Source of the DNA: Marivita sp. GX14005
Lineage (GTDB): Bacteria > Pseudomonadota > Alphaproteobacteria > Rhodobacterales > Rhodobacteraceae
Assembly: GCF_023370775.1 (NCBI RefSeq)
Contig: NZ_JAMCCQ010000001.1
Location: 1-64,000, forward strand
Length of the DNA stretch: 64,000 bases
Direction of reading: 5' to 3'
Below are positions 1-64,000 of this stretch, piece after piece (within the stretch, counting starts at the first letter, position 1; the number at the start of each line of letters is the position of its first letter). Made by a program: the position numbers and the translations under genes. The notes beneath the pieces are model-generated. The model was not told where the DNA came from and ran no database searches. It saw only the letters and a program-made list of their open reading frames with translations.

Positions 1-374
1 CCCCAACCGCGCCTCAGCGCCGCCGGTGAGGGGGGTTCTACGGTTAGTGAGAGATCTGCGCAAGCAGAAAATTCAGGAAAAGCGGAATTTTTCGCGAAAA
101 CAACGCAACCGATTGTTTTCAAATGGATTCTCTCTGAGTTGGTCTTGCGTAAAGCGGAGCGGTCGGCCTCTCGCTGTCACGTCCAGATCGCCGCTCTGAG
201 ACTTATCCACAGCTTTACCCACATTTGCCCCAAGGTAAAGCAAGGAAAATTGCCGGAATCGCCCGCTCCCGCGGTGGAATCGCTCGCGAGCGAGTCGGTC
301 CGCGGCCTTTGTCGCGGCACAAATCGGCCGCAAAGCTCCTTTATGGTCGCCTGACAGCCCGAAAGGAGGGGGAG
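1..374. other. Left-edge intergenic region with two DnaA-box-like 9-mers
   Basis: No convincing gene is visible here. TTATCCACA at 203-211 is a perfect match to the DnaA box consensus TTATNCACA. TTACCCACA at 215-223 differs from it by one base and lies in the same orientation 12 bp further on. An AT-richer patch lies at about 66-120. The stretch ends with a strong Shine-Dalgarno sequence serving the ORF that starts at 375. Two boxes alone do not make an origin, and the genes to the right are not ones usually used to place oriC in this group. A DnaA-regulated promoter is an equally simple reading. Confidence 0.3.
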
Positions 375-782
375 ATGAAACATACACGCGATTGGCACCA
401 CCCCGACACGCGGCTCGCCCGTCTTTTCGAACTCCACCGCCAGCGGGCTCGTCAACGATTGGCCGGGGGCTCTGCGGAAAATCCGGCAGTTCTCAGCGAC
501 GCCGCCGAACGGCGTCTGCGCGAGCGCGCGATCCGTTCGCTACAACGCGATCAGACTGCGGCGCCCCGAAAGCCGGTTGCGACGACGAATTTCTCGGAAC
601 TGTCCGAACGGGAAGCCGGCGGCTTGACGTTCATCACCTTTGTAAATCGCTGCTTGAGGAGTTTCTGCAACTCGCCCTCCGCCCCGCCGGCAAGAACCTT
701 GGCCACGAAGGTGCCGCCCTCTTCGAGCACATCGAAAGCGAAATGGGCCGCGGTCTCGCACAGGTTCATGATGCGCAGGTGA
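375..782 (+). CDS. Small hypothetical basic protein, 3' half antisense to rlmE
   Basis: The ORF starts with ATG directly behind an excellent ribosome site (AAAGGAGGGGGAG), the best initiation signal in the left 5 kb. The first ~60 residues are charged and Arg-rich (starting [18 protein letters not shown]) and look like a folded helical protein. From about residue 60 to the stop at 782 the frame runs antisense through the 3' end of rlmE, and that part looks like a high-GC shadow translation. The real protein may be short with a non-conserved tail, or it may have lost its original stop. No family is recognised. Confidence 0.35.
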
Positions 783-1276
783 TCGGTCTGCTTGTGACCC
801 GATGAGGCCGCCGCCATATCCGACATGACGACATCGGCCTTGCCGCCAATCCAAGCCTTCACCTTGTCGTCCGCGCCGTCATCAAGAAAATCGAGCTGAT
901 GGATCTCCGCGCCCGCAATCGGATCGACCTCCTGCAGATCGATCCCAAGAACCGTGCCGACTTTCTTTCCCGGCTTTTCTCCCAGCGCGTTGACCCGTTG
1001 CACAGCCACTTGGCACCAGCCGCCCGGCGCACAACCGAGATCGACGACGCGCGCACCGGGCACCAGGAAGCGATACTTCTCGTCGAGTTCCAGAATCTTG
1101 TAGGCCGCCCGTCCGCGATAGCCGTCTGTCTGGGCGCGCTTCACATATGGATCGTTGAGCTGCCGCTGCAGCCAGCGCGTCGAGCTGAGCTTGCGGCCGC
1201 GCGCGGATTTCACCTTGACCTTCAGATCGCGCTGGCCGCGTCCGGACGTGTTCTTGCCGCTTGGGGTCTTGGCCAT
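551..1276 (-). CDS. rlmE: 23S rRNA (uridine-2552 2'-O) methyltransferase RlmE
   Basis: This is a cytoplasmic SAM-dependent methyltransferase of the FtsJ/RrmJ family, which methylates U2552 of 23S rRNA during late 50S assembly. Visible family features are the substrate-binding region RAAYKILE, the SAM motif [11 protein letters not shown], the catalytic Asp in VVMSDMAA, and the later catalytic Lys in FVAKVLAGG. The start MAKTPSGK is preferred over a start 12 codons upstream because family members begin close to this basic, Gly/Lys-rich leader. The length of 241 aa is slightly longer than E. coli RrmJ owing to that leader. It lies 91 bp downstream of der on the same strand. Confidence 0.93.
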
Positions 1277-1367
1277 GTCGTCACCGAATATTGTCCGCGA
1301 CCGCTTTAGCATGGCGCGCCGCGCAGGTCAGCAGTTTCCCTCGCGGGCCGGGCGATGCCGAAGGCGC

Positions 1368-2819
1368 CTATCGCCGACCCTTGCCGAGATGCTTCCTGAG
1401 CGCCCCGGCGTTCTTTTCCGTCCGGCCCTTGTAGGGGTTCCGATCGCCCTGCCCGCGCAAGGTCAGCCGGATGGGCGTTCCGGGCATGTCGAAATCCTCG
1501 CGCAGCCCGTTGACGAGATACCGGCGGTAGCTGTCGGGCATCTTGTCGGGATGCGAGCACATCACGACGAAACCGGGCGGGCGGGTCTTGGCCTGGGTCA
1601 TGTAGCGCAGCTTGATCCGCCGGCCCTGCGGCGCGGGGGGCGGATGCTGTTCGATCATCCCGGCGAGCCAACGGTTGAGCTGCGCGGTCGTGACCCGACG
1701 GTTCCAGACATCATGTGCCTTCAGGATCGCCGCGTGCAGCCGGTCGAGCCCGCGCCCCGTTCGCGCAGAGACCGTGACCAGCGGTGCGCCGCGCAATTGC
1801 GGCAAGAGGCGTTCGAACGCCTCCTTCAATTCGCGCAGCTTTTCCTGCCGGTGTTCCTCGGCGTCCCATTTGTTGACGGCGATGACCACCGCGCGCCCCT
1901 CGCGCTCGGCCAGATCGGCAATGCGCAGATCCTGGCTCTCGAAGGGGATCGCGGCATCCAGCAGGACCACCACGACCTCGGCGAATTTCACCGCGCGCAG
2001 CCCGTCTGAGACCGACAGCTTTTCCAGCTTTTCCTGCACCTTCGCCTTCTTGCGCATCCCGGCCGTGTCGAAGATGCGCATCGGCGTGCCGTCCCAATCG
2101 GTCTGCACCGAGATCGCATCGCGTGTGATGCCGGCCTCGGGGCCGGTCAGCAGGCGATCCTCGCCGAGGATGCGGTTGATGAGCGTGGATTTGCCCGCAT
2201 TAGGCCGGCCCACGACGGCGATCTGCAAGGGCTTGGCCGCCGTGATGGCGCGCGCGCCGCCCTCTTCCTCGTCACCGACATCCACCTCGATCTCGGGCGC
2301 CGCCGCTTCGGCGCGCTTGTCGTATTCATCCGCCAGGGGTTGCAACGCGCTGTAGAGTTCCGGCATCCCCTCGCCATGCTCCGCCGACAGCCGGATCGGC
2401 TCGCCCAGCCCAAGCGCATAGGCTTCGAGAACCCCGGCATCGGCGGCCTGCCCCTCGGCCTTGTTGGCGGCCAATATGATGTGATCCGACCGCTTGCGCA
2501 GTATCTCGGCGAACATCTCGTCGGTCGGGGTCACGCCGGTGCGTGCATCGATCACGAAGAGGCACACATCGGCCATGTCCACGGCGCGTTCGGTCATCTT
2601 GCGCATCCGTCCGGGCAGGCTTTCATCGGTCGCGTCTTCCAGACCCGCCGTGTCGATCACCGTAAAGCGCAGATCGCCAAGCCGCGCCGCGCCTTCACGC
2701 AGATCGCGCGTCACGCCCGGCTGATCGTCGACCAGCGCGAGGCGCTTGCCGACCAGACGGTTGAACAATGTCGATTTGCCCACATTGGGGCGTCCGACGA
2801 TGGCAAGGGTGAAAGACAT
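1368..2819 (-). CDS. der: GTPase Der (EngA), 50S ribosome assembly
   Basis: Der is an essential GTPase with two tandem G domains and a C-terminal KH-like domain; it acts in maturation of the 50S subunit. Both P-loops are readable: GRPNVGKST near residue 8 and GRPNAGKST in the second domain, each followed by DTAG switch II and NK(A/W)D-type base-recognition motifs. The start [12 protein letters not shown] gives 483 aa, the normal family length, although the frame stays open far upstream into bamB antisense. It is last in the yfgM-bamB-der group, an order kept in many proteobacteria. Confidence 0.95.
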
Positions 2820-2884
2820 GGGCACGCGGCTCCGGCAGGTATCAGACCGCTCGCCTAGCCTATTTCCCGCCTTCGCGAAAGGGG

Positions 2885-4213
2885 TTACCGAAAGGCGTGA
2901 AGAACGCCCGATTTCGACACGACATAGAGCGTGCCGTTCGCCACGATGGGCCGCGTGGTCGCGCCGCCGGGGATCTCCGTTTGTCCGACAAGCGCGCCCG
3001 AGGCCGGATCGAAGGCGCGCAGCAGCCCGTCCGAGGACGCGACGATCAGACGCCCGCCGGCAAGGATCGGCCCGTGATTGACGAAAGCGGCGTCGCGCCC
3101 CTTCTGCGGTTTGCGCACCGGCACATAGCCGGGCAGATCGACCGACCAGATTTGCGATCCGTCCTGCGCATCGAGTCGCACCAGCTTGTTCAGATCGGAA
3201 ACGAAATAAACCGAATTGCCCGCCGGCCAGACGGCATCGAGCGCGCCGTGCTTCGCCGTCCACAGCCGTTCGCCCGAATTGACGTTGAGCGCGACGAGGC
3301 GCCCCGAATGATTGCCGACATAGACCCTGTCGCCATCGATCACCGGATAGCCGGTGATGTCGTCGATCAAGGAAATCGCGAACCCCTTGCGCCCACCGAC
3401 GATATCCGCGCTCCAGAGCCGCAGCCCGCCCTGCCGGAACGCGCCTTCGACCGCGCCGCTGCCATAGGAAAAGACGACGTGCTTGTTCGTGACCGCAGGC
3501 GGGGCCGCGCCGGCCACGTTGTTCACGTCGCCCAGACCGTCCGATTGCCAGCGGATGCGCCCGTCGGATTGCTCGACCGCCCAGGCGGTGCTGTCCCCGG
3601 CCACGAGATAGACCAGATCGCCGAAAACCGTGGGCGCGCCTGTCGCCGTTTCACCAAGCTTCTGCGTCCAGATCTCGCCGCCGGTCGCCGCGTCGAGCGC
3701 GGTCAGCGTGCCGAAGCCCGAGGTCACGAAAAGCCGCCCGTCGGAATGGGCGAGCCCGCCGGCGAACGCCTGGCTGGCGTCATCGCGCAGCGGCACGAGC
3801 GAATAGCTCCAGAGCGCCGCGCCGCCTGTCGAGGTCGCGCTCACGCGGCCCGCGCTGTCGATCGTGAAGACGCGGCCATCCGCGACCACCGGATCGGTGA
3901 TGATCCGCGCGCGGCGCTTGTCGCCCTGCCCGATCGGCACGGACCAGAGCGGCGCCAGCCGCGGAGACAGCGCAGCGTTCGCCGTGCGATAGGACGGGCT
4001 CACATGGGCCTGCGGCCAGTCGGCATTTGCTCGCGCGGCGGGGATATTGGCGGGCGCGCTGTAATTGGCGGGATCGGCGGGCGCGCCCTCCGCGCCCTCC
4101 TGCAGCACCTCGCGCACACCGAGCCGGTCGCCGGGCAGGATGATCTCGCGTTCCGTGCAGGCAGCCAGAGCGCCAAGCCCCAGAAGTCCGGCCATCAGAA
4201 GTTTGCTATGCAC
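2885..4213 (-). CDS. bamB: BamB-like outer membrane assembly lipoprotein (PQQ beta-propeller)
   Basis: The protein begins with a lipoprotein signal, [19 protein letters not shown], with a lipobox LAAC that places the lipidated Cys at residue 19. The rest is a series of PQQ-type beta-propeller repeats (e.g. [41 protein letters not shown]). BamB is a non-essential partner of BamA in the outer membrane barrel-insertion machine. Its place between a YfgM-like gene and der matches the standard neighbourhood. Length is 442 aa. BamA itself is encoded about 15 kb away in the same window. Confidence 0.88.
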
Positions 4214-4267
4214 TGCCCTGCCCCCGTATCGTTCTGGCCTGTCTCATCCGCGCCCCTGCCGGCGCTG

Positions 4268-4924
4268 TCAGGATGCGCTCAATTCGCCCCCGAGCGCCAC
4301 AATCAACTGAGATGCCCGCCGGCGCAAGCCCGGCGTGACCTCGGCATCTGCAAGGATTGCGTTCAGACGCTCCAGAGCGGCAACCGTGTCGCCCGCCTCG
4401 ATCTCCAGCAGCGCGAGCTGTTCCTCGGCCAGAAGCCGCAGCGGCGCGCCGGGCATCGCCATCGCCTCGAAGGCGGCGCGGCGCTCATCCGCGCTCATCG
4501 GGCTTTCGGGGCGGGTCAGCGCCTTGAAACTGGCGATCTGGCGATAAATCTCGGGCAGCTCGCCATTCGTCGCCGCGCGGCTGAGCCGTTCTGCGGCCTC
4601 GGCGCCCTTGTCCTGCGCGGCCTGTTCGGCGGCGATCAGCATGTCGAGCACCGCCGCCCCTCCGGCCGTCGGCGCGTCGATCCGGGCCAAAGCCTCGACG
4701 CGGGCCGCCGCATCGTCATTCTCCAGCGCCGCGATGACCGCATCGCCGAAACCCTGCGCGCGCGCAGCCTCGGCCGAGCGGGCATATTCGCGCCACGCCG
4801 TTCCGGCGACCAGCAGCAGCACCAGCACCACCGCGATCCAGCCATAGCGGCGCATCAGCCGGAACAACCGGTCGCGGCGCACCTCTTCGGTCACCTCGTC
4901 GATAAAGCTGTCGGTCTCGCTCAC
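4268..4924 (-). CDS. YfgM-like membrane-anchored tetratricopeptide protein
   Basis: Length is 218 aa. A cytoplasmic N-terminus (MSETDSFIDEVTEEVRRDR) is followed by one transmembrane segment at about residues 28-45, then an Ala/Glu-rich helical periplasmic domain with the TPR-like pattern of the YfgM/ancillary SecYEG translocon subunit family (DUF2133-type). In E. coli YfgM is a chaperone-like partner of PpiD at the Sec translocon. Position immediately upstream of bamB and der supports the call, and the three are probably cotranscribed. Confidence 0.82.
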   Translation of the reverse strand: MSETDSFIDEVTEEVRRDRLFRLMRRYGWIAVVLVLLLVAGTAWREYARSAEAARAQGFGDAVIAALENDDAAARVEALARIDAPTAGGAAVLDMLIAAEQAAQDKGAEAAERLSRAATNGELPEIYRQIASFKALTRPESPMSADERRAAFEAMAMPGAPLRLLAEEQLALLEIEAGDTVAALERLNAILADAEVTPGLRRRASQLIVALGGELSAS

Positions 4925-5158
4925 GCCATTCTCCCATGCGCCATATCGCGCCCCTCTTATCGCGGCTGGCGCAGGGTGCCAAGCGGTGCTTTGCCGGCGC
5001 GCCGGGGCGGATTGTTGTAAAAAAGCGCATCGATGTTAATCTGAACTCATCGGTTTACCGTATCTCTTTTGTGCGCCGCGATGATGACCTAGACAAAGGC
5101 GATCCTGCGCCGGCGGCGTCCGGCAGAACGAATTCGATTTGAAAACAAGGTTGGCTTG

Positions 5159-6472
5159 ATGCGCATCGTCCCCCTGATTACGGCAGTTCTGGTGGCTGCG
5201 TTCCTCTTCGCGATCGTGATCGAGCGGGACCGGCTCTTCGCCTTTGTGAACGATCTGAGCCCGCGCCCCGATCCCGCACCCATCACCGACACCGCCGCCG
5301 CCGCGCAGGAGGATACCGCAGCGGCCGCGCCACCGGAGCCCGAGACGGCAGAGGACGGCATCGTCCGCGTCATGGCGACCCGCTCGGTTGCGCGCGAAAT
5401 CGAAACTCAGGTCGTCCTGCGCGGCCAGACCGAAGCGGCGCGGCAGGTCTCCGTCATGTCGGAAGCCAGCGGCAAGGTCGTCTCCGAGCCGCTGCGCAAG
5501 GGCGCTTTCGTGGAACGCGGCGACACGCTTTGCCAACTCGATCCCGGCACCAGTGCCGCCTCACTCGCCGAGGCAAAAGCCCGGCTGACCGAGGCGCAGG
5601 CGCGCCAGCCCGAGACCGAGGCGCGCATCCCCGAAGCCGAGGCCCGGCTGGCCGAGGCCCGCGCGCGCCTGCAGGAGGCCGAGATAAACGCGACCGCCGC
5701 CAAGCGGCTGATCGAGGGCGGTTTCGCCAGCCAGACGCGCGTCGCCAATACCGAAGCGACGGTGCAAAGCGCACAGGCGGCGATCCGCAGCGCGCAGGCC
5801 GGGGTCGAGGCCGCGCGCGCCGGGCTGAACGGGCTTCAGGCAAATATCGAAAGCGCCGCCGCCGCTGTCGCCCGCGCCGAGACGGAAATCGACCGGCTGA
5901 CCATCACCGCGCCCTTCGCGGGGCTGCTCGAATCCGACACGGCCGAGCTTGGCAGCCTTCTGCAACCCGGCGCGCTTTGCGCGACGGTGATCCGGCTCGA
6001 TCCGATCAAGGTGGTCGGCTTCGTTCCCGAAACGCAGGTCGCGCGGGTCGAGGTCGGAGCACATGGCACGGTGCGCCTGAGCGATGGCACACAGGCCGAT
6101 GCACGCGTGACCTTCCTGTCCCGCGCCGCCGACCCGACCACCCGCACCTTCCGCGTCGAACTCACGGTGGCGAACCCGGATCTCGCGATCCGCGACGGCC
6201 AGACCGCCGAAATCCGCATCGAGGCGCAGGGCGTCGAGGCGCATTTGCTGGCGGCCTCCGCGCTGACGCTGAACGACGAAGGCACGCTGGGCGTGCGCAG
6301 CATCGACGCGGATATGCAGGCCCGCTTCATGCCGGTCACCGTGCTGCGCGATGCGCCCGAAGGCGTCTATCTCGCCGGGCTTCCGCCGCAGGTCGACGTC
6401 ATCACCGTGGGGCAGGAATTCGTCACCGATGGCGTGCCGGTCGTGCCCAGCTTCGAGGAGGTCATCCAATGA
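5159..6472 (+). CDS. RND efflux periplasmic adaptor (membrane fusion protein)
   Basis: HlyD/AcrA-type adaptor subunit of a tripartite efflux pump. An N-terminal signal-anchor (residues ~2-22) is followed by an acidic linker, a biotinyl-lipoyl-like half (EASGKVVSEPLRKGAFVERGDTLCQLD), a long Ala/Glu/Arg coiled-coil hairpin with heptad-like repeats (about residues 140-240), the second lipoyl half (APFAGLLESDTAELGSLL) and beta-barrel domains. ATG 5159 is preferred over the TTG one codon earlier because AAGG lies at proper spacing. The stop overlaps the start of the permease gene (ATGA), so the two are translationally coupled. The substrate cannot be read from sequence. Confidence 0.9.
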   Translation: MRIVPLITAVLVAAFLFAIVIERDRLFAFVNDLSPRPDPAPITDTAAAAQEDTAAAAPPEPETAEDGIVRVMATRSVAREIETQVVLRGQTEAARQVSVMSEASGKVVSEPLRKGAFVERGDTLCQLDPGTSAASLAEAKARLTEAQARQPETEARIPEAEARLAEARARLQEAEINATAAKRLIEGGFASQTRVANTEATVQSAQAAIRSAQAGVEAARAGLNGLQANIESAAAAVARAETEIDRLTITAPFAGLLESDTAELGSLLQPGALCATVIRLDPIKVVGFVPETQVARVEVGAHGTVRLSDGTQADARVTFLSRAADPTTRTFRVELTVANPDLAIRDGQTAEIRIEAQGVEAHLLAASALTLNDEGTLGVRSIDADMQARFMPVTVLRDAPEGVYLAGLPPQVDVITVGQEFVTDGVPVVPSFEEVIQ

Positions 6473-9400
6473 CCGGCATCGTCGATTGGGCCGCCGGCCG
6501 CGCCCGCATGGTGCTGGCCTTCATCGCGCTCTCGCTCGTCATCGGGGGCGCTGCCTATCTGAACCTGCCAAAGGAAGGCGAGCCGGATATCGAGATCCCG
6601 GCGCTGTTCGTCTCCACCGTCTTTCCCGGCATCTCGGCTGCCGATAGCGAAACGCTGCTGGTCAAGCCGATGGAAACCGAGCTGTCCGATCTCGACGGGC
6701 TGAAATCCATGTCCGGCACCGCCGCCGAAGGCTATGCGGGCGTCGCGCTGGAATTCGAATTCGGCTGGGACAAGACCCGCATCATGGCCGACGTGCGCGA
6801 CGCGATGAACAAGGCGCAGGCGAAATTCCCCGCCGGGGCCGAGCAATATTCGATCACCGAGATCAACTTCTCCGAATTTCCGATTCTGATCGTGAACCTG
6901 ACCGGCCCTGTGCCCGAACGCACCATGGCACGCGTCGCCAAGGATCTTCAGGACCGTATCGAGGGGCTTGATTCGGTGCTTGAGGCCGGCATCGCGGGCA
7001 ATCGCGACGAGATGCTGGAGGTCGTGATCGATCCGCTCAAGCTGGAAAGCTACAACGTCACGGCGGGCGAGTTGATCGGCGTGGTGCAGAACAACAACCA
7101 ACTGATCGCAGCGGGTGAAATCACCGCCGAGCAGGGCAGTTTCGCCGTCAAGATCCCGTCGAGCTTCGACGACCGGAGCGATGTCTACGACCTGCCCGTC
7201 AAGGTGAACGGCGACCGCGTGGTCACGCTGGGCGATCTGGCGACGATCAACCTGACCTTCGAGGACCGCGACGGCACCGCCCGTTTCAACGGCGAAAAGA
7301 CGCTGGCGCTGCAGATCGTCAAGCGCAAGGGCTTCAACCTGATCGACACCGCCGACGCGGTGAAGGCCGTGGTCGCCGCCGCCGAGGCCGAGTGGCCCGC
7401 CGAATTGCAGGCCGCCGTCACGGTCGGCTCCTCGAACGACCAGTCGCGCATCGTGGACAGCATGGTGCGCCAGCTCGAAGGCTCGGTGCTGACGGCGGTG
7501 GCGCTCGTGATGATCGTGGTTCTGGCTTCGCTCGGCCTGCGCGCGGCGCTGCTGGTGGGTTTTGCAATCCCCACCTCGTTCCTGCTGTGCTTCCTGCTGC
7601 TGACGATCATGGGGGTGAGCATCTCGAACATCGTGATGTTCGGCCTGATCCTCGCGGTCGGGATGCTGGTCGATGGCGCCATCGTGGTGGTCGAGAACGC
7701 GGACAAGCGCATTCAGGCCGGAACCGGACCGATGCACGCCTATGTCGAGGCGGCCAAACGCATGTTCTGGCCGGTGGTAAGCTCCACAGGAACGACACTA
7801 TGCGCCTTTCTGCCGATGCTGTTCTGGCCGGGGATTCCGGGCGAATTCATGGGGCTCTTGCCCGTCACGATCATCTTCGTGCTGTCGGCCTCACTGGTGG
7901 TCGCGCTCGTTTATCTGCCCGTGGTCGGCGGCGTGACGGGCCGCTTCAGCCGCATGTTGACGCGCGCGTCCGAACGCCTGCGTGCCGCCCTGCCCTGGCC
8001 CGCGCGGCTGGCGCTGGTGCCGCTGGTGCTGGGTCTTTTGCTGCTGGGTGCGCTGATGCTGCTCGATCCGGGATTCCTCATCCCGCCGGTCGCAGGCGGC
8101 CCGCTCGCCCATGCGCCCGGCATCGCGCTTTTCCTGATCGGCTCTGTGCTGGCCTCCATCGTGCTCGATGCGGCCTCCTTCAAATGGCGCAAGCGGCGCA
8201 TAGAGACGCGCAAACGCACGCTTTTCGGGCATGTCATCAAGCTGATCGCCGGCAATCCGGTCATGCCGATCGTCGCCGCCGGTGCCGTTCTGGCCTTCGT
8301 CGTCAGCGTTTTCACCTATTTCGGCGAACACAATAACGGCGTCGAGTTCTTCGTGGAATCCGAACCCGAACAGGCCATCGTCTATGTCCGCGCGCGCGGC
8401 AATCTCAGCCTCGAAGAGAAAGACGCGCTGGTCAAACGCGCCGAGCGGATCGTGCTGGCCCATCCCGGCGTGCAGAACGCCTTTTCCTTCGCGGGGCGCG
8501 GCGGGCTCAACACCGATGCCAGTGGCGCGCAGGTGCCCAAGGACACGATCGGACAGGTCCAGCTCGAAACCATCCCGTGGGAAGACCGCGCGGACCGGCC
8601 CGAGCTCGATGGCGATGTGGTGCTCGATGAACTGACCGCGCAGCTTGAGCGGATTCCGGGGATCGAGATCGAAATCCTGTCGCAAAACCGCGGCCCCGCC
8701 AGCGGCAAGCCGGTGCATCTGCGGCTGAAATCCGACGACTGGGACAGACTGCTGGCCGCAACCGAAACCGCGCGCACGAAATTCGAGGCGACGCCCGGCC
8801 TGACCCTGATCGAGGACACCCGGCCCCTGCCCGGCATCGACTGGCAGATCGATGTCGATGTCGAAAAGGCGGGCCGCTACGGAGCGGATGTCGCCACCGT
8901 GGGCGCGATGGTGCAACTGGTCACGCGCGGGCTGCTGCTCGACACGATGCGGGTGGACAGCTCGGACGAGGAAATCGAGATCCGCGTCCGCTTGCCCGAG
9001 GAAGACCGGTTCCTGTCCACGCTCGACACGCTGCGCGTGCGCACCGCAGACGGGCTGGTGCCGCTGTCCAACTTCATCACCCGAAAGCCGGTTGAGAAGC
9101 TGGCCGAGATCACCCGCGTCGATCAGAAGCGCCATTTCGACGTCAAGGCGGATGTGCTGCCGGGCCTGTCCAAGCTTGCGCTCGCGGGGCAGGACGACCC
9201 GGTCATCCTGCGCGCGGACGAAAACGGCCCGCTGACCGGACCGGGCGGCGCACGCCATGCGATCCTGAACGCGGGCGGCGCGGCGCCAAGCGACGTTCAG
9301 GACGCGCTCGACAGCGGCGCGAGGCTCATCCCGGTGAACGCCAATGAACGCATCGCGCAGCTGACCGACTGGCTGTCGGGCAACCCCCTGCCCGGCATCG

Positions 9401-10200
9401 AATGGGAATGGACCGGCGATCAGGAGGAACAGGCCGAAAGCCAGGCTTTCCTCGGCAAGGCCTTCGGCGCGGCGCTGGGGCTGATGTTCATCATCCTGCT
9501 GGCGCAGTTCAACAGTTTCTACAACGCGGTTCTGGTGCTGCTGGCGGTGGTGCTCTCGACCACGGGCGTGCTGATCGGGATGCTGGTCATGGATCAGACC
9601 TTCAGCATCATCATGACCGGCACCGGTATCGTCGCTTTGGCGGGGATCGTGGTGAACAACAACATCGTGCTGATTGACACCTACCAGGAATATTCCCGCT
9701 ACATGCCTCGCATCGAGGCGATCATCCGCACCGCAGAGGACCGCATCCGCCCGGTGCTGCTGACCACGATTACCACGATGGCCGGGCTGGCGCCGATGAT
9801 GTTCGGGCTGAGCCTCGATTTCTTCGGCGGCGGCTATTCCATCAACAGCCCGACCGCGCTCTGGTGGAAGCAACTGGCGACGGCGGTGGTCTTCGGGCTC
9901 GGCATCGCAACGGTGCTGACGTTGGTCTTCACACCGTCGATGCTGGCGGTCAGGGTCTGGCTCGGCACCTATGCGCTTTGGACGGCGCGTCTGCTGGCAC
10001 GGCTCGGCGGCGGACGGGCGGCAAGCGACTGGGCGCTCGCCCGCGCGGCGCGCAAGACCGAACCGCCGACGATCCTCTGGGACGACACCGACGCCACAGC
10101 CCCCGGTTACGACGATGCGGAGGCCGCGCCGCAACTGGAGGATCTGCAATCCGTGCTGCGCCGCCGCAAGGGCGGACCGCCGGTTCGGGCAGCGGAGTAA
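6469..10200 (+). CDS. RND efflux permease (AcrB/HAE1-type)
   Basis: Length is 1243 aa, somewhat longer than the usual ~1040 because of an extended loop/TM region around residues 490-590 and a hydrophilic C-terminal tail. The N-terminal segment shows the RND signature (one TM, then a porter domain with IEIPALFVSTVFPGISAADSE). A TM4-like stretch carries GMLVDGAIVVVEN, matching the proton-relay region, and the second half has the corresponding GIVVNNNIVLIDT. It starts at the ATGA overlap with the adaptor gene. The frame is open ~900 bp upstream, but that extension lies antiframe to the adaptor gene and is not coding. No outer membrane factor gene is adjacent. Confidence 0.92.
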   Translation: MTGIVDWAAGRARMVLAFIALSLVIGGAAYLNLPKEGEPDIEIPALFVSTVFPGISAADSETLLVKPMETELSDLDGLKSMSGTAAEGYAGVALEFEFGWDKTRIMADVRDAMNKAQAKFPAGAEQYSITEINFSEFPILIVNLTGPVPERTMARVAKDLQDRIEGLDSVLEAGIAGNRDEMLEVVIDPLKLESYNVTAGELIGVVQNNNQLIAAGEITAEQGSFAVKIPSSFDDRSDVYDLPVKVNGDRVVTLGDLATINLTFEDRDGTARFNGEKTLALQIVKRKGFNLIDTADAVKAVVAAAEAEWPAELQAAVTVGSSNDQSRIVDSMVRQLEGSVLTAVALVMIVVLASLGLRAALLVGFAIPTSFLLCFLLLTIMGVSISNIVMFGLILAVGMLVDGAIVVVENADKRIQAGTGPMHAYVEAAKRMFWPVVSSTGTTLCAFLPMLFWPGIPGEFMGLLPVTIIFVLSASLVVALVYLPVVGGVTGRFSRMLTRASERLRAALPWPARLALVPLVLGLLLLGALMLLDPGFLIPPVAGGPLAHAPGIALFLIGSVLASIVLDAASFKWRKRRIETRKRTLFGHVIKLIAGNPVMPIVAAGAVLAFVVSVFTYFGEHNNGVEFFVESEPEQAIVYVRARGNLSLEEKDALVKRAERIVLAHPGVQNAFSFAGRGGLNTDASGAQVPKDTIGQVQLETIPWEDRADRPELDGDVVLDELTAQLERIPGIEIEILSQNRGPASGKPVHLRLKSDDWDRLLAATETARTKFEATPGLTLIEDTRPLPGIDWQIDVDVEKAGRYGADVATVGAMVQLVTRGLLLDTMRVDSSDEEIEIRVRLPEEDRFLSTLDTLRVRTADGLVPLSNFITRKPVEKLAEITRVDQKRHFDVKADVLPGLSKLALAGQDDPVILRADENGPLTGPGGARHAILNAGGAAPSDVQDALDSGARLIPVNANERIAQLTDWLSGNPLPGIEWEWTGDQEEQAESQAFLGKAFGAALGLMFIILLAQFNSFYNAVLVLLAVVLSTTGVLIGMLVMDQTFSIIMTGTGIVALAGIVVNNNIVLIDTYQEYSRYMPRIEAIIRTAEDRIRPVLLTTITTMAGLAPMMFGLSLDFFGGGYSINSPTALWWKQLATAVVFGLGIATVLTLVFTPSMLAVRVWLGTYALWTARLLARLGGGRAASDWALARAARKTEPPTILWDDTDATAPGYDDAEAAPQLEDLQSVLRRRKGGPPVRAAE

Positions 10201-10240
10201 GCGCGTTCGAACGCGCTTTGACGCCGTTTCGAAACGGCGT
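10201..10240. terminator. Two adjacent perfect palindromes between convergent genes
   Basis: GCGCGTTCGAACGCGC (10201-10216) and ACGCCGTTTCGAAACGGCGT (10221-10240) are each perfect inverted repeats and fill almost the whole gap between the convergent RND and ABC genes. They begin directly after the RND stop codon. No T-run follows on either side, so they may act as RNA-stabilising hairpins or as rho-dependent/bidirectional terminators rather than canonical intrinsic ones. Confidence 0.55.
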
Positions 10241-10245
10241 GTGCC

Positions 10246-12060
10246 CTACGCCGCCTCCTCTTCCTGCATCTGCCGCTGCCAGAGCGCCGCGTAGCGGCCC
10301 CCCCCTGCCAGCAATTCGGCATGGGTGCCGCTCTCGGCGATCTGCCCGCCCTCCAGCACGACGATCCGGTCCGCATCCGCAATGGTGGAAAGCCTGTGCG
10401 CGATGGTGATGACGGTGCGCCCTTCGCCGGCGCGGCGCAGCGCGCCCTGGATCGAGCTTTCGGTTTCCGAATCGAGCGCCGAGGTCGCCTCGTCGAGGAT
10501 CAGAATGGGCGGATCCTTGAGCAGCGTGCGCGCAATGCCGACGCGCTGTTTCTCACCGCCCGAGAGCTTCAGCCCGCGCTCTCCGACCATCGTGTCATAG
10601 CCGTTCGGCAGCGACATGATGAAATCGTGAATGCGCGCCGAGCGGGCGGCCGCGACGATCTCGTCCTCGGTAGCCCCGTCGCGGCCATATGCGATGTTGT
10701 AGCGGATCGTGTCGTTGAAAAGCACCGTGTCCTGCGGCACCACGCCGATCGCCTCGTGCAGGCTATCCTGCGTGACGTCCCGCACGTCCTGCCCATCGAT
10801 GCGAACCGCGCCGCCCGTCACGTCATAGAACCGAAAGAGCAGACGCCCGATGGTGGATTTGCCCGCGCCGGAGGGGCCGACTAGCGCCACTTTCTGTCCC
10901 GGTGCGATATCGAGCGAGATGCCCCGAAGGATCGGACGCGCCGGATCGTAGCCGAAATGCACATCGTCGAAGCTGACCGCGCCGCGCGTGACATCCAGCA
11001 TCGGCGCGCCGGGCTTGTCGGAGACCTCCTGCGGCTGGCCCAGCAGGTCGAACATCTCGCCCATATCGACAAGGCTTTGCCGGATCTCTCGATAGACCGT
11101 GCCGAGGAAATTGAGCGGCATGGTGATCTGGATCATGTAGGCGTTGACCATGACGAAATCGCCCACCGTCAACGTTCCGTTCTGCACACCGAGCGCGGCC
11201 ATCACCATGACGGTGATCAGCCCGCCGGTGATGATGAGGCTCTGGCCGAAATTGAGCATGGCCAGCGACGTCGCCGTCTTGATCGCCGCACCCTCGTAGC
11301 CCTGCATCGCAGCGTCATAGCGCCCGACCTCGCGCGCTTCGGCCCCGAAATACTTGACGGTTTCGAAATTGAGCAGGCTGTCGATGGCCTTCTGGTTGGC
11401 ATCGGTGTCCTGCGCGTTCATCTCGCGGCGCAGGCGGACGCGCCATTCGGTGACCTTGAAGGTAAAGGCGACATAGATCGCGATCGTCACCAGAACGACG
11501 AGCGTGTAGCGCACATCCAGAAGCACCAGCAGGAACCCCGCAACCAGCAGCAATTCGAGGATCAGCGGCCCGATGCTGAAAAGCAAAAAGCGCAACAGGA
11601 AATCGACCGCCTTGACCCCGCGTTCGATGATCCGGCTCAGCCCGCCCGTCTTACGGGTGATGTGATAGCGCATCGACAGGCGGTGGATATGCGAGAAGGT
11701 CTCGATCGCCAGGGAGCGCAGGGCGCGCTGGCCGACGCGCGCGAAAACGCCGTCGCGCAACTGCTGAAAGCCGACATTCATCAGCCGCGCCGCGCCATAG
11801 GCCAGCGTCAGCCCCACCCCGCCCAGCATCAGATCGGGCACCTCGCCGCCGAGCGCATCGACCGCGCGGCCGAACAGCAGCGGCGCGAGAACGCCGACGA
11901 GCTTGGCAAGGACGAGACAGACCAGCGCGATCACCACACGGCGTTTCACCCACGGTTTGTCCTTCGGCCAGAGATAGGGACCGACCTTGCGGATGGTGCG
12001 GATGCCGGAGCGGCGCTCCTCGGCGGCGATCTGGGCGTCGGTGGTGGTGTCGGCTGGCAT
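10246..12060 (-). CDS. Atm1-type ABC exporter (fused permease-ATPase)
   Basis: This 604-aa half-transporter has six TM segments in its N-terminal half and a C-terminal nucleotide-binding domain. The Walker A motif is GPSGAGKST, the signature is LSGGEKQR and Walker B is ILILDEATSALD. The sequence around LLNFETVKYFGAE and the overall pattern match the ATM1/HMT1 group, exporters of glutathione-linked metal or persulfide compounds in the inner membrane of alphaproteobacteria. A Shine-Dalgarno AAGGAAAG precedes the ATG. It is monocistronic and converges with the RND operon. Confidence 0.9.
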   Translation of the reverse strand: MPADTTTDAQIAAEERRSGIRTIRKVGPYLWPKDKPWVKRRVVIALVCLVLAKLVGVLAPLLFGRAVDALGGEVPDLMLGGVGLTLAYGAARLMNVGFQQLRDGVFARVGQRALRSLAIETFSHIHRLSMRYHITRKTGGLSRIIERGVKAVDFLLRFLLFSIGPLILELLLVAGFLLVLLDVRYTLVVLVTIAIYVAFTFKVTEWRVRLRREMNAQDTDANQKAIDSLLNFETVKYFGAEAREVGRYDAAMQGYEGAAIKTATSLAMLNFGQSLIITGGLITVMVMAALGVQNGTLTVGDFVMVNAYMIQITMPLNFLGTVYREIRQSLVDMGEMFDLLGQPQEVSDKPGAPMLDVTRGAVSFDDVHFGYDPARPILRGISLDIAPGQKVALVGPSGAGKSTIGRLLFRFYDVTGGAVRIDGQDVRDVTQDSLHEAIGVVPQDTVLFNDTIRYNIAYGRDGATEDEIVAAARSARIHDFIMSLPNGYDTMVGERGLKLSGGEKQRVGIARTLLKDPPILILDEATSALDSETESSIQGALRRAGEGRTVITIAHRLSTIADADRIVVLEGGQIAESGTHAELLAGGGRYAALWQRQMQEEEAA

Positions 12061-12120
12061 GGGCGGGCTTTCCTTGCTGTCCGGCGGGATCTAGCCCGGC
12101 GGGGCGCGGAAGGCCAGCGG

Positions 12121-12180
12121 CGGACGTTTCGGGGGCGCTGCCCCCGGACCCCCGGGATATTTCCGGCAAGAAGAAAGGGG
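12121..12180. repeat. GC-rich hairpin element upstream of the ABC gene
   Basis: The segment holds the hairpin GGGGGC-gct-GCCCCC (12131-12145), then a CCCCCGGG tract and a CCGG-spaced second arm. Similar elements are common between genes in Rhodobacteraceae and are taken as dispersed intergenic repeats or terminators. Here it follows the end of the minus-strand HerA-like gene and precedes the ABC gene on the same strand, so it could separate the two transcripts. Copy number elsewhere in the genome is unknown. Confidence 0.45.
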
Positions 12181-12189
12181 AGGACGCCG

Positions 12190-13728
12190 TCAGCGGTTCT
12201 TGAAGAGCCCGCCGAGGATGCCGCGCACGATGCGGCGGCCGGTGGAGCCCTTGAGTTCCTTCATCACATGGCCTGTCAGGATCTCGCCGAAGCCGGCCTG
12301 TTTGTCCTGCTGCGCGCCGGAGCGCGGCACGCGGGTGCCGGTGAAGCGGCGGCCGGTCTTGTATTCGCGCATCGCCATGTCGAGATCGTGCTCGGTGCGC
12401 TCGGCCTCCTCGGCGGCGCGGGCGGCCTTTTGTGCGCGTCCGGCGAGCCGTTCGAAGGCCGACTCGCGATCGATGGGCGCGGAGTAGCGCGCGCCGAGAT
12501 CGGAGGCGCGGATGACGTCTTCGCGTTCGGCGGGCGTGATCGGCCCGAGTTGCGACGAGGGCGGGCGGATCAGCGTGCGCTCGACCATGCCGGGAATGCC
12601 CTTGCGTTCCAGAAACGAGGTCACGGCCTCGCCCACGCCGACCTCGCGGATCGCATCTTCGGTGTCGAAAGCCGGATTCCCGCGATAGGTTTCCGCGGCC
12701 ATGCGCAGCGCCTTGCGGTCCCGCGCGGTGAACGCGCGCAGCGCGTGCTGCACGCGGTTGCCGAGCTGTCCGAGGATGTCCTGCGGGATATCATCGGGGG
12801 ACTGCGTGATGAAATAGACCCCCACCCCCTTGGAGCGGATGAGCCGCGCGACCTGTTCGACCTTGTCGACCAATGCCTTGGGGGCGTCATCGAAAAGCAG
12901 ATGCGCCTCGTCGAAGAAGAAGACCAGCCTGGGTTTGTCGGGATCGCCCAGTTCGGGCAGATCCTCGAAGAGTTCCGACAGCAGCCAGAGCAGGAAGGTC
13001 GCATAGAGCCGGGGCGAAGCCATCAGCCTGTCGGCGGCGAGGATGTTGACCTGGCCCCTCCCGCCCGGTGCTATGCGCATCAGGTCGGCCAGATCGAGCG
13101 CCGGTTCGCCGAAGAAATCGGCCGCGCCCTGGTTCTCCAGCACCAGGAGCCGCCGCTGGATCGCGCCCACCGACGCGACCGAGATATTGCCGTAGCGCAG
13201 CGAGACATCCTTGCGGTTCTCTCCGAGCCAGACCAGCATCGCCTGCAGATCCTTCAGATCGAGCAGCGGCAAGCCTTCCTCATCGGCGACGCGGAAGGCG
13301 ATGTTGAGAATGCCCTCCTGCGCCTCGGTCAGCTCCAGCAGGCGGGCGATCAGCAGGGGGCCCATTTCGGCGACCGTGGTGCGCACGGGATGGCCCTGTT
13401 TGCCGAAAAGATCCCAGAAGGTGACGGGAAACCCCTCGTAGCGGTAATCGTCGAAGCCGATGGTGGCGGCGCGTTCGGCAAAGGCCTCATGCAGCTTGAA
13501 ACCGGCGTCGCCCGGCTTGGCGAGGCCCGACAGATCGCCTTTCACATCGGCCATGACCACCGGCACGCCCCGCGCGGAAAAGCCTTCGGCGAGGATCTGC
13601 AGCGTCACCGTCTTGCCGGTGCCGGTCGCCCCTGCGATCAGCCCGTGGCGGTTGGCGTAATCCAGCCTGAGGTATTGCTTGTCGCCGTAATCCGGTCCGC
13701 CACCGCCGACGAAGACCCCGTTTTCCAT
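12190..13728 (-). CDS. HerA-like P-loop ATPase (DUF853 family)
   Basis: Length is 512 aa. A Walker A motif GATGTGKT occurs near residue 30, with an [10 protein letters not shown] Walker B and a long family-typical central region ([36 protein letters not shown]). These are hallmarks of the DUF853/HerA-TraB-like NTPases, which are widely conserved single-copy genes in alphaproteobacteria with unclear function. The start [11 protein letters not shown] is chosen because GGAAGGG sits 7 bases before it; the ATG two codons upstream would be too close to that site. It is not adjacent to NurA or any other defence-associated partner, so it looks like a housekeeping gene. Confidence 0.85.
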
Positions 13729-13908
13729 GCGCATTCCCTTCCGCCGTTGCCCCGTCTCATGAACATACAAATTTAACCTTTTGCGGCCAGCATGTTTTTC
13801 GCCGGTCCGGGGACACGCACCGTGCGCGCGCAGGCGATCCTCCCTGCGCTTGCGTCGCACGCATCGCGCGGCGTTTGTCGGCTATGATTTTTACGCCGAA
13901 AAACCCTG

Positions 13909-13937
13909 TTGACGGGTTCGAAATCATTTCGTAGCGT
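13909..13937 (+). promoter_or_regulatory. Sigma70-type promoter upstream of ialB region
   Basis: TTGACG (13909-13914) is followed after exactly 17 bp by TAGCGT (13932-13937). This is a good housekeeping promoter with the weak -10 common in this group. It would start transcription near 13944, ahead of the hairpin and terminator that precede the IalB-family gene. Confidence 0.55.
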
Positions 13938-13943
13938 CACCGC

Positions 13944-14008
13944 AATATAAGTCGGCCGGTCCGACAGGGAGACAACAAGGGAAGATGCGGGAACGCGTCT
14001 TCCTTTTT
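13944..14008 (+). ncRNA. Candidate ~65-nt small RNA or attenuated leader
   Basis: Between the promoter at 13909-13937 and a strong terminator lies a short non-coding segment with two hairpins: GTCGG-ccggt-CCGAC at 13951-13965 and the terminator stem at 13980-14003. No ORF of any size with a ribosome site is present. Because the upstream gene is divergent, a plus-strand terminator here must act on a transcript starting in this gap. It may therefore be an independent sRNA or an attenuator controlling read-through into the IalB-family gene 158 bp further on. No known RNA family was recognised. Confidence 0.4.
13980..14008 (+). terminator. Rho-independent terminator 158 bp before ialB-like gene
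   Basis: A 10-bp stem (GGAAGATGCG / CGCGTCTTCC, one G-U pair) with loop GGAA is followed immediately by five T residues. It is a textbook intrinsic terminator on the plus strand. Confidence 0.75.
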
Positions 14009-14166
14009 CGTTTCAGGCGCTTGTTTCGCGATCTTCCCGCCCTGCATGAAGCGCCGCGCGGGATTTCGCCAAGCCTCTCTTCAGGTATTCGTATTTTGGC
14101 CTGACAGCGCCCGACGCGCGTGTTACGCCAACCGGCAACATGATTTGCGCTTATCGAGAGGACTGT

Positions 14167-14862
14167 ATGACCAATCCCCTGTTTCTCATGACCACCGTGG
14201 CAGGACTTGCACTGGCCGGCATGGCCGCCGCTCAGGACAGCGAGGCCGATGCGCCGCAGGGCGAGACGCCCGAAACGGCGGCCGAAACCGCTGCGCCCGA
14301 GGCGCAAGCGGATACCGAGCCGAAGGCAGAGCCCGAGGCCGGTGGCAACGATCTGTCGGTGCTGGACACCGGGGAGACGGTGAATGAAGGCGCGGCTTCC
14401 GACGAGACCTATGTGAAGACGACGCATGGCGATTGGGCGGTGCAGTGTTTGCGCGTCGAGAAGGGCCAGGAGCCCTGCCAGATGTATCAGCTGCTCAAGG
14501 ATGCCAATGGCGGAAGCGTCGCGGAAGTCAGCATCTTCCGCCTTCCCGAGAACGATCGCGTCGCGGCCGGTGGCACCTTCGTCGTGCCGCTCGAGACGCT
14601 TCTGACCGAGAAGCTCAACGTGCGCGTCGATACCGGACAGGCCAAGCGTTACGATTATTCCTTCTGCACGACGGTTGGCTGCTATGCCCGTGTCGGCTTT
14701 ACCGCGCAGGATGTTGCGGCGTTCAAGCGCGGCAAGGAAGCGACCGTGATGCTCGTTCCCGCGCTGGCGCCCGATCAGCGCGTGACAGTCACGATGTCAC
14801 TTTCCGGGTTCACAGCCGCCTATGACGAGATCACCGCGCTAGAGCAGCCGGCGCAGCAATAG
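14167..14862 (+). CDS. Invasion-associated locus B (IalB) family periplasmic protein
   Basis: Length is 231 aa from MTNPLFLMTTVAG, where GAGAGGA lies at good spacing. An N-terminal signal peptide ends near MAAAQ, followed by an acidic Glu/Ala/Pro-rich linker. The IalB domain then starts at THGDWAVQC and includes the paired-cysteine pattern (VQCLRVEKGQEPCQMYQ and FCTTVGCYARVGF) that is typical of the family. IalB-family proteins are widespread in alphaproteobacteria; the name comes from Bartonella and does not imply invasion here. It is monocistronic and converges with lpxB. Confidence 0.85.
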   Translation: MTNPLFLMTTVAGLALAGMAAAQDSEADAPQGETPETAAETAAPEAQADTEPKAEPEAGGNDLSVLDTGETVNEGAASDETYVKTTHGDWAVQCLRVEKGQEPCQMYQLLKDANGGSVAEVSIFRLPENDRVAAGGTFVVPLETLLTEKLNVRVDTGQAKRYDYSFCTTVGCYARVGFTAQDVAAFKRGKEATVMLVPALAPDQRVTVTMSLSGFTAAYDEITALEQPAQQ

Positions 14863-14908
14863 CCGCGCACTGCCGCATGAATGACGGGGGCCGGGATCAC
14901 CTGGCCCC

Positions 14909-16054
14909 TTATTCGTTCAGCCCGTCCAGCACCGCGAGCGCCGCGCGTTCACCCGGCGGTTTGCCCCCGCGCCCTAGCCGTTGCATCGCGAGGGCCATCG
15001 CGTGGGCCTGTTCCTCGGGATGTTGCAGCACATTCAGCACGGCATCGGCGATCGGATCGGGCCGGCAATCGGGGCCGATGAATTCCGGCACCGCGCGCGT
15101 TTCGGACACGAGGTTGACGAGGGTCACGGTGTCGACCCGCAGCATCCTCCCGATGATCTGGCGCGAGATCCAGTTCATGTCATAGGCGATGACCATCGGC
15201 GTCGTGGCCGCGGCCAATTCCAGGGAAACCGTGCCCGATGCGGCGAGTGCCACATCCGAAGCGGCGAAGGCGGCGCGCTTGGCGTCCTGGTCCTTCGCGT
15301 CCGAACCGAGCAGGACCGGCTGCACCGGCCAGGCATCGGCCGCTTGCGCCACCATTTGCGCGACATTCGGCGCGGCTGGAAGAACAAAGCGCATGTCGGG
15401 GCGCGCGGCCTGCAGCCGTGCGGCAACCTTGCCGAAAACCGGCATGAGCCTCGACACCTCGCTGCGCCGCGATCCGGGCAGAAGCAGCGCAAGGGGCGCG
15501 TTTTCCAACCCATGCGCCTTGCGGAAGGCCGCCGCCTCGTCGGCGTTGGCGACCGGGTCGGTGACGACCGGATGGCCGACGAAATCGCAACGCATCCCGG
15601 CGGCTTCCATATAGGGCGGCTCGAAGGGCAGCAGGGCCAGCACCTGATCGATATGACGGGCCATCTTCGCCGCCCGGCCCGGCCGCCATGCCCAGACGGT
15701 GGGGGCGACGTAGTGAACGGTGCGGATGTCGCTGCGCGCCTTCACCTGCGCCGCGACGCGCAGGCAAAATTCCGGCAGGTCGATGGTGATGAGCACATCG
15801 GGTTTCGCGGCGATCACCGCATCGGCGGTCTGGCGGATGCGGGCCTTGAGCTTGCGATATTGCGCGGCGATCTCGGTGATGCCCATGATCGAGATCTCGT
15901 CCATCGGAAAGAGGCTCTGCAATCCGGCCTCGATCATCCGCGCACCGCCGATGCCTTCGAAGGTCACATCCGGCGCATGGGCGCGCAGGCCCGCCATCAG
16001 CGCCGCGCCCAGCTTGTCGCCCGATGCCTCCCCGGCGATCACGAAAACCCGCAT
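14909..16054 (-). CDS. lpxB: Lipid-A-disaccharide synthase LpxB
   Basis: Inner-membrane-associated GT19 glycosyltransferase that joins UDP-2,3-diacylglucosamine and lipid X into the tetra-acyl disaccharide of lipid A. The N-terminus MRVFVIAGEASGDKLGA carries the family's GEASGD motif. GIGGARM and VWAWRPGRAAKM follow, and the C-terminal half contains the nucleotide-binding region (LLLPGSRRSEVSRLMPVF, ASGTVSLELAAATTPMVIAY). Length is 381 aa. Its ATG at 16054 overlaps the lpxI stop (ATGA), so it is translationally coupled as the last gene of the long envelope operon. Confidence 0.95.
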   Translation of the reverse strand: MRVFVIAGEASGDKLGAALMAGLRAHAPDVTFEGIGGARMIEAGLQSLFPMDEISIMGITEIAAQYRKLKARIRQTADAVIAAKPDVLITIDLPEFCLRVAAQVKARSDIRTVHYVAPTVWAWRPGRAAKMARHIDQVLALLPFEPPYMEAAGMRCDFVGHPVVTDPVANADEAAAFRKAHGLENAPLALLLPGSRRSEVSRLMPVFGKVAARLQAARPDMRFVLPAAPNVAQMVAQAADAWPVQPVLLGSDAKDQDAKRAAFAASDVALAASGTVSLELAAATTPMVIAYDMNWISRQIIGRMLRVDTVTLVNLVSETRAVPEFIGPDCRPDPIADAVLNVLQHPEEQAHAMALAMQRLGRGGKPPGERAALAVLDGLNE

Positions 16055-16839
16055 CAATCCGGCTCCCGCACCCAGAGGAACAGCCCCAGCGCATCGCAGC
16101 GCGCCACGGTTTTCGCGCGGTCGAGCAGCAGCACGCCGTCCGCCGAGATCACGATCCCGTCCAGCCCCGCCGCGGCCACGCGTTCCGGCGTGTCCGGCCC
16201 GATGGCGGGCAGGTCCGCGCGGCGGTCCTGTGTCGGTTTCGGCGCTTTGTAGAGAATACCGCCCGCCCCCGGCGTCAGCCGCTCCAGCATCGCGTCGGTG
16301 CCGGCGGCGTCCTCGCGTGCGATCACCGCACCGCCCCGGATCACGCAGGCCTGCCCGACATCGCGCGCGCCCATATCTGCGACGGTCTTCTCGCCCAGAC
16401 GCGCATCTTCATCGGTGTGGGATGGCGGCGCTTTCACGGTATGGATCCCCGGCCCGGCGATCAGATCGGCGACGAGGCGGTGCACCGGCACGATGCCGAG
16501 CCCCGCTTCCTCGAAAAGCTCCATGACGATGCGCAGCGCGCTGTCATCGCCCGAGGTGAGCGCGCGTTGCAGGCGCGGAACCAGCGGTGCGGTGGCGGCA
16601 TCGATCTGCGCCGGGTCCACCGGCGGGCGGCGGATCGCTCCGCAGAGGCACACATGGGTGATGCCGCGTGCGGTCAGATCGGTCATCAATGTGCCGAGAT
16701 GTTCCAGCCGGAAGGTCAGATCGGCGGCCAAGCCCTCCGGCTCGAACCCGCGCAGCACGCAGACGAGCGGACGCTCAGTCAGGGTGCCCACCACGATGCG
16801 CGGCAGGCTGCCCTGGCCGCAGATCAGCGCGAGCCTCAC
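16054..16839 (-). CDS. lpxI: UDP-2,3-diacylglucosamine pyrophosphatase LpxI
   Basis: LpxI (DUF1009) hydrolyses UDP-2,3-diacylglucosamine to lipid X and UMP, replacing LpxH in alphaproteobacteria. Recognisable features are the N-terminal ALICGQGSLPRIV, the central VCLCGAIRRP, and the C-terminal LPAIGPDTPERVAAAGLDGIVISADGVLLLDR block with its conserved Asp. Length is 261 aa. It lies between lpxA (4 bp gap) and lpxB (4 bp overlap), exactly where its pathway step would be expected. Confidence 0.95.
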   Translation of the reverse strand: MRLALICGQGSLPRIVVGTLTERPLVCVLRGFEPEGLAADLTFRLEHLGTLMTDLTARGITHVCLCGAIRRPPVDPAQIDAATAPLVPRLQRALTSGDDSALRIVMELFEEAGLGIVPVHRLVADLIAGPGIHTVKAPPSHTDEDARLGEKTVADMGARDVGQACVIRGGAVIAREDAAGTDAMLERLTPGAGGILYKAPKPTQDRRADLPAIGPDTPERVAAAGLDGIVISADGVLLLDRAKTVARCDALGLFLWVREPD

Positions 16840-16843
16840 CGGC

Positions 16844-17629
16844 TCAACCCGGCGTCAGGAAGGACCGGCCGGTATCGCCAAGAATGAACTCGACGATATC
16901 GCGCACATAGGCGCTGTCGGTCTCTTCGCCCAGACGGCGGGCGCGGTCCTGAAAAGCGCCCTCGCCCTGCGCGAGCATCTGGAACGCGGCGCGCAGCGCG
17001 GTAATGTCGGAGCGGCTCACGCCCTTGCGTTTCAGCCCGACAAGGTTCAGCCCGTCAAGACGCCCGCGATCGGCCTGCACGAGGCCGTAGGGGATCACGT
17101 CATGCGTGACCATCGTGACCGCCCCGATGATCGCACCGCGCCCGACGCGCACCCATTGATGCACGCCCGACAGCCCGCCGACGATTACGTCATCCTCGAT
17201 CACGCAATGGCCCGCCAGTGCGGCATTGTTGACCACGATCACCCGGTCGCCCACCTGCACGTCATGGGCGATATGGCACCCGGCCATGAACAGCCCGTCA
17301 TCGCCAACCCGCGTCAGCCCGCCGCCGCCCTTGGTGCCGGTGTTCATCGTCACATGCTCGCGGATGCGATTGCGCGCGCCGATCTCCAGCCTGGTCTTCT
17401 CCCCGTCGAACTTCAGATCCTGCGGAATTTCCCCGATCACCGCGAAGGGAAAGACCTCCGTCTTGGCACCGATAGAGGTTTGCCCGGTCACGACGACATG
17501 GCTTTTCAGCGTCACCCCATCCGCCAGAACGACCTCGGGGCCGACATGGCAGAACGGCCCGATCACGCAGTCCGTGCCGACCCGCGCGCCCTCTTCGATC
17601 ACGGCGCTGGGATGGATCTGCGCTGTCAC
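16844..17629 (-). CDS. lpxA: Acyl-ACP--UDP-N-acetylglucosamine O-acyltransferase LpxA
   Basis: First committed enzyme of lipid A synthesis; it transfers a hydroxyacyl chain to the 3-OH of UDP-GlcNAc. The sequence is a left-handed beta helix of hexapeptide repeats ([22 protein letters not shown] and onward), with the catalytic region containing the conserved His in [14 protein letters not shown], and a C-terminal helical domain. Length is 261 aa, as usual. The start ATG overlaps the fabZ stop. Confidence 0.95.
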
Positions 17630-18087
17630 GCGGGCAGGTCCATCATGGCGGAAAACTCGGCCTCGGCGGCCATCTCGCCGCCCACGGTGGCCTCACCGCC
17701 GAACTTCCAGACCTTGCCTCCGGGCTTGCCGCGCAGCGTGGTCAGGCGCATTTCCAGCACGTCGCCGGGGATGACCTTGCGGCGGAACTTGCACTTGTCG
17801 ATGGCCATGAAATAGACCTTCATCTCCTTGTCCGCCATCTCCAGCGTCGTGCCGACCATCACCGCCGCCGTCTGCGCCATTGCCTCGATGATGGTCACAC
17901 CCGGCATGATCGGCATGCCCGGAAAATGGCCCTGGAAATGCGGCTCGTTCATGGTGACGTTCTTGATCCCGAGCGCCGATTGCGTGCCGTCGATCTGCTC
18001 CACCCGGTCCACCAGAAGGAAGGGATAGCGGTGCGGCAGGATACGCTGGATCAGCTGGATATCGGCGCGAAGAAGCGTGTCGCTCAT
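17626..18087 (-). CDS. fabZ: 3-hydroxyacyl-[ACP] dehydratase FabZ
   Basis: Hot-dog-fold dehydratase of type II fatty acid synthesis. The catalytic His and Glu are in [25 protein letters not shown] (broken here by family spacing). The N-terminus has the standard [17 protein letters not shown]. The start [11 protein letters not shown] has AAAGGAC upstream; the frame is open 36 codons further but without support. Length is 153 aa. Placement next to lpxA balances hydroxyacyl-ACP flow between phospholipid and lipid A synthesis. Confidence 0.95.
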
Positions 18088-18148
18088 GGGGCGTCCTTTG
18101 ATTGTGCTGCGCCCGTGACTAGCAACCGGGCGGCTCAGGGGCAAGCGC

Positions 18149-18733
18149 TCAGCGCGGCGCGGGGAGGATCGTCTCGCCCTCGCCGAACTCGGCATCGATG
18201 CGCTCCACGGCCTTCGCGGTGATGTCCACCGTATCGACGCTCAGCAGCACGGCCCGGCGGTCCAGAACCGCGACCGCGCCGCTTTCCAGCATCAGGTCGA
18301 GCAGCACCGGCTGCGCCGCGTTCAGCAGCGCCCGCCGCGCCTCCTCGTTGCGCTGGCCGAGGCTGCGCGCCTTTTCATCCTGCGTGCGGCGCAATTGCTG
18401 GACCTTTTCGTCGAACGCGTCGGCGCGGGCGCGGAACTCGGCCGGCGCGAGCGTCTGGCGCAGCTCGGTCAGCTCGCGTTCCTCGGCCAGAAGCTCACCC
18501 TCGATCCGGCGGTTCTCGGACGCGACCTGCCGGCTTTCCTCCTCGATCTCGCGCGCGATGCGCTGGCCGAACCGGCTTTCACTGTAAAGCCTATCGGGAG
18601 AAATCGTCAGGATCACGCTTTGAACGACGCCCAGATTGGACAGCCCGCCATCGTGCTGCGCCGCGCCCGGACCCGTGAGCCAGAGAAACGCTCCGAGCGC
18701 TGCGCTGGCGATCTGCCTCATGCGCGCCCGCAT
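18149..18733 (-). CDS. skp: OmpH/Skp-family periplasmic chaperone
   Basis: Length is 194 aa. The signal peptide ([19 protein letters not shown]) is followed by a short beta element and long alpha-helical arms rich in Arg/Glu (about residues 60-140), the jellyfish architecture of Skp, which carries unfolded outer membrane proteins across the periplasm. Its ATG follows the bamA TAG directly with no spacer, and no good Shine-Dalgarno is visible, so translation probably depends on coupling to bamA. Confidence 0.86.
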
Positions 18734-21076
18734 CTAGAACTGGGTCGAGATCGTCAGATCGAAATTCTGCTCTTCGTCGAACTCTTCCTTGCTGATCGCC
18801 TCGCTGAAATTGAAGCGCAGCGGGCCGAGCGGCGTGTCCCAGAAGAGCGACAGGCCGATGCTCTGGCGCGCGGTGAAATCCTCGTAAAGGACATTGTCAT
18901 TCGTCTCGTCGAGACCCCAGAGGCTGCCCACGTCGTAGAAAACGCCGCCCGAGATGCCGTATTCCTCGGGGAAGGGCAGCGGAAATTCCGCCTCGAACCG
19001 GGCAACGGCGAAGTAATTTCCGCCAAGCGCGTCATTCACATCGCCGGGGCCGACCTCGCGCGGGCCGATGCCGCCGCCTTCGAAGCCGCGCATCCGGCTG
19101 GAGCCGAGCGCGAACCGGTCGGTCACGCGCGAGCTGCCCTCGGTGTAGTTGAGCGCGCCGGCCTCGAGCGTCGCGCGCAGCGTCACATCCTCGCTCAGCA
19201 CCTTGGTCTGGGCGATGGCGCGCAGGTTGGATTCGATATAGGTGCTGTCGCCGCCAAGCCCACCGAAATCCTGGCCGAATTCGAGCAGGATGCCCGAATT
19301 GGGATCGAGCCCGGTGCGGCGCGTGTCATAGCTGTAGCGGTAGCCGACAAAGCTGCTCCAGACTTCGCCCTCCTCTGCCTCGGCGCGAATGATCGAGCCG
19401 ACCTCGGGTGCCAGATCGTTGATATCCGAATAGCGCGCGCCGTAGCGCAGCGTCAGCCGGCCGTTTTCCGATACCGGAAAGGCGAAGCCGGTGGAAAAAT
19501 TGCCGATCGCGGTGTCGAACTCGGCATCGGCATTGTCGGTCTCCAGATACCCGACGCTGAAATTGAACGCGAGATCCCGCCCGAGGAAGGCCGGTTCGGT
19601 AAAGCTGAAATTGTAATTCGCACTGTCCACCCCCGTCGTCACGCCAAGCGCGAGTTGCTGGCCACGACCGAGGAAGTTGCGCTCGCGGAAGGTGATCGCG
19701 GCGCCGAAACCATTGCTTGTCGAATAATTGCCGCCGAAGCTGAGCGAGCCTGTGGGCTGTTCCTCGACATCGACATCGATGATGACCTGTTGCGGTGTGG
19801 ACCCTTCGCGCGCCTCGACCTGCGCATCGCCGAAAAAGCCGAGCGCGCGCACCCGTTCAGCGCTTTCGCGGATCTCGCGCGGATTGAACGGATCGCCCTC
19901 GACCACGCGGAACTGCCGCCGAACGACGCGGTCGAGCGTGGTCGTGTTGCCCTCGATATCGATCCGCTCGACAAAGATGCGCTCGCCCCGTGTGAGCAGG
20001 AACTCCACATCCAGCGTCAGATCGCGGTCATTGCGCGACACGCGCGGTTCGACGCGAACGAAATTCAGCCCCTCGCGCACCGCCAGCCGCTCCAGCCGGA
20101 CAATTTCGTTCTCCACCGCGGTCGGCGAATAGACACGGCCGGAGCGCAGGCGCAGCGCGCTCTGGAACCTGTCCACATCCACCTCGGGCAGATCGGAAGA
20201 GGCGGTGACGTTGCCGAAGGTGAATTGTTGCCCCTCTTCGACGTTGAAGGTGATGAAATAGCCGTCGCGCTCCTGGCTCAGCTCGGCATTGACGCCGGTG
20301 GTGCGGAAATCGATATAGCCGCGCGACTGGTAGAAATCGCGCAGCACCTGGCGGTCGAACTCGATGCGATCCTCGATGAAGGTATCGGACTGGATCAGCG
20401 CGCGCAGGAGCCCGGCCTGTTTCGTCTCGATCACCCGGCGCAGGCGGCGGTCGCTGAACTTGCGGTTGCCGGCAAAGCCGATCCGCTCGACCTCCGAAAC
20501 GCCGCCCTCGAACACCTCGAAGACCAGATCGACGCGGTTGTCCGAGCGGCGGATCACCTTCGGCTGCACCCGAGCGGCGATGCGGCCCTGTTGTGCATAG
20601 GCTTCGGTCAACCGCGTGGCATCGGCTTCGGCGGTGGAGGGGTTGAAGACGCGGCGCGGCTCCGATTGCACGATGCTGGCCAGCGCCTCGTCATCGATGC
20701 GGGCATTGCCCTCGAAAGTGATGCGATTGACGGTCGGGTATTCCACGACGCGCACGACCAGCGTGTTGCCGCGCGGTTCGATCTCGACCGTCTCGAATAG
20801 GCCGGAGGCAAGAACCCGCTGATAGCCATCGTTCAGCTCGGCCGCCGAGATCGGCTGACCGCGGCTGACGCCGATGTAATTGGCGATGGTGCCGGTCTCG
20901 ATCCGCTGGTTGCCCTGCACCTCGATCGTGTTGAAGCGGAACTCCTGCGCAAAGGCCAAATCGGGGGCGGTGATGTAACCCACTGAAAGGGCGAGCGATG
21001 CCGCTGTCAGAAAGGGCCGAAACCGGGACCCGCACACATCGCTCCGGCTGCCCTGCCCGCCTGTTTTATATGTCAT
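18734..21076 (-). CDS. bamA: Outer membrane protein assembly factor BamA
   Basis: Central subunit of the barrel-assembly machine in the outer membrane. Length is 780 aa with a signal peptide ending near DLAFAQ, five POTRA domains (first at FRFNTIEVQGNQRIETGTI) and a C-terminal 16-stranded barrel ending in an aromatic residue (LTISTQF). The conserved VRGF/I-like loop-6 element appears as SRMRGFEGGGIGPR. It follows rseP and a small membrane-protein gene, and precedes skp and the lpx genes. Confidence 0.95.
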   Translation of the reverse strand: MTYKTGGQGSRSDVCGSRFRPFLTAASLALSVGYITAPDLAFAQEFRFNTIEVQGNQRIETGTIANYIGVSRGQPISAAELNDGYQRVLASGLFETVEIEPRGNTLVVRVVEYPTVNRITFEGNARIDDEALASIVQSEPRRVFNPSTAEADATRLTEAYAQQGRIAARVQPKVIRRSDNRVDLVFEVFEGGVSEVERIGFAGNRKFSDRRLRRVIETKQAGLLRALIQSDTFIEDRIEFDRQVLRDFYQSRGYIDFRTTGVNAELSQERDGYFITFNVEEGQQFTFGNVTASSDLPEVDVDRFQSALRLRSGRVYSPTAVENEIVRLERLAVREGLNFVRVEPRVSRNDRDLTLDVEFLLTRGERIFVERIDIEGNTTTLDRVVRRQFRVVEGDPFNPREIRESAERVRALGFFGDAQVEAREGSTPQQVIIDVDVEEQPTGSLSFGGNYSTSNGFGAAITFRERNFLGRGQQLALGVTTGVDSANYNFSFTEPAFLGRDLAFNFSVGYLETDNADAEFDTAIGNFSTGFAFPVSENGRLTLRYGARYSDINDLAPEVGSIIRAEAEEGEVWSSFVGYRYSYDTRRTGLDPNSGILLEFGQDFGGLGGDSTYIESNLRAIAQTKVLSEDVTLRATLEAGALNYTEGSSRVTDRFALGSSRMRGFEGGGIGPREVGPGDVNDALGGNYFAVARFEAEFPLPFPEEYGISGGVFYDVGSLWGLDETNDNVLYEDFTARQSIGLSLFWDTPLGPLRFNFSEAISKEEFDEEQNFDLTISTQF

Positions 21077-21159
21077 TGCCCACTACCTACTCGGAGTTCC
21101 TTTTGGAATCTGAGTATCCAGATTGGCAGCCCATGTCAAAAGCGCAAAGCGCGTGCAGG

Positions 21160-21318
21160 CTAGTGGAAAGCGGGATGTGTCATAAGCTCAATGATGAGCG
21201 AGCCGAAGAAAGAGCCGAGAAAGAGCGCACAGATGATCGCGAGCCCGTAATAGAGCCGGTCCCAATGAACCGCGAGCAGCACGGCAAGTCCGCGATATCC
21301 TTCCTGAATTGCCTGCAT
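21160..21318 (-). CDS. Small single-pass membrane protein (52 aa) between rseP and bamA
   Basis: This ORF starts with ATG at 21318 and has the ribosome site GAGGTG about 6 bases upstream. It begins MQAIQEGYRGLAVLLAVHWD and has one hydrophobic segment (YYGLAIICALFLGSFFGSLI) at about residues 23-43. It sits in the otherwise empty 337-bp gap between rseP and bamA, on the same strand. Good initiation, a coherent transmembrane segment and its place in an operon of envelope genes argue that it is real. No family is recognised; a role near the Bam or RseP machinery is only inferred from position. Confidence 0.6.
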   Translation of the reverse strand: MQAIQEGYRGLAVLLAVHWDRLYYGLAIICALFLGSFFGSLIIELMTHPAFH

Positions 21319-21413
21319 GGCGCACCTCAAGCTGTAGCTCCGAGGTCAGGTATCGTTTACGATTGTGGCACGCGTTGGCGGCGGATGTGACGATTTTCTG
21401 GCGACCTTTCGCC

Positions 21414-22757
21414 TTACGGGCAGAAAAGGTCGTTGGTCAGCGCGAAGAGCATCAGCGACAGCAAAAGCGTCAGCCCGATCGCCATCATCACCCGCAACGC
21501 CTTGTCGCTGGGGGGGCGGCCGCGCACGGCCTCATAGGCGTGGAATACCAGATGACCGCCATCCAGAACGGGGATCGGAAAGAGGTTCAGCAGCCCGACC
21601 GCGGTGCTGAGAACGGCGATGAACCAGATGAAGCTCTGCGTGCCCTGCGACGCCATGGAAGCCGAGGTTTCCGCGATGCCAATGGGGCCGGAGAGGTTGC
21701 AGGTGCTGATCGCGCCGGTAATCATGTGCCACAGCCCCGACAGCGAGCCGCGAATGATCGCGCCGGTCTGCTCCACCCCGGCGGCGAAGGCCTGCACCGG
21801 GCCGATGACTTCGGTTGCCGGCTCGAAGAACATCCCGCCGATGATGCCCATGCGATAGGCGGCCTTGAAACTGCCATCGGGCTGCGGCTCGTCCGTCCGG
21901 CGCGGGGTGAGTTGCAATTCGCGATAAGCGCCGTCGCGCCAGACCTGCAGATCGAGCGTCGCGCCGTCGGAGCCTTCGACCGCGTCCTTGAGCTGATCGA
22001 AGGCGAAAATCTCCTGCCCGTTCACCGCCGTGATGATATCGCCGGGCCGGAACCCCGCGTCATCGGCCGCCGAGCGCGGCACGATCTGCGTTGCAACCGG
22101 CGGGTAAACGTAAGGCCCGCTGACCACGCGTTCGCTGCCCTCGCGGATCACGGTATAGTCGAGGTTTTCCTGCTGCGGCAGCGAATCCATCAGCGCGCGA
22201 AACGCCTCTGCCTCGCCGAAGGGGGGCAGCGCGCGGCCCTGGATGGCGACCAGTTCGTCTCCGACCCGCAATTCGTTCTGGCTCGGCACCGCGCGCAATT
22301 CGCCGACCTGCACCGGGTCGGTCACATCGCCGCGCAGCATGAAGATGCCGGTGAAAATGAGGATGGACAGCGCGAAATTGAAGACCGGTCCCGCCGCAAC
22401 GGTGGCCGCCCGCGCCCAAAGCGGCGCGCCGTTCATCGTGCGCCTGCGTTCGGCTTCGGACAAGCCCGACATCGCCTCTTCGTCCTTGCCGCCGGAGGCA
22501 TTACCGTCACCGCGAAACTTGACGTAACCACCCAGCGGCAGCAGCGCGAATTGCCATTGCGTGCCACGCTTGTCGGTGCGCGAGAACAGCACCGGGCCGA
22601 AGCCGAGCGAGAACACATCGGCGTCGATCCCCGACCAGCGCCCCACGATGTAATGGCCGTATTCATGAATGGCGACGATCACCGACAGCGCGATCACGAA
22701 GGCCAGAACCGTCCAGATCACGCCGCCGAATTGCGGCAGCAGCGCTGCAATATCCAA
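21414..22757 (-). CDS. rseP: RIP site-2 protease RseP
   Basis: Inner-membrane zinc metalloprotease that cleaves anti-sigma factors and remnant signal peptides within the membrane. The zinc motif HEYGH occupies residues 31-35 in TM1, the GxG-type segment (LPLGGYVKF) follows, two PDZ domains lie in the middle (VPSQNELRVGDELVAIQG and APRSAADDAGFRPGD-like), and the C-terminal TM motif NLFPIPVLDGGH supplies the third ligand. Length is 447 aa. It is directly downstream of dxr (3 bp gap). Confidence 0.95.
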   Translation of the reverse strand: MDIAALLPQFGGVIWTVLAFVIALSVIVAIHEYGHYIVGRWSGIDADVFSLGFGPVLFSRTDKRGTQWQFALLPLGGYVKFRGDGNASGGKDEEAMSGLSEAERRRTMNGAPLWARAATVAAGPVFNFALSILIFTGIFMLRGDVTDPVQVGELRAVPSQNELRVGDELVAIQGRALPPFGEAEAFRALMDSLPQQENLDYTVIREGSERVVSGPYVYPPVATQIVPRSAADDAGFRPGDIITAVNGQEIFAFDQLKDAVEGSDGATLDLQVWRDGAYRELQLTPRRTDEPQPDGSFKAAYRMGIIGGMFFEPATEVIGPVQAFAAGVEQTGAIIRGSLSGLWHMITGAISTCNLSGPIGIAETSASMASQGTQSFIWFIAVLSTAVGLLNLFPIPVLDGGHLVFHAYEAVRGRPPSDKALRVMMAIGLTLLLSLMLFALTNDLFCP

Positions 22758-22760
22758 ACC

Positions 22761-23933
22761 TCAAATCCTCATTTCGTTCATGATGTCATCCGCCCTCACC
22801 CGAGCGAGATGGTCCGCGCCGGTCACGTTATCAAGGGTAATGTCGGCATCAATATGTCCCGGATGAGCCGAAAGGCGGTTCAACACCTCCTCCACGACCT
22901 CTGCGATCTGCAGAAACCCGATGCGCCGGTCCAGGAAGCCGTCAAGCGCGCGCTCCTTCGCGGCGTTGAACACCGCGCCGGCCAGACCGCCCGCCGCCAT
23001 GACCTCGCGCGCCAGCCGCAGCGCGGGCCAGCGCGTCTCGCAGGCTGGGCGGAAGGTGAATTGCCCGAGCGCGACCAGATCGAGCCGTTCGACTGGCAGC
23101 GGTTTGCGGTCCGGGTAATGCAGGGCAAAGCCAATGGCGTGCCGCATGTCGGGCGGGCCGACATGCGCCATCAACGCGCCATCGCGGAAGCCGACCAGCG
23201 CATGAATCATCGATTCGGGATGCACGACGGCTTCGATCTTGTCAGCGGGTAATCCGAAAAACTCTTTTGTCTCAATTAGCTCAAGCGCCTTGTTAAACAT
23301 CGACGCGCTGTCTATCGTGATCCTCTGGCCCATGTCCCAATTCGGGTGAGTCGCCGCCTGCTCCGGCGTTGCATGGGCCAGCTCCTCCATCGGCCAGTCG
23401 CGGAACGCGCCGCCTGACGCGGTGATGATCACTCTTTCCACGGCACTTGAATCTTCACCGATAAGCGCTTGAAATACGGCGGAATGTTCGCTGTCCACGG
23501 GCAGGATGCGCGCATCGTGGCGGCGCGCGGCCTCCAGCATGAGCGGGCCGGCGCAGACCATGCTTTCCTTGTTCGCCAGCGCCAGCGTGGCGCCCTGCTC
23601 CAGCGCCTCGAGGCCCGGCGCGAGACCGGCGGCGCCGACAATGGCCGACATGACCCAATCAGCAGGGCGCCGCGCCGCCTCGCAAAGCGCCTCCGGCCCG
23701 GCGGCCGCTTCGATACCGCTGCCGGAAAGCGCGGTGCGCAGGTCGGAGAGCCGCGATGGATCGGCGGTGACGGCGAGCCGCGCGCCGAAACGCCGCGCAT
23801 CGGCGGCAAGACGGTCGATGTTCTGCCCGCCGGTCAGGGCAACGACCTCGTATTCCTCTGGCGCGCGGCCGATCAGGTCGAGCGTGTTCTGCCCGATGGA
23901 CCCGGTGGCCCCCAGAATGGTGATGCGTTTCAT
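22761..23933 (-). CDS. dxr: 1-deoxy-D-xylulose 5-phosphate reductoisomerase
   Basis: Second enzyme of the MEP isoprenoid pathway, producing MEP from DXP with NADPH. The NADPH site is ITILGATGSIGQNTLDL at the N-terminus; the metal/substrate region has LPVDSEHSAVFQ and the flexible-loop SASGGAFRDWP type sequence (here TASGGAFRDWP). Length is 390 aa, as usual. The start overlaps the cdsA stop. It feeds uppS, encoded two genes upstream in the same operon. Confidence 0.95.
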   Translation of the reverse strand: MKRITILGATGSIGQNTLDLIGRAPEEYEVVALTGGQNIDRLAADARRFGARLAVTADPSRLSDLRTALSGSGIEAAAGPEALCEAARRPADWVMSAIVGAAGLAPGLEALEQGATLALANKESMVCAGPLMLEAARRHDARILPVDSEHSAVFQALIGEDSSAVERVIITASGGAFRDWPMEELAHATPEQAATHPNWDMGQRITIDSASMFNKALELIETKEFFGLPADKIEAVVHPESMIHALVGFRDGALMAHVGPPDMRHAIGFALHYPDRKPLPVERLDLVALGQFTFRPACETRWPALRLAREVMAAGGLAGAVFNAAKERALDGFLDRRIGFLQIAEVVEEVLNRLSAHPGHIDADITLDNVTGADHLARVRADDIMNEMRI

Positions 23934-24718
23934 GGCGTGCCCGGTGGAAACCCGATGAGTTGCCCGGCGATGACGATGAAGATCGCCGCGCCCAGCATGC
24001 CGTCGAACCGGTCGAGCAAGCCGCCATGGCCGGGAATGAGGCTGGAGCTGTCCTTGACCCCGGCGCGCCGCTTGATCGCGCTTTCGGCGATGTCACCGAT
24101 CTGACTGGCCATGCTGACGGCGATGCTGACGCCGATGAGACCCACGCCGGCCTTGGTGACACCGGCGAAAAGCAATGCGACGATCGCCGCGCCGATCCAG
24201 CCCGCGCTGGTGCCGGACCAGGTTTTCTTGGGGCTGACGCGCGGCCAGAGTTTCGGCCCGCCGATCAGCCGCCCGGCGAAATAGCCAGCAATATCCGTCA
24301 CCACGACGACGAGCAGCAGCCAGACCATCCATGTCAGCCCGAAATCGTCGCGCAGGGCCATCAGCCCGTAGCCCGCCAGCAGGATCAGCGCGGTGAAGAC
24401 CGCAAAGGTCACGCCGCCCTTCTCCATCCGCCCGAGGCCGAGCATAGAGGGCAGCATCAGGAGCGGTAGCGCAAAGGCACCGGGCAATTCGATGGACACC
24501 ATTGCCACAAGCCCCGCCGCCAGCCCGAGCAGCAGAGCGGAATTGTTGCGGCTCGCGTCGAGCATCTTGACCAGTTCCCAGACCATCATCCCGACGATGA
24601 CCGCGATCATGGCGTGAAACCACAGCCCGCCAAGCCAGACGCCGAGCGCGCCGATACCGACCATCGCAACCGCCGAGATCAAACGCGGCGCCAGATCGTT
24701 CCAGCGGCCTTCGCTCAT
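23930..24718 (-). CDS. cdsA: Phosphatidate cytidylyltransferase CdsA
   Basis: Polytopic inner-membrane enzyme making CDP-diacylglycerol. The C-terminal CDP-DAG synthase signature is clear: SAIKRRAGVKD followed by PGHGGLLDRFDG. About eight hydrophobic segments fill the 262 aa. It overlaps both uppS and dxr by 4 bp, indicating tight translational coupling in the order uppS-cdsA-dxr. Confidence 0.94.
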   Translation of the reverse strand: MSEGRWNDLAPRLISAVAMVGIGALGVWLGGLWFHAMIAVIVGMMVWELVKMLDASRNNSALLLGLAAGLVAMVSIELPGAFALPLLMLPSMLGLGRMEKGGVTFAVFTALILLAGYGLMALRDDFGLTWMVWLLLVVVVTDIAGYFAGRLIGGPKLWPRVSPKKTWSGTSAGWIGAAIVALLFAGVTKAGVGLIGVSIAVSMASQIGDIAESAIKRRAGVKDSSSLIPGHGGLLDRFDGMLGAAIFIVIAGQLIGFPPGTP

Positions 24719-25446
24719 GCGGAAACGGCGCCGAACCGGCGTTCCCGGGTGCCGTAGCTGCCAACGACCGAACGGAACTCGGCTGCGGTGAAATCCGGCC
24801 AGAGCGTGTCGATGAATTCGTATTCCGAGTAGGCCGATTGCCAGAGAAGGAAATTGGAGATCCGCGCCTCTCCGCTGGTGCGAATGACAAGATCCGGATC
24901 GGGCAAAACGCAGGTATCGAGATACTTCGGCAGCGTTTCTTCATCCACGCTTTCTGGATCGAGCCGTCCCGATGCCACATCGCGAGCCAGCCGCTTGGTG
25001 GCGCGGGCAACCTCGTCGCGGCCGCCGTAATTGATCGCAATGGTCAGGTTGACGGTGCGGCAATCGAGCGTCAGCGCCTCCAGCTCGTCCATCATCGCGA
25101 CCAGCTTGGCATCGAGCCGCACCCTGTCGCCGATGAACCGCACGCAGACATCGTTTGCCTTCAGCGCCTTTGCCTCGCGGGTGATGTAGCGGCGAAAGAG
25201 GTTCATCAGCCCCGCCACCTCGGATTGAGTGCGCTTCCAGTTCTCGGTCGAGAAGGCAAAGACGGTCAGGTAATCGACACCCAGATCCGGGCAGGCCTCG
25301 ACGATCTCGCGCACCCGCCGCGCGCCGGCCTGATGGCCGAACAGGCGCGGGCGGCCGCGCTGGGTTGCCCAGCGCCCGTTGCCATCCATGATAATCGCGA
25401 CATGGCGCGGGCCATCGCCGGTTTGTTCTGGCTGCGGCTGTGCCAT
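24715..25446 (-). CDS. uppS: Isoprenyl (undecaprenyl) diphosphate synthase UppS
   Basis: Cis-prenyltransferase that makes the C55 lipid carrier for peptidoglycan and surface polysaccharides. Visible motifs are HVAIIMDGNGRWA (catalytic Asp), LTVFAFSTENWKR and the C-terminal PDPDLVIRTSGEARISNFLLWQ... region. Length is 243 aa. The gene sits between frr (26 bp gap) and cdsA. Confidence 0.95.
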   Translation of the reverse strand: MAQPQPEQTGDGPRHVAIIMDGNGRWATQRGRPRLFGHQAGARRVREIVEACPDLGVDYLTVFAFSTENWKRTQSEVAGLMNLFRRYITREAKALKANDVCVRFIGDRVRLDAKLVAMMDELEALTLDCRTVNLTIAINYGGRDEVARATKRLARDVASGRLDPESVDEETLPKYLDTCVLPDPDLVIRTSGEARISNFLLWQSAYSEYEFIDTLWPDFTAAEFRSVVGSYGTRERRFGAVSA

Positions 25447-25472
25447 GATGCGCTATCCTTCTGTCGCGGCCC

Positions 25473-26036
25473 TCAGACCTGCATGATCTCATCCTGCTTG
25501 GTCTCGAGCGCGGAGTCGATCCGTTTGATGTAATCGTCGGTCAGCTCCTGCACCTCGGTTTCCCAGAATTTCTGGTCGTCCTCGGACATGCCATCGGCCT
25601 TGGCCTTCTTGATCTGGTCCATCCCGTCGCGTCGGATGTTGCGCACCGAAACGCGGGCATGTTCGGCATATTGCCCGGCCACCTTGGTCAGATCGCGGCG
25701 GCGTTCCTCGTTCAGCTCGGGGATCGGCAGCATGATGATGGTGCCGTTGAGCTGCGGGTTGATGCCCAGACCGCTTTCGCGGATCGCCTTTTCGACCTTG
25801 CCCACAAGCCCCTTGTCCCAGACATTGATCGTCACCATGCGCGGCTCGGGCACGTTGACGGTGCCGACCTGATTGATCGGCGTCATGCTGCCATAGGCAT
25901 CGACCATCACCGGCTCCAGCATGGAGGCACTGGCCCGCCCGGTGCGCAAGGATGCGAATTCGGTGCGCAGGTTCGCCATCGCGCCGTCCATGCGGCGTTT
26001 CAGATCGTCGGTATCGAGTAGGAAATCGTCTGCCAT
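25473..26036 (-). CDS. frr: Ribosome recycling factor
   Basis: Acts with EF-G to split post-termination ribosomes. Length is 187 aa with the family pattern: [21 protein letters not shown], followed by [27 protein letters not shown], and a C-terminal helix [16 protein letters not shown]. It lies downstream of pyrH, the standard order. Confidence 0.96.
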
Positions 26037-26122
26037 GTGGCCCTCAAGATCGCGTTTTTGCTTTGACTGCTGTTCTAGGCCAGCCGCGCCCGATTGTATA
26101 GCGTCTTGCCCCGGCCCGGCGC

Positions 26123-26872
26123 TCAGGCCGTGCCCGGAGGGCCGCCGTGCACTTCGGTATAGGTGCCCTGCCCGGCAAGGATGCCGCGAAAGCCGCCCGG
26201 CTCGTCGAGCGAGAAGACGATGATCGGCAGGTTGTTCTCGCGCGCGAGCGCGATGGCGGAGGCATCCATCACCCCGAGCCGCTTTTGCAGCACCTCGTCA
26301 TAGGTCACGCGGTCATAGCGCTTGGCGTCGGGGTTGCGCACCGGATCGGAATCGTAGACGCCATCGACCTTGGTGCCCTTGAAGATCGCCTCGCAGCGCA
26401 TCTCGTTGGCCCGCAGCGTCGCGGCGGTGTCGGTGGTGAAGAACGGGTTGCCGGTGCCGGCGGCGAAAACGCAGACGCGCTTTTTCTCCAGGTGGCGCAC
26501 GGCGCGGCGGCGGATATAGGGCTCCGCCACCTCGTTCATCGTGATGGCGGAGATTACGCGGGTGTGGATGTTCAGCCCTTCGAGCGCCGATTGCATCGCC
26601 AGCGCGTTCATCACGGTGGCAAGCATGCCCATGTAATCGGCGGTCGTCCGCTCCATCCCCTGCGCGGAGCCTTGCAGCCCGCGAAAGATGTTGCCGCCGC
26701 CGATCACCATGCAGATCTCGACGCCGAGATCATGCACCGATTTGACCTCGCGGGCGATGCGCTCGACCGTAGGCGGGTGCAGACCGTAGCTTTGATCGCC
26801 CATCAGCGCCTCGCCGGATATCTTGAGCATGACGCGGTTGTATTTCGTTGCGGGTGCGTCGGTATCGGGCAT
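26123..26872 (-). CDS. pyrH: UMP kinase PyrH
   Basis: Hexameric amino acid kinase-fold enzyme making UDP from UMP. The N-terminal [13 protein letters not shown], the [12 protein letters not shown] glycine loop and [20 protein letters not shown] are diagnostic. Length is 249 aa. It is the first gene of the long minus-strand envelope operon and is divergent from miaA, with the shared promoter region between them only ~40-120 bp depending on the miaA start. Confidence 0.95.
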
Positions 26873-26991
26873 GTTGCGCTCCGTTGGATGGGCGGTCTAA
26901 AATCCGCGCCAAAATGTCGGAAAACCGGCCGGGGGGCAAGATGCAGTCGCGCCGGATCGGTCCGGCGCGAGTGGAAAGGCCGGCGCGACAG

Positions 26992-27888
26992 ATGCGCGAT
27001 ACATCCTTCAGGGCAGACAGGCTCGATCCCGCGCGCCCGGTGCTGATCGCGGGGCCGACGGCGAGCGGCAAGTCCGAACTGGCGCTGCGCATTGCCGAGG
27101 CGCAGGGCGGCGTGATCCTCAATGCCGATGCGATTCAGGTCTATGAAGACTGGCGCGTGCTGACGGCGCGGCCTTCGCGCGCGGACGAGGCGCGCGCGCC
27201 GCATGCGCTTTACGGGCATGTGCCGGGGCATCTGCCCTATTCGGTGGGAGACTGGCTGCGCGATCTGGAGCCGTATCTCGCGGGGCCGGAGCGGCCCATC
27301 ATCGTCGGCGGCACTGGACTTTACTTTACCGCGCTGACCGAAGGTCTGGCGCAAATCCCGCAGACCCCGGCGCATCTGCGCGAAGAGGCGATGGCCCGGA
27401 TCGCAAGGGATGGGCATGAGAGCCTGATCGCCGCGCTCGATCCAGACACGCGCGGGAGGATCGATCTGGCGAATCCGATGCGCGTGCAGCGGGCCTGGGA
27501 GGTGCACGAGGCGACGGGCCGGGGGCTTGCCGAATGGCAGGACGCGACCCCGCCGCCGCTTCTGCCGCTGGGCGAGGCGCAGGCATTCGTCGTGGATGCG
27601 CCGAAGGACTGGCTGACCCCGCGCATCGCGGCACGGTTCGCGCGCATGATCGATGGCGGCGCGTTGGACGAGGCGCGCGCCAACCGGGAGGGATGGCACC
27701 CCGCCCTGCCCTCGGCCAAGGCGATCGGTGCGGCGGAACTGATGGCGGTGCTGGACGGCGAGATGGCACTTGACGCAGCGGCAGAGCGGGTCACAATCCT
27801 CACGCGGCAATTCGCCAAACGTCAACGCACCTGGTTCCGCGCGCGGATGCGCGACTGGCAGCGCGTGTCGGCCAGCGATCTGACCTGA
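26992..27888 (+). CDS. miaA: tRNA dimethylallyltransferase MiaA
   Basis: Adds a dimethylallyl group to A37 of tRNAs reading UNN codons. The P-loop is [11 protein letters not shown], followed by the family motifs [12 protein letters not shown] and [10 protein letters not shown]. The start is uncertain: ATG 26992 ([16 protein letters not shown]) gives 298 aa, the usual size, whereas ATGs at 26941 or 26914 would add 17 or 26 residues. The late [11 protein letters not shown] motif is present and the C-terminus is complete. Confidence 0.92.
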
Positions 27889-27954
27889 GCACCGCGCCTC
27901 TGGGTTTAGGCCGAAAGGCGTTCCCCCGCGACCGAAGCCAAAAGGGAGACCGAC

Positions 27955-29625
27955 ATGAGCCACGCCGCCCATCCAAGCAACATTCCAGCCGCTGCCCGGC
28001 TCTTTGCCGGGGAGTTCCGGCGCGGACGCATGGATCGGCGTGAATTCCTAGCGCGGGCGACCATGCTCGGAGTATCCACCGGTGCGGCCTATGCCTTGGG
28101 CGGCCTGCCCGCGCCGGCGGCCGAAGAGCCGGTCCCTCGGCGCGGCGGCACGCTGAGGATGCAGATGGAAGTGCGCCCGCACCGCGATCCCCGCACCTAT
28201 GACTGGGCGCAGATGGCCTATATCACCGCCGGAACGCTGGAATATCTTGTCGAATATAATTCTGACGGCAGCTTTCGCGGCATGTTGCTGGAGGCGTGGG
28301 AGGTCAATGACGACGCGACGCTCTATACCTTGCACCTGCGCCCCGGCGTGACGTGGAGCAACGGCGATCGCTTCACCTCGGCCGATGTGGCCCGGATGGT
28401 CGAGCGCTGGTGCGACCGGCAGGTGCCGGGCAATTCGATGGCCGAACGACTGGCCTCGCTGGTCGATGACGCAAGCGGCAGGCTGGCCGATGGCGCGGTC
28501 GAAATCGTGGATTCGCAGACGCTGCGCCTGAAGCCCTCGCGGCCCGATATCACGCTGATCGCCGGGATGGCCGATTACCCGGCGGCGGTGGTGCATGAAA
28601 GCTACAATCCCGAGGCCGAGCTTTCCACGCTGGTCGGCACCGGTCCGATGGTGATCGAAAGCCTTGCCGTGAACGAACGCGCGGTGCTCGTCAGGGGCGA
28701 TCATCCCTGGTGGGGCGACGCGGTGTTCGAGGAAGGCGGCTTCTACCTAGACCGGATCGAGTTCATCGATTACGGCACCGACCCCGCCGCCTGGGTGGAG
28801 GCCGCGCGCGCCGGCGAGGTGGATCTTTTCTACGAGAGCGTCAGCGAATTTGTCGAGGTTCTGGACGCGCTGGGTTTCGAACGCTCCGAGGTTCTGACGG
28901 CGGCGACGATCTGCATCCGCCCGAACCAGCGCGCCGAGATCGAGGGAATGCGCCCCTATGCCGACAAGCGCGTGCGCCTCGCGCTGGCAATGGCGGTCGA
29001 CAACGCGATCTGCCTCGAGCTCGGCTATGGCGGGCGCGGCATCCCGGCGGAAAACCATCATGTCGCGCCGGTGCATCCCGCGCATGACCCGTCAGTGACA
29101 CGTATCCCGCACGACCCCGAGGCGGCGATGGCGCTCATGCAGGAGGCGGGAATGGCCGGGTTCGAGCATGAGCTCATCTCGATCGACGACGACTGGCGCA
29201 ATCTCACCGCCGATACGGTCGCAGCGCAACTGCGCGATGCGGGCTTCAAGGTGAAGCGCCGGATCCTGCCCGGCAGGGAGTTTTGGGCCAACTGGACGAC
29301 CTATCCGTTCAGCGCGACCAACTGGAACCATCGCCCGCTCGGCACGCAGACCCTTGCCCTGGCCTACCGCAGCGGAGCGGCCTGGAACGAGACGGGGTTC
29401 TCAAACGCAGAGTTCGATGCGCTTCTGGCCGAGGCGGACTCCATCGCAGATGCGGATGAGCGGCGCGCGGTGATGGGGCGGCTGCAGGAGATCCTCGTCG
29501 AGGAGGGCGTGACGATCCAGCCCTATTGGCGCTCTCTCGTGCGGCACAACCGGCCCGGCGTGATCGGAACCGCGATGCATGTCGCCTATCTGCCCCAGAT
29601 CTACAAATGGGCGCTGGCGAAGTGA
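27955..29625 (+). CDS. Tat-exported peptide-type ABC substrate-binding protein
   Basis: Family 5 extracellular solute-binding protein (DppA/OppA type), 556 aa. The N-terminus has a twin-arginine signal ([24 protein letters not shown]) rather than a Sec signal. The mature part shows the family pattern [48 protein letters not shown]. Ribosome site GGGAGA lies upstream of ATG. No permease or ATPase genes are adjacent, so this orphan binding protein would need a transporter encoded elsewhere or may have another role. Confidence 0.88.
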
Positions 29626-29708
29626 TCCGCGCCGCGCCAAACGCTCCCTTTCGGAACCCGAAGCTGCCCGGCTGAATTGGTCCTCCACATCAGGGAAGGA
29701 TCGATGCA

Positions 29709-30560
29709 ATGGCGGAACATTCGCAAAACGACAAGCTCGACTGGGCGATTCCGGTCATGCGGGCCGGCTATGCCGGGCGCGGGCTGACCTATGTGGTGAT
29801 CGCCGGCATGTCCCTCTGGGCGATCTGGTCGGGCGGCTCTGCACAGGGCACCCAATCCGCGCTCTCGAAGCTCGAAGGCACGCCGGGCGGCGGTATCGTT
29901 CTGGGGCTGATCGCGCTCGGGCTGGTGGCCTATTGCGTCTGGCGCGTGCTGGATGCGGCGTTCGATCTGGAGGATTATGGCACGGACGGCAAGGGCATCG
30001 TGGCGCGGATCGGCATGATCGTCACCGGCGTCATTCACGCCGCGCTCGGAATCGCGGCCTTCACGATTCTATGGGGCACCGGCACGGGCGGGTCGGGCAT
30101 TTCGTCCCTGACGCGGCAGGCGCTGGAACTGCCGATGGGCCGCTTCCTCATCGGTGCCGCCGGCGCGGCGACAGTCGGCGCGGGCATCTACTACCTGCAC
30201 AAGGCGGCGACCCAAAGCTATCACGAAAAGTTGCGGGCCAACCATTTCACCGTCAACTGGAACTGGGCGCTTCAGGCCGGTGTCGCGGCGCAGGGGATCA
30301 TAGTCGGGATCGTCGGCGGGTTTTTCCTCTCCGCCGCGATCACCTACGATCCGTCCGACGCGGGCGGGATGAACAAGGTGTTCGAATGGCTGTCCTCGCA
30401 ACCTTTCGGTCAGTCCATCGTCGTGCTGATCTGTCTCGGACTTCTGGGTTTCGCACTCTTCTGCTTTGTGAACGCGGCTTACCGGATCGTGCCGAAAGCG
30501 AGCGATCCTGACGTCGAAACCCTCGGCGCGCGGCTCAAGGCAAAAGCCGAGAGCGCCTAG
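29709..30560 (+). CDS. DUF1206 integral membrane protein
   Basis: Length is 283 aa with six hydrophobic segments arranged as three similar pairs, each starting with a pattern such as [41 protein letters not shown] and [16 protein letters not shown]. This threefold repeat is the DUF1206 architecture. Function is unknown. GGAAGG precedes the ATG. Its TAG stop interlocks with the stop of the opposite-strand transglycosylase gene. Confidence 0.85.
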
Positions 30561-31171
30561 CGGCCCCAGATCGCCTTCACATAGTCGCGGGTTTCCCGGT
30601 AGGGCGGGATGCCCTTGTGCTTGAGCACCGCGCCCGGCCCCGCGTTATAGGCGGCCAGAGCGTGCGGCCAGTTGCCGAATTTGCGGAACTGCTGCTTGAG
30701 ATACCGCGCGCCGCCATCGAGGTTCTGTTCGGGATCGTTGGGATCGACCCTGAGAAGCCGCGCGGTGCCGGGCATGAGCTGCGCCAGACCGATCGCGCCC
30801 TTGTGCGACCGGGCACCGGGGTTGAAGCCCGATTCGCGCTGCACGAGCCGCAGGAAAAGATCCTCGGGAATACCGTGCCGCCGTGCGGCATTGCGCGCCA
30901 TACCGAGGTAAAGCCCCTTGTAACGCCCGGTATAGCGCGGAACCTCCCCGCCCGGCACGCCCCATTTCGACGGTGTGACGACCGTGGGCGGCTGCAGACG
31001 CACCGAGTTGTTGTATTGCTGCGCCGCGCGGGTATCGAGCACCTTGGTCTTGCTCGACAGGAGCGAAACGCGGTTCTTGGTGGAGAGCACATCGGCCTGC
31101 GCCGCGCCGGCCGTTCCAATCAACGCGGCGCACACCGCCGCACTCAAGCTCCGCATTGCCACTCGCATCAT
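30557..31171 (-). CDS. Lytic transglycosylase (SLT domain)
   Basis: Length is 204 aa. A signal peptide ending at AAQA leads into a ~70-aa linker, then the lysozyme-like SLT domain: catalytic Glu in [28 protein letters not shown] (family ESxFxP...GLMQLMP pattern), then [13 protein letters not shown] and [12 protein letters not shown]. It would cleave peptidoglycan glycan strands in the periplasm. The start may be the first or second of two consecutive ATG codons. The gene converges on the DUF1206 gene and their stop codons share CTAG. Confidence 0.87.
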
Positions 31172-31279
31172 CCCTCGCGCCTCACATTTGAGTTTTCGCC
31201 CCGCCGGTATAGTCGGATTTTACGCACCATGCGAGTCCCGCGCGGCCCGAATTTCCCGGACTGATGCCCCGGCGGCATG

Positions 31280-32683
31280 TCAGCCGCGCAGCACCGCCGC
31301 GACCTGCGCCGCGAAATCCTCGCCGCGCTGTTCGAAATTATCGTATTGATCGAAGCTGGCCGCCGCCGGAGCGAGCAGGACCACATCGCCGGGCTCGGCC
31401 TCCGCTGCGGCACGGGCGACAGCGGTTTGCATCGTGCCGCATGGGTCGGTCTCTATGCCGGGCAGTTGCATCGCGAACGCGTCCGCCTCGCGCCCGATGA
31501 CATAGGCTTTGCGCACATGGGAAAGGCCGGGGGTCAGCCCGTCCAGCCCGCCTTCCTTCTGCAATCCGCCGCAGATCCAGCGGATGTTTCGGAACGCCAG
31601 AAGCGCCTTGAGCGCGCTGTCGACATTGGTGGCCTTGCTGTCATTCACGAACGTCACGCCATCCGCTTCGGCCACGATCTGGCTGCGATGCGGCAGCCCT
31701 CCGAAGGACGCCAGCGCAGGCTCGATCTGGCGCGGCCCGAGGCCCAGCGCGCGCAGCGCGGCGTAGGCGGCGCACGCGTTCTGGTGATTGTGCGCGCCGG
31801 GCAAGCCCTTGACATCGCGCAGATCGATCGACGCCACCTGCCGCCCCTTGCGCCATTCGGAAAGAAATCCCTTGCGCGCGAACACGCTCCATCCCGGACC
31901 GGACAGCTTCTGGCCCGAGGAGATGCGGATCAAACGATCATCGCCGGGCCCTTCGGCAAGCTGGTTGGCGAGGTAACGCCCCTCAGGCTCATCGACGCCA
32001 ACGATCGCCCGGTCCGGCCCTCCCTCGGCAAAGAGCCGGCGCTTGGCCGCAAAATAGCCTCCGAGCCCCCCGTGACGGTCCAGATGATCGGGCGAAAGAT
32101 TGGTGAACACCGCCACATCCGGCGTCAGGGCGCGCGCGAGATCGGTCTGGTAGCTCGACAGTTCGAGCACCACGACACCGCCATCGCCGGGCGGGTCGAT
32201 ATCCAGCACGCCGCGTCCGATATTGCCGGCAAGCTGGCTGCTGCGTCCGGCCTCCTGCAGGATATGGTGGATCAGCGCCGCCGTGGTGGATTTGCCGTTC
32301 GATCCCGTCACCGCGATGACGCGCGGCGGGGTGTCGTGGTGATCCCAACCGCCGCCGCCGAGCGAGCGGAAGAAGAGGCCGATATCGTTGTCCACCGGAA
32401 CGCCCGCGTCCCATGCCTTCGCGATCACGGGGTTCGGCGCGGGGTACAGATGCGGGATGCCGGGGCTTACGATCAGGCAGGCCACGTCTTCGAACGCGCC
32501 GGCGCGGCTTAGACCCACCACCTCGAACCCTTCGGCCTCCGCCGCCGCGCGGGCTTTGGGCATGTCGTCCCAGCAGACCGGCAGCGCGCCGCCCGCACGC
32601 AAGGCGCGCGCCGCCGACAGGCCGGAGCGGCCCAGCCCCAGAACCGCGACCTTGCGTCCAGAAAATCCTTGAACCGGGATCAT
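31280..32683 (-). CDS. murD: UDP-N-acetylmuramoyl-L-alanine--D-glutamate ligase MurD
   Basis: Cytoplasmic Mur ligase adding D-Glu to the peptidoglycan precursor. The N-terminal Rossmann domain ([17 protein letters not shown]), ATP loop ([15 protein letters not shown]), [34 protein letters not shown] and [12 protein letters not shown] are all in place, with the C-terminal [19 protein letters not shown]. Length is 467 aa. It is 4 bp downstream of hisD rather than inside a dcw cluster, which is unusual for this gene. Confidence 0.93.
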
Positions 32684-32687
32684 CGCC

Positions 32688-33989
32688 CTACCCGTTCAGC
32701 TTGCGCAAACGCGCGGTCACGGACAGCCCATGCGCTTCGAGCGATTCAGAACGCGCGAGGGTTTCCGCCGCCGGGCCGATGGCGCGCAGCGCCTCGGGCG
32801 TCATCCGCGCCAGCGTCGTGCGCTTGAGGAAATCGAGCACCGACAGCCCCGAGGAGAACCGCGCCGAGCGCGCCGTGGGCAGCACATGGTTCGGCCCTCC
32901 GATGTAATCGCCGATGGCCTCGGGCGTCCATTGGCCGAGGAAGATCGCGCCCGCATGACTGATCCTGCCCGCCAGCGCGTCGGGATCGGGCACGCAAAGC
33001 TCCAGATGCTCGGGCGCGATGCGGTCACAAAGCGCCGCCGCCTCCGCCAGATCGCGCACGGTGATGATCGCGCCGAAGTCGCGCCAGCTTGCGCCCGCGA
33101 TGGCGCGCCGCTCCAGCGTTTCGAGCCGCTTTTCGATGGCCTCGGCCACCGCCTGCCCGAATTCGGCATCGGTGGTGATGAGCAGCGATTGCGCGCTTTC
33201 GTCATGTTCCGCCTGGCTCAGCAGATCGAGCGCGATCCAGTCGGGGTCGTTCTCGCCATCCGCGATCACGAGGATCTCGGACGGGCCGGCGATCATGTCG
33301 ATCCCTACCTTGCCGAACACCCGGCGCTTGGCCGCCGCGACAAAGGCGTTCCCCGGCCCGGTAATCTTGTCCACCGGCGCAATGGTTTCGGTGCCATAGG
33401 CCAGCGCGGCAATCGCCTGCGCGCCGCCGATCCGGTAAACCTCGTCAACCCCGGCAATGCGGCAGGCCAGCAGCACCAGCGGATTGATTACGCCGTCCGG
33501 CGTCGGCACCGTCACCGCGAGCCGCTGCACCCCCGCGACCTTGGCCGGAACCGCGTTCATCAGGACCGAGGACGGATAGCTCGCCAGCCCGCCGGGCACG
33601 TAAAGTCCCGCCGCCGAAACCGGCGTCCAGCGCCAGCCGAGCGTCGCGCCTTCAGGATCGGTCCAGCTTTCATCGCCCGGTATCTGGCGCGCATGATAGC
33701 CGCGTATCCGCTCCGCCGCCTGCTCCAGCGCCGCGCGCTCGGTTTCAGGCACACGGGCGATCTCGGCATCAATCTCGGCCTCCGAAATGCGCATACGCTC
33801 CGCCGTCAGATCGAGCCGGTCGAACCTCGCCGTCAACTCCAACACCGCCGCATCGCCCCGCGCGCGCACATCCGCGATGATCGCGGCGACAACGTCATCC
33901 ACATCCGCGGAGTCCTCGCGCTTGGCAGACAAAAGCTCCGCGAATCGCGCGTCGAAATCGGCGTCCTGGGTTGAGAGGAATTGGGGCAT
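32688..33989 (-). CDS. hisD: Histidinol dehydrogenase HisD
   Basis: Zinc enzyme for the last two steps of histidine synthesis (histidinol to histidine with NAD). Family motifs include [51 protein letters not shown] and APEHLELCV (zinc/catalytic His region). The start [12 protein letters not shown] gives 433 aa. No other his genes are adjacent; the linkage to murA and DUF2948 is a characteristic alphaproteobacterial arrangement. Confidence 0.94.
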
Positions 33990-34029
33990 CGAGATCTCCG
34001 AAGGGGGCTTTTCTGACGACCGGAAACGA

Positions 34030-34503
34030 TTATTCCGGATGGCGCGGCGCTTTGCCCGAAACCGCGGCATAAGGCCGGGTCACATCGCGCAGGGTGACTT
34101 CGATCTCTTCGACCTCCAGCCGGATCGCACCGTCGCCGGCCAGCGTCAGGATCACCGCGCCTTCGTCTTCGGGATCGGGGGCGACGGACAGGAGCGACAT
34201 GATCGTGTCAGCATCCTTCGGATCGACGCCTTGGCTGGAAACCCTGGTGACGTGATCGACGACCAGCACCGATTGCACCCGTTCTGGCGTGCGGTGCGCG
34301 CGGTCGGCTTTCGGCAGATCCTCCCAGCGGAAACGGTTAAGCAGGATGCCGAACCGCTTGCGCGCGGCCTGCCACTGCATTTCCGATCCGGGGAACACCG
34401 CATCCTGACAAAGGGCCGAGACCACCTGCAGATCGCCCTCGTCCATCGCCACAAGCCGCAACGGCTGCTCGGCGCCTTCCCCGAATGTCGCGTCGCGATT
34501 CAT
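34030..34503 (-). CDS. DUF2948 family protein
   Basis: Length is 157 aa, with family-like segments [35 protein letters not shown] and [21 protein letters not shown]2948 proteins are small cytoplasmic alphaproteobacterial proteins with unknown function, regularly between murA and hisD as here. The start overlaps the murA stop (ATGA), so it is translated from the murA mRNA. Confidence 0.88.
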
Positions 34504-35771
34504 TGTTCTTTCACCCGTTCGATTTTCGCGCCCACTGCTTCGAGCTTGCGCACCACATGCTCATAGCCGCGATCCAGATGGTAGACACGGCTGACCACGG
34601 TTTCGCCTTCCGCCGCCAGCCCCGCAAGGATCAGCGAGACCGAGGCGCGCAGATCGGTCGCCATGACCGGCGCACCCTTGAGCCGCTCGACCCCGGTGAC
34701 GGTCGCGGTGCCGCCGTGCACGTCGATCTTCGCGCCCATGCGCATCAGTTCAGGCGCATGCATGAAGCGGTTCTCGAAGATCTTCTCCTCCAGAACGCTG
34801 GTGCCATCGGCGGTGCAAAGAAGCGCCATCATCTGCGCCTGCAGATCGGTCGGAAAGCCGGGGAACGGCTCCGTCGTCACATCGACGGCCCGGATGCGGC
34901 CGTTCTTGCGCGCGACCTTGAGCCCGGCGGCGGTTTCCTCGACCGATATGCCGGCGGCATCCAGTTTCTCGCAAAAAGCCGACAAAAGGTCGATCCGCCC
35001 GCCGAGGCATTCCACCTCGCCGCCGCAGATCGCAGGGGCCAGCATGTAGGTGCCAAGCTCGATCCGGTCGGTGACGACGCGGTGCGTCGCGCCGCCCAGA
35101 CGGTCCACGCCCTCGATAGTGATTTCGGATGTTCCCTCGCCCTCGATCCGCGCGCCCATCTTTTGCAGGCACTGCGCCAGATCGACGATCTCGGGCTCGC
35201 GCGCGGCGTTCTTCAGCACGGTCGTGCCCTTTGCCAGCGTTGCGGCCATCAGCGCATTCTCCGTCGCGCCGACCGAGACGAAAGGAAACTCGACCACCCC
35301 GCCGCGAAGCCCGCCCGAGGGAGCCGTCGCGTGAACGTAGCCGTCGCGCAATTCAAGCTTTGCGCCCATCGCCTCCAGCGCCTTGAGATGCAGGTCGACA
35401 GGCCGCGCGCCGATGGCACAGCCACCGGGCAGCGACACTTCGGCATGGCCGAACCGCGACAGAAGCGGACCCAGAACGAGGATCGAGGCGCGCATCTTGC
35501 GCACGATGTCATACTCGGCGCGGGTCGAGGTCAGATCATGGCTCGACATCGCCAGCACCTGCCCGTCCTGGAGCGCCTGCACCTCCGCGCCCAGCGATTG
35601 CAGCAAAGTGCTCATGGTGCGGATATCGCTGAGCCGCGGCGCATTCGTCAGCGTCAGCGGCTCGTCGCTCAGAAGCGTCGCCGGCATCAGCGTCAGACAG
35701 GCGTTCTTGGCGCCGGCAATCGGGATCTGCCCGCTGAGCGCGCCGTTCCCCGTCACGATGATCTGGTCCAT
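34500..35771 (-). CDS. murA: UDP-N-acetylglucosamine 1-carboxyvinyltransferase MurA
   Basis: First committed step of peptidoglycan synthesis: enolpyruvyl transfer from PEP to UDP-GlcNAc. The N-terminus has [15 protein letters not shown]-type sequence ([19 protein letters not shown]), and the fosfomycin-target cysteine is retained in [11 protein letters not shown]. The two-domain EPSP-synthase fold pattern continues through the 423 aa. It follows a small charged-protein gene after 5 bp and overlaps the DUF2948 gene. Confidence 0.95.
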
Positions 35772-35776
35772 ACCTT

Positions 35777-35962
35777 TTAAACGCCCTTGCCCGATTTGCC
35801 GTTATCCGATGTGTCGCCGCCCGCACGTTCGCCGCCGGTCTGTTCCCCGATCCGCCCCCGCACCTGCGCCTTGCGCCTTGCGAGATTCGCCTTGAGCGCG
35901 GCCTTCAGCCTGTCCTCGCGCGCTTCGGCCTCTGATTTGTCGGATGCGGGTTTGCGTGTCAT
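35777..35962 (-). CDS. Small highly charged protein upstream of murA (61 aa)
   Basis: Length is 61 aa, starting [20 protein letters not shown] and continuing with an Arg/Lys/Ala helix ([17 protein letters not shown]) and a disordered Gly/Asp tail. It is 5 bp upstream of murA on the same strand. Small basic proteins of this type occur at this position in related alphaproteobacteria, which suggests that it is real, but the family name and function are not known to me. Confidence 0.6.
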
Positions 35963-36005
35963 GGCGCCTTCCTATCGCAGCGGCGAAAAAGGGTCCAGAT
36001 TGCGC

Positions 36006-36034
36006 TTGCACAGTTTCGCGATAGAGTCTAATCA
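36006..36034 (+). promoter_or_regulatory. Promoter of tRNA-Thr
   Basis: TTGCAC (36006-36011), then a 17-bp spacer, then TAATCA (36029-36034). Transcription would begin near 36041, 20 bp before the tRNA. Confidence 0.6.
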
Positions 36035-36061
36035 CCCGCCACATCGCTAAAGGCGCACGGC

Positions 36062-36136
<75 letters not shown>

Positions 36137-36235
36137 TTTCCCACCCCTCATTCCCGTTCAAACCGATCCGCGATACCTTGCTGGCGTCGCGATGCGCTGA
36201 TAGCTAGGCTCCGTTGATCCTTCGGGCAGGCTTTC

Positions 36236-37414
36236 ATGCGCGCAGCCATCGCGACAGGCGAATATCATCTGGGCGGCGAGACGTTCATCAATCGGCATAT
36301 CGAGCATCTGTTCGGTGGCGATACGGTGGTGGTCTGCGGGCGGTTCCGGGGGGACAATCCCTATGGCAAGCCCTATTTCGTGCGCCGCGACGGGCTGTCG
36401 GGGCGCGACATGATGATCGCGCCCTGGTGGCTTTTGCGCAACCGGATGCGGCACGGCACCTCCCGCCTGCCCTTCGGGGAGGCCAGGGACGCGCTGGTCA
36501 AGTTCCTGCGCGAGGAGCGTGTCGAGATCGTGCTGGCCGAGTTCGGCACGCAAGCGCTGGCGTTGGCGCCGCTCGCCAATCATCTCGGGATTCCGATCTT
36601 CACCTATTTCCGCGGCACCGATGCCTCCAAGGCGATCCGCACCGAACGGATGCGGTCGGCCTACCGCAAGATGATGCCGCGGCTGGCGGGGGTGTTTTCC
36701 GTTTCGCGGTTCCTGCTCGACAATCTCGCGCGGCACGGGATTTCGCATCCCAACAGCACGGTGATCCCCTCGGGCGTCGATATCCGCCGCTTTGCGCCGC
36801 GTGCCAAGGTGCCACTGAGCTTTCTCGCCGTCGGGCGGTTCGTCGAGAAGAAGGCGCCGATGACGACGCTGCGCGCCTTCGCACGGGCGACCGAAGGGAT
36901 GCCCGAGGCGCGGCTCGACTATATCGGCGATGGGCCGCTTTTCGAGCCGACACGGGTTTTGGCCGAGGAACTGGGCATCAGCGGCAAGCTGCGCTTTCAC
37001 GGCGCGCAGCCGCATCACACCGTGCGTGACCGGTTGATGAGCACGCAATTTTTCCTGCAACATTCCGTCACAGCGCGCGACGGCAATACCGAGGGTCTGC
37101 CCACCGCAATCCAGGAGGCGATGGCCTGCGGCTGTATAACCATTTCGACACGCCATGCCGGCATCCCAGAGGCAATTGACGAGGGCGAGACCGGCTTTCT
37201 GGTCGAGGAACATGACGAGGCCGGTTTCACCCGCGCCATTTCGCGAGCGCTTGCGGTGCCGGACCCGCTGGCGATGTCGATGCGCGCACGGGCGGTGGCC
37301 GAGGAGCGGTTCGACAATGACGTGTTGTTGCGGCGGCTCGAACACCGGATCCGGGCCACGCTGTCCATCCCGCCGGATGGCCCGGCGGCCTGCCTGCCGC
37401 GCGTGTCCGCCTGA
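36236..37414 (+). CDS. Group 1 glycosyltransferase (GT4-like)
   Basis: Length is 392 aa with a GT-B fold. The C-terminal donor-binding half is readable: FLAVGRFVEKKAPMTTLRAFA, the TEGLPTAIQEAMACG motif with the EX7E-type Glu pair, and AGIPEAIDEGETGFLVEEHD. It lies 9 bp upstream of waaA on the same strand, which suggests a role in lipopolysaccharide core or surface polysaccharide synthesis. The sugar specificity cannot be read. Confidence 0.85.
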   Translation: MRAAIATGEYHLGGETFINRHIEHLFGGDTVVVCGRFRGDNPYGKPYFVRRDGLSGRDMMIAPWWLLRNRMRHGTSRLPFGEARDALVKFLREERVEIVLAEFGTQALALAPLANHLGIPIFTYFRGTDASKAIRTERMRSAYRKMMPRLAGVFSVSRFLLDNLARHGISHPNSTVIPSGVDIRRFAPRAKVPLSFLAVGRFVEKKAPMTTLRAFARATEGMPEARLDYIGDGPLFEPTRVLAEELGISGKLRFHGAQPHHTVRDRLMSTQFFLQHSVTARDGNTEGLPTAIQEAMACGCITISTRHAGIPEAIDEGETGFLVEEHDEAGFTRAISRALAVPDPLAMSMRARAVAEERFDNDVLLRRLEHRIRATLSIPPDGPAACLPRVSA

Positions 37415-37423
37415 GGGGCGGGC

Positions 37424-38638
37424 GTGGGTCTCTACCGCCTGTTGATGACGCTTTTCGCCGCGAAGGAGATCCTGCGGCGCATCGCGCAGCGCGATTGGCA
37501 CGGCATTCGGGCGCGGCTCGGCCGCACCAAGCCGGAGCGGCCGGGGCCGCATCTGTGGATGCATACCGCGTCGAACGGGGAGGCGATGTCGGCCCGTCCG
37601 GTGATCGATCGTCTGGCGGCGCGCGGCGAGGCGATCCTTCTGACAGTGAACACCGATACGGCGCTTGCGCTGGTGCGCGGATGGAACGTGCCGGGGCTGT
37701 CGGTGCGGCTGGCACCCGTCGATCTGCCCGGCCCGGTGCGGCGCGTGATAGCCCGATGGGGCGTGACGGCGCATGTCACATTCGAGAGCGATCTGTGGCC
37801 CATCCGCATCCGGTCGGTTCCCGGCCCGGTGATCGTTCTGGGCGCGCGGCTGACCGCGCGGACGGCGAAGGGCTGGACACGGCTGGGCCGGCTCGCGCGC
37901 GACATGCTGGGCCGCGTAAGCTATCTGTCGGCGCAGGACGCGCAATCGCTGGAGCGGTTCTCGGCGCTTGGTCTGAAGTCGGCGGCACGCGGGCCGGTTT
38001 TCGATCTCAAGGCACTTTATACGCCGCCGGATGCGACGCCCGGCGCCGATCTGCGCGCCGCCTTCACCCGTCACGAGACATGGCTTGCCGCCTCAACCCA
38101 TCAGGGGGAGGAAGACATCGTGATCGCGGCGCATGAGCGCACACTGCGCGCGCGGCCGGGTCTCAGGTTGATCCTCGCGCCGCGCCATCCCAAACGCGCG
38201 GCCGGGATCGAGCAGCTGATCGGCAAGGCGGGCCTCAGCTGCGCGCGGCGCAGCCGGGGCGAGGATCCGGCTGGCGCGCAGGTCTATCTGGCCGACACGC
38301 TGGGCGAGATGCCGCTCTGGTATGCGCTGGCGGGCGTTACCCTTGTCGCCGGATCGCTGACGGATCGCGGCGGGCACACGCCCTATGAACCCGCCGCCTT
38401 CGGATCGGCGATCCTGAGCGGGCCGGATACCGGAAATTTCCGCGCGGCCTATGCGCGCCTGAAAGATGCCGGGGCGATGATCGACGTGACGGGCGCGGGC
38501 GATCTGGGTGATGCGCTCGTGTCGCTGGCGGATGCGTCGGCGCAGGAGGCACTTGGCCGAGCCGCGCAGGAGGCCTTGCGGCAGGACACCGATTTCGATG
38601 CGCTGATGCGGGATGTGCAAGCGGTTCTCAATGCTTGA
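37424..38638 (+). CDS. waaA: 3-deoxy-D-manno-octulosonic acid transferase WaaA (KdtA)
   Basis: Inner-membrane GT30 enzyme that adds Kdo to lipid IVA. Length is 404 aa with a GTG start behind GAGGGGCGGG. The N-terminal anchor-like YRLLMTLFAAKEILRRI is followed by the acceptor-side TASNGEAMSARPVIDRL with the catalytic Glu equivalent, the central VIVLGARLTAR, and the C-terminal VTLVAGSLTDRGGHTPYEPAAFG donor region with the GGH(N/T)P(Y/L)E motif. It pairs with the lpx genes in this window to complete the inner part of lipopolysaccharide. Confidence 0.9.
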   Translation: MGLYRLLMTLFAAKEILRRIAQRDWHGIRARLGRTKPERPGPHLWMHTASNGEAMSARPVIDRLAARGEAILLTVNTDTALALVRGWNVPGLSVRLAPVDLPGPVRRVIARWGVTAHVTFESDLWPIRIRSVPGPVIVLGARLTARTAKGWTRLGRLARDMLGRVSYLSAQDAQSLERFSALGLKSAARGPVFDLKALYTPPDATPGADLRAAFTRHETWLAASTHQGEEDIVIAAHERTLRARPGLRLILAPRHPKRAAGIEQLIGKAGLSCARRSRGEDPAGAQVYLADTLGEMPLWYALAGVTLVAGSLTDRGGHTPYEPAAFGSAILSGPDTGNFRAAYARLKDAGAMIDVTGAGDLGDALVSLADASAQEALGRAAQEALRQDTDFDALMRDVQAVLNA

Positions 38639-38725
38639 TATCGAACGGTTTGTGCTTATTTTCACTGAAGCCCCCATATTTCGACGACCGGCTCCACGCC
38701 CCTGCCCCTCCAATCCCGACACGCC

Positions 38726-39157
38726 ATGATCCAGTTCACCTTGAAATGCGCCAACGATCACCGCTTCGAAAGCTGGTTCCAGTCCGGATCGGCGTTCGAC
38801 AAGCTGCAGGCCGCCGGAATGGTCGGTTGCTCGGTCTGCGGCTCGACGGACGTGAGCAAGGCGATGATGGCGCCGCGTGTGGGCAAATCGGACACGTCGG
38901 ACGCCCCCGCGAAACGCAGCCTGTCGCGCCCGGCGGGCCCGGTGGAGACGGCTTTGTCGGCGATGCGTAAATTCGTCGAGAAAAACTCCGATTACGTCGG
39001 CAAGAATTTCGCAACCGAGGCGCGGGCCATCCATGACGGCGCGGCCCCGGACCGCCCGATCTGGGGCGAGGCGAAGCGCGAGGAGGCCAGAAAGCTGATC
39101 GAGGACGGCGTGCCGGTCGCACCCCTGCCCTTCACCCCGACCCGCAAGACCAACTGA
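38726..39157 (+). CDS. DUF1178 family protein
   Basis: Length is 143 aa. The N-terminal part MIQFTLKCANDHRFESWFQSGSAFDKL and the CSVCGSTDVSKAMMAP zinc-ribbon-like segment (C-x2-C pairs) are diagnostic for DUF1178. The C-terminal half IHDGAAPDRPIWGEAKREEARKLIEDGVPVAPLPF is also conserved in the family. Function is unknown. No strong ribosome site is visible. Confidence 0.87.
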   Translation: MIQFTLKCANDHRFESWFQSGSAFDKLQAAGMVGCSVCGSTDVSKAMMAPRVGKSDTSDAPAKRSLSRPAGPVETALSAMRKFVEKNSDYVGKNFATEARAIHDGAAPDRPIWGEAKREEARKLIEDGVPVAPLPFTPTRKTN

Positions 39158-39226
39158 GACGCGCACTTGCGCCGCCCCGCGCCGGCACGTAAAGGACAGC
39201 CGACGTTCGAACCGGGGAGGCCGTTG

Positions 39227-40465
39227 ATGCCCGTTCTCGTGATGAAATTCGGCGGAACCTCCGTCGCCACGCTCGACCGGATCAGGCGCGCGGCCAAGCG
39301 CGTCGGGGTGGAAGTCTCCAAGGGCTATGACGTGATCGTCATCGTTTCGGCCATGTCGGGCGAGACGAACAAGCTCGTCGGATATGTCGAGGAAACCTCC
39401 CCGCTTTTCGATGCGCGCGAATATGATGCGGTGGTCGCTTCGGGCGAAAACGTCACCGCCGGGCTGATGGCGCTGACCTTGCAGGAAATGGATGTGCCGG
39501 CGCGCAGCTGGCAAGGCTGGCAGGTGCCGGTCAAGACGACCTCCGCCCATTCCGCCGCGCGGATCGAGGATATCCCGACAGACAACATTCGCCAGAAATT
39601 CGGGGAAGGCATGAAGGTCGCCGTCGTCGCCGGGTTTCAGGGGATCAGCCCGGAGGGCCGGATCACCACGCTGGGCCGGGGCGGCTCGGATACAACCGCC
39701 GTCGCCTTCGCCGCTGCCTTCGGTGCCGAGCGCTGCGACATCTATACCGACGTGGACGGCGTCTATACCACCGATCCGCGCATCTGCGAAAAGGCGCGCA
39801 AGCTCGACCGGATCGCCTTCGAGGAAATGCTGGAGTTGGCATCGCTCGGTGCGAAGGTGCTGCAGACCCGTTCGGTCGAACTGGCAATGCGCTACAAGGT
39901 CAGGCTGCGCGTCGTGAGCAGCTTCGAGGAACAATCGGACGACGCAGGAACGCTGGTCTGCGCCGAGGAGGATATCATGGAAAGCAATGTTGTAGCAGGC
40001 GTGGCCTATTCGCGCGATGAGGCAAAGATGACGCTGGTGTCGGTCGCTGACCGCCCCGGCATCGCGGCGGCGATCTTCATGCCGCTCTCCGAGGCGGGGG
40101 TGAACGTCGACATGATCGTTCAGAACATCTCCGAGGAGGGGCGGACGGACATGACGTTTTCCTGCCCCACCAATCAGGTGCAGCGCGCGGAAAAGGCGCT
40201 CGCCGAAGCGAAAACCCGAGGCGACATCAACTTTCACGATCTGGTCGCGGATACCGCCGTGGCCAAGATCTCCGTGGTCGGCATCGGGATGCGCAGCCAT
40301 ACCGGCGTTGCCGCCAAGATGTTCAAGGTGCTCTCGGACGAGGGGATCAACATCAAGGTCATCACAACTTCCGAGATAAAGATTTCTGTTCTGATCGACC
40401 GGAAATACATGGAACTCGCTGTTCAGGCGCTGCATGATGCCTTCGAGCTGGAAAAGACCGGCTGA
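39227..40465 (+). CDS. lysC: Aspartate kinase LysC
   Basis: First enzyme of the aspartate-family amino acid pathway. MKFGGTSVATLDRI at the N-terminus is the kinase signature, GRGGSDTTAVAFAAA and the DVDGVYTTDPRICEKARKLDRI segment follow, and two ACT domains occupy about residues 260-412 and carry feedback regulation. The start MPVLVMKFGG with ribosome site GGGGAGG is preferred over a start 20 codons upstream. Length is 412 aa. Confidence 0.95.
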   Translation: MPVLVMKFGGTSVATLDRIRRAAKRVGVEVSKGYDVIVIVSAMSGETNKLVGYVEETSPLFDAREYDAVVASGENVTAGLMALTLQEMDVPARSWQGWQVPVKTTSAHSAARIEDIPTDNIRQKFGEGMKVAVVAGFQGISPEGRITTLGRGGSDTTAVAFAAAFGAERCDIYTDVDGVYTTDPRICEKARKLDRIAFEEMLELASLGAKVLQTRSVELAMRYKVRLRVVSSFEEQSDDAGTLVCAEEDIMESNVVAGVAYSRDEAKMTLVSVADRPGIAAAIFMPLSEAGVNVDMIVQNISEEGRTDMTFSCPTNQVQRAEKALAEAKTRGDINFHDLVADTAVAKISVVGIGMRSHTGVAAKMFKVLSDEGINIKVITTSEIKISVLIDRKYMELAVQALHDAFELEKTG

Positions 40466-40513
40466 TCGCCGCGCGATACCGGCGAGCAGCGGCGAAGCGG
40501 CAAGGGGCGGCGC

Positions 40514-42754
40514 ATGATCGAGCGTGTGGAAAGCGAGAGCCGGAAGCTGCTTGGGCGGCTGCGCGACACGATGGCCGAAAAGGCCGCCGGGCAGGAACGG
40601 CTCGACAAGATTACCCACCTGACCGCCGATTCCATCGGCACCGAAGTCTGTTCGATCTACCTTTTCCGCGATGACGACACGCTGGAGCTTTGCGCCACCG
40701 AAGGGCTCAATCCCGAGGCGGTGCATCAGACCCGCATGAAGATGGGCGAAGGTCTGGTGGGTCGTGTCGCGCGCACCGGCAAGATCATCAACACCGCCGA
40801 CGCCCCCGCGACACGGGGCTTCCGCTACATGGCCGAAACGGGCGAGGAGCTTTATTCCAGCTTTCTCGGCGTGCCGATCCAGCGATTGGGCGAAAAGCTC
40901 GGCGTTCTCGTGGTGCAGTCCAAGGATGCCCGCAAGTTCAGCGCAGATGAGGTCTATGCACTCGAGGTGGTCGCGATGGTTCTGGCCGAGATGACGGAAC
41001 TGGGCGCCTTTGTCGGCGAAGGCGCGGCGCTGCGCGCGCGGCATACCGAACCGGTCCTGCTGCGCGGCATTACCGGGCAGGAAGGCAGTGCAGAAGGCCA
41101 TGTCTGGCTGCACGAACCGCGCGTCGTCGTGACCAATCTGGTGGCCGACGATCCGGCTACCGAACGCGCCCGCCTGATAGAGGCGGTCGAGGCGCTACGC
41201 ATCAGCGTCGATCAACTGCTCTCCGGCGCGGTCGAGGATGCCGAGCAGGTGCAGGTGCTCGAAGCCTACCGGATGTTCGCCAACTCGAAAGGCTGGCTGC
41301 GGCGGATGGAGGAGAATATCGATCGCGGGCTGAGCGCGGAGGCCGCCGTCGAGAAGGAACAATCGGATGTGCGCGCGCGGATGATGCAGGCCAATGACCT
41401 TTACCTGCGCGAAAGGTTGCAGGATCTCGATGACCTGAGCAATCGCCTGCTGCGCATCCTGACCGGCCAGGGGATGCAGACCGGCGCCGAGCTGCCCGAA
41501 AACCCGATCCTCGTGGCGCGCAATATCGGGCCGGGCGAGCTTCTGGAATACGGCCGTTCGCTGCGCGGAATCGTGCTGGAGGAAGGCGCGGTCGGCAGCC
41601 ACGCCGCCATCGTCGCGCGCGCGCTCGCCATTCCGCTGGTCATCGGCACAAAACGCATCCAGATCGAGGCGCTGAACGGCGATCACATCATGGTCGACGG
41701 CGATCAGGGCGTTGTTCATCTGCGCCCCGACGATACCGTCGTCACCGCCTTTCGCGACAAGATGGCGATGCAGGCGAAAGCGCAGGAGCGCTACGCCTCG
41801 ATCCGGGACAAGCCCGCCGTCACGCTTTGCGGCACGCGGATCCGGCTCGACATGAATGCCGGGCTGATGGCCGATCTTCCCTCGCTCGAAAGCTCGGGCG
41901 CCGAGGGTGTGGGGCTTTTCCGCACCGAGCTGCAATTTCTTGTGCGCAACAAGATGCCAAGACGCACCGAGCTCGTCGATATCTATGCCCGCGTGATCGA
42001 TGCCGCGAGGGGCCGTCGTGTGGTCTTTCGCACGCTTGATATCGGTTCGGACAAGGTGCTGCCCTACATGGCGCCGCAGGACGAACCCAATCCCGCGCTC
42101 GGCTGGCGCGCGATCCGCGTCGGGCTCGACAAGCCGGGCGTCATGCGGATGCAGTTGCAGGCGCTTCTGCGCGCCGCGAACGGCCGGCCGCTGACGATCA
42201 TGTTCCCTTTCGTTGCGCAGTTCGCTGAGTACGACGCGGCGCGCAACGAGGTGCACAAGGCCATCGCCCGCGAGGAACGGTTGGGTCATGTCCTGCCCGA
42301 ACGCCTGGAAATCGGCGCCATGCTGGAGACGCCCTCGCTCGCCTTCGCCAGCAAGCGCTTTTTCGAGGAAGTCGAGTTTCTGTCCATCGGCGGCAACGAT
42401 CTCAAGCAGTTCTTCTTTGCCGCCGATCGCGAGAACGAACGCGTCCGGCGCCGTTACGACACGCTCAATGTCAGCTTTCTGAGCTTCCTGCAGGATATCG
42501 TCACGCGCTGCGCGGCCACGAACACGCCCCTGTCCTTCTGCGGTGAAGATGCCGGGCGACCTGTCGAAGCGCTGTGCCTGGCGGCCATCGGTCTGCGGTC
42601 GCTCTCGATGCGTCCGGCCTCCATCGGCCCGGTCAAACACCTGCTCCGGCGCTGCGACCTGACCGAAGTGCGCCGCATCATCGAAACCGCGAAAGACGCC
42701 GGCGAGCAAACCGTGCGACCCGCAGTCATGGAATATCTGCGCAGCCTGCCGTAG
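40514..42754 (+). CDS. ptsP: PTS-Ntr enzyme I, PtsP (GAF-EI)
   Basis: Length is 746 aa: an N-terminal GAF sensor domain (about residues 1-160, containing IGTEVCSIYLFRDDDTLELCATEGL), an EI N-terminal domain, the phosphohistidine region GSHAAIVARALAIPLV with the active His near residue 363, and the PEP-binding barrel (GVGLFRTELQFL, CGEDAGRP). In the nitrogen PTS it phosphorylates NPr from PEP and responds to glutamine through GAF. Neither npr nor ptsN is adjacent. Confidence 0.93.
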   Translation: MIERVESESRKLLGRLRDTMAEKAAGQERLDKITHLTADSIGTEVCSIYLFRDDDTLELCATEGLNPEAVHQTRMKMGEGLVGRVARTGKIINTADAPATRGFRYMAETGEELYSSFLGVPIQRLGEKLGVLVVQSKDARKFSADEVYALEVVAMVLAEMTELGAFVGEGAALRARHTEPVLLRGITGQEGSAEGHVWLHEPRVVVTNLVADDPATERARLIEAVEALRISVDQLLSGAVEDAEQVQVLEAYRMFANSKGWLRRMEENIDRGLSAEAAVEKEQSDVRARMMQANDLYLRERLQDLDDLSNRLLRILTGQGMQTGAELPENPILVARNIGPGELLEYGRSLRGIVLEEGAVGSHAAIVARALAIPLVIGTKRIQIEALNGDHIMVDGDQGVVHLRPDDTVVTAFRDKMAMQAKAQERYASIRDKPAVTLCGTRIRLDMNAGLMADLPSLESSGAEGVGLFRTELQFLVRNKMPRRTELVDIYARVIDAARGRRVVFRTLDIGSDKVLPYMAPQDEPNPALGWRAIRVGLDKPGVMRMQLQALLRAANGRPLTIMFPFVAQFAEYDAARNEVHKAIAREERLGHVLPERLEIGAMLETPSLAFASKRFFEEVEFLSIGGNDLKQFFFAADRENERVRRRYDTLNVSFLSFLQDIVTRCAATNTPLSFCGEDAGRPVEALCLAAIGLRSLSMRPASIGPVKHLLRRCDLTEVRRIIETAKDAGEQTVRPAVMEYLRSLP

Positions 42755-43131
42755 CAAAAGGCCGCCGCGGAGATGATCTCGCCCACAATCCGCAAGGTTC
42801 CGCCCCGAGCGCCGATCCCCTGCCCGGCGTAACTGATCGCACCTTGCGCGGTTGCGAAATCACCGCACATGGACCCAAACCCCGCCATGCGCGAGCCTGA
42901 CCTGCCCGCGAAGGCCATTCTGGCCTTGCCCATCGGATTTTCCGATGGTGGTTCACTGCGCTCGCACAAATGACGGCGCGGCGATCCGTGCCGGATCTCC
43001 AAAGGCTCGCCGCACCGCCATCCGCCCGAGCCGCATCCTTCACCGCGACCCGCTCCGATCTAGGCCCATTAACCTTAAGATTCGGTTACTTCGGCGAAGC
43101 GGCATCACCGCCGCAAACCCTCACTCCCCAC
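42755..43131. other. Intergenic region with two tandem hairpins, no gene seen
   Basis: No ORF with a credible start was found between ptsP and the tRNA-Cys promoter. It contains AAGGCCA-ttc-TGGCCTT (42911-42927) and, two bases later, CCATCGG-atttt-CCGATGG (42930-42948). Both are perfect 7-bp-stem hairpins. They may act as a terminator for ptsP or be part of a dispersed extragenic repeat; the adjacent stretch about 42950-42975 resembles repeat DNA seen between genes in related bacteria. Confidence 0.35.
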
Positions 43132-43160
43132 TTGCGATCCCCCGCGCCTTGGTCTAAATC
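43132..43160 (+). promoter_or_regulatory. Promoter of tRNA-Cys
   Basis: TTGCGA (43132-43137), a 17-bp spacer and TAAATC (43155-43160). Transcription would start near 43167, 13 bp before the tRNA. Confidence 0.55.
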
Positions 43161-43179
43161 CAATCCACCACAACGGTCC

Positions 43180-43253
43180 GGCGAGTTGGCGGAGTGGTGA
43201 CGCAGCGGATTGCAAATCCGTGTACACCGGTTCGATTCCGGTACTCGCCTCCA
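43180..43253 (+). tRNA. tRNA-Cys(GCA), island integration target
   Basis: A 74-nt cloverleaf with encoded CCA. The acceptor stem GGCGAGT pairs perfectly with ACTCGCC, discriminator T; the anticodon stem-loop is GCGGA-TTGCAAA-TCCGT with anticodon GCA; the T-arm is ACCGG-TTCGATT-CCGGT. The tyrosine recombinase gene starts its 3' end just 62 bp beyond the CCA, which marks this tRNA as the attachment target. Confidence 0.96.
43228..43253. other. Presumed attL at the tRNA-Cys 3' end
   Basis: Integrases encoded beside a tRNA usually recombine within the T-arm/acceptor 3' part, leaving that segment duplicated at the other island end. No second copy of this 3' segment was found in the rest of the window, so the exact core cannot be set and attR is probably beyond 64000. 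Boundaries are inferred. Confidence 0.45.
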
Positions 43254-43315
43254 TTTAATTTCAAGCACTTGCGCCATTGTCGCCTCCTTTTGAGATCGAC
43301 CGTTTACAGGTCGGT

Positions 43316-44401
43316 TTACAGTTTTGTTCCATTTTCGGTCTTCTGGGCGGCTTCCAGCGCCCGTTTGACGCGGTCGGTTTCGTCCTCGGAAATCACCGCA
43401 TAATGCTCGATCACCTGGCTCGCGTAGCGAATGCTCCAGCCCATGTACGACGCGATGTCATTCAGCCCAAGTCCGGCCTCCAGAAGTCGCGTCGCTGCCG
43501 TGCCCCTCGCGTCGTAAAGCCGAAGGTCGAACCCCTTGGCGTCCGGTGCCAACTCTGGAATGCGATTGCGCCACCGGCTCACCGCCTTTGAAGCGCTTTC
43601 AGCGTCGAGCTTCTGCCCCTTGTCCCCCACGAGAATGAGCATCCGGTCGGGCGGCGTCGCATCCAGAAGTGCCCCGAGCTTCTGGGACACAGGAATCGTC
43701 GCGATCTTACTGCGCTTGTTTGTGCGCACCCGTAGCCTGCGGCCATGCCGCGTCTTGCGGATATGCCCACGGTTGAGGCCCGCCAAATCACCGGGTCGCA
43801 ACCCTGTTTCACAGGCGCAAATCAGAATGCGGCGGGCATATTCCGGAGCAGCTTGGCAGAAAAGATCAACATCGGCAGGAGTCCAGACGATCTCAGCCCG
43901 GTCAGACTCATAGACCTTTGGCAGCTTGTGACAGAAGTGGCGACTGATCTTGCCGTTGTCCTCGGCCCAGTTCAGGAAACGTGTGACCACCGTCCCGCAA
44001 TAGTCGAACTGCTTGGGGGAGTGCGCCCATTGTTGCCGCCAGTCAGATACCTCTCCGCGCGATTCTGGCTCGGCGAACATGGCAAATGGATCTTCCGCAA
44101 ACTCCTCCTGAAATCGCAGCATCCATTTCTTGTAGTCGCTCTGCGTGCGGGGTTTCGTTTTTAGGAACTCAGCGGAGTCCAGAAACTGGTCCACAACCGA
44201 CTTCGTCAGCAAGCGCGGCTCAGCCAATCGAGTTGAACAGGCCGCAAAAGCAGAAATGTATTCAGGACTATGCTTCGAAAAGTTCAAGTCGCTTGACCAG
44301 AAACAAGGGCCGCCACGCCAAGCATAGTGGCGCTCCCGATACAGCCCGCTCACAAGCTTTCTTCTGACACGATGGACACCTTTCAGCTCAACCTTGACCA
44401 C
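43316..44401 (-). CDS. Tyrosine recombinase / integrase
   Basis: Length is 361 aa: an N-terminal DNA-binding part, a SAM-like core-binding domain (about residues 65-165) and a C-terminal catalytic domain. Catalytic residues visible are Arg202 (ETGLRPGD), a Lys near 229 (TNKRSK), Arg299 (YDARGTAAT) and the nucleophile Tyr334 (IEHYAVI). The usual HxxR histidine is replaced by Tyr296, a variation seen in some phage-type integrases. Transcription runs toward the tRNA. Its start overlaps the preceding small gene by 14 bp. Confidence 0.9.
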   Translation of the reverse strand: MVKVELKGVHRVRRKLVSGLYRERHYAWRGGPCFWSSDLNFSKHSPEYISAFAACSTRLAEPRLLTKSVVDQFLDSAEFLKTKPRTQSDYKKWMLRFQEEFAEDPFAMFAEPESRGEVSDWRQQWAHSPKQFDYCGTVVTRFLNWAEDNGKISRHFCHKLPKVYESDRAEIVWTPADVDLFCQAAPEYARRILICACETGLRPGDLAGLNRGHIRKTRHGRRLRVRTNKRSKIATIPVSQKLGALLDATPPDRMLILVGDKGQKLDAESASKAVSRWRNRIPELAPDAKGFDLRLYDARGTAATRLLEAGLGLNDIASYMGWSIRYASQVIEHYAVISEDETDRVKRALEAAQKTENGTKL

Positions 44402-44633
44402 GGCGCGCTCTCCTCATCTCAACGAATGACGTCGTGGGGCTGTCAGTGGCATCCGAGGCTATCAGCCCTTGAGCTTCATCTAAACGGCGGCGGACCAACA
44501 CCTCGACGTAGTAGCCTCGACGCCCCGGAACAGGGGTGATCCGCAGCTTAGCGCACCACGATCTGAATGCATCATTCGCTGCCGAATACCCAAGCGACTG
44601 GGCCAACTCATCGGAACTTACGAGCCGGATCAT
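44388..44633 (-). CDS. Small HTH/excisionase-like protein upstream of integrase
   Basis: Length is 81 aa, starting MIRLVSSDELAQSLGYSAAN. The segment VSSDELAQSLGYSAANDAFRSWCAKLRITPVPGRRGYYV resembles an AlpA/excisionase-type winged HTH. It overlaps the next upstream gene by 4 bp (ATGA) and the integrase by 14 bp, so the three are one translationally coupled unit. A directionality-factor role is likely but inferred from size and position. Confidence 0.6.
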   Translation of the reverse strand: MIRLVSSDELAQSLGYSAANDAFRSWCAKLRITPVPGRRGYYVEVLVRRRLDEAQGLIASDATDSPTTSFVEMRRARRGQG

Positions 44634-44878
44634 TTCGCTGTTCCCCGACGACTGGCCAGCCGGTCGAGGTCCACCGGGGCTGGCTGGCCGGATGCTTCTC
44701 GTAACAGAATTTCGTCCATCTGATCGGGCGTGATGATCATCGCGCTCCCGATCGAAAAATACTGCCCATGCGCTTTCGCCCGTGAGCGCAACGTGCGCGG
44801 CGACAGGTGGAAACCTCTGATTTCCAGCCGCTTAGACCACTCATCAGGGGTCCGGCCCATCTCAAGAATTTTCGACAT
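44630..44878 (-). CDS. Small putative DNA-binding protein, first gene of integrase operon
   Basis: Length is 82 aa from MSKILEMGRTPDEWSKRLEI, where AAGGAGGT gives a very strong ribosome site. The sequence RTPDEWSKRLEIRGFHLSPRTLRSRAKAHGQYFSIGSAMIITPDQMDEILL fits a MerR/excisionase-like HTH with a small wing. It is divergent from the XRE-type regulator at 44994 and has a palindromic operator in between. Function is inferred. Confidence 0.6.
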   Translation of the reverse strand: MSKILEMGRTPDEWSKRLEIRGFHLSPRTLRSRAKAHGQYFSIGSAMIITPDQMDEILLREASGQPAPVDLDRLASRRGTAK

Positions 44879-44954
44879 CTCAACGACCTCCTTCGGACAT
44901 TGAGCGCAAAGCAGCAGAAGATCACAAGCGATTGTTTTTAATACTTTTAAAATA

Positions 44955-44968
44955 CGCACATCTGTGCG
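44955..44968. promoter_or_regulatory. Palindromic operator between divergent regulator and integrase operon
   Basis: CGCACA-tc-TGTGCG is a perfect inverted repeat with a 2-bp centre, next to AT-rich promoter DNA (about 44935-44953). It lies in the gap between two divergent genes, one of which is a CI-like regulator, and is the natural binding site for that regulator. It also overlaps the farthest upstream possible start (44964) of the regulator, arguing for a later start. Confidence 0.6.
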
Positions 44969-44993
44969 CAATATGGCGATCAAAGGTAGCGCA

Positions 44994-45602
44994 ATGGCAT
45001 TTAAGAAGCACAGACTTACAAATGGAGAGATCGCCATGCGGCAACGCGAGGCTGACGAATCGCTTAAACGGGGGTGGTCTGCCCATGAACGCGCCGAGCG
45101 ATATCAACGAATGAAACCGCACCTCGCGCTTCGAAAGCTCCGCAAGTCACTCCGCGACGACGAAGGAAGGAGGCTCTCTCAGACCGGCATGGCTGAAATC
45201 CTTGGCCTTAGCCTGCGCGGCTACCAAAACTATGAATACGGTGAGAGGCCGATTCCGTCTGATATCCTCGCGAAGCTTAGGGCCCAATTCGATTTGCCCG
45301 CTCACTCGCTGCTCTCACACTACTTCGAAGCAAAGAGCTACGCAGAGCTGTGCCAGATTGTGGATGAAACGCTCGACCTGACCATGCACCTCGTCGCAGA
45401 ATACGGTCTGAACCTGAACGATGTGCGCCGCGTGCTGAAATGTGCCCTGAGCAAACGCGAACAGGAAAGAGAGCTGAACCAAGACCCGACAATGGGCCTA
45501 GACCAAGTCGATATCGTGCAATGCGTGAAGAAGGAAACCAGCTTCTTCGACGAACCCCTCACCGGCCGATATGAGGATTTCGAACCGAGCAAGCAGCGCT
45601 AG
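44994..45602 (+). CDS. XRE-family transcriptional regulator
   Basis: Length is 202 aa from ATG 44994, with AAAGG 7 bases before it; an ATG at 45036 with GGAGAG is an alternative. The central part RRLSQTGMAEILGLSLRGYQNYEYGERPIPSDILAKL is an XRE/CI-type helix-turn-helix (about residues 57-95). The rest is helical, with a C-terminal acidic tail. It is divergent from the integrase operon and probably represses it through the palindrome at 44955-44968. Confidence 0.8.
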   Translation: MAFKKHRLTNGEIAMRQREADESLKRGWSAHERAERYQRMKPHLALRKLRKSLRDDEGRRLSQTGMAEILGLSLRGYQNYEYGERPIPSDILAKLRAQFDLPAHSLLSHYFEAKSYAELCQIVDETLDLTMHLVAEYGLNLNDVRRVLKCALSKREQERELNQDPTMGLDQVDIVQCVKKETSFFDEPLTGRYEDFEPSKQR

Positions 45603-45659
45603 ACCACGAGGTCGGCGAACAGGCGATGCCCACGGCTCTTCCGCACACCTCCGCTGATA

Positions 45660-48600
45660 CTAACGCTTTTCTCGATGCCCAAGACTTCCCATGATGACCT
45701 CGATCTCATTCTGAAGATGCGATCCCCGATAGACGATGGAGGTCTCGTGTCGGGCGTACTGTCCCTTTCGATCGGCACTGAGCCAGTTGTATGAGCCGAT
45801 GCAGAGAAGGGAAGAGTCTGCAACGACGATCTTGCTGTGCAATTGGCGCACTTCGTGTACGCATACGCCAACATCATTGAGCACAGACTTCGTGACCTCC
45901 AACTGGCTTCGGCCTTGGCCGTCCAATTTCTGATTCAGCAGAGGGTCGGCAAACACGTCCACCTCGGCCCCGCGGGCCACAGCCTTGCGGAAGCCATCCA
46001 GCAGACCAGCACGTTTCATGGTTGATGCGATCACCCATGGGCTCACAATGGTCAACTGCCGCGCATCCGACGACAAAACATCGAGAAGAAATCTATCATG
46101 CTCGGCCGAGTCGCGCAGAGTCATCAAAGGCTGGTCAGCCGCTTGCAGATCGGCACGAGGCTGGGCTTCATAGTCAAGAGCCCGGCCAGCTGCTGAACAT
46201 AGATTGTCCGCCAGAATTCCACGAGGCGTCCCTTTCGCAGCTGCGGAAATGACATCCATGTCACCAAAGACCAAGAAACAATCTTTGGCGCGGGACACCG
46301 TCACGTTCAGCATGCTCGGTGACATATCGATAAACTGGCCGTCCGAATGCTTGGAGTAGACGGGAGAGAAGATCACGATGGGGCGCTCGGCTCCCTGCAA
46401 TGAATGGACCGTCCCGACTGTCATTCTGCTATCGAGACCACGTTCGGCACAGGCCGCTTTGATTTCTCGCACCTGACGGCCAAACGGCGTGACAACGCCA
46501 ACGATATCAGCGAGCCGTTTCCCGTATTGGTCTTCCAGTGATTTCTGATTTGAAGCGAGCCAGTCGGCAATCGTGGCCGCTTCCGTCGCATTTGCCCTGC
46601 TGCCGCCAAAACTCACCGCTCTGCCGTCTATGTGCAGATATCCCATGGCCGGGCGCTCGCCGTCATCCGGCGCGTTGCCACGTAAGGGCCGGAGTGCTCC
46701 GTTGTAGCAAAGCGTATTACTGAAACCGATTATCTCATCATAGCAGCGCCGATGCTCAAAGAGGTATAGGCCACGTTCCAAATCCGGATAGGGTTCATAA
46801 GGGCAAGCCTCTTGAGCTAGCCGCATCGCACTGCCATCCGTGCTGCGAATACCCCGGTTTGAGACGGCCACAAGATCAGCTTCCGAATATACATCGGGCA
46901 GAAGACCACAGCCTTGCAGATTGCCGATATCAACCGAGCTGGAGACTGACGATATAGGTTCGATCTGCTGCGTATCCCCGATTACCAGCGCGCGCTTCGC
47001 TAACGCGAAAGACGGTGCGGCCACCTCGGGCAGAACCTGCCCGGCTTCATCGACTATCAGAAGATCGATAAAGCCTAGCAAGTAACCTTCACCCTGTGGT
47101 CGCCAGAACTTCATTTTACCGGGCAGGCTGGCAAATGTGGATACGGCGCAAGGAGTCAGCATCATGCGGCGACGCCAGCGAGGCTCGACATCGCTCCGTG
47201 TAGTTTTCCAGTTATCTTCGACAATTGCTTCCAAATCCGCTTCCATTTCAAGAAGCCAGCGTCCTTCCCAATAATGACTGGCAAGTCGGAACAGTTGGAA
47301 CCGTGAGGTGACATCCGCAAGCTGGTCGAAGGTCAGTGCGTCGGTGATATGCGGTGGCGGTGCCCCGAGTTGATCAGTTGCTTCCTGCCATGCCTGATTT
47401 GCTGCCTTAAGATCGGCGTGCGCCGACCGAGCTTGTTCAAGCTTAGCTTGAGCAGAACGCGAGCGCTCAGCGGCGTTGCCTATATCGGCTCTCAATGCCG
47501 ATTCGATGTCAGAAACAGATGAATCATACCCAAAATCGAGCGTGCAGCCGACTTCCTGAAGCGCCATACGAGCCTTTGCAGCGCGTTTGCGCGCGACAGG
47601 GGGTAGGAAACTGAAGAGGGACAGAACGGAGGATTCACCGGCTTGATGCCGAGTCCAAGCCACATCCCATGCTTTACACTTATCGTGCTCAGCAGATATC
47701 CGTTTCGCGTCATCCTCGAACCGTGACAACGCAGTCTCAGGATTGTCCCCAAGAAGGCTCCGAACCTTCTCAGAAAGGGCAGCAAGGCGGACTCTGGCAT
47801 CGTCGATATCCGATAGTTTTGCGGCCTCGTGCACGATCAATTCGTGCAACCGAGAGACGATATCTTCCACGCCGGGGGTGTCGATCTCTGGAAACGCCCG
47901 ATGCCCGGCGTCGACATAGGCCGCCTTGGCGCGCTCAAAATAATCCTCGGTTTCAAGTTCGAGATAGAAGCGCTCGGTCTGGTAGCGCTTCGATGCGCCT
48001 TCATTTTCTTGCTTTTGAGAGGCCAAAAACATCCCATAGCTGTTTAAGTCTGGTAGCCAGCGCCCCGCAAATGGCCCTTCGCCTCTAGCGAAATCCTTGC
48101 CGAAAGCATCGATGATATTGGTTACTGCTTGGTTGTTGGTCGAGGCTGCCACAATGATGGGAGGCTCTGCTTTCTCCAGAGCGGCGCGCACCCAAGCATC
48201 TGCAATCGCCGAAAGTAGCATCGTCGTCTTGCCAGTCCCTGGCGGACCATTGACGGCCAGCACATCGCCAAGCTGCCCTGTTGAAAGATAGGAGAGAACC
48301 TGACGTTGATGATCCGCAAGCGGATACTGATCATTCGAGTGCCCCAAACGATTAATGAAGTTCGTCTCGGTTTCTTCCGAAAGTGCGATTGTCTTGGCAG
48401 GCGGGCAGGCAACTTTCTCCAAGAGTGGCGAAGAGGGCTTATGGCTCAACAATGTGTCGTAGAGTTTGATGATCTGGGCAATGGTGGCTGCCGCGTCACC
48501 GGCAACTTCCATAAAGCCAATACCCGCAGGCGCGTAGCCCGCACCTTTGGTAGGCCATCCGGGCGCGACGGCATCTACCATGCTACGGCAATGGTCGAGA

Positions 48601-49070
48601 TATTGAGGCCAGATCGCTCTACTTTCATCGAGTTTGAGCGGTGTTGCCGATAGAAAGCGGTCGAAATCCTCAACAGAGCCCATCGAGAACTCATCGTTTG
48701 GCAGTGGTGTCAGCACATCTCTGGCGATAACATTGCGAGATGGGAGAATAGCCCCCGACCTGTCCACTGTCGCCTCGGTAACAACGGGGGCCACAATTTC
48801 CGGCATACCATTGAAAACCGTCGTCCCGTGTGAGGTCATTCGGGATGTCACCATAGGCCAGATTTTCACCGAAACAATTTCTGCGTCCGGCTTCTGATCT
48901 GCGAACACTTGTCGAACTTGGTTTTGGGGGAGGCTGCCGTTTCGCAATGTGTCGGTCGTCAGCTCAATAAAGCTCTTTCGATCCTTCTGCCGGAAACGCC
49001 CTCGCCCGAGAGCCCCATCGGCCAACGAAGAACGCCAGTAACGCAGAACATCGTAAAAGTTGGGAACCAT
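45660..49070 (-). CDS. SF1 helicase (AAA/UvrD-like Upf1-Dna2 type) fused to PLD nuclease
   Basis: Length is 1136 aa. Residues 1-240 are unassigned. Walker A is GPPGTGKTT at 275-283, the Walker B/motif II is IVDEAGQVLPE around 672-682 with GDTQQIEP (motif III) after it, and the C-terminal helicase core has VGTVHSLQGAERPIVIF (885-901) and NVTVSRAKDCFLVFGD (922-937). A coiled insertion fills about 430-570. A single phospholipase-D HKD motif closes the protein: H1078-x-K1080, D1085 and G1092-S-x-N1095. One HKD per chain implies a dimer. The make-up suggests a nucleic-acid translocase that delivers a nuclease, plausible as a stand-alone antiphage gene. Function is inferred from architecture and island context. 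Confidence 0.85.
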   Translation of the reverse strand: MVPNFYDVLRYWRSSLADGALGRGRFRQKDRKSFIELTTDTLRNGSLPQNQVRQVFADQKPDAEIVSVKIWPMVTSRMTSHGTTVFNGMPEIVAPVVTEATVDRSGAILPSRNVIARDVLTPLPNDEFSMGSVEDFDRFLSATPLKLDESRAIWPQYLDHCRSMVDAVAPGWPTKGAGYAPAGIGFMEVAGDAAATIAQIIKLYDTLLSHKPSSPLLEKVACPPAKTIALSEETETNFINRLGHSNDQYPLADHQRQVLSYLSTGQLGDVLAVNGPPGTGKTTMLLSAIADAWVRAALEKAEPPIIVAASTNNQAVTNIIDAFGKDFARGEGPFAGRWLPDLNSYGMFLASQKQENEGASKRYQTERFYLELETEDYFERAKAAYVDAGHRAFPEIDTPGVEDIVSRLHELIVHEAAKLSDIDDARVRLAALSEKVRSLLGDNPETALSRFEDDAKRISAEHDKCKAWDVAWTRHQAGESSVLSLFSFLPPVARKRAAKARMALQEVGCTLDFGYDSSVSDIESALRADIGNAAERSRSAQAKLEQARSAHADLKAANQAWQEATDQLGAPPPHITDALTFDQLADVTSRFQLFRLASHYWEGRWLLEMEADLEAIVEDNWKTTRSDVEPRWRRRMMLTPCAVSTFASLPGKMKFWRPQGEGYLLGFIDLLIVDEAGQVLPEVAAPSFALAKRALVIGDTQQIEPISSVSSSVDIGNLQGCGLLPDVYSEADLVAVSNRGIRSTDGSAMRLAQEACPYEPYPDLERGLYLFEHRRCYDEIIGFSNTLCYNGALRPLRGNAPDDGERPAMGYLHIDGRAVSFGGSRANATEAATIADWLASNQKSLEDQYGKRLADIVGVVTPFGRQVREIKAACAERGLDSRMTVGTVHSLQGAERPIVIFSPVYSKHSDGQFIDMSPSMLNVTVSRAKDCFLVFGDMDVISAAAKGTPRGILADNLCSAAGRALDYEAQPRADLQAADQPLMTLRDSAEHDRFLLDVLSSDARQLTIVSPWVIASTMKRAGLLDGFRKAVARGAEVDVFADPLLNQKLDGQGRSQLEVTKSVLNDVGVCVHEVRQLHSKIVVADSSLLCIGSYNWLSADRKGQYARHETSIVYRGSHLQNEIEVIMGSLGHREKR

Positions 49071-49106
49071 AGTGCTCGATCTCTTTGTTATCTAGGAAAT
49101 TTGATT

Positions 49107-49652
49107 TCATCTGATGCGGGAAACCGTTGACCGGGACACCCCGAGTAAACGCGCAATTTCGGCATTGTCCTGTCCTTCCAAACGCAGTTTGAGGACCGCG
49201 TTGCGCTGGTGAGACGTGAGCTTGGGTGGACGACCAAGCCGTTTCCCCGCTCGCCTCGCCCGTTCGCGCCCCTCAGCGGTCCGCTCGGCAATCAAAGACC
49301 GCTCGAATTCCGCCAACCCTCCCAGAACGGTGAGAATGAGTTTGCCTGTGGGTGTTGTGGTGTCTGCCCATGAATCTACAAGCGACTTTAACTTCGCACC
49401 GTTGGTTTCGATCGTGTGGACAATATCCAGAAGATCGCGCGTCGATCGCGCGAGCCGATCAAGTCGCGTCACAACGAGCACATCCCCTTCCGCGAGAGTT
49501 GCGAGCGCGCTTATCAACTCCGGTCGGGCGCGCTGCGCCCCACTCATTGTTTCACTGAATATCGAGGCACACCCAGCTGCACGAAGCTGCTCAAGCTGTG
49601 CATCAAGGGTCTGACCAGTAGTGGAAACGCGCGCATAGCCAATCAATTTCAT
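49107..49652 (-). CDS. Serine recombinase (resolvase/invertase family)
   Basis: Length is 181 aa from MKLIGYARVSTTGQTLDAQL. The nucleophile Ser is in YARVST, with DVLVVTRLDRLARST and the long E helix (GGLAEFERSLIAERTAEGRERARRAGKRLGRPPKL). A C-terminal HTH ends NAEIARLLGVSRSTVSRI, the Hin/Tn3-resolvase layout and length. A GTG five codons upstream is an alternative start. No transposase accompanies it. It sits between the AIPR and helicase-PLD genes on the same strand, with palindromic DNA next to its start. Confidence 0.92.
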   Translation of the reverse strand: MKLIGYARVSTTGQTLDAQLEQLRAAGCASIFSETMSGAQRARPELISALATLAEGDVLVVTRLDRLARSTRDLLDIVHTIETNGAKLKSLVDSWADTTTPTGKLILTVLGGLAEFERSLIAERTAEGRERARRAGKRLGRPPKLTSHQRNAVLKLRLEGQDNAEIARLLGVSRSTVSRIR

Positions 49653-49714
49653 GCCTTCTTTATGCACGCAACTTTCGCACGGCCCAAGTGGTTGATTTCA
49701 TATAGGCGCCTCCG

Positions 49715-49742
49715 CCGTGCATAAATCTTGATTTATGCACGG
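49715..49742. promoter_or_regulatory. 28-bp perfect palindrome, putative resolvase site
   Basis: CCGTGCATAAATC-tt-GATTTATGCACGG is a perfect inverted repeat of 13 bp arms around TT. Its right half, TTTATGCACG, recurs at 49659-49668 at the resolvase start, 73 bp away, with a degraded opposite arm near 49631-49638. Size and spacing resemble a res site (a ~28-bp crossover subsite plus an accessory subsite) for the adjacent serine recombinase, and it may also autoregulate it. It ends 3 bp after the AIPR gene stop and has no T-run, so an intrinsic terminator is unlikely. Confidence 0.6.
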
Positions 49743-49745
49743 GCT

Positions 49746-51425
49746 TCACGAAACGGCTAGGAGATCAAAGAAGTCCGTCTGCTTGGCGCTGATCTCACCA
49801 AGAATACGTTCTTTCGTTCGTGGACTGCGGAACATTTGGTAATGAGCAACCGCTTTCTGTTGGCTGCAAGCTGCTGCAACTCGCCGAATGGCCTCTTCCA
49901 CCAATTCGAGCGCTGCATCACCTTCGGGCAACTCTGGCTTTTGCGATTTCACATGAAGGAGCTTGCAAGCGAAGAGAATAAACCATTGTCCATAAACGAG
50001 GTACTGGTGCTCATGTCCGCTCTCTGGTGAGGAACCAAACTTTGCTTGGTATGCGTCGCGAAGCTCTTCAATGATCCCGTAAAGCCGATAGAGCTTGATC
50101 AACTCGTCGATGTTCTGACGGCTCCCAAATACCTGCTGGAAGCGGGCATCGAAAATCGAATCCGATTCAGTCTTGGCGCGATCCGGCTCTCTGAGATCAA
50201 ACGACAAGATGATTTGGCCCAGCTTCAGGGCGTCAATCCTCTTGTCGTCTGGTTGATCTGAGTGCATATTCTTCTTCCGCTCGAAGAAGTAGCCCTTTTC
50301 CTTGAACGCAAGCTCCAGCTTCTTCAGGATTTCATGGTTCGACATGAGATCACGGCTTTGAATCCGCGCTTGGCTGTTGGTCGCAACAGCCACCCTTTCC
50401 GCGATATCTGACCGATCCGTTGCATACATGCGCACCATCACGACGACATCAGACAGCGCCTCCGGATCGGTGCGGGCGGCTTCCACCAACGAGTGCGAGG
50501 TTTGCGCACCGTTGACGATCTGAAAGTCCTTGAAGACCAATTTCGGGTTGGTGTGGCCCTTGTTGTATGAAAAGCTCTTGCAGGTGATCGTGACGCCATT
50601 GTTCAGGTACCAAAACAGGTAGCTATCGTTTGATGTGGCCGTCGAGATAATCGCCTGATTGAAGCCACCCTTGGCCCCGAGAAACACTCGCAGATTGTCA
50701 TCAAACAGGTGGCGTTTGATTGTTTCGCCGTCGTCTTCCGTGATCAACTCGACAAAGGACATTGCGTCAATCGACGCAATCGCCCCTCGAACATCGCCGT
50801 CCGAACGCTCAAGGATTTCACGGCCAATAACCTGTAGCTGACCATCCTCGCGGGCACGCCCTTCGCCAGCCATGGCTTGAACAACACTATGCCCGCCGTA
50901 GAACTCAAATGAAACCGACGTATGCGATGCCTTTATGGTCTCGATGATGCCCAATGCAGAGGTCGAGAAGCCTTCACCGTTCGAACAGAAAATGGCCTTG
51001 TAGCGGCAGATTTTACCTTTGTCGTGGAATTCCCAGATCCGGCGAACAGCTTCTTGAAGTCGGAAGTTTCCGCTATTTGCCAATCCATCTGACTTCTCAA
51101 ACAACTCGTTGAGAAAAAGGGAAACTTTCAGAATCTCGGTGTCATTGATCGTCTTGTGACAAGTGCTTTGGCTCTCCCGATATTTCGACTGGAACAGGAA
51201 AACTTCGGCGCTGCTTTCGCTTTCGATGATGTGAATCGCATCGATCCCCCTATCATCGGGGCCATCGGTGATGATCTCTTGCAACTGGTCATCGTGGCCG
51301 GGAAAAATCTGGCCGAGAACGATAGCAAGAAAGCCTACCGTTTTCTTGGGGAACTGGTGCCTTTCGCAAGTCTTCGACACCCTTGCGTCGATGATGTCCC
51401 AATCCATCTTTGAAATCGGCTTCAT
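49746..51425 (-). CDS. AIPR-family (abortive infection phage resistance) protein with Mrr-like nuclease motif
   Basis: Length is 559 aa. The AIPR domain (PF10592-like) is recognisable at about residues 235-420: FLGAKGGFNQAIISTATS, FWYLNNGVTITCKSF, FQIVNGAQTSHSLVEA and RVAVATNSQARIQSRDLMSN. The N-terminal 100 residues contain GIDAIHI with Asp62 and FLFQSKY with Gln79-x-Lys81, matching a PD-(D/E)xK nuclease of the Mrr type. It lies 62 bp downstream of the type ISP restriction-modification gene on the same strand, so it may belong to that locus. The named activity is inferred from the family; the sequence does not show the target. Confidence 0.85.
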   Translation of the reverse strand: MKPISKMDWDIIDARVSKTCERHQFPKKTVGFLAIVLGQIFPGHDDQLQEIITDGPDDRGIDAIHIIESESSAEVFLFQSKYRESQSTCHKTINDTEILKVSLFLNELFEKSDGLANSGNFRLQEAVRRIWEFHDKGKICRYKAIFCSNGEGFSTSALGIIETIKASHTSVSFEFYGGHSVVQAMAGEGRAREDGQLQVIGREILERSDGDVRGAIASIDAMSFVELITEDDGETIKRHLFDDNLRVFLGAKGGFNQAIISTATSNDSYLFWYLNNGVTITCKSFSYNKGHTNPKLVFKDFQIVNGAQTSHSLVEAARTDPEALSDVVVMVRMYATDRSDIAERVAVATNSQARIQSRDLMSNHEILKKLELAFKEKGYFFERKKNMHSDQPDDKRIDALKLGQIILSFDLREPDRAKTESDSIFDARFQQVFGSRQNIDELIKLYRLYGIIEELRDAYQAKFGSSPESGHEHQYLVYGQWFILFACKLLHVKSQKPELPEGDAALELVEEAIRRVAAACSQQKAVAHYQMFRSPRTKERILGEISAKQTDFFDLLAVS

Positions 51426-51487
51426 GGCGTATCCTCACCCCTTAAAACGGCGTCTCTCGGCCCCAAAAAATCTGTAAGGCCCCCGAG

Positions 51488-54400
51488 TCATGCATCAATC
51501 TCCAACTTCGGCAGCCCCCGCACGATCTCCATCGTCCGCAGGCTGACCGTGATCACGCGCTGGAACAATTCCAGCGGATAGGCGGGGTTGCCGACGGTCT
51601 CGACGGCGTAACGGTTGGTGTCGTTGACGATGTCGCTGCCTTTCTTGGTCTTGGGGTTGTTGCTGTCCTTCAGCACGGCCTGCCGTTCCATCACCCATTC
51701 CAGCGCGGGCTTGCCGTTGACGACATAATCATAGGCCGCCAGCGGAATATCCTGCATGGTGATGTTGGCGTTGTAGATCACCGTCGATTTGTCGAGGTTC
51801 GGGCGCTTGCCCGCGTGCTTCATCTTGGTGACGCGGTAGAAGGCCTGCGGATCGTCGATGACCCAAGTGTCGGGATGGCCCTGCTTGAAGGTGACGGGGT
51901 AGGGTTCGACCGTCTCGTAGCCCACATGCAGATCGGCCAGATCGCGGCCCGCCTGCGCGAAGGCGCGGAAATCCTCGACCTTCTTCACGCAAGGGATGCG
52001 GGGCAATTCCTTGGTCAGGTTATCGGCGTAGCGGGCGCGATATTCCTCGGAATGCAGAAGGCCATAGGTATAATAGAAGACATCCTCGCGCGTGATCTGC
52101 TGGCCCGGATAGGCCGCTTGGAAATGGCGCAGGCCTGCGTCGGTGATGCCATCTCGGCGGGCGGCATGATCCGCGCCCGAAAACAGGTCATCCGCGCCGG
52201 TATCAGCATCGTCGTAGATGTAGAGCGGGAAGCATTGCGAACCGCTCATATCAGCGGCGTGAAGGCTTGGGATACAATCCGTCATCAGCGCAGAAACCGA
52301 TCCGCGCGCGCCGGGGCTCGACATGGCGATCACGCGGTTGGGACTGTCGGCATCGGGGAACAGGCGCGGGATCTGATAAACCATCTCGTTCAGGCGGCGG
52401 CTGAAATACAACCACTCCTTCCCGAACGGGCGATAGATCGACGGCACGAACTGGCCATCCTCGATCGACAAGGGTTTGCCACGGCCATGATCCGCCAAAA
52501 GCGCCCGTGTCCAGCTTACCTGCCTCGGATCACCCAACAGTTTCGGCGCTGGCTGGCCTGCATCCTGCGCCTGCCGTGCCTTGGCCAGCTCATCATTGTA
52601 GGTGTCGATCATCGCCCCAATGTTGCGCTCAAGATCAGCGCGAGAGCGGTTGTAGCACCACGCATCCCGCTGGGTTTTGACCCCTGCGGAATAGGTCTCG
52701 AACAATGTCTCGGCGGTCTTGTCCTTCTTGTCCCCGATCTTGATGAACTGATCGAAAGACGCATCCCGCTGGTTCAACCAATCCCCGTGTTCGTCGGGTT
52801 CGATCTGGGTCCAGCCATCGGCTTCGGCAATGCCGCGTGTTGAGCCGAAGTCGCGAATGATCGCCAGCTTTTCCTTTTCTTCAAGGTAGTCGCCAATGTC
52901 ACGGTAATGGATGCGGCCGCAATGTGCGGCATCGGGATTGCGGACCAGAACCGAGATCGCAACAGGGGTGCGCGTGCCCGCGCCAAAGACATTGCCCTTT
53001 TCCTTGCGACGGCGTTCGCCGGTCAGGTGCGCATCCCCTCGCAAATTGAAGATGTAGAGGTCGGAAAATTCTTTGGCGAAGCTCTTGCGTACGCCGGTTG
53101 TGGCGTTCCCGTCCAGCCAACCGCCATTGGTCACGAAGGCTACAACGCCGCCGTCATCGCCGATCCGGTCACTAGCCCAGCGAAAGGCGCGCAGGTAGCT
53201 GTTGTAAAGGCCGTTCTTGTTCTGCGCATCGGTCAGTGCGGCATAGGTGTCGCGGATGCGGCCATCCAGCGTCGGGTAGTCCACATTGGCATTGTCGTCA
53301 TTGGCGCTGTCCTGCCCCTTGGAATAGGGCGGATTGCCAAGGATCACGCGGATATCTGTCGCCTTCTGCCGTTTGCGCCGCTCCGAGTTGTCGGGCATGT
53401 AGTGCGAGATCAGATCATCGCTTTCATACATCTGGAAGGTGTCGGTCAGGCAGATACCCTCAAACGGCACATATTCCCCGCCCTGAAGCCCATGATATAC
53501 CGCCTCGATGTTGATCGCGGCAATGTAATAGGCAAGCAGCACGATCTCGTTGGCGTGGATCTCGTGGCGGAATTTATGCTCCATCTCCTCGGGCGCGATC
53601 AGCCCCGACTGCAAGAGCCGCGTGACGAAGGTACCCGTGCCGGTGAAAGGGTCCATGATATGCACGCCCTCAGATCCCAGCGTCTGGCCAAACTCGGCTT
53701 GCAGCACATCGTTGACCGAATGGATGATGAAATCGACGATCTCGGGCGGTGTATAGACGATGCCAAACTTATCGGTGGTGCGCGTGAAGGCCTTTTTGAA
53801 AAACTTCTCGTAGAGTTCCTTGATCAGATTCTGTTTCGCCGCCGGATCGGTGATGCCTTGGGCACGGCGCTGCACATCGGCATAGAATTTGTCGAGATCT
53901 TCGGATTCCTTGTCGAGATTGGCTTCGTCCAAGACATCCAGAACCCGCTGCATGGCGCGGGAAACGGGGTTTTCGGAAGTGAACTGGTGGCCCTCGAACA
54001 AGGTCTGGAAGACGGGTCGCGTGATGAGATGTTGTGCCAACATCTCAATGGCATCTTCGCGAGACACGCTTTCATTCAGATCGTCCTGAAGCTCTTCGAG
54101 GAAGGCGGCGAACGCTTCACTCGCACGGGTGTCAGGCGCGTCCAATAGACTTTTCAGGCGTGTGATGTGGTTACTGGCAATCTCGGCAATGTTGCCCGCC
54201 CAGTCCTCCCAATAGTCGCGGGTTCCGCATTTCTTGACGATCTTCGCCATGATCGCGCGTGAGAATTCATCGACTGAGAAAAACATTTCGCCCTGCACCG
54301 GACCTGTTGCCACAGGATCGCGTCCCGGTGAGCCAATGCTGGCGGTTGCAGGTTGCGATCGCGTTGGCAGATCTTCAACAACGGCCGTCACCGCAGCCAG

Positions 54401-56017
54401 TTCGGCACTTTGCGACGCAGTGATACCAACGATTTCAACCTTGTGGCTGATATCCTGGCCCAGAGAGGCTTGGTTGATCGTGGCCCCCATTCCGTCTTCG
54501 TCATGGGCACGCAAGGCGTTCAGAATCTGCCAGACGACGCGATATTTATCGTTGTCGGCAAGAGCTTCTTCCGGTGTCTTGCCGTGCGGGATACCAACCG
54601 GCAGAATGACATAGCCCATTTTCTTAGTATCGGTCTTTCGCATGACCCGACCGACCGATTGCACGACATCAATTTGGCTTTTGCGCGGGTGCAAGAACAT
54701 GATCGCATCTAGTGCTGGCACGTCCACGCCTTCTGACAGGCAACGCGCATTGGTCAGGACACGGCAAGTATGATCGGGCGTATCAGCTTTTAGCCAATCG
54801 AGCAGGCGACCGCGATCCTTGGCATTGAATGTGCCATCGACATGCTCGATCTCGCAACGCAGGCGGTCATCTTCGTCAGCATCATCCAGAACAGCATCGT
54901 CCCCGAGGAACTCATCAACGACAGCGGAGAATTCGGTTTCGATTAGTTTTGAGCTTTTGATGTCCTTGCAAAAGGCCAATGCGCGGCGCATCGGATGCGG
55001 ATCGGTGGAAACATCGGCCTGCAAATCGGCTTTAGTCAGCGCCTTGTAACATCCCACGATCTTGGTGGCATCGTCGAGCCGCAGCTCGCTTCCGCCATCC
55101 ATCAAACGCTTTTGCACGCTATCCGAAACTAGCTGCTCATCCATGGCCAGCACGATGACCTTGTAGTCCGTCAGCAAGTTGTTCTGCACCGCCCATGAGA
55201 ATCCGCGATAAAAAAACGTTTCCCCAAACAGATCCGGCCGATCCATCGAGCACAGTTCAGCACCGACATCGTCAGCTTTGGACTTGGCGTTCTCACCGAA
55301 AATCCGAGGCGTCGCGGTCATGTAAAGGCGTTTCTTGCCCCGGATGACGCTGTTGTCGTGAACCTTGACGAAATTAGAATCGTCTTCGCCCACCAACGTG
55401 ACGCCGGTTGTCCGGTGCGCCTCGTCACAAACGATGAGATCGAATTCTGGAAGCCCGTGATCGCGCTGGGCGTCAGCGATAACCTGAATCGACTGATAGG
55501 TCGCAAAAACAACCGTCATCTTGTCGGAGGCGGGATGCAACACCCCCTCGGCAAGCTTGCGCGGATCCGTTGTCGCGGGGAATGCAAGATCAAGCACGTC
55601 GATCTCGGCAACGTCATCAACTCCGACGCGCCTCTTGCCAACCTGCGTATCCGAGCAAACGGCAAAGGATCTTAGCGGCGTTTCCGTGTCCGCCGTCCAT
55701 TCCCGAACGGTCTGTGCCATCAACGCCAAGGAAGGCACTAGGAACAAAACCTGCGCACCCATCCCCGCCAAATCTTCCGCTATTTTGAGGCTGGTGAAGG
55801 TTTTACCTGTCCCACAAGCCATGATCAGCTTGCCTCGATCCGCGTCTGTCAACCCGACGCGAACATCGCGAACCGCTTCCTCTTGATGCGGACGCAAGCG
55901 CTTTTTGTCGGCCAGAACGACCTTGCCTTGATCACCGAAGTGCTCCCAAATTATCGGGCTTTCTTGCAGATCATTCAGACCGATGCGGATAGTCGGAATG
56001 ATCTGGCCACGGATCAT
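51488..56017 (-). CDS. Type ISP restriction-modification polypeptide, helicase-methyltransferase part
   Basis: From the internal ATG at 56017, 1509 aa remain: an SF2 translocase (Walker A GTGKT 69-73, DEAH 198-201, RVMRKTDTKK motif VI region), a helical coupler, an N6-adenine methyltransferase with SAM motif DPFTGTGTF (~788) and catalytic NPPY (~893), and a C-terminal target-recognition region. This is the LlaGI/LlaBIII-like single-polypeptide layout. No strong ribosome site precedes 56017. The true gene begins at 56395, but a stop at codon 41 interrupts it, so this product would keep ATPase and methylation parts without the nuclease. Whether it is translated is unknown. Confidence 0.8.
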   Translation of the reverse strand: MIRGQIIPTIRIGLNDLQESPIIWEHFGDQGKVVLADKKRLRPHQEEAVRDVRVGLTDADRGKLIMACGTGKTFTSLKIAEDLAGMGAQVLFLVPSLALMAQTVREWTADTETPLRSFAVCSDTQVGKRRVGVDDVAEIDVLDLAFPATTDPRKLAEGVLHPASDKMTVVFATYQSIQVIADAQRDHGLPEFDLIVCDEAHRTTGVTLVGEDDSNFVKVHDNSVIRGKKRLYMTATPRIFGENAKSKADDVGAELCSMDRPDLFGETFFYRGFSWAVQNNLLTDYKVIVLAMDEQLVSDSVQKRLMDGGSELRLDDATKIVGCYKALTKADLQADVSTDPHPMRRALAFCKDIKSSKLIETEFSAVVDEFLGDDAVLDDADEDDRLRCEIEHVDGTFNAKDRGRLLDWLKADTPDHTCRVLTNARCLSEGVDVPALDAIMFLHPRKSQIDVVQSVGRVMRKTDTKKMGYVILPVGIPHGKTPEEALADNDKYRVVWQILNALRAHDEDGMGATINQASLGQDISHKVEIVGITASQSAELAAVTAVVEDLPTRSQPATASIGSPGRDPVATGPVQGEMFFSVDEFSRAIMAKIVKKCGTRDYWEDWAGNIAEIASNHITRLKSLLDAPDTRASEAFAAFLEELQDDLNESVSREDAIEMLAQHLITRPVFQTLFEGHQFTSENPVSRAMQRVLDVLDEANLDKESEDLDKFYADVQRRAQGITDPAAKQNLIKELYEKFFKKAFTRTTDKFGIVYTPPEIVDFIIHSVNDVLQAEFGQTLGSEGVHIMDPFTGTGTFVTRLLQSGLIAPEEMEHKFRHEIHANEIVLLAYYIAAINIEAVYHGLQGGEYVPFEGICLTDTFQMYESDDLISHYMPDNSERRKRQKATDIRVILGNPPYSKGQDSANDDNANVDYPTLDGRIRDTYAALTDAQNKNGLYNSYLRAFRWASDRIGDDGGVVAFVTNGGWLDGNATTGVRKSFAKEFSDLYIFNLRGDAHLTGERRRKEKGNVFGAGTRTPVAISVLVRNPDAAHCGRIHYRDIGDYLEEKEKLAIIRDFGSTRGIAEADGWTQIEPDEHGDWLNQRDASFDQFIKIGDKKDKTAETLFETYSAGVKTQRDAWCYNRSRADLERNIGAMIDTYNDELAKARQAQDAGQPAPKLLGDPRQVSWTRALLADHGRGKPLSIEDGQFVPSIYRPFGKEWLYFSRRLNEMVYQIPRLFPDADSPNRVIAMSSPGARGSVSALMTDCIPSLHAADMSGSQCFPLYIYDDADTGADDLFSGADHAARRDGITDAGLRHFQAAYPGQQITREDVFYYTYGLLHSEEYRARYADNLTKELPRIPCVKKVEDFRAFAQAGRDLADLHVGYETVEPYPVTFKQGHPDTWVIDDPQAFYRVTKMKHAGKRPNLDKSTVIYNANITMQDIPLAAYDYVVNGKPALEWVMERQAVLKDSNNPKTKKGSDIVNDTNRYAVETVGNPAYPLELFQRVITVSLRTMEIVRGLPKLEIDA

Positions 56018-56395
56018 CGCTTCAGCATTTTCGCTCCAAGGCTTTTCTGTCGTGTCGATGACGACGCGGCGTTTGAACGGATCTTTGCCGGACGCCGAGA
56101 TAAAGCTGTCGATGTCCTCTTTGCGGATGCGATAATCCGCGTCATAAAACTTGCATTGGATCGCTGCGAAGCCGTCCTCGTCGCGCAGCTTCGCAACGAG
56201 GTCTATGCCGGTGTCGCGGCTATCCCAATCGTGCTCGAGCGCCCATTGGGTATAAGGTTTGACGTCGTAATATTACTCCACCTGAACTGGGTCATGCGCG
56301 AGAAATGCGATCGCTAGCCGCTCGAAATAGGTTCCTTTGTCGCGTTCCGTACGCGCAGCGGTTCGGTATGAACTCAATAAATTCTGTAACGACAT
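56018..56395 (-). pseudogene. Interrupted N-terminal Mrr-like nuclease domain of the type ISP gene
   Basis: Reading from ATG 56395 gives MSLQNLLSSYRTAARTERDK and 20 more residues, then TAA at 56273-56275, then the same frame continues without a start codon (YYDVKPYTQWALEHDWD) into DTGIDLVAKLRDEDGF and AAIQCKFY and on into the helicase part. Asp65, Gln80 and Lys82 form the D...QxK catalytic set of the Mrr-type nuclease. The stop sits where the family normally has a residue such as Gln, so a single CAA to TAA change explains it. There is no frameshift. It is either a recent loss of the nuclease, a sequencing error, or a recoded codon. Confidence 0.85.
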
Positions 56396-56492
56396 CTGCT
56401 CGTTGGCCTCAGTATGTTATTCGTGAGCAGGATTCTCCCCTACCACTCATATTTCTAGCGGTGACGGCAAATCGAATCCACCAGTGATTGTG

Positions 56493-56741
56493 TCACTCAC
56501 CAAGCTCAGCCCGCGCCACAACATCGAGCACCGCATGACCATCGCAGCCGATGGCGCTCACGATCTGAACGAATTCGACGACTTCCACTTTACGTTCACC
56601 GTTCTCGTATTTCGCTACGAAGGACTGAGGCCGCTCGAGGCGGATCGCCAGTTCGGTCTGTGTCAGCCCTGCGTCGAGCCGCGCCTGCTTCAGTGCCGCC
56701 ATGAGGGCCAGATGCCCCGGGCTGCGCAAGGTTCTTCCCAT
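56493..56741 (-). CDS. XRE-family HTH regulator (82 aa)
   Basis: Length is 82 aa. ALKQARLDAGLTQTELAIRLERPQSFVAKYENGERKVEVVEFVQIVSAIG is a canonical XRE helix-turn-helix of the short CI/HigA-like type. It lies upstream of the type ISP gene on the same strand, with 97 bp between its stop and the type ISP start, and divergent from the zinc-ribbon gene operon. It has the size and position of a control (C) protein for restriction-modification genes. Two stacked inverted repeats lie directly before its start. Confidence 0.85.
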   Translation of the reverse strand: MGRTLRSPGHLALMAALKQARLDAGLTQTELAIRLERPQSFVAKYENGERKVEVVEFVQIVSAIGCDGHAVLDVVARAELGE

Positions 56742-56750
56742 GTTTTGAAC

Positions 56751-56795
56751 TCCGAATAAATCCGGAATTCGGATAATCCTACTTGAGGATTATCC
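56751..56795. promoter_or_regulatory. Two overlapping inverted repeats (operator of the XRE/C protein)
   Basis: TCCGAAT...ATTCGGA (56751-56773, 9-bp spacer) is directly followed by, and shares 3 bp with, GGATAATCCT-acttg-AGGATTATCC (56771-56795, perfect 10-bp arms). Both lie between the divergent XRE gene and the plus-strand operon. Two operators of this kind are usual for control proteins that both activate and repress. Confidence 0.7.
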
Positions 56796-56846
56796 CATTT
56801 CGGGTTACTGCCTTGGTGTTTTCACACCAAAATGCTGAGTAGCCCC

Positions 56847-57137
56847 ATGCCCCAATGCCCCCACTGCATGACCGAGATCCACGAAGAGGCGCGCGTTTGC
56901 CCGTCCTGCGGCGCGAAGAAGGGTGTTCTGGGCGCAGGGTTCACCGGATACGACCTCAAGGTGCGGGCGGGCGTTGTGGCGGCGATCGGCTTGCTGCCGC
57001 TTTTGGTCGGCCTTGGCTTTCTGATCAACGGCGACGCGATGGGGTTCAAAATCGTGGGCAGTCTTTCCTTGCTGCCTTTCGGCCTCGCTGCATGGATCTT
57101 CATCGCTTCGGAGGGAAAAGAAAAATGGTATCGCTGA
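56847..57137 (+). CDS. Small zinc-ribbon membrane protein
   Basis: Length is 96 aa from MPQCPHCMTEIHEEARVCPSC. Two CxxC pairs (CPHC and CPSC) form a zinc ribbon, then two hydrophobic segments follow (about residues 42-60 and 70-88). The end overlaps the next gene by 13 bp. It is the first gene of a coupled four-gene plus-strand unit. The ATG at 56832 is an alternative start; neither has a strong ribosome site. Function is unknown. Confidence 0.65.
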   Translation: MPQCPHCMTEIHEEARVCPSCGAKKGVLGAGFTGYDLKVRAGVVAAIGLLPLLVGLGFLINGDAMGFKIVGSLSLLPFGLAAWIFIASEGKEKWYR

Positions 57138-57541
57138 TTTTGGATAACCCAAAGGATGTGGAACGGCGGCTCAGGGCGCTGGTGCAGCCGCTCCTTGAAC
57201 CAAACTGGATCGAATATGTGGCTGAACCACAGACCGTCGAGGACAACGAGCGCGCCGCTGAGGTGCTGGACCTGCTGATCGACATTCTGGAAGACAGTGC
57301 CATTGGTATCCGGCGCAAGCTAGTTCCGGCAGATGAAATCCTCGAGTGGTCGAGCCCGCGCAAGCTCAGCGCCCCGGCGAACGGTGCGGCATTCGAGCTG
57401 ACGGCAAACCCGGAGGGCGGACTGAACATCCGGATTGGTTTCGAGGACAAGACTTATGTCGAGCACGGACTCACACCCGAAGCCACCGCAACCCTGATCC
57501 ACTGCTTCGCCAATCTGCGGCTGGCCAGCCCTTACCGATGA
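57125..57541 (+). CDS. Hypothetical protein in coupled operon (138 aa)
   Basis: Starts MVSLILDNPKDVERRLRALV behind GGAGGG with good spacing, inside the 3' end of the zinc-ribbon gene. The sequence is mixed alpha/beta with a Glu/Asp-rich middle (VEDNERAAEVLDLLIDILEDSA) and ends in LTPEATATLIHCFANLRLASPYR. Its stop overlaps the next start (ATGA). No family is recognised. Confidence 0.65.
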   Translation: MVSLILDNPKDVERRLRALVQPLLEPNWIEYVAEPQTVEDNERAAEVLDLLIDILEDSAIGIRRKLVPADEILEWSSPRKLSAPANGAAFELTANPEGGLNIRIGFEDKTYVEHGLTPEATATLIHCFANLRLASPYR

Positions 57542-57705
57542 CTGTCCCGCGTGAGCAGAAACATACCTCGTTCTACATCAGCACTGAGGGCCACAAGGCG
57601 CTGCGGATTGAAGCTCTGAAACGTGGCATCACCATGAGCCAGTTGATCATTCAGGCGCTGGCCGAGGCGGGCGTCGATATTCCTTCGGAGGATCTGAAAC
57701 CATGA
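57538..57705 (+). CDS. Small RHH-like protein (55 aa)
   Basis: Length is 55 aa. The sequence HTSFYISTEGHKALRIEALKRGITMSQLIIQALAEAG has the strand-helix-helix pattern of a ribbon-helix-helix DNA-binding or antitoxin protein. The start overlaps the previous stop and its own stop overlaps the next start (ATGA twice), a layout common for tightly coupled regulators. Toxin partner, if any, is not obvious. Confidence 0.6.
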   Translation: MTVPREQKHTSFYISTEGHKALRIEALKRGITMSQLIIQALAEAGVDIPSEDLKP

Positions 57706-58199
57706 AGGCTGTTCTCGCTGCCACGCTGATCGCGCTCGCCTCCCCAGTCATCGCCGAAGGCTGGTATTTCGAAGCGTCTCTGGAAGGCGGGGCCGAATTC
57801 TGGACATTCACGAATGCAGCGGGCGAAGTCAGCCCTCTCCGCGTGATGGGCGATGAAATCTGGATCATCCGCTCGGACGAAGTGAATGAACTGGGGCCGG
57901 ACGGGTCTTGCACCTTCGACAACTGCGCCGTGAAGCTGATGCTGGGCGGGCATGTTCCGGCAGCGCGGGAGCGTGTGCGTATCACCTTTTCGAACGGTGA
58001 GACACTGGACTTCGAAGCACGCGGCGGCGAGATCCTGTTCGACAATTATTCCACCGCAGGCATGGGCGCGACCGCGCTGTTCGCGAACAACATCCGCGCG
58101 GCGGAATGGGTCGAGATCAGCTTCGGCGGGCGCTCCCACCAGTTCAGCCTTGAGGGAACAGCCAAGGCGCTGGATGCTATCCAACCCTACCTTCAATAG
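57702..58199 (+). CDS. Secreted/periplasmic hypothetical protein (165 aa)
   Basis: Starts MKAVLAATLIALASPVIAEGW, a clear Sec signal peptide with cleavage after VIA. The mature part contains two Cys (GSCTFDNCAVKLM) likely forming a disulfide and many beta-type segments. It is last in the coupled four-gene unit and overlaps the RHH-like gene by 4 bp. A periplasmic partner of the membrane-bound zinc-ribbon protein is possible but not shown by sequence. Confidence 0.7.
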   Translation: MKAVLAATLIALASPVIAEGWYFEASLEGGAEFWTFTNAAGEVSPLRVMGDEIWIIRSDEVNELGPDGSCTFDNCAVKLMLGGHVPAARERVRITFSNGETLDFEARGGEILFDNYSTAGMGATALFANNIRAAEWVEISFGGRSHQFSLEGTAKALDAIQPYLQ

Positions 58200-58213
58200 G
58201 CGCGTGATGGCGA

Positions 58214-58229
58214 GATAGGGCGATAGTGC
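58214..58229 (+). repeat. Copy A of shared motif GATAGGGCGATAGTGC
   Basis: The 16-mer is identical at 58214-58229 and 60485-60500, and its core GCGATAGTGC recurs in reverse orientation at 59635-59647. All three lie just before plus-strand genes. The bases before copy A (gtgATGGCGAGAT) also resemble the start of the metallophosphoesterase gene at 59672, suggesting this copy may be a rearrangement scar. Confidence 0.5.
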
Positions 58230-58343
58230 CATGCCGTCCTGCCGGGTCTGATCGGAAATTCGTTGCGACAAACTGAGCTTAGAGAATACATAGTCATTGG
58301 CAGCACCTAAGCCGTTGAAACAATTTATTTCTGAGGGAAGTCT

Positions 58344-59552
58344 TTGAATAGGAACCTGATCGTTGACGTAGACGCGTCCTCCTGGCCGTCTCCCGGAAAT
58401 CATCCCGCATTTCCGAGTGCCTTTCACAGGGGCTCTGCGCCGTGGGATATGAACTTTCCTGCGATGCTACTCATGATCGGGTATTTGACCACCCCCACAA
58501 CATCCACGGGCGTCTCCCTGAGCGAGTTTTGGGCATGGGTAAGGTACTTATCTGCGATCACGCCGGATTCGGATCTTAGGCTCACGAGCAGTTTTTCGGA
58601 ACTTGATTCCCACCAGAAAACAATCTTGAGCGACGACTTCGGTATGGGGGCACCTCTGCTGTGGCTGAGTGAACGCTTTGACTTAGACCGAATAGTGGAT
58701 GGGCGCTATTTCGTTGAATTCCTGGCACCAAGGTTAGGGGCGACACAACGAAGAACGGCCAAGCGTGGTCCGAATAAAACCCCGGATTTTGTCGCCCGTG
58801 ATGCCACTGGCGTATGGCATGTGATCGAGTGCAAAGGAACGCAATCGGGCTTGGAATACAGTACGCGACAGCTGGGGGCAGCAGGCCCTCCGCCTTCGGG
58901 TGGGATAGCTCAAAAACGATCCATCGTGTTTCCCGCCGGGCATACAGGACAACGCCTTGTCAGCGGACTTCAAATTGGTGTCCCGAACGGTGCACCAAGC
59001 AGCCTGACCATCGTTGACCCCAAGCCAGATGAACCGTTTCGGGTTAATGAGGCGGAGATGACACTTGCGGATGATGCTGCAACAAGATGTGTCGTCTCAA
59101 AGGCCTTGCGCCAAGCGGGCTATGAAACCACGGCCGAAGCGATGGCCTCTCCGCATGATAATGTCTTTTTCGCGGAACGCCGTGCATCCAAGACGTTCTC
59201 GGATGAAGCGGCTGAAACTGAGCAGCGTGATGAGCGCGCCCGCGAAGAGCTCGGAAGCAGAGAGCGCACAATCCAGTTCGCAGAAAACTATGTCGGCCGC
59301 GAAAGGCAGTTTCTGTTGCCGAGACCCGTGCTCGTTGGCGATATGCCTGCCTACCGCGTGATCTTGAGGCAAGGACTACGAAAAGAAACCATCGACGAAA
59401 TGCAATCACAACCGAGCATAGAAGGCCTTGTGTCGGAATCCGGGTCCAGCTGGGCATCTGAACTGGGAAGAAACGTGAGCAAGGGCAGCGAGGGCTTTGC
59501 ATCTATGACCATCGGCAAAATCTTTCGTTCAGAGATAATTCTGGAAAGATAG
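58344..59552 (+). CDS. PD-(D/E)xK nuclease-like protein (402 aa)
   Basis: Start is TTG at 58344 behind GAGGGAAG; the first in-frame ATG is 35 codons later, so a TTG start is preferred. A nuclease motif is readable at TPDFVARDATGVWHVIECKGTQSG: Asp148, Glu162 and Lys164 fit the PD...ExK pattern. The rest has no recognised family; the C-terminal half is rich in Glu/Arg and ends in a Ser/Gly stretch. It is a single plus-strand gene between repeat copies A and C. A restriction-like role is inferred. Confidence 0.65.
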   Translation: MNRNLIVDVDASSWPSPGNHPAFPSAFHRGSAPWDMNFPAMLLMIGYLTTPTTSTGVSLSEFWAWVRYLSAITPDSDLRLTSSFSELDSHQKTILSDDFGMGAPLLWLSERFDLDRIVDGRYFVEFLAPRLGATQRRTAKRGPNKTPDFVARDATGVWHVIECKGTQSGLEYSTRQLGAAGPPPSGGIAQKRSIVFPAGHTGQRLVSGLQIGVPNGAPSSLTIVDPKPDEPFRVNEAEMTLADDAATRCVVSKALRQAGYETTAEAMASPHDNVFFAERRASKTFSDEAAETEQRDERAREELGSRERTIQFAENYVGRERQFLLPRPVLVGDMPAYRVILRQGLRKETIDEMQSQPSIEGLVSESGSSWASELGRNVSKGSEGFASMTIGKIFRSEIILER

Positions 59553-59628
59553 TTGTTTACATCGAGGTCAGGCCAAGTCGTTTCAAGCAGGTTGGTAAAC
59601 AGTTCAGATCGTAAGATGGGTTAATAAA

Positions 59629-59650
59629 GGTGCGAAAGCACTATCGCACC
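59629..59650. promoter_or_regulatory. Copy C: palindrome before the metallophosphoesterase gene
   Basis: GGTGCGA-aagcacta-TCGCACC is an inverted repeat with 7-bp arms, sharing the core with copies A and B. It sits about 22 bp upstream of the gene start, just after a -10-like TTAATAA stretch, in the normal place for a repressor operator. Confidence 0.5.
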
Positions 59651-59671
59651 AACGCACTACGGAGGCGTGTG

Positions 59672-60475
59672 ATGGCGCGATTTCTGGTCTGGAGCGACCT
59701 GCATGACGAATTTTGGGGCGGCTTCGATTTGCCCGACCTGTCCGCGCCGGTGGATGGGGTTCTGATCGCTGGCGATACGCACACGCTGGGACGACATCTG
59801 GAGATCCCTGCGCAGGCCGCGCGCAAATATGGCTGCCCGGTCGTAGTGATCTGGGGAAACCATGAGCCCTATGGCACGGTCTGGTCGGAACTGCTGGCCG
59901 AGGAGAAGCACCAGCTTGCAGCTTTGCGCGGCGAAGGACTCGATATCCGCGTGCTGCATGGTGCGGCCACCGAAATCGCGGGCGTGCGCATCATCGGCGC
60001 GACGCTCTGGACGGACCTGCAACTCTCCCCCGAGTTCGACGACCTCGCGCGGATCATGGTCTCGGCCTACATGCAGGACTACCGCGCCATTCGCACCGCG
60101 CCCGACACCTGCTTTACCATCGACGACATGCTGGATCGCCACGCGCAGGACAAGGATGCAATCCTCGCCGCCCTGCGCACCCCGCACGACGGCCCGACCG
60201 TGGTCATGACCCACCACCTGCCGCTGCGCGAACTGATCACCCCGTGGCGCACCATCGGCGGCCATGAGAAGCTCGCTATGAACAACGGGTTCGCCAGCGA
60301 CCTCTGGGATGAGATCCGGGGCTTCGACATCGACACATGGATCTGGGGCCACAGCCATGAGGGGGAGAGCCGGGCGATCAAAGGCGACCACGGCCCGATC
60401 CGATTTGTCACGAACCAACGGGGGTATCCGGTGGAGGGGAATGAGTTCGATCCTGCCTTTGTGCTTGAGGACTGA
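59672..60475 (+). CDS. Metallophosphoesterase (calcineurin-like)
   Basis: Length is 267 aa from ATG 59672 with GGAGG 6 bases upstream. Metal-binding motifs are in order: SDLHD (Asp9, His11), AGDTH (Asp35), WGNHE (Asn63, His64), MTHHLP and WGHSHEG. That is the full calcineurin-like set for a dinuclear metal enzyme. The substrate is unknown; it may act on nucleotides or nucleic acid. It is flanked by operator-like repeats C (upstream) and B (downstream), so it may be controlled with the following DUF559 gene. Confidence 0.85.
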   Translation: MARFLVWSDLHDEFWGGFDLPDLSAPVDGVLIAGDTHTLGRHLEIPAQAARKYGCPVVVIWGNHEPYGTVWSELLAEEKHQLAALRGEGLDIRVLHGAATEIAGVRIIGATLWTDLQLSPEFDDLARIMVSAYMQDYRAIRTAPDTCFTIDDMLDRHAQDKDAILAALRTPHDGPTVVMTHHLPLRELITPWRTIGGHEKLAMNNGFASDLWDEIRGFDIDTWIWGHSHEGESRAIKGDHGPIRFVTNQRGYPVEGNEFDPAFVLED

Positions 60476-60484
60476 CCGTAGCGG

Positions 60485-60511
60485 GATAGGGCGATAGTGC
60501 TATCGCACTAT
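60485..60511. promoter_or_regulatory. Copy B: two interlocked palindromes before the DUF559 gene
   Basis: GCGATAG-tg-CTATCGC (60491-60506) overlaps ATAGTGC-tatc-GCACTAT (60494-60511), so the same bases make two perfect inverted repeats. The 16-mer beginning at 60485 is identical to copy A. It lies about 110 bp upstream of the next gene's preferred start. Confidence 0.5.
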
Positions 60512-60619
60512 TGGGCTGTGACTAAACATAACCCTTTGATCTTCTTAATAATGACACAAAGCCAAAGCCTATGTCATCCTAACTGTAACCTTCATTTCAC
60601 TGAAAGAAATGCCTCTACG

Positions 60620-61528
60620 ATGAACCTTCCCTTTCGTATTTTGGCGACATTTCTTTGCTTCTTGCTGGGCTTTATCTTTCCTTTCAGTTTTGCGCTCGCG
60701 GCCCTCATTGCGTGGTCCATCTATGAGGACATCACTGATCCAAGTTCAAAGGAGCCACCCAGACCCAGCAAGCTGGAAACGCTGACCACAGACGACGAGG
60801 ACTGGCACCGATATTTCCAGCATGCTTGCGAATCTCCGGCGGAAGTCGCCTTTCTCGACGCGATGGTCGCAGCCTTTAACCTTACGCCTGAAAAAGGCCG
60901 CTTGCGCGGCAGCGGGTTGACCTTGCAGATGCAGGTGCCGGTCATGAATTACCGCCTCGATTTCCTGATCGACGACGGCCTGATCGTCGAGGTCGATGGC
61001 GCAAAATGGCATTCCTCGCCCGAAGCTATCGAGCGCGATGCCGAACGAGACAAAGCGCTTGCTGCGAAAGGATATGAAATCCTGCGCATTCCCGCAAAAG
61101 TCACGCTTTACAAGCCCGAAGCCGCCATCAAGCAGGTTCGCCAAGCGCGTTCAAACTGGCTGGCCGGCAAAGCTCAGGCGCGCGCCAGCCGCGCGCAAGG
61201 GTCGGATGGAATGATTGCCGATCACAAGCAGCTCACGCATGTGCCCAAATTTGGCATATCGGGTCTCGTAGCCTCCGTGGAAAATGGTCTCGACAGCTTC
61301 ACCGCAAGCATGAACAACATCAGCACGGAACTAAGACAGTTCAATGAGCGCGCGGAAAAATGGGCTGAAGAAGATCGCAAGCGCGTGGCCAACAAAGCTG
61401 AAGATCGTAGGCGGCGGCTTAAAGATGAGTTGGATGCGGATCCGGAGGCCCGAAAAATCTATGACCAGTTGATGTTAAAAATGGAGGGTAGAAAAAAGGA
61501 GCGAGAGCAAAAGCGGAACTCGCGCTGA
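60620..61528 (+). CDS. Membrane-anchored DUF559 endonuclease-domain protein
   Basis: Length is 302 aa from [20 protein letters not shown]; the first ~33 residues form one or two TM segments. Residues ~60-165 are DUF559/Vsr-like: a core with Asp114 in [17 protein letters not shown], then Glu124 and Asp126, and [29 protein letters not shown]. The C-terminal 80 residues are a highly charged helix ([26 protein letters not shown]). Possible starts exist upstream (60497, 60554), but the first overlaps repeat B. An endonuclease tethered to the membrane is unusual. Confidence 0.72.
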
Positions 61529-61665
61529 CGCCCGCCTGAAACCCCACAATCGCTCGATCCTTGGCGTCTCGCTCATGTGGATTTTCAGGCTACCGTTACG
61601 CTTGCCGAAACCCGCCTGACATCGCCCCTCAAACGGCAGGGGAAGGTGGGTTTCAGTAGCTGGGA

Positions 61666-61923
61666 TCACCAGTAATCATCGTGAGGCTTTCCCGAGACCG
61701 GCCAAATCAGCGCATCAGGATCGGGGGCCTTCAATGCTGCCCGCTCAGCCGCTTTGGTCCGGCGTCGCATTGGCCGTTTGTTCACGATGATGTGGTGCCA
61801 GCGCGGGCTATGATCCCACCAATGTACCTCGTGGTCGTCAATACCAAGCCGACGCGCCAACCCCTTGGCGGAGTAATCCCGCCCGGATGTCGCGCGCGGA
61901 CGTTTACGTTTGTGATGAGCCAT
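61666..61923 (-). CDS. Small basic hypothetical protein (85 aa)
   Basis: Starts MAHHKRKRPRATSGRDYSAKG with AAGGAG 7 bases upstream. The middle is LARRLGIDDHEVHWWDHSPRWHHIIVNKRPMRRRTKAAERAALKAP and the protein ends in GKPHDDYW. The many His/Trp/Arg residues suggest nucleic-acid or metal binding. It stands alone on the minus strand. No family is recognised. Confidence 0.55.
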   Translation of the reverse strand: MAHHKRKRPRATSGRDYSAKGLARRLGIDDHEVHWWDHSPRWHHIIVNKRPMRRRTKAAERAALKAPDPDALIWPVSGKPHDDYW

Positions 61924-62110
61924 CGTCCGGCTCCTTACATGTAGTTGCATACCTACATGGCGCGGCCCTCCTTTGTCGGGTTGGGTTGGTTTCGCACGAA
62001 CAGATAGCAGCAATCGCCACCAAATTCACCGTTGTTCTCGCTCTGATGTTTCCAGCGCTCCCCCGCCCCGCAGGGCGCACAACTTAAGCGGAGCGGTCCG
62101 GCTCGCCGGA

Positions 62111-62134
62111 TAAGTGGTAGTGCGTTACCACTTA
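62111..62134. promoter_or_regulatory. Perfect palindrome in the gap before the small basic protein
   Basis: TAAGTGGTA-gtgcgt-TACCACTTA is a perfect 9-bp-arm inverted repeat. It is a third operator type in the island, distinct from the GCGATAGTGC family, and lies between the small minus-strand gene (61923) and the fragment at 62194. The regulator is not evident in the window. Confidence 0.5.
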
Positions 62135-62193
62135 AAAAGTGGGAATGTAGGTCATTATGGATCACATTGATCTAAATCCAGAACTGGCCAGAG

Positions 62194-62298
62194 ATGATCG
62201 CTTGGCTGGTCGATCATCGCGCGCGGCTTGAGGCGGCAATTTCCGAAGACCTCAAAGCCGCCGCGCGGAAGTTGAGAACCATCGCGATTGAGGAATGA
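62194..62298 (+). pseudogene. Short coding fragment (34 aa), possible 3' remnant of a lost gene
   Basis: The frame reads (IQNWPE)MIAWLVDHRARLEAAIS... and ends with TGA at 62296-62298, after a stop just upstream. Tryptophan-rich helical tails like this occur at the C-terminus of some island-associated proteins (a DUF4268-like end is conceivable). No ribosome site is seen. It may be the leftover 3' end of a deleted gene. Confidence 0.3.
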
Positions 62299-62307
62299 AC
62301 GGCAGCG

Positions 62308-63183
62308 CTATGCCACCCGGCGCAGGGTCACAGGCCATTCGATCTCATAGGCGGCGATCCCTGCGCGCTGTGCAGCCTCACGCACCGGCGCTGATATGCG
62401 CTCGGCGATCAGCACACCTTCCAGCTTCCCGAAAGCAAATTCGTCCTGCTGACCAAGCGCCAGCAGATAGTCCTCGACCTGTCGCACAGCACCCACATTG
62501 GCCTCGGCCCGCTTGATCTCGACCACCAGCCAGTCACCCGATTGCAGATCCTGCGCCAACACGTCGATCCGGCGGGAATTCAGCCCGCCATCCACGGGGT
62601 ATTCGTCCTGTACGACAACATGGCGCTTAGCGAACGGCGTTTCCGACCATTGGTTCAGGATTGCCCGTTGAATCTCGTATTCAGTAGCAAATCCAGCATG
62701 GCTGCGCTCAGCGCGCCCCAAATCGAGAACCCGATGGTCGAACCCGCGCAAGGCCGCAAGGGTTGGCAAGACATGCTCGCGCGAAACGACCAGATGCCCA
62801 GCCCCTTTGTTGCGCTTCTCAAAGGTGAAGGGCAGCCCCAGCTTCACGAACTGTTCGTGGTATTTTCCGTTGAATACCCCATGGCCGAAATCACCACTCG
62901 CGGGCCGAATCGTGTCTATGGCCAAGGCCCATTGCTGATGCTCTGAAGGTGAGAACGCCAAATAGACAACGCCGCGCCGGTTCGGCCAGCGCGCATTGCG
63001 GCGCGGATGATCGGTGCGGATCATCCAGTTCAGGCCCGCCACCATTGCCGCCCCTACAAGCTCGATCACGGGAGCGGACAGGCACCAATCGCGCGCCACA
63101 TAAGCCTCCTCCCCCTGCCGAACGAGAAGCCCTTCCACAATCTCTTCCAGCACGATCCCGTTGAGAAATTCGAGCTTGGTCAT
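62308..63183 (-). CDS. PD-(D/E)xK nuclease-domain protein coupled to HipA gene
   Basis: Length is 291 aa. The C-terminal ~130 residues carry a NucS/RecB-like nuclease: Glu168/170 in TEYEIQ, Asp207 in SRRIDVLA, Glu222-x-Lys224 in VVEIKRAE and Gln235-xxx-Tyr239 in QVEDYL (the QxxxY motif). Residues 1-150 are a separate unknown domain beginning MTKLEFLNGIVLEEIVEG. The start overlaps the hipA stop by 4 bp (ATGA), so the two proteins are translated together. A nuclease as third partner of a HipA kinase is not a standard arrangement. Confidence 0.75.
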   Translation of the reverse strand: MTKLEFLNGIVLEEIVEGLLVRQGEEAYVARDWCLSAPVIELVGAAMVAGLNWMIRTDHPRRNARWPNRRGVVYLAFSPSEHQQWALAIDTIRPASGDFGHGVFNGKYHEQFVKLGLPFTFEKRNKGAGHLVVSREHVLPTLAALRGFDHRVLDLGRAERSHAGFATEYEIQRAILNQWSETPFAKRHVVVQDEYPVDGGLNSRRIDVLAQDLQSGDWLVVEIKRAEANVGAVRQVEDYLLALGQQDEFAFGKLEGVLIAERISAPVREAAQRAGIAAYEIEWPVTLRRVA

Positions 63184-64000
63184 TCCGCGCCCCTCCCCTC
63201 CTCGACAATGAAGGATGCCGCGCGTTGTCTGACACCTTCTGCGATGATCTGCGTCAAAGCCATGGGGAAGTCCGGGGGCATACGCTCAACCGTTTTCTCA
63301 ATGGCAGGCTCAATTCGTTTCGCGATCTCCGCTAGCACCTCTTCCGCCAGCGCCACACCGAACCCCGCTACCTTGGCCGCTTGCAGGAAATGGCGCGGCA
63401 CGACCTCATTGATCCGATAGTGCCCGCCCACTGACATGGCGAGGCGCATCCTGTTCTTGCGGATCTGACCCTCATCCACAGCCTTCTGCGCGCTCAACAC
63501 ATCGTAGAGCGGCGTCATACGGAAGCCGCCGGGGCGAAGCGCGATGCTGAAATTCTTGGCGTGACCGTCCGTCGCTCCTAGGAGCCAGAACAACATCTGA
63601 GCTTGAAAGAAGGCGCGCTGATCGGCCAGCGCGTCATCGCTGCCCGCCAGCAGGCCAATGCCCTCGGTTATCCCCGGCCCGCCATCCATCTGGTATTTTT
63701 GACTGGGCGGCACCGAAAGCGCCTGACAGAAATCCTCCTGCGGCAGGCGGATCAGCCGCCCGTCTGCGGTCCAGCGCCGGTCAAACCGCGTGACAACAAG
63801 GCTGCGCACATTCTCAAAATCGACGATTTCAACCTCCGCCACATCCGCCCCCATCACGCGGCAAAAGGTCATGCAGAAGAACTCGTTCTCGACGCTGTCC
63901 GACAGGTTGATCCCGTTCGGAAGCACGCCGAGCTGCGTTTTCAGGATATGGGTCGTGGGCGTCAGGCCCGAGGGTCGTATCCATTCACCATCGTGGCGCA
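63180..64000 (-). CDS. HipA-like serine/threonine kinase toxin, 5' end outside window
   Basis: At least 273 aa are present; the gene continues beyond 64000. The visible portion includes the HipA substrate loop region (WIRPSGLTPTTHILKTQLG), DFCQALSVPPSQKYQMDGGPG, the catalytic loop LLGATDGHAKNFSIAL and MTPLYDVLSAQ with the metal-binding Asp, and the family's C-terminal helical lobe. HipA kinases phosphorylate aminoacyl-tRNA synthetases and are normally neutralised by HipB. A hipB gene, if present, lies to the right of the window. The 3' end overlaps a nuclease gene. Confidence 0.85.
   Translation of the reverse strand, partial: RHDGEWIRPSGLTPTTHILKTQLGVLPNGINLSDSVENEFFCMTFCRVMGADVAEVEIVDFENVRSLVVTRFDRRWTADGRLIRLPQEDFCQALSVPPSQKYQMDGGPGITEGIGLLAGSDDALADQRAFFQAQMLFWLLGATDGHAKNFSIALRPGGFRMTPLYDVLSAQKAVDEGQIRKNRMRLAMSVGGHYRINEVVPRHFLQAAKVAGFGVALAEEVLAEIAKRIEPAIEKTVERMPPDFPMALTQIIAEGVRQRAASFIVEEGRGAE

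Follow-up and report, generated by a model that had tools for sequence, protein, structure and literature searches.

Genomic Context

The window, meaning the whole stretch of DNA analyzed here, comprises 64,000 nucleotides of Marivita sp. GX14005 (contig NZ_JAMCCQ010000001.1, positions 1 to 64,000). Its right-hand part is occupied by an island that begins within a tRNA-Cys gene (43180–43253) and carries an open reading frame (ORF) for a large helicase-nuclease, assigned below to mkoC. The main features are as follows.

43206–43253 (+): left end of the island, the 48-bp 3′ part of tRNA-Cys (exact repeat)
43206–64000 (no strand): portion of the island inside the window (48-bp direct repeat, integrase, lower GC)
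43316–44401 (−): tyrosine recombinase (integrase) adjoining tRNA-Cys (Pfam Phage_integrase, E 6.3e-11)
45660–49070 (−): mkoC, SF1 helicase-PLD protein assigned to Mokosh type II (ATG ORF, 1136 aa, PADLOC MkoC)

The last 48 bases of tRNA-Cys recur exactly beyond the window, at contig C1:67059–67106 (L074:3059–3106). On the basis of this direct repeat, the adjoining integrase, and a lower GC content, an island of ~23.9 kb is inferred, extending to about contig position 67058. GC per kilobase is 0.62–0.66 from 38 to 43 kb, mostly 0.51–0.62 inside the island, and 0.68 at 67 kb; a dip (0.515 at 96 kb) also occurs in the chromosome past the island. Four of the 16 further genus genomes (G430, G582, G575, and G576) have a second, partial tRNA-Cys 5–22 kb from the full copy. 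Integrases 49% identical to that of the window are found beside tRNA-Cys in G430 and beside the partial copy in G576, and the corresponding stretches of G582 and G575 gave no match to the window integrase at 1e-6. No direct empty island site was seen in the genus, where the left flank is separated from tRNA-Cys; on the right side of the site, alignment is confined to the tRNA part and at most three further bases. The island looks like mobile DNA inserted at a tRNA gene.

Seventeen island ORFs were scanned in at least one model library (mkoC included, one ORF spanning the right end, small ORFs set aside). A serine recombinase of 186 aa (Resolvase and HTH_7 domains; 49107–49667, −) lies between mkoC and a gene for an AIPR protein, in the same orientation. 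The AIPR protein (49746–51425, −) aligns with almost the whole of the PADLOC model AbiU (profile positions 6–535 of 537, 219.5 bits), and its gene is a second known gene of the abortive-infection type on the island. The next ORF (51488–56017, −) encodes a type ISP enzyme, and an in-frame stop at about 56.27 kb is present upstream of its listed start at 56017. This ORF lacks the first ~126 model positions (the enzyme model aligns from position 127), and the missing N-terminal part is presumably the nuclease domain; the stop may be a sequencing error. Farther along the island, a metallophosphatase adjoins a restriction endonuclease of the MTES_1575 type (59630–61528, +), and a NucS_C protein adjoins an ORF with weak similarity (19 bits) to PDC-M03A (62308–63926, −); both pairs are possible further defense genes. 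An earlier sequence-only reading of this DNA had named an AIPR protein, a type ISP system, a resolvase, and an integrase as neighbors in a defense island. All four are real according to Pfam, and the presence of other defense-type genes on the island is supported.

Protein Architecture and Conservation

A search of the window's genome gave no second match to the mkoC ORF, which has no internal stops. Its product can be divided into an N-terminal region, an SF1 helicase, and a C-terminal phospholipase D (PLD)-like domain, with the following parts.

48351–49070 (−): N-terminal region, residues 1–240, conserved in the family and within the MkoC profile
48222–48251 (−): helicase motif I (Walker A), residues 274–283, invariant in 17 of 17 rows
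47040–47051 (−): helicase motif II (DEAG), residues 674–677, invariant in 17 of 17 rows
46281–46298 (−): helicase motif VI (VSRAKD), residues 925–930 (alignment of 17 rows)
45693–46034 (−): PLD-like domain, residues 1013–1126 (Pfam PLDc_2, PADLOC MkoB)
45786–45839 (−): single HKD motif, residues 1078–1095 (alignment of 17 rows)

In Pfam, the helicase matches AAA_12 (residues 773–938, E 5.1e-18) and AAA_11 (E 4.6e-11), and the C-terminal domain matches PLDc_2 (residues 1013–1126, E 1.8e-6) at 28.2 bits, barely over the cut-off of 27. By sequence, the helicase is akin to UPF1, SMUBP-2, DNA2, and SEN1, with about 350 residues separating motif Ia from motif II.

Conservation was assessed in an alignment of 17 rows, the window protein and 16 relatives at 42–67% identity that share its length and architecture. 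The rows are not independent, because two of them (L004 and L011, from the same genome by position) are identical in sequence and the whole set falls into ten groups at 85% identity. In this alignment 293 of 1136 positions are invariant, among them every residue of the Walker A sequence GPPGTGKTT (residues 275–283) in all 17 rows, that is, in ten groups at 85% identity. Within motif VI, S926, R927, A928, and D930 are invariant in 17 of 17 rows, and V925 and K929 vary. The PLD motif reads H1078-S-K1080-x4-D1085-x6-G1092-S-x-N1095; H1078, K1080, G1092, S1093, and N1095 are invariant across the 17 rows, and the aspartate of the HKD is replaced by glycine in a single relative (L039). The PLD domain holds one HKD. 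The pattern also occurs at residue 462 of the window protein, where no relative has it, and this occurrence is read as chance. The sequence-only reading had described one 1136-aa chain with SF1 motifs (Walker A at 275–283, DEAG at 674–677, VSRAKD) and an intact single-HKD PLD motif at 1078–1095. The helicase motifs were confirmed at exactly these residues, and the PLD motif both in the ORF and in the alignment.

That reading had also left the N-terminal 240 residues without an assignment, and the searches agree: residues 1–240 gave no Pfam match up to E 0.1, and the profile of the N-terminal region gave no match to solved structures up to E 10 in a sequence-based comparison. The PLD domain alone, compared with solved structures, gave nothing meaningful (best E 0.4).

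Relationship to Known Defense Systems

The window protein matches the PADLOC MkoC model (PDLC03924) over its full length with 1239.3 bits (profile positions 6–1134 of 1136), and model and protein have the same length, 1136 positions and 1136 aa. The second-ranking PADLOC model is MkoA, on the C-terminal part of the helicase (residues 822–954, 103.6 bits), and MkoB matches the PLD motif region (residues 1054–1118, 48.5 bits, protein E 2e-13); all three models are matched by each of the five members of alignment A1. Among the matches listed for 394 genomes of the family, eight full-length, uninterrupted members score 1210–1239 bits, and the highest-scoring likely non-member (G215) reaches 234 bits over residues 244–963 only. 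At E 0.001 the MkoC model matches 123 of 394 family genomes and ten of 14 control genomes, mostly via the helicase part among the matches listed; because this threshold alone is unspecific, membership is based on the full-length score. In NCBIfam (2026), no Mokosh model is among the matches of the window protein, the best being PLuB_AAA, whose 61.8 bits fall far below its cut-off of 999.

The account of Mokosh in PMC11672841 gives the system as a COG1112 RNA helicase domain plus a PLD nuclease, which type I splits between different genes and type II unites in a single gene, mkoC, with the helicase N-terminal and the PLD domain C-terminal. Both types are listed with a PLD-like domain in a section of PMC10952713, and MkoA and MkoC are included among SF1/SF2 defense helicases in the part of PMC12278908 that covers them. 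The window protein follows the type II plan, one gene with an SF1 helicase and then a C-terminal PLD domain, and the comparison with the model and the published description revealed no feature that distinguishes it. The view that no named system has this domain order is therefore wrong: the PADLOC search that the sequence-only reading had proposed identified the whole protein, N-terminal region included, as MkoC (profile 6–1134 of 1136), and the description of mkoC in PMC11672841 prints the same order. The window gene belongs to an already known, named anti-phage system, and with the PADLOC model rather than the tested MkoC as reference, it is very probably mkoC of Mokosh type II.

The breadth of that model has some bearing on the assignment. 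In the Bacillus cereus group, as reported in an excerpt of PMC11811056, Mokosh is found in 93.8% of genomes, mostly as type II, and DefenseFinder, one exception apart, made none of the type II calls of PADLOC. This disagreement suggests that the PADLOC type II models may be wide, and it slightly lowers our confidence in the MkoC reading; by the PADLOC calls, type II is moreover common rather than sporadic in that group. The window protein could accordingly belong to a distinct helicase-PLD defense family that the MkoC model covers and whose function is unlike that of tested Mokosh type II; the conflict between the two programs, the lack of a Pfam family or solved relative for residues 1–240, and the low identity (40–43%) of gammaproteobacterial relatives (H27–H30) are all in keeping with such a family. 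We consider this improbable, since the model aligns end to end at 1239 bits, N-terminal region included, with MkoA and MkoB ranking next, and since relatives at 42–67% identity keep both length and architecture.

Several other systems share components with the window protein. Mokosh type I resembles it in that the C-terminal part of the window helicase matches MkoA and the PLD motif region of the window protein matches MkoB. Type I, however, has separate genes and a serine-threonine kinase domain in the description given by PMC11672841, whereas the window has one gene; no kinase model is among the matches of the window protein (Pfam, PADLOC, and NCBIfam). Type I was rejected because the MkoA and MkoB parts both lie within one ORF. 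Nhi and Hhe are likewise helicase-bearing defense proteins, with weak local matches to the window protein (PADLOC Hhe 17.3 bits and Nhi 16.5 bits; NCBIfam Hhe 23.7 bits), and were rejected because these matches span only about 40–52 helicase residues at 16–24 bits. DrmC of DISARM is a separate protein within a multi-gene system; its PLD domain shows weak similarity to that of the window protein (24 bits, PADLOC). A PLD domain is among the DISARM parts named in a portion of PMC12926258. DISARM was rejected because the match is weak and local and no other DISARM gene is among the listed matches of the island ORFs scanned.

Neighborhood and Distribution

The surroundings of mkoC were surveyed at 20 loci, the window included, with flanks of about 0.3–12 kb. 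The comparison, by blastp at 1e-10, took in 277 ORFs, each 110 aa or longer; L004 and L066 are near-copies within this set. Only mkoC is common to all 20 loci, and the next family occurs in four, its members sharing 26–33% identity with the one at locus L057. The window integrase, resolvase, AIPR, and type ISP proteins and two small ORFs were also searched against the other loci (tblastn at 1e-6; six stretches from the genome of the window were set aside). The integrase alone gave matches, which lie around tRNA-Cys in G430 and G576, and both genomes are without mkoC; the serine recombinase has no relative in the other MkoC neighborhoods compared. The gene had been proposed to stand alone, and this holds: mkoC has no conserved partner gene, with neighbor families at no more than four of 20 loci, and so fits a single-gene system.

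The same survey bears on a resemblance to CoCoNuT. In the account of PMC11090510, CnuH of that system belongs to the UPF1-like SF1 helicases and carries a helical insertion that follows its Walker A motif; type III-C has a PLD effector. The window protein would then be a helicase of the CnuH kind, belonging to a type IV restriction system (CoCoNuT) whose other components are encoded nearby, and the interval of about 350 residues between its motifs Ia and II recalls the large insertion of CnuH, as its PLD domain recalls the type III-C effector (CnuE). The PLD domains are arranged differently, however: in the window protein a PLD domain with one HKD is fused to the helicase, whereas CoCoNuT III-C has two PLD domains on a wHTH protein. 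No McrB or McrC model is among the listed matches of the 17 island ORFs scanned, for which reason a CoCoNuT helicase was rejected, and neighbor families are each confined to at most four of 20 loci; this origin appears extremely improbable.

Full-length, uninterrupted mkoC was found in eight of 394 family genomes (among the matches listed), nine of 292 order genomes, and one of 17 genus genomes, the window's own genome being counted each time; the family and order samples overlap, and two candidates per genome were scored in each. Four other genus genomes match through the helicase only (58.9 bits or less), and at least seven further family genomes (G270, G206, G071, G083, G386, G266, and G374) have copies that are interrupted or incomplete, some of them where a contig ends. 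Relatives are also plasmid-borne: 754 plasmid records match, 41 of them with at least 80% of the query covered, and the hosts among the matches listed (30 of 754) are Yoonia, Rhizobium, Neorhizobium, Agrobacterium, Pseudomonas, Arsenophonus, and Salmonella. The gammaproteobacterial relatives mentioned above, at 40–43% identity, are of this kind. Among viral sequences, the gene is carried by one IMG/VR contig, and six of 50,697 phage records match; in one of these the match spans 80% or more of the query and has 34% identity. Occurrence of mkoC is thus sporadic in the genomes sampled.

UPF1/DNA2-like helicases function in DNA repair and in the decay of RNA, and the sequence relatives of the MkoC helicase are of this type, so a housekeeping helicase-nuclease of DNA repair or RNA turnover has to be weighed. 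A frequency of 93.8%, as given for Mokosh in the Bacillus cereus group in the excerpt of PMC11811056, would suit such a role, but full-length copies in one of 17 genus, eight of 394 family, and nine of 292 order genomes would not, and the same can be said of the gene's location, an island in the window and plasmids in other bacteria, and of the broken or incomplete copies that at least seven further family genomes contain. Given the sporadic occurrence in the genomes sampled, a housekeeping role was rejected as very improbable. The sequence-only reading had named a predominance of housekeeping homologs as speaking against defense, and no such predominance is seen in the family, order, and genus genomes sampled. 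The locus as a whole is very likely explained by MkoC, the single protein of Mokosh type II, carried as cargo of the tRNA-Cys island.

Proposed Mechanism and Significance

UPF1-like helicases travel on RNA or single-stranded DNA, and single-HKD PLD nucleases work as dimers. The Mokosh tested by Millman and colleagues in 2022 reportedly protects against phage and needs the active sites of both helicase and PLD domain. Most likely, the helicase of MkoC would bind phage-derived RNA or single-stranded DNA and use ATP to move along it. Two MkoC molecules would join their C-terminal PLD domains, each with its single HKD, into one active site, and this site would cut the nucleic acid held by the helicase; the cut may be limited to phage nucleic acid or may also kill the cell. 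Dimerization through the HKD, cleavage of nucleic acid, and phage as the trigger are all inferred for MkoC, and the choice between RNA and DNA as target is suggested by its relatives. Taken as a whole, this mechanism, with the helicase acting on phage nucleic acid and a dimeric PLD site making the cut, seems to us somewhat better than an even prospect. Mokosh degrades foreign viral transcripts according to a statement in PMC11291487, which cites others for it, and its mechanism is given as unknown in the relevant part of PMC12926258.

The N-terminal region is not peculiar to the window copy, since the alignment with the MkoC profile starts at profile position 6. Residues ~1–240 could form a recognition domain, novel in fold, that distinguishes the RNA or DNA of the phage from that of the host, an idea we regard as doubtful.

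With PADLOC already modeling this gene, one candidate new system is struck off, and what the window offers is useful context, a tRNA-Cys island on which mkoC is accompanied by an AIPR gene resembling AbiU and by a type ISP gene. The MkoC alignment also flags conserved N-terminal residues relevant to what Mokosh recognizes; if the N-terminal region does prove to be a recognition domain, Mokosh type II would combine sensor, motor, and nuclease in one protein.
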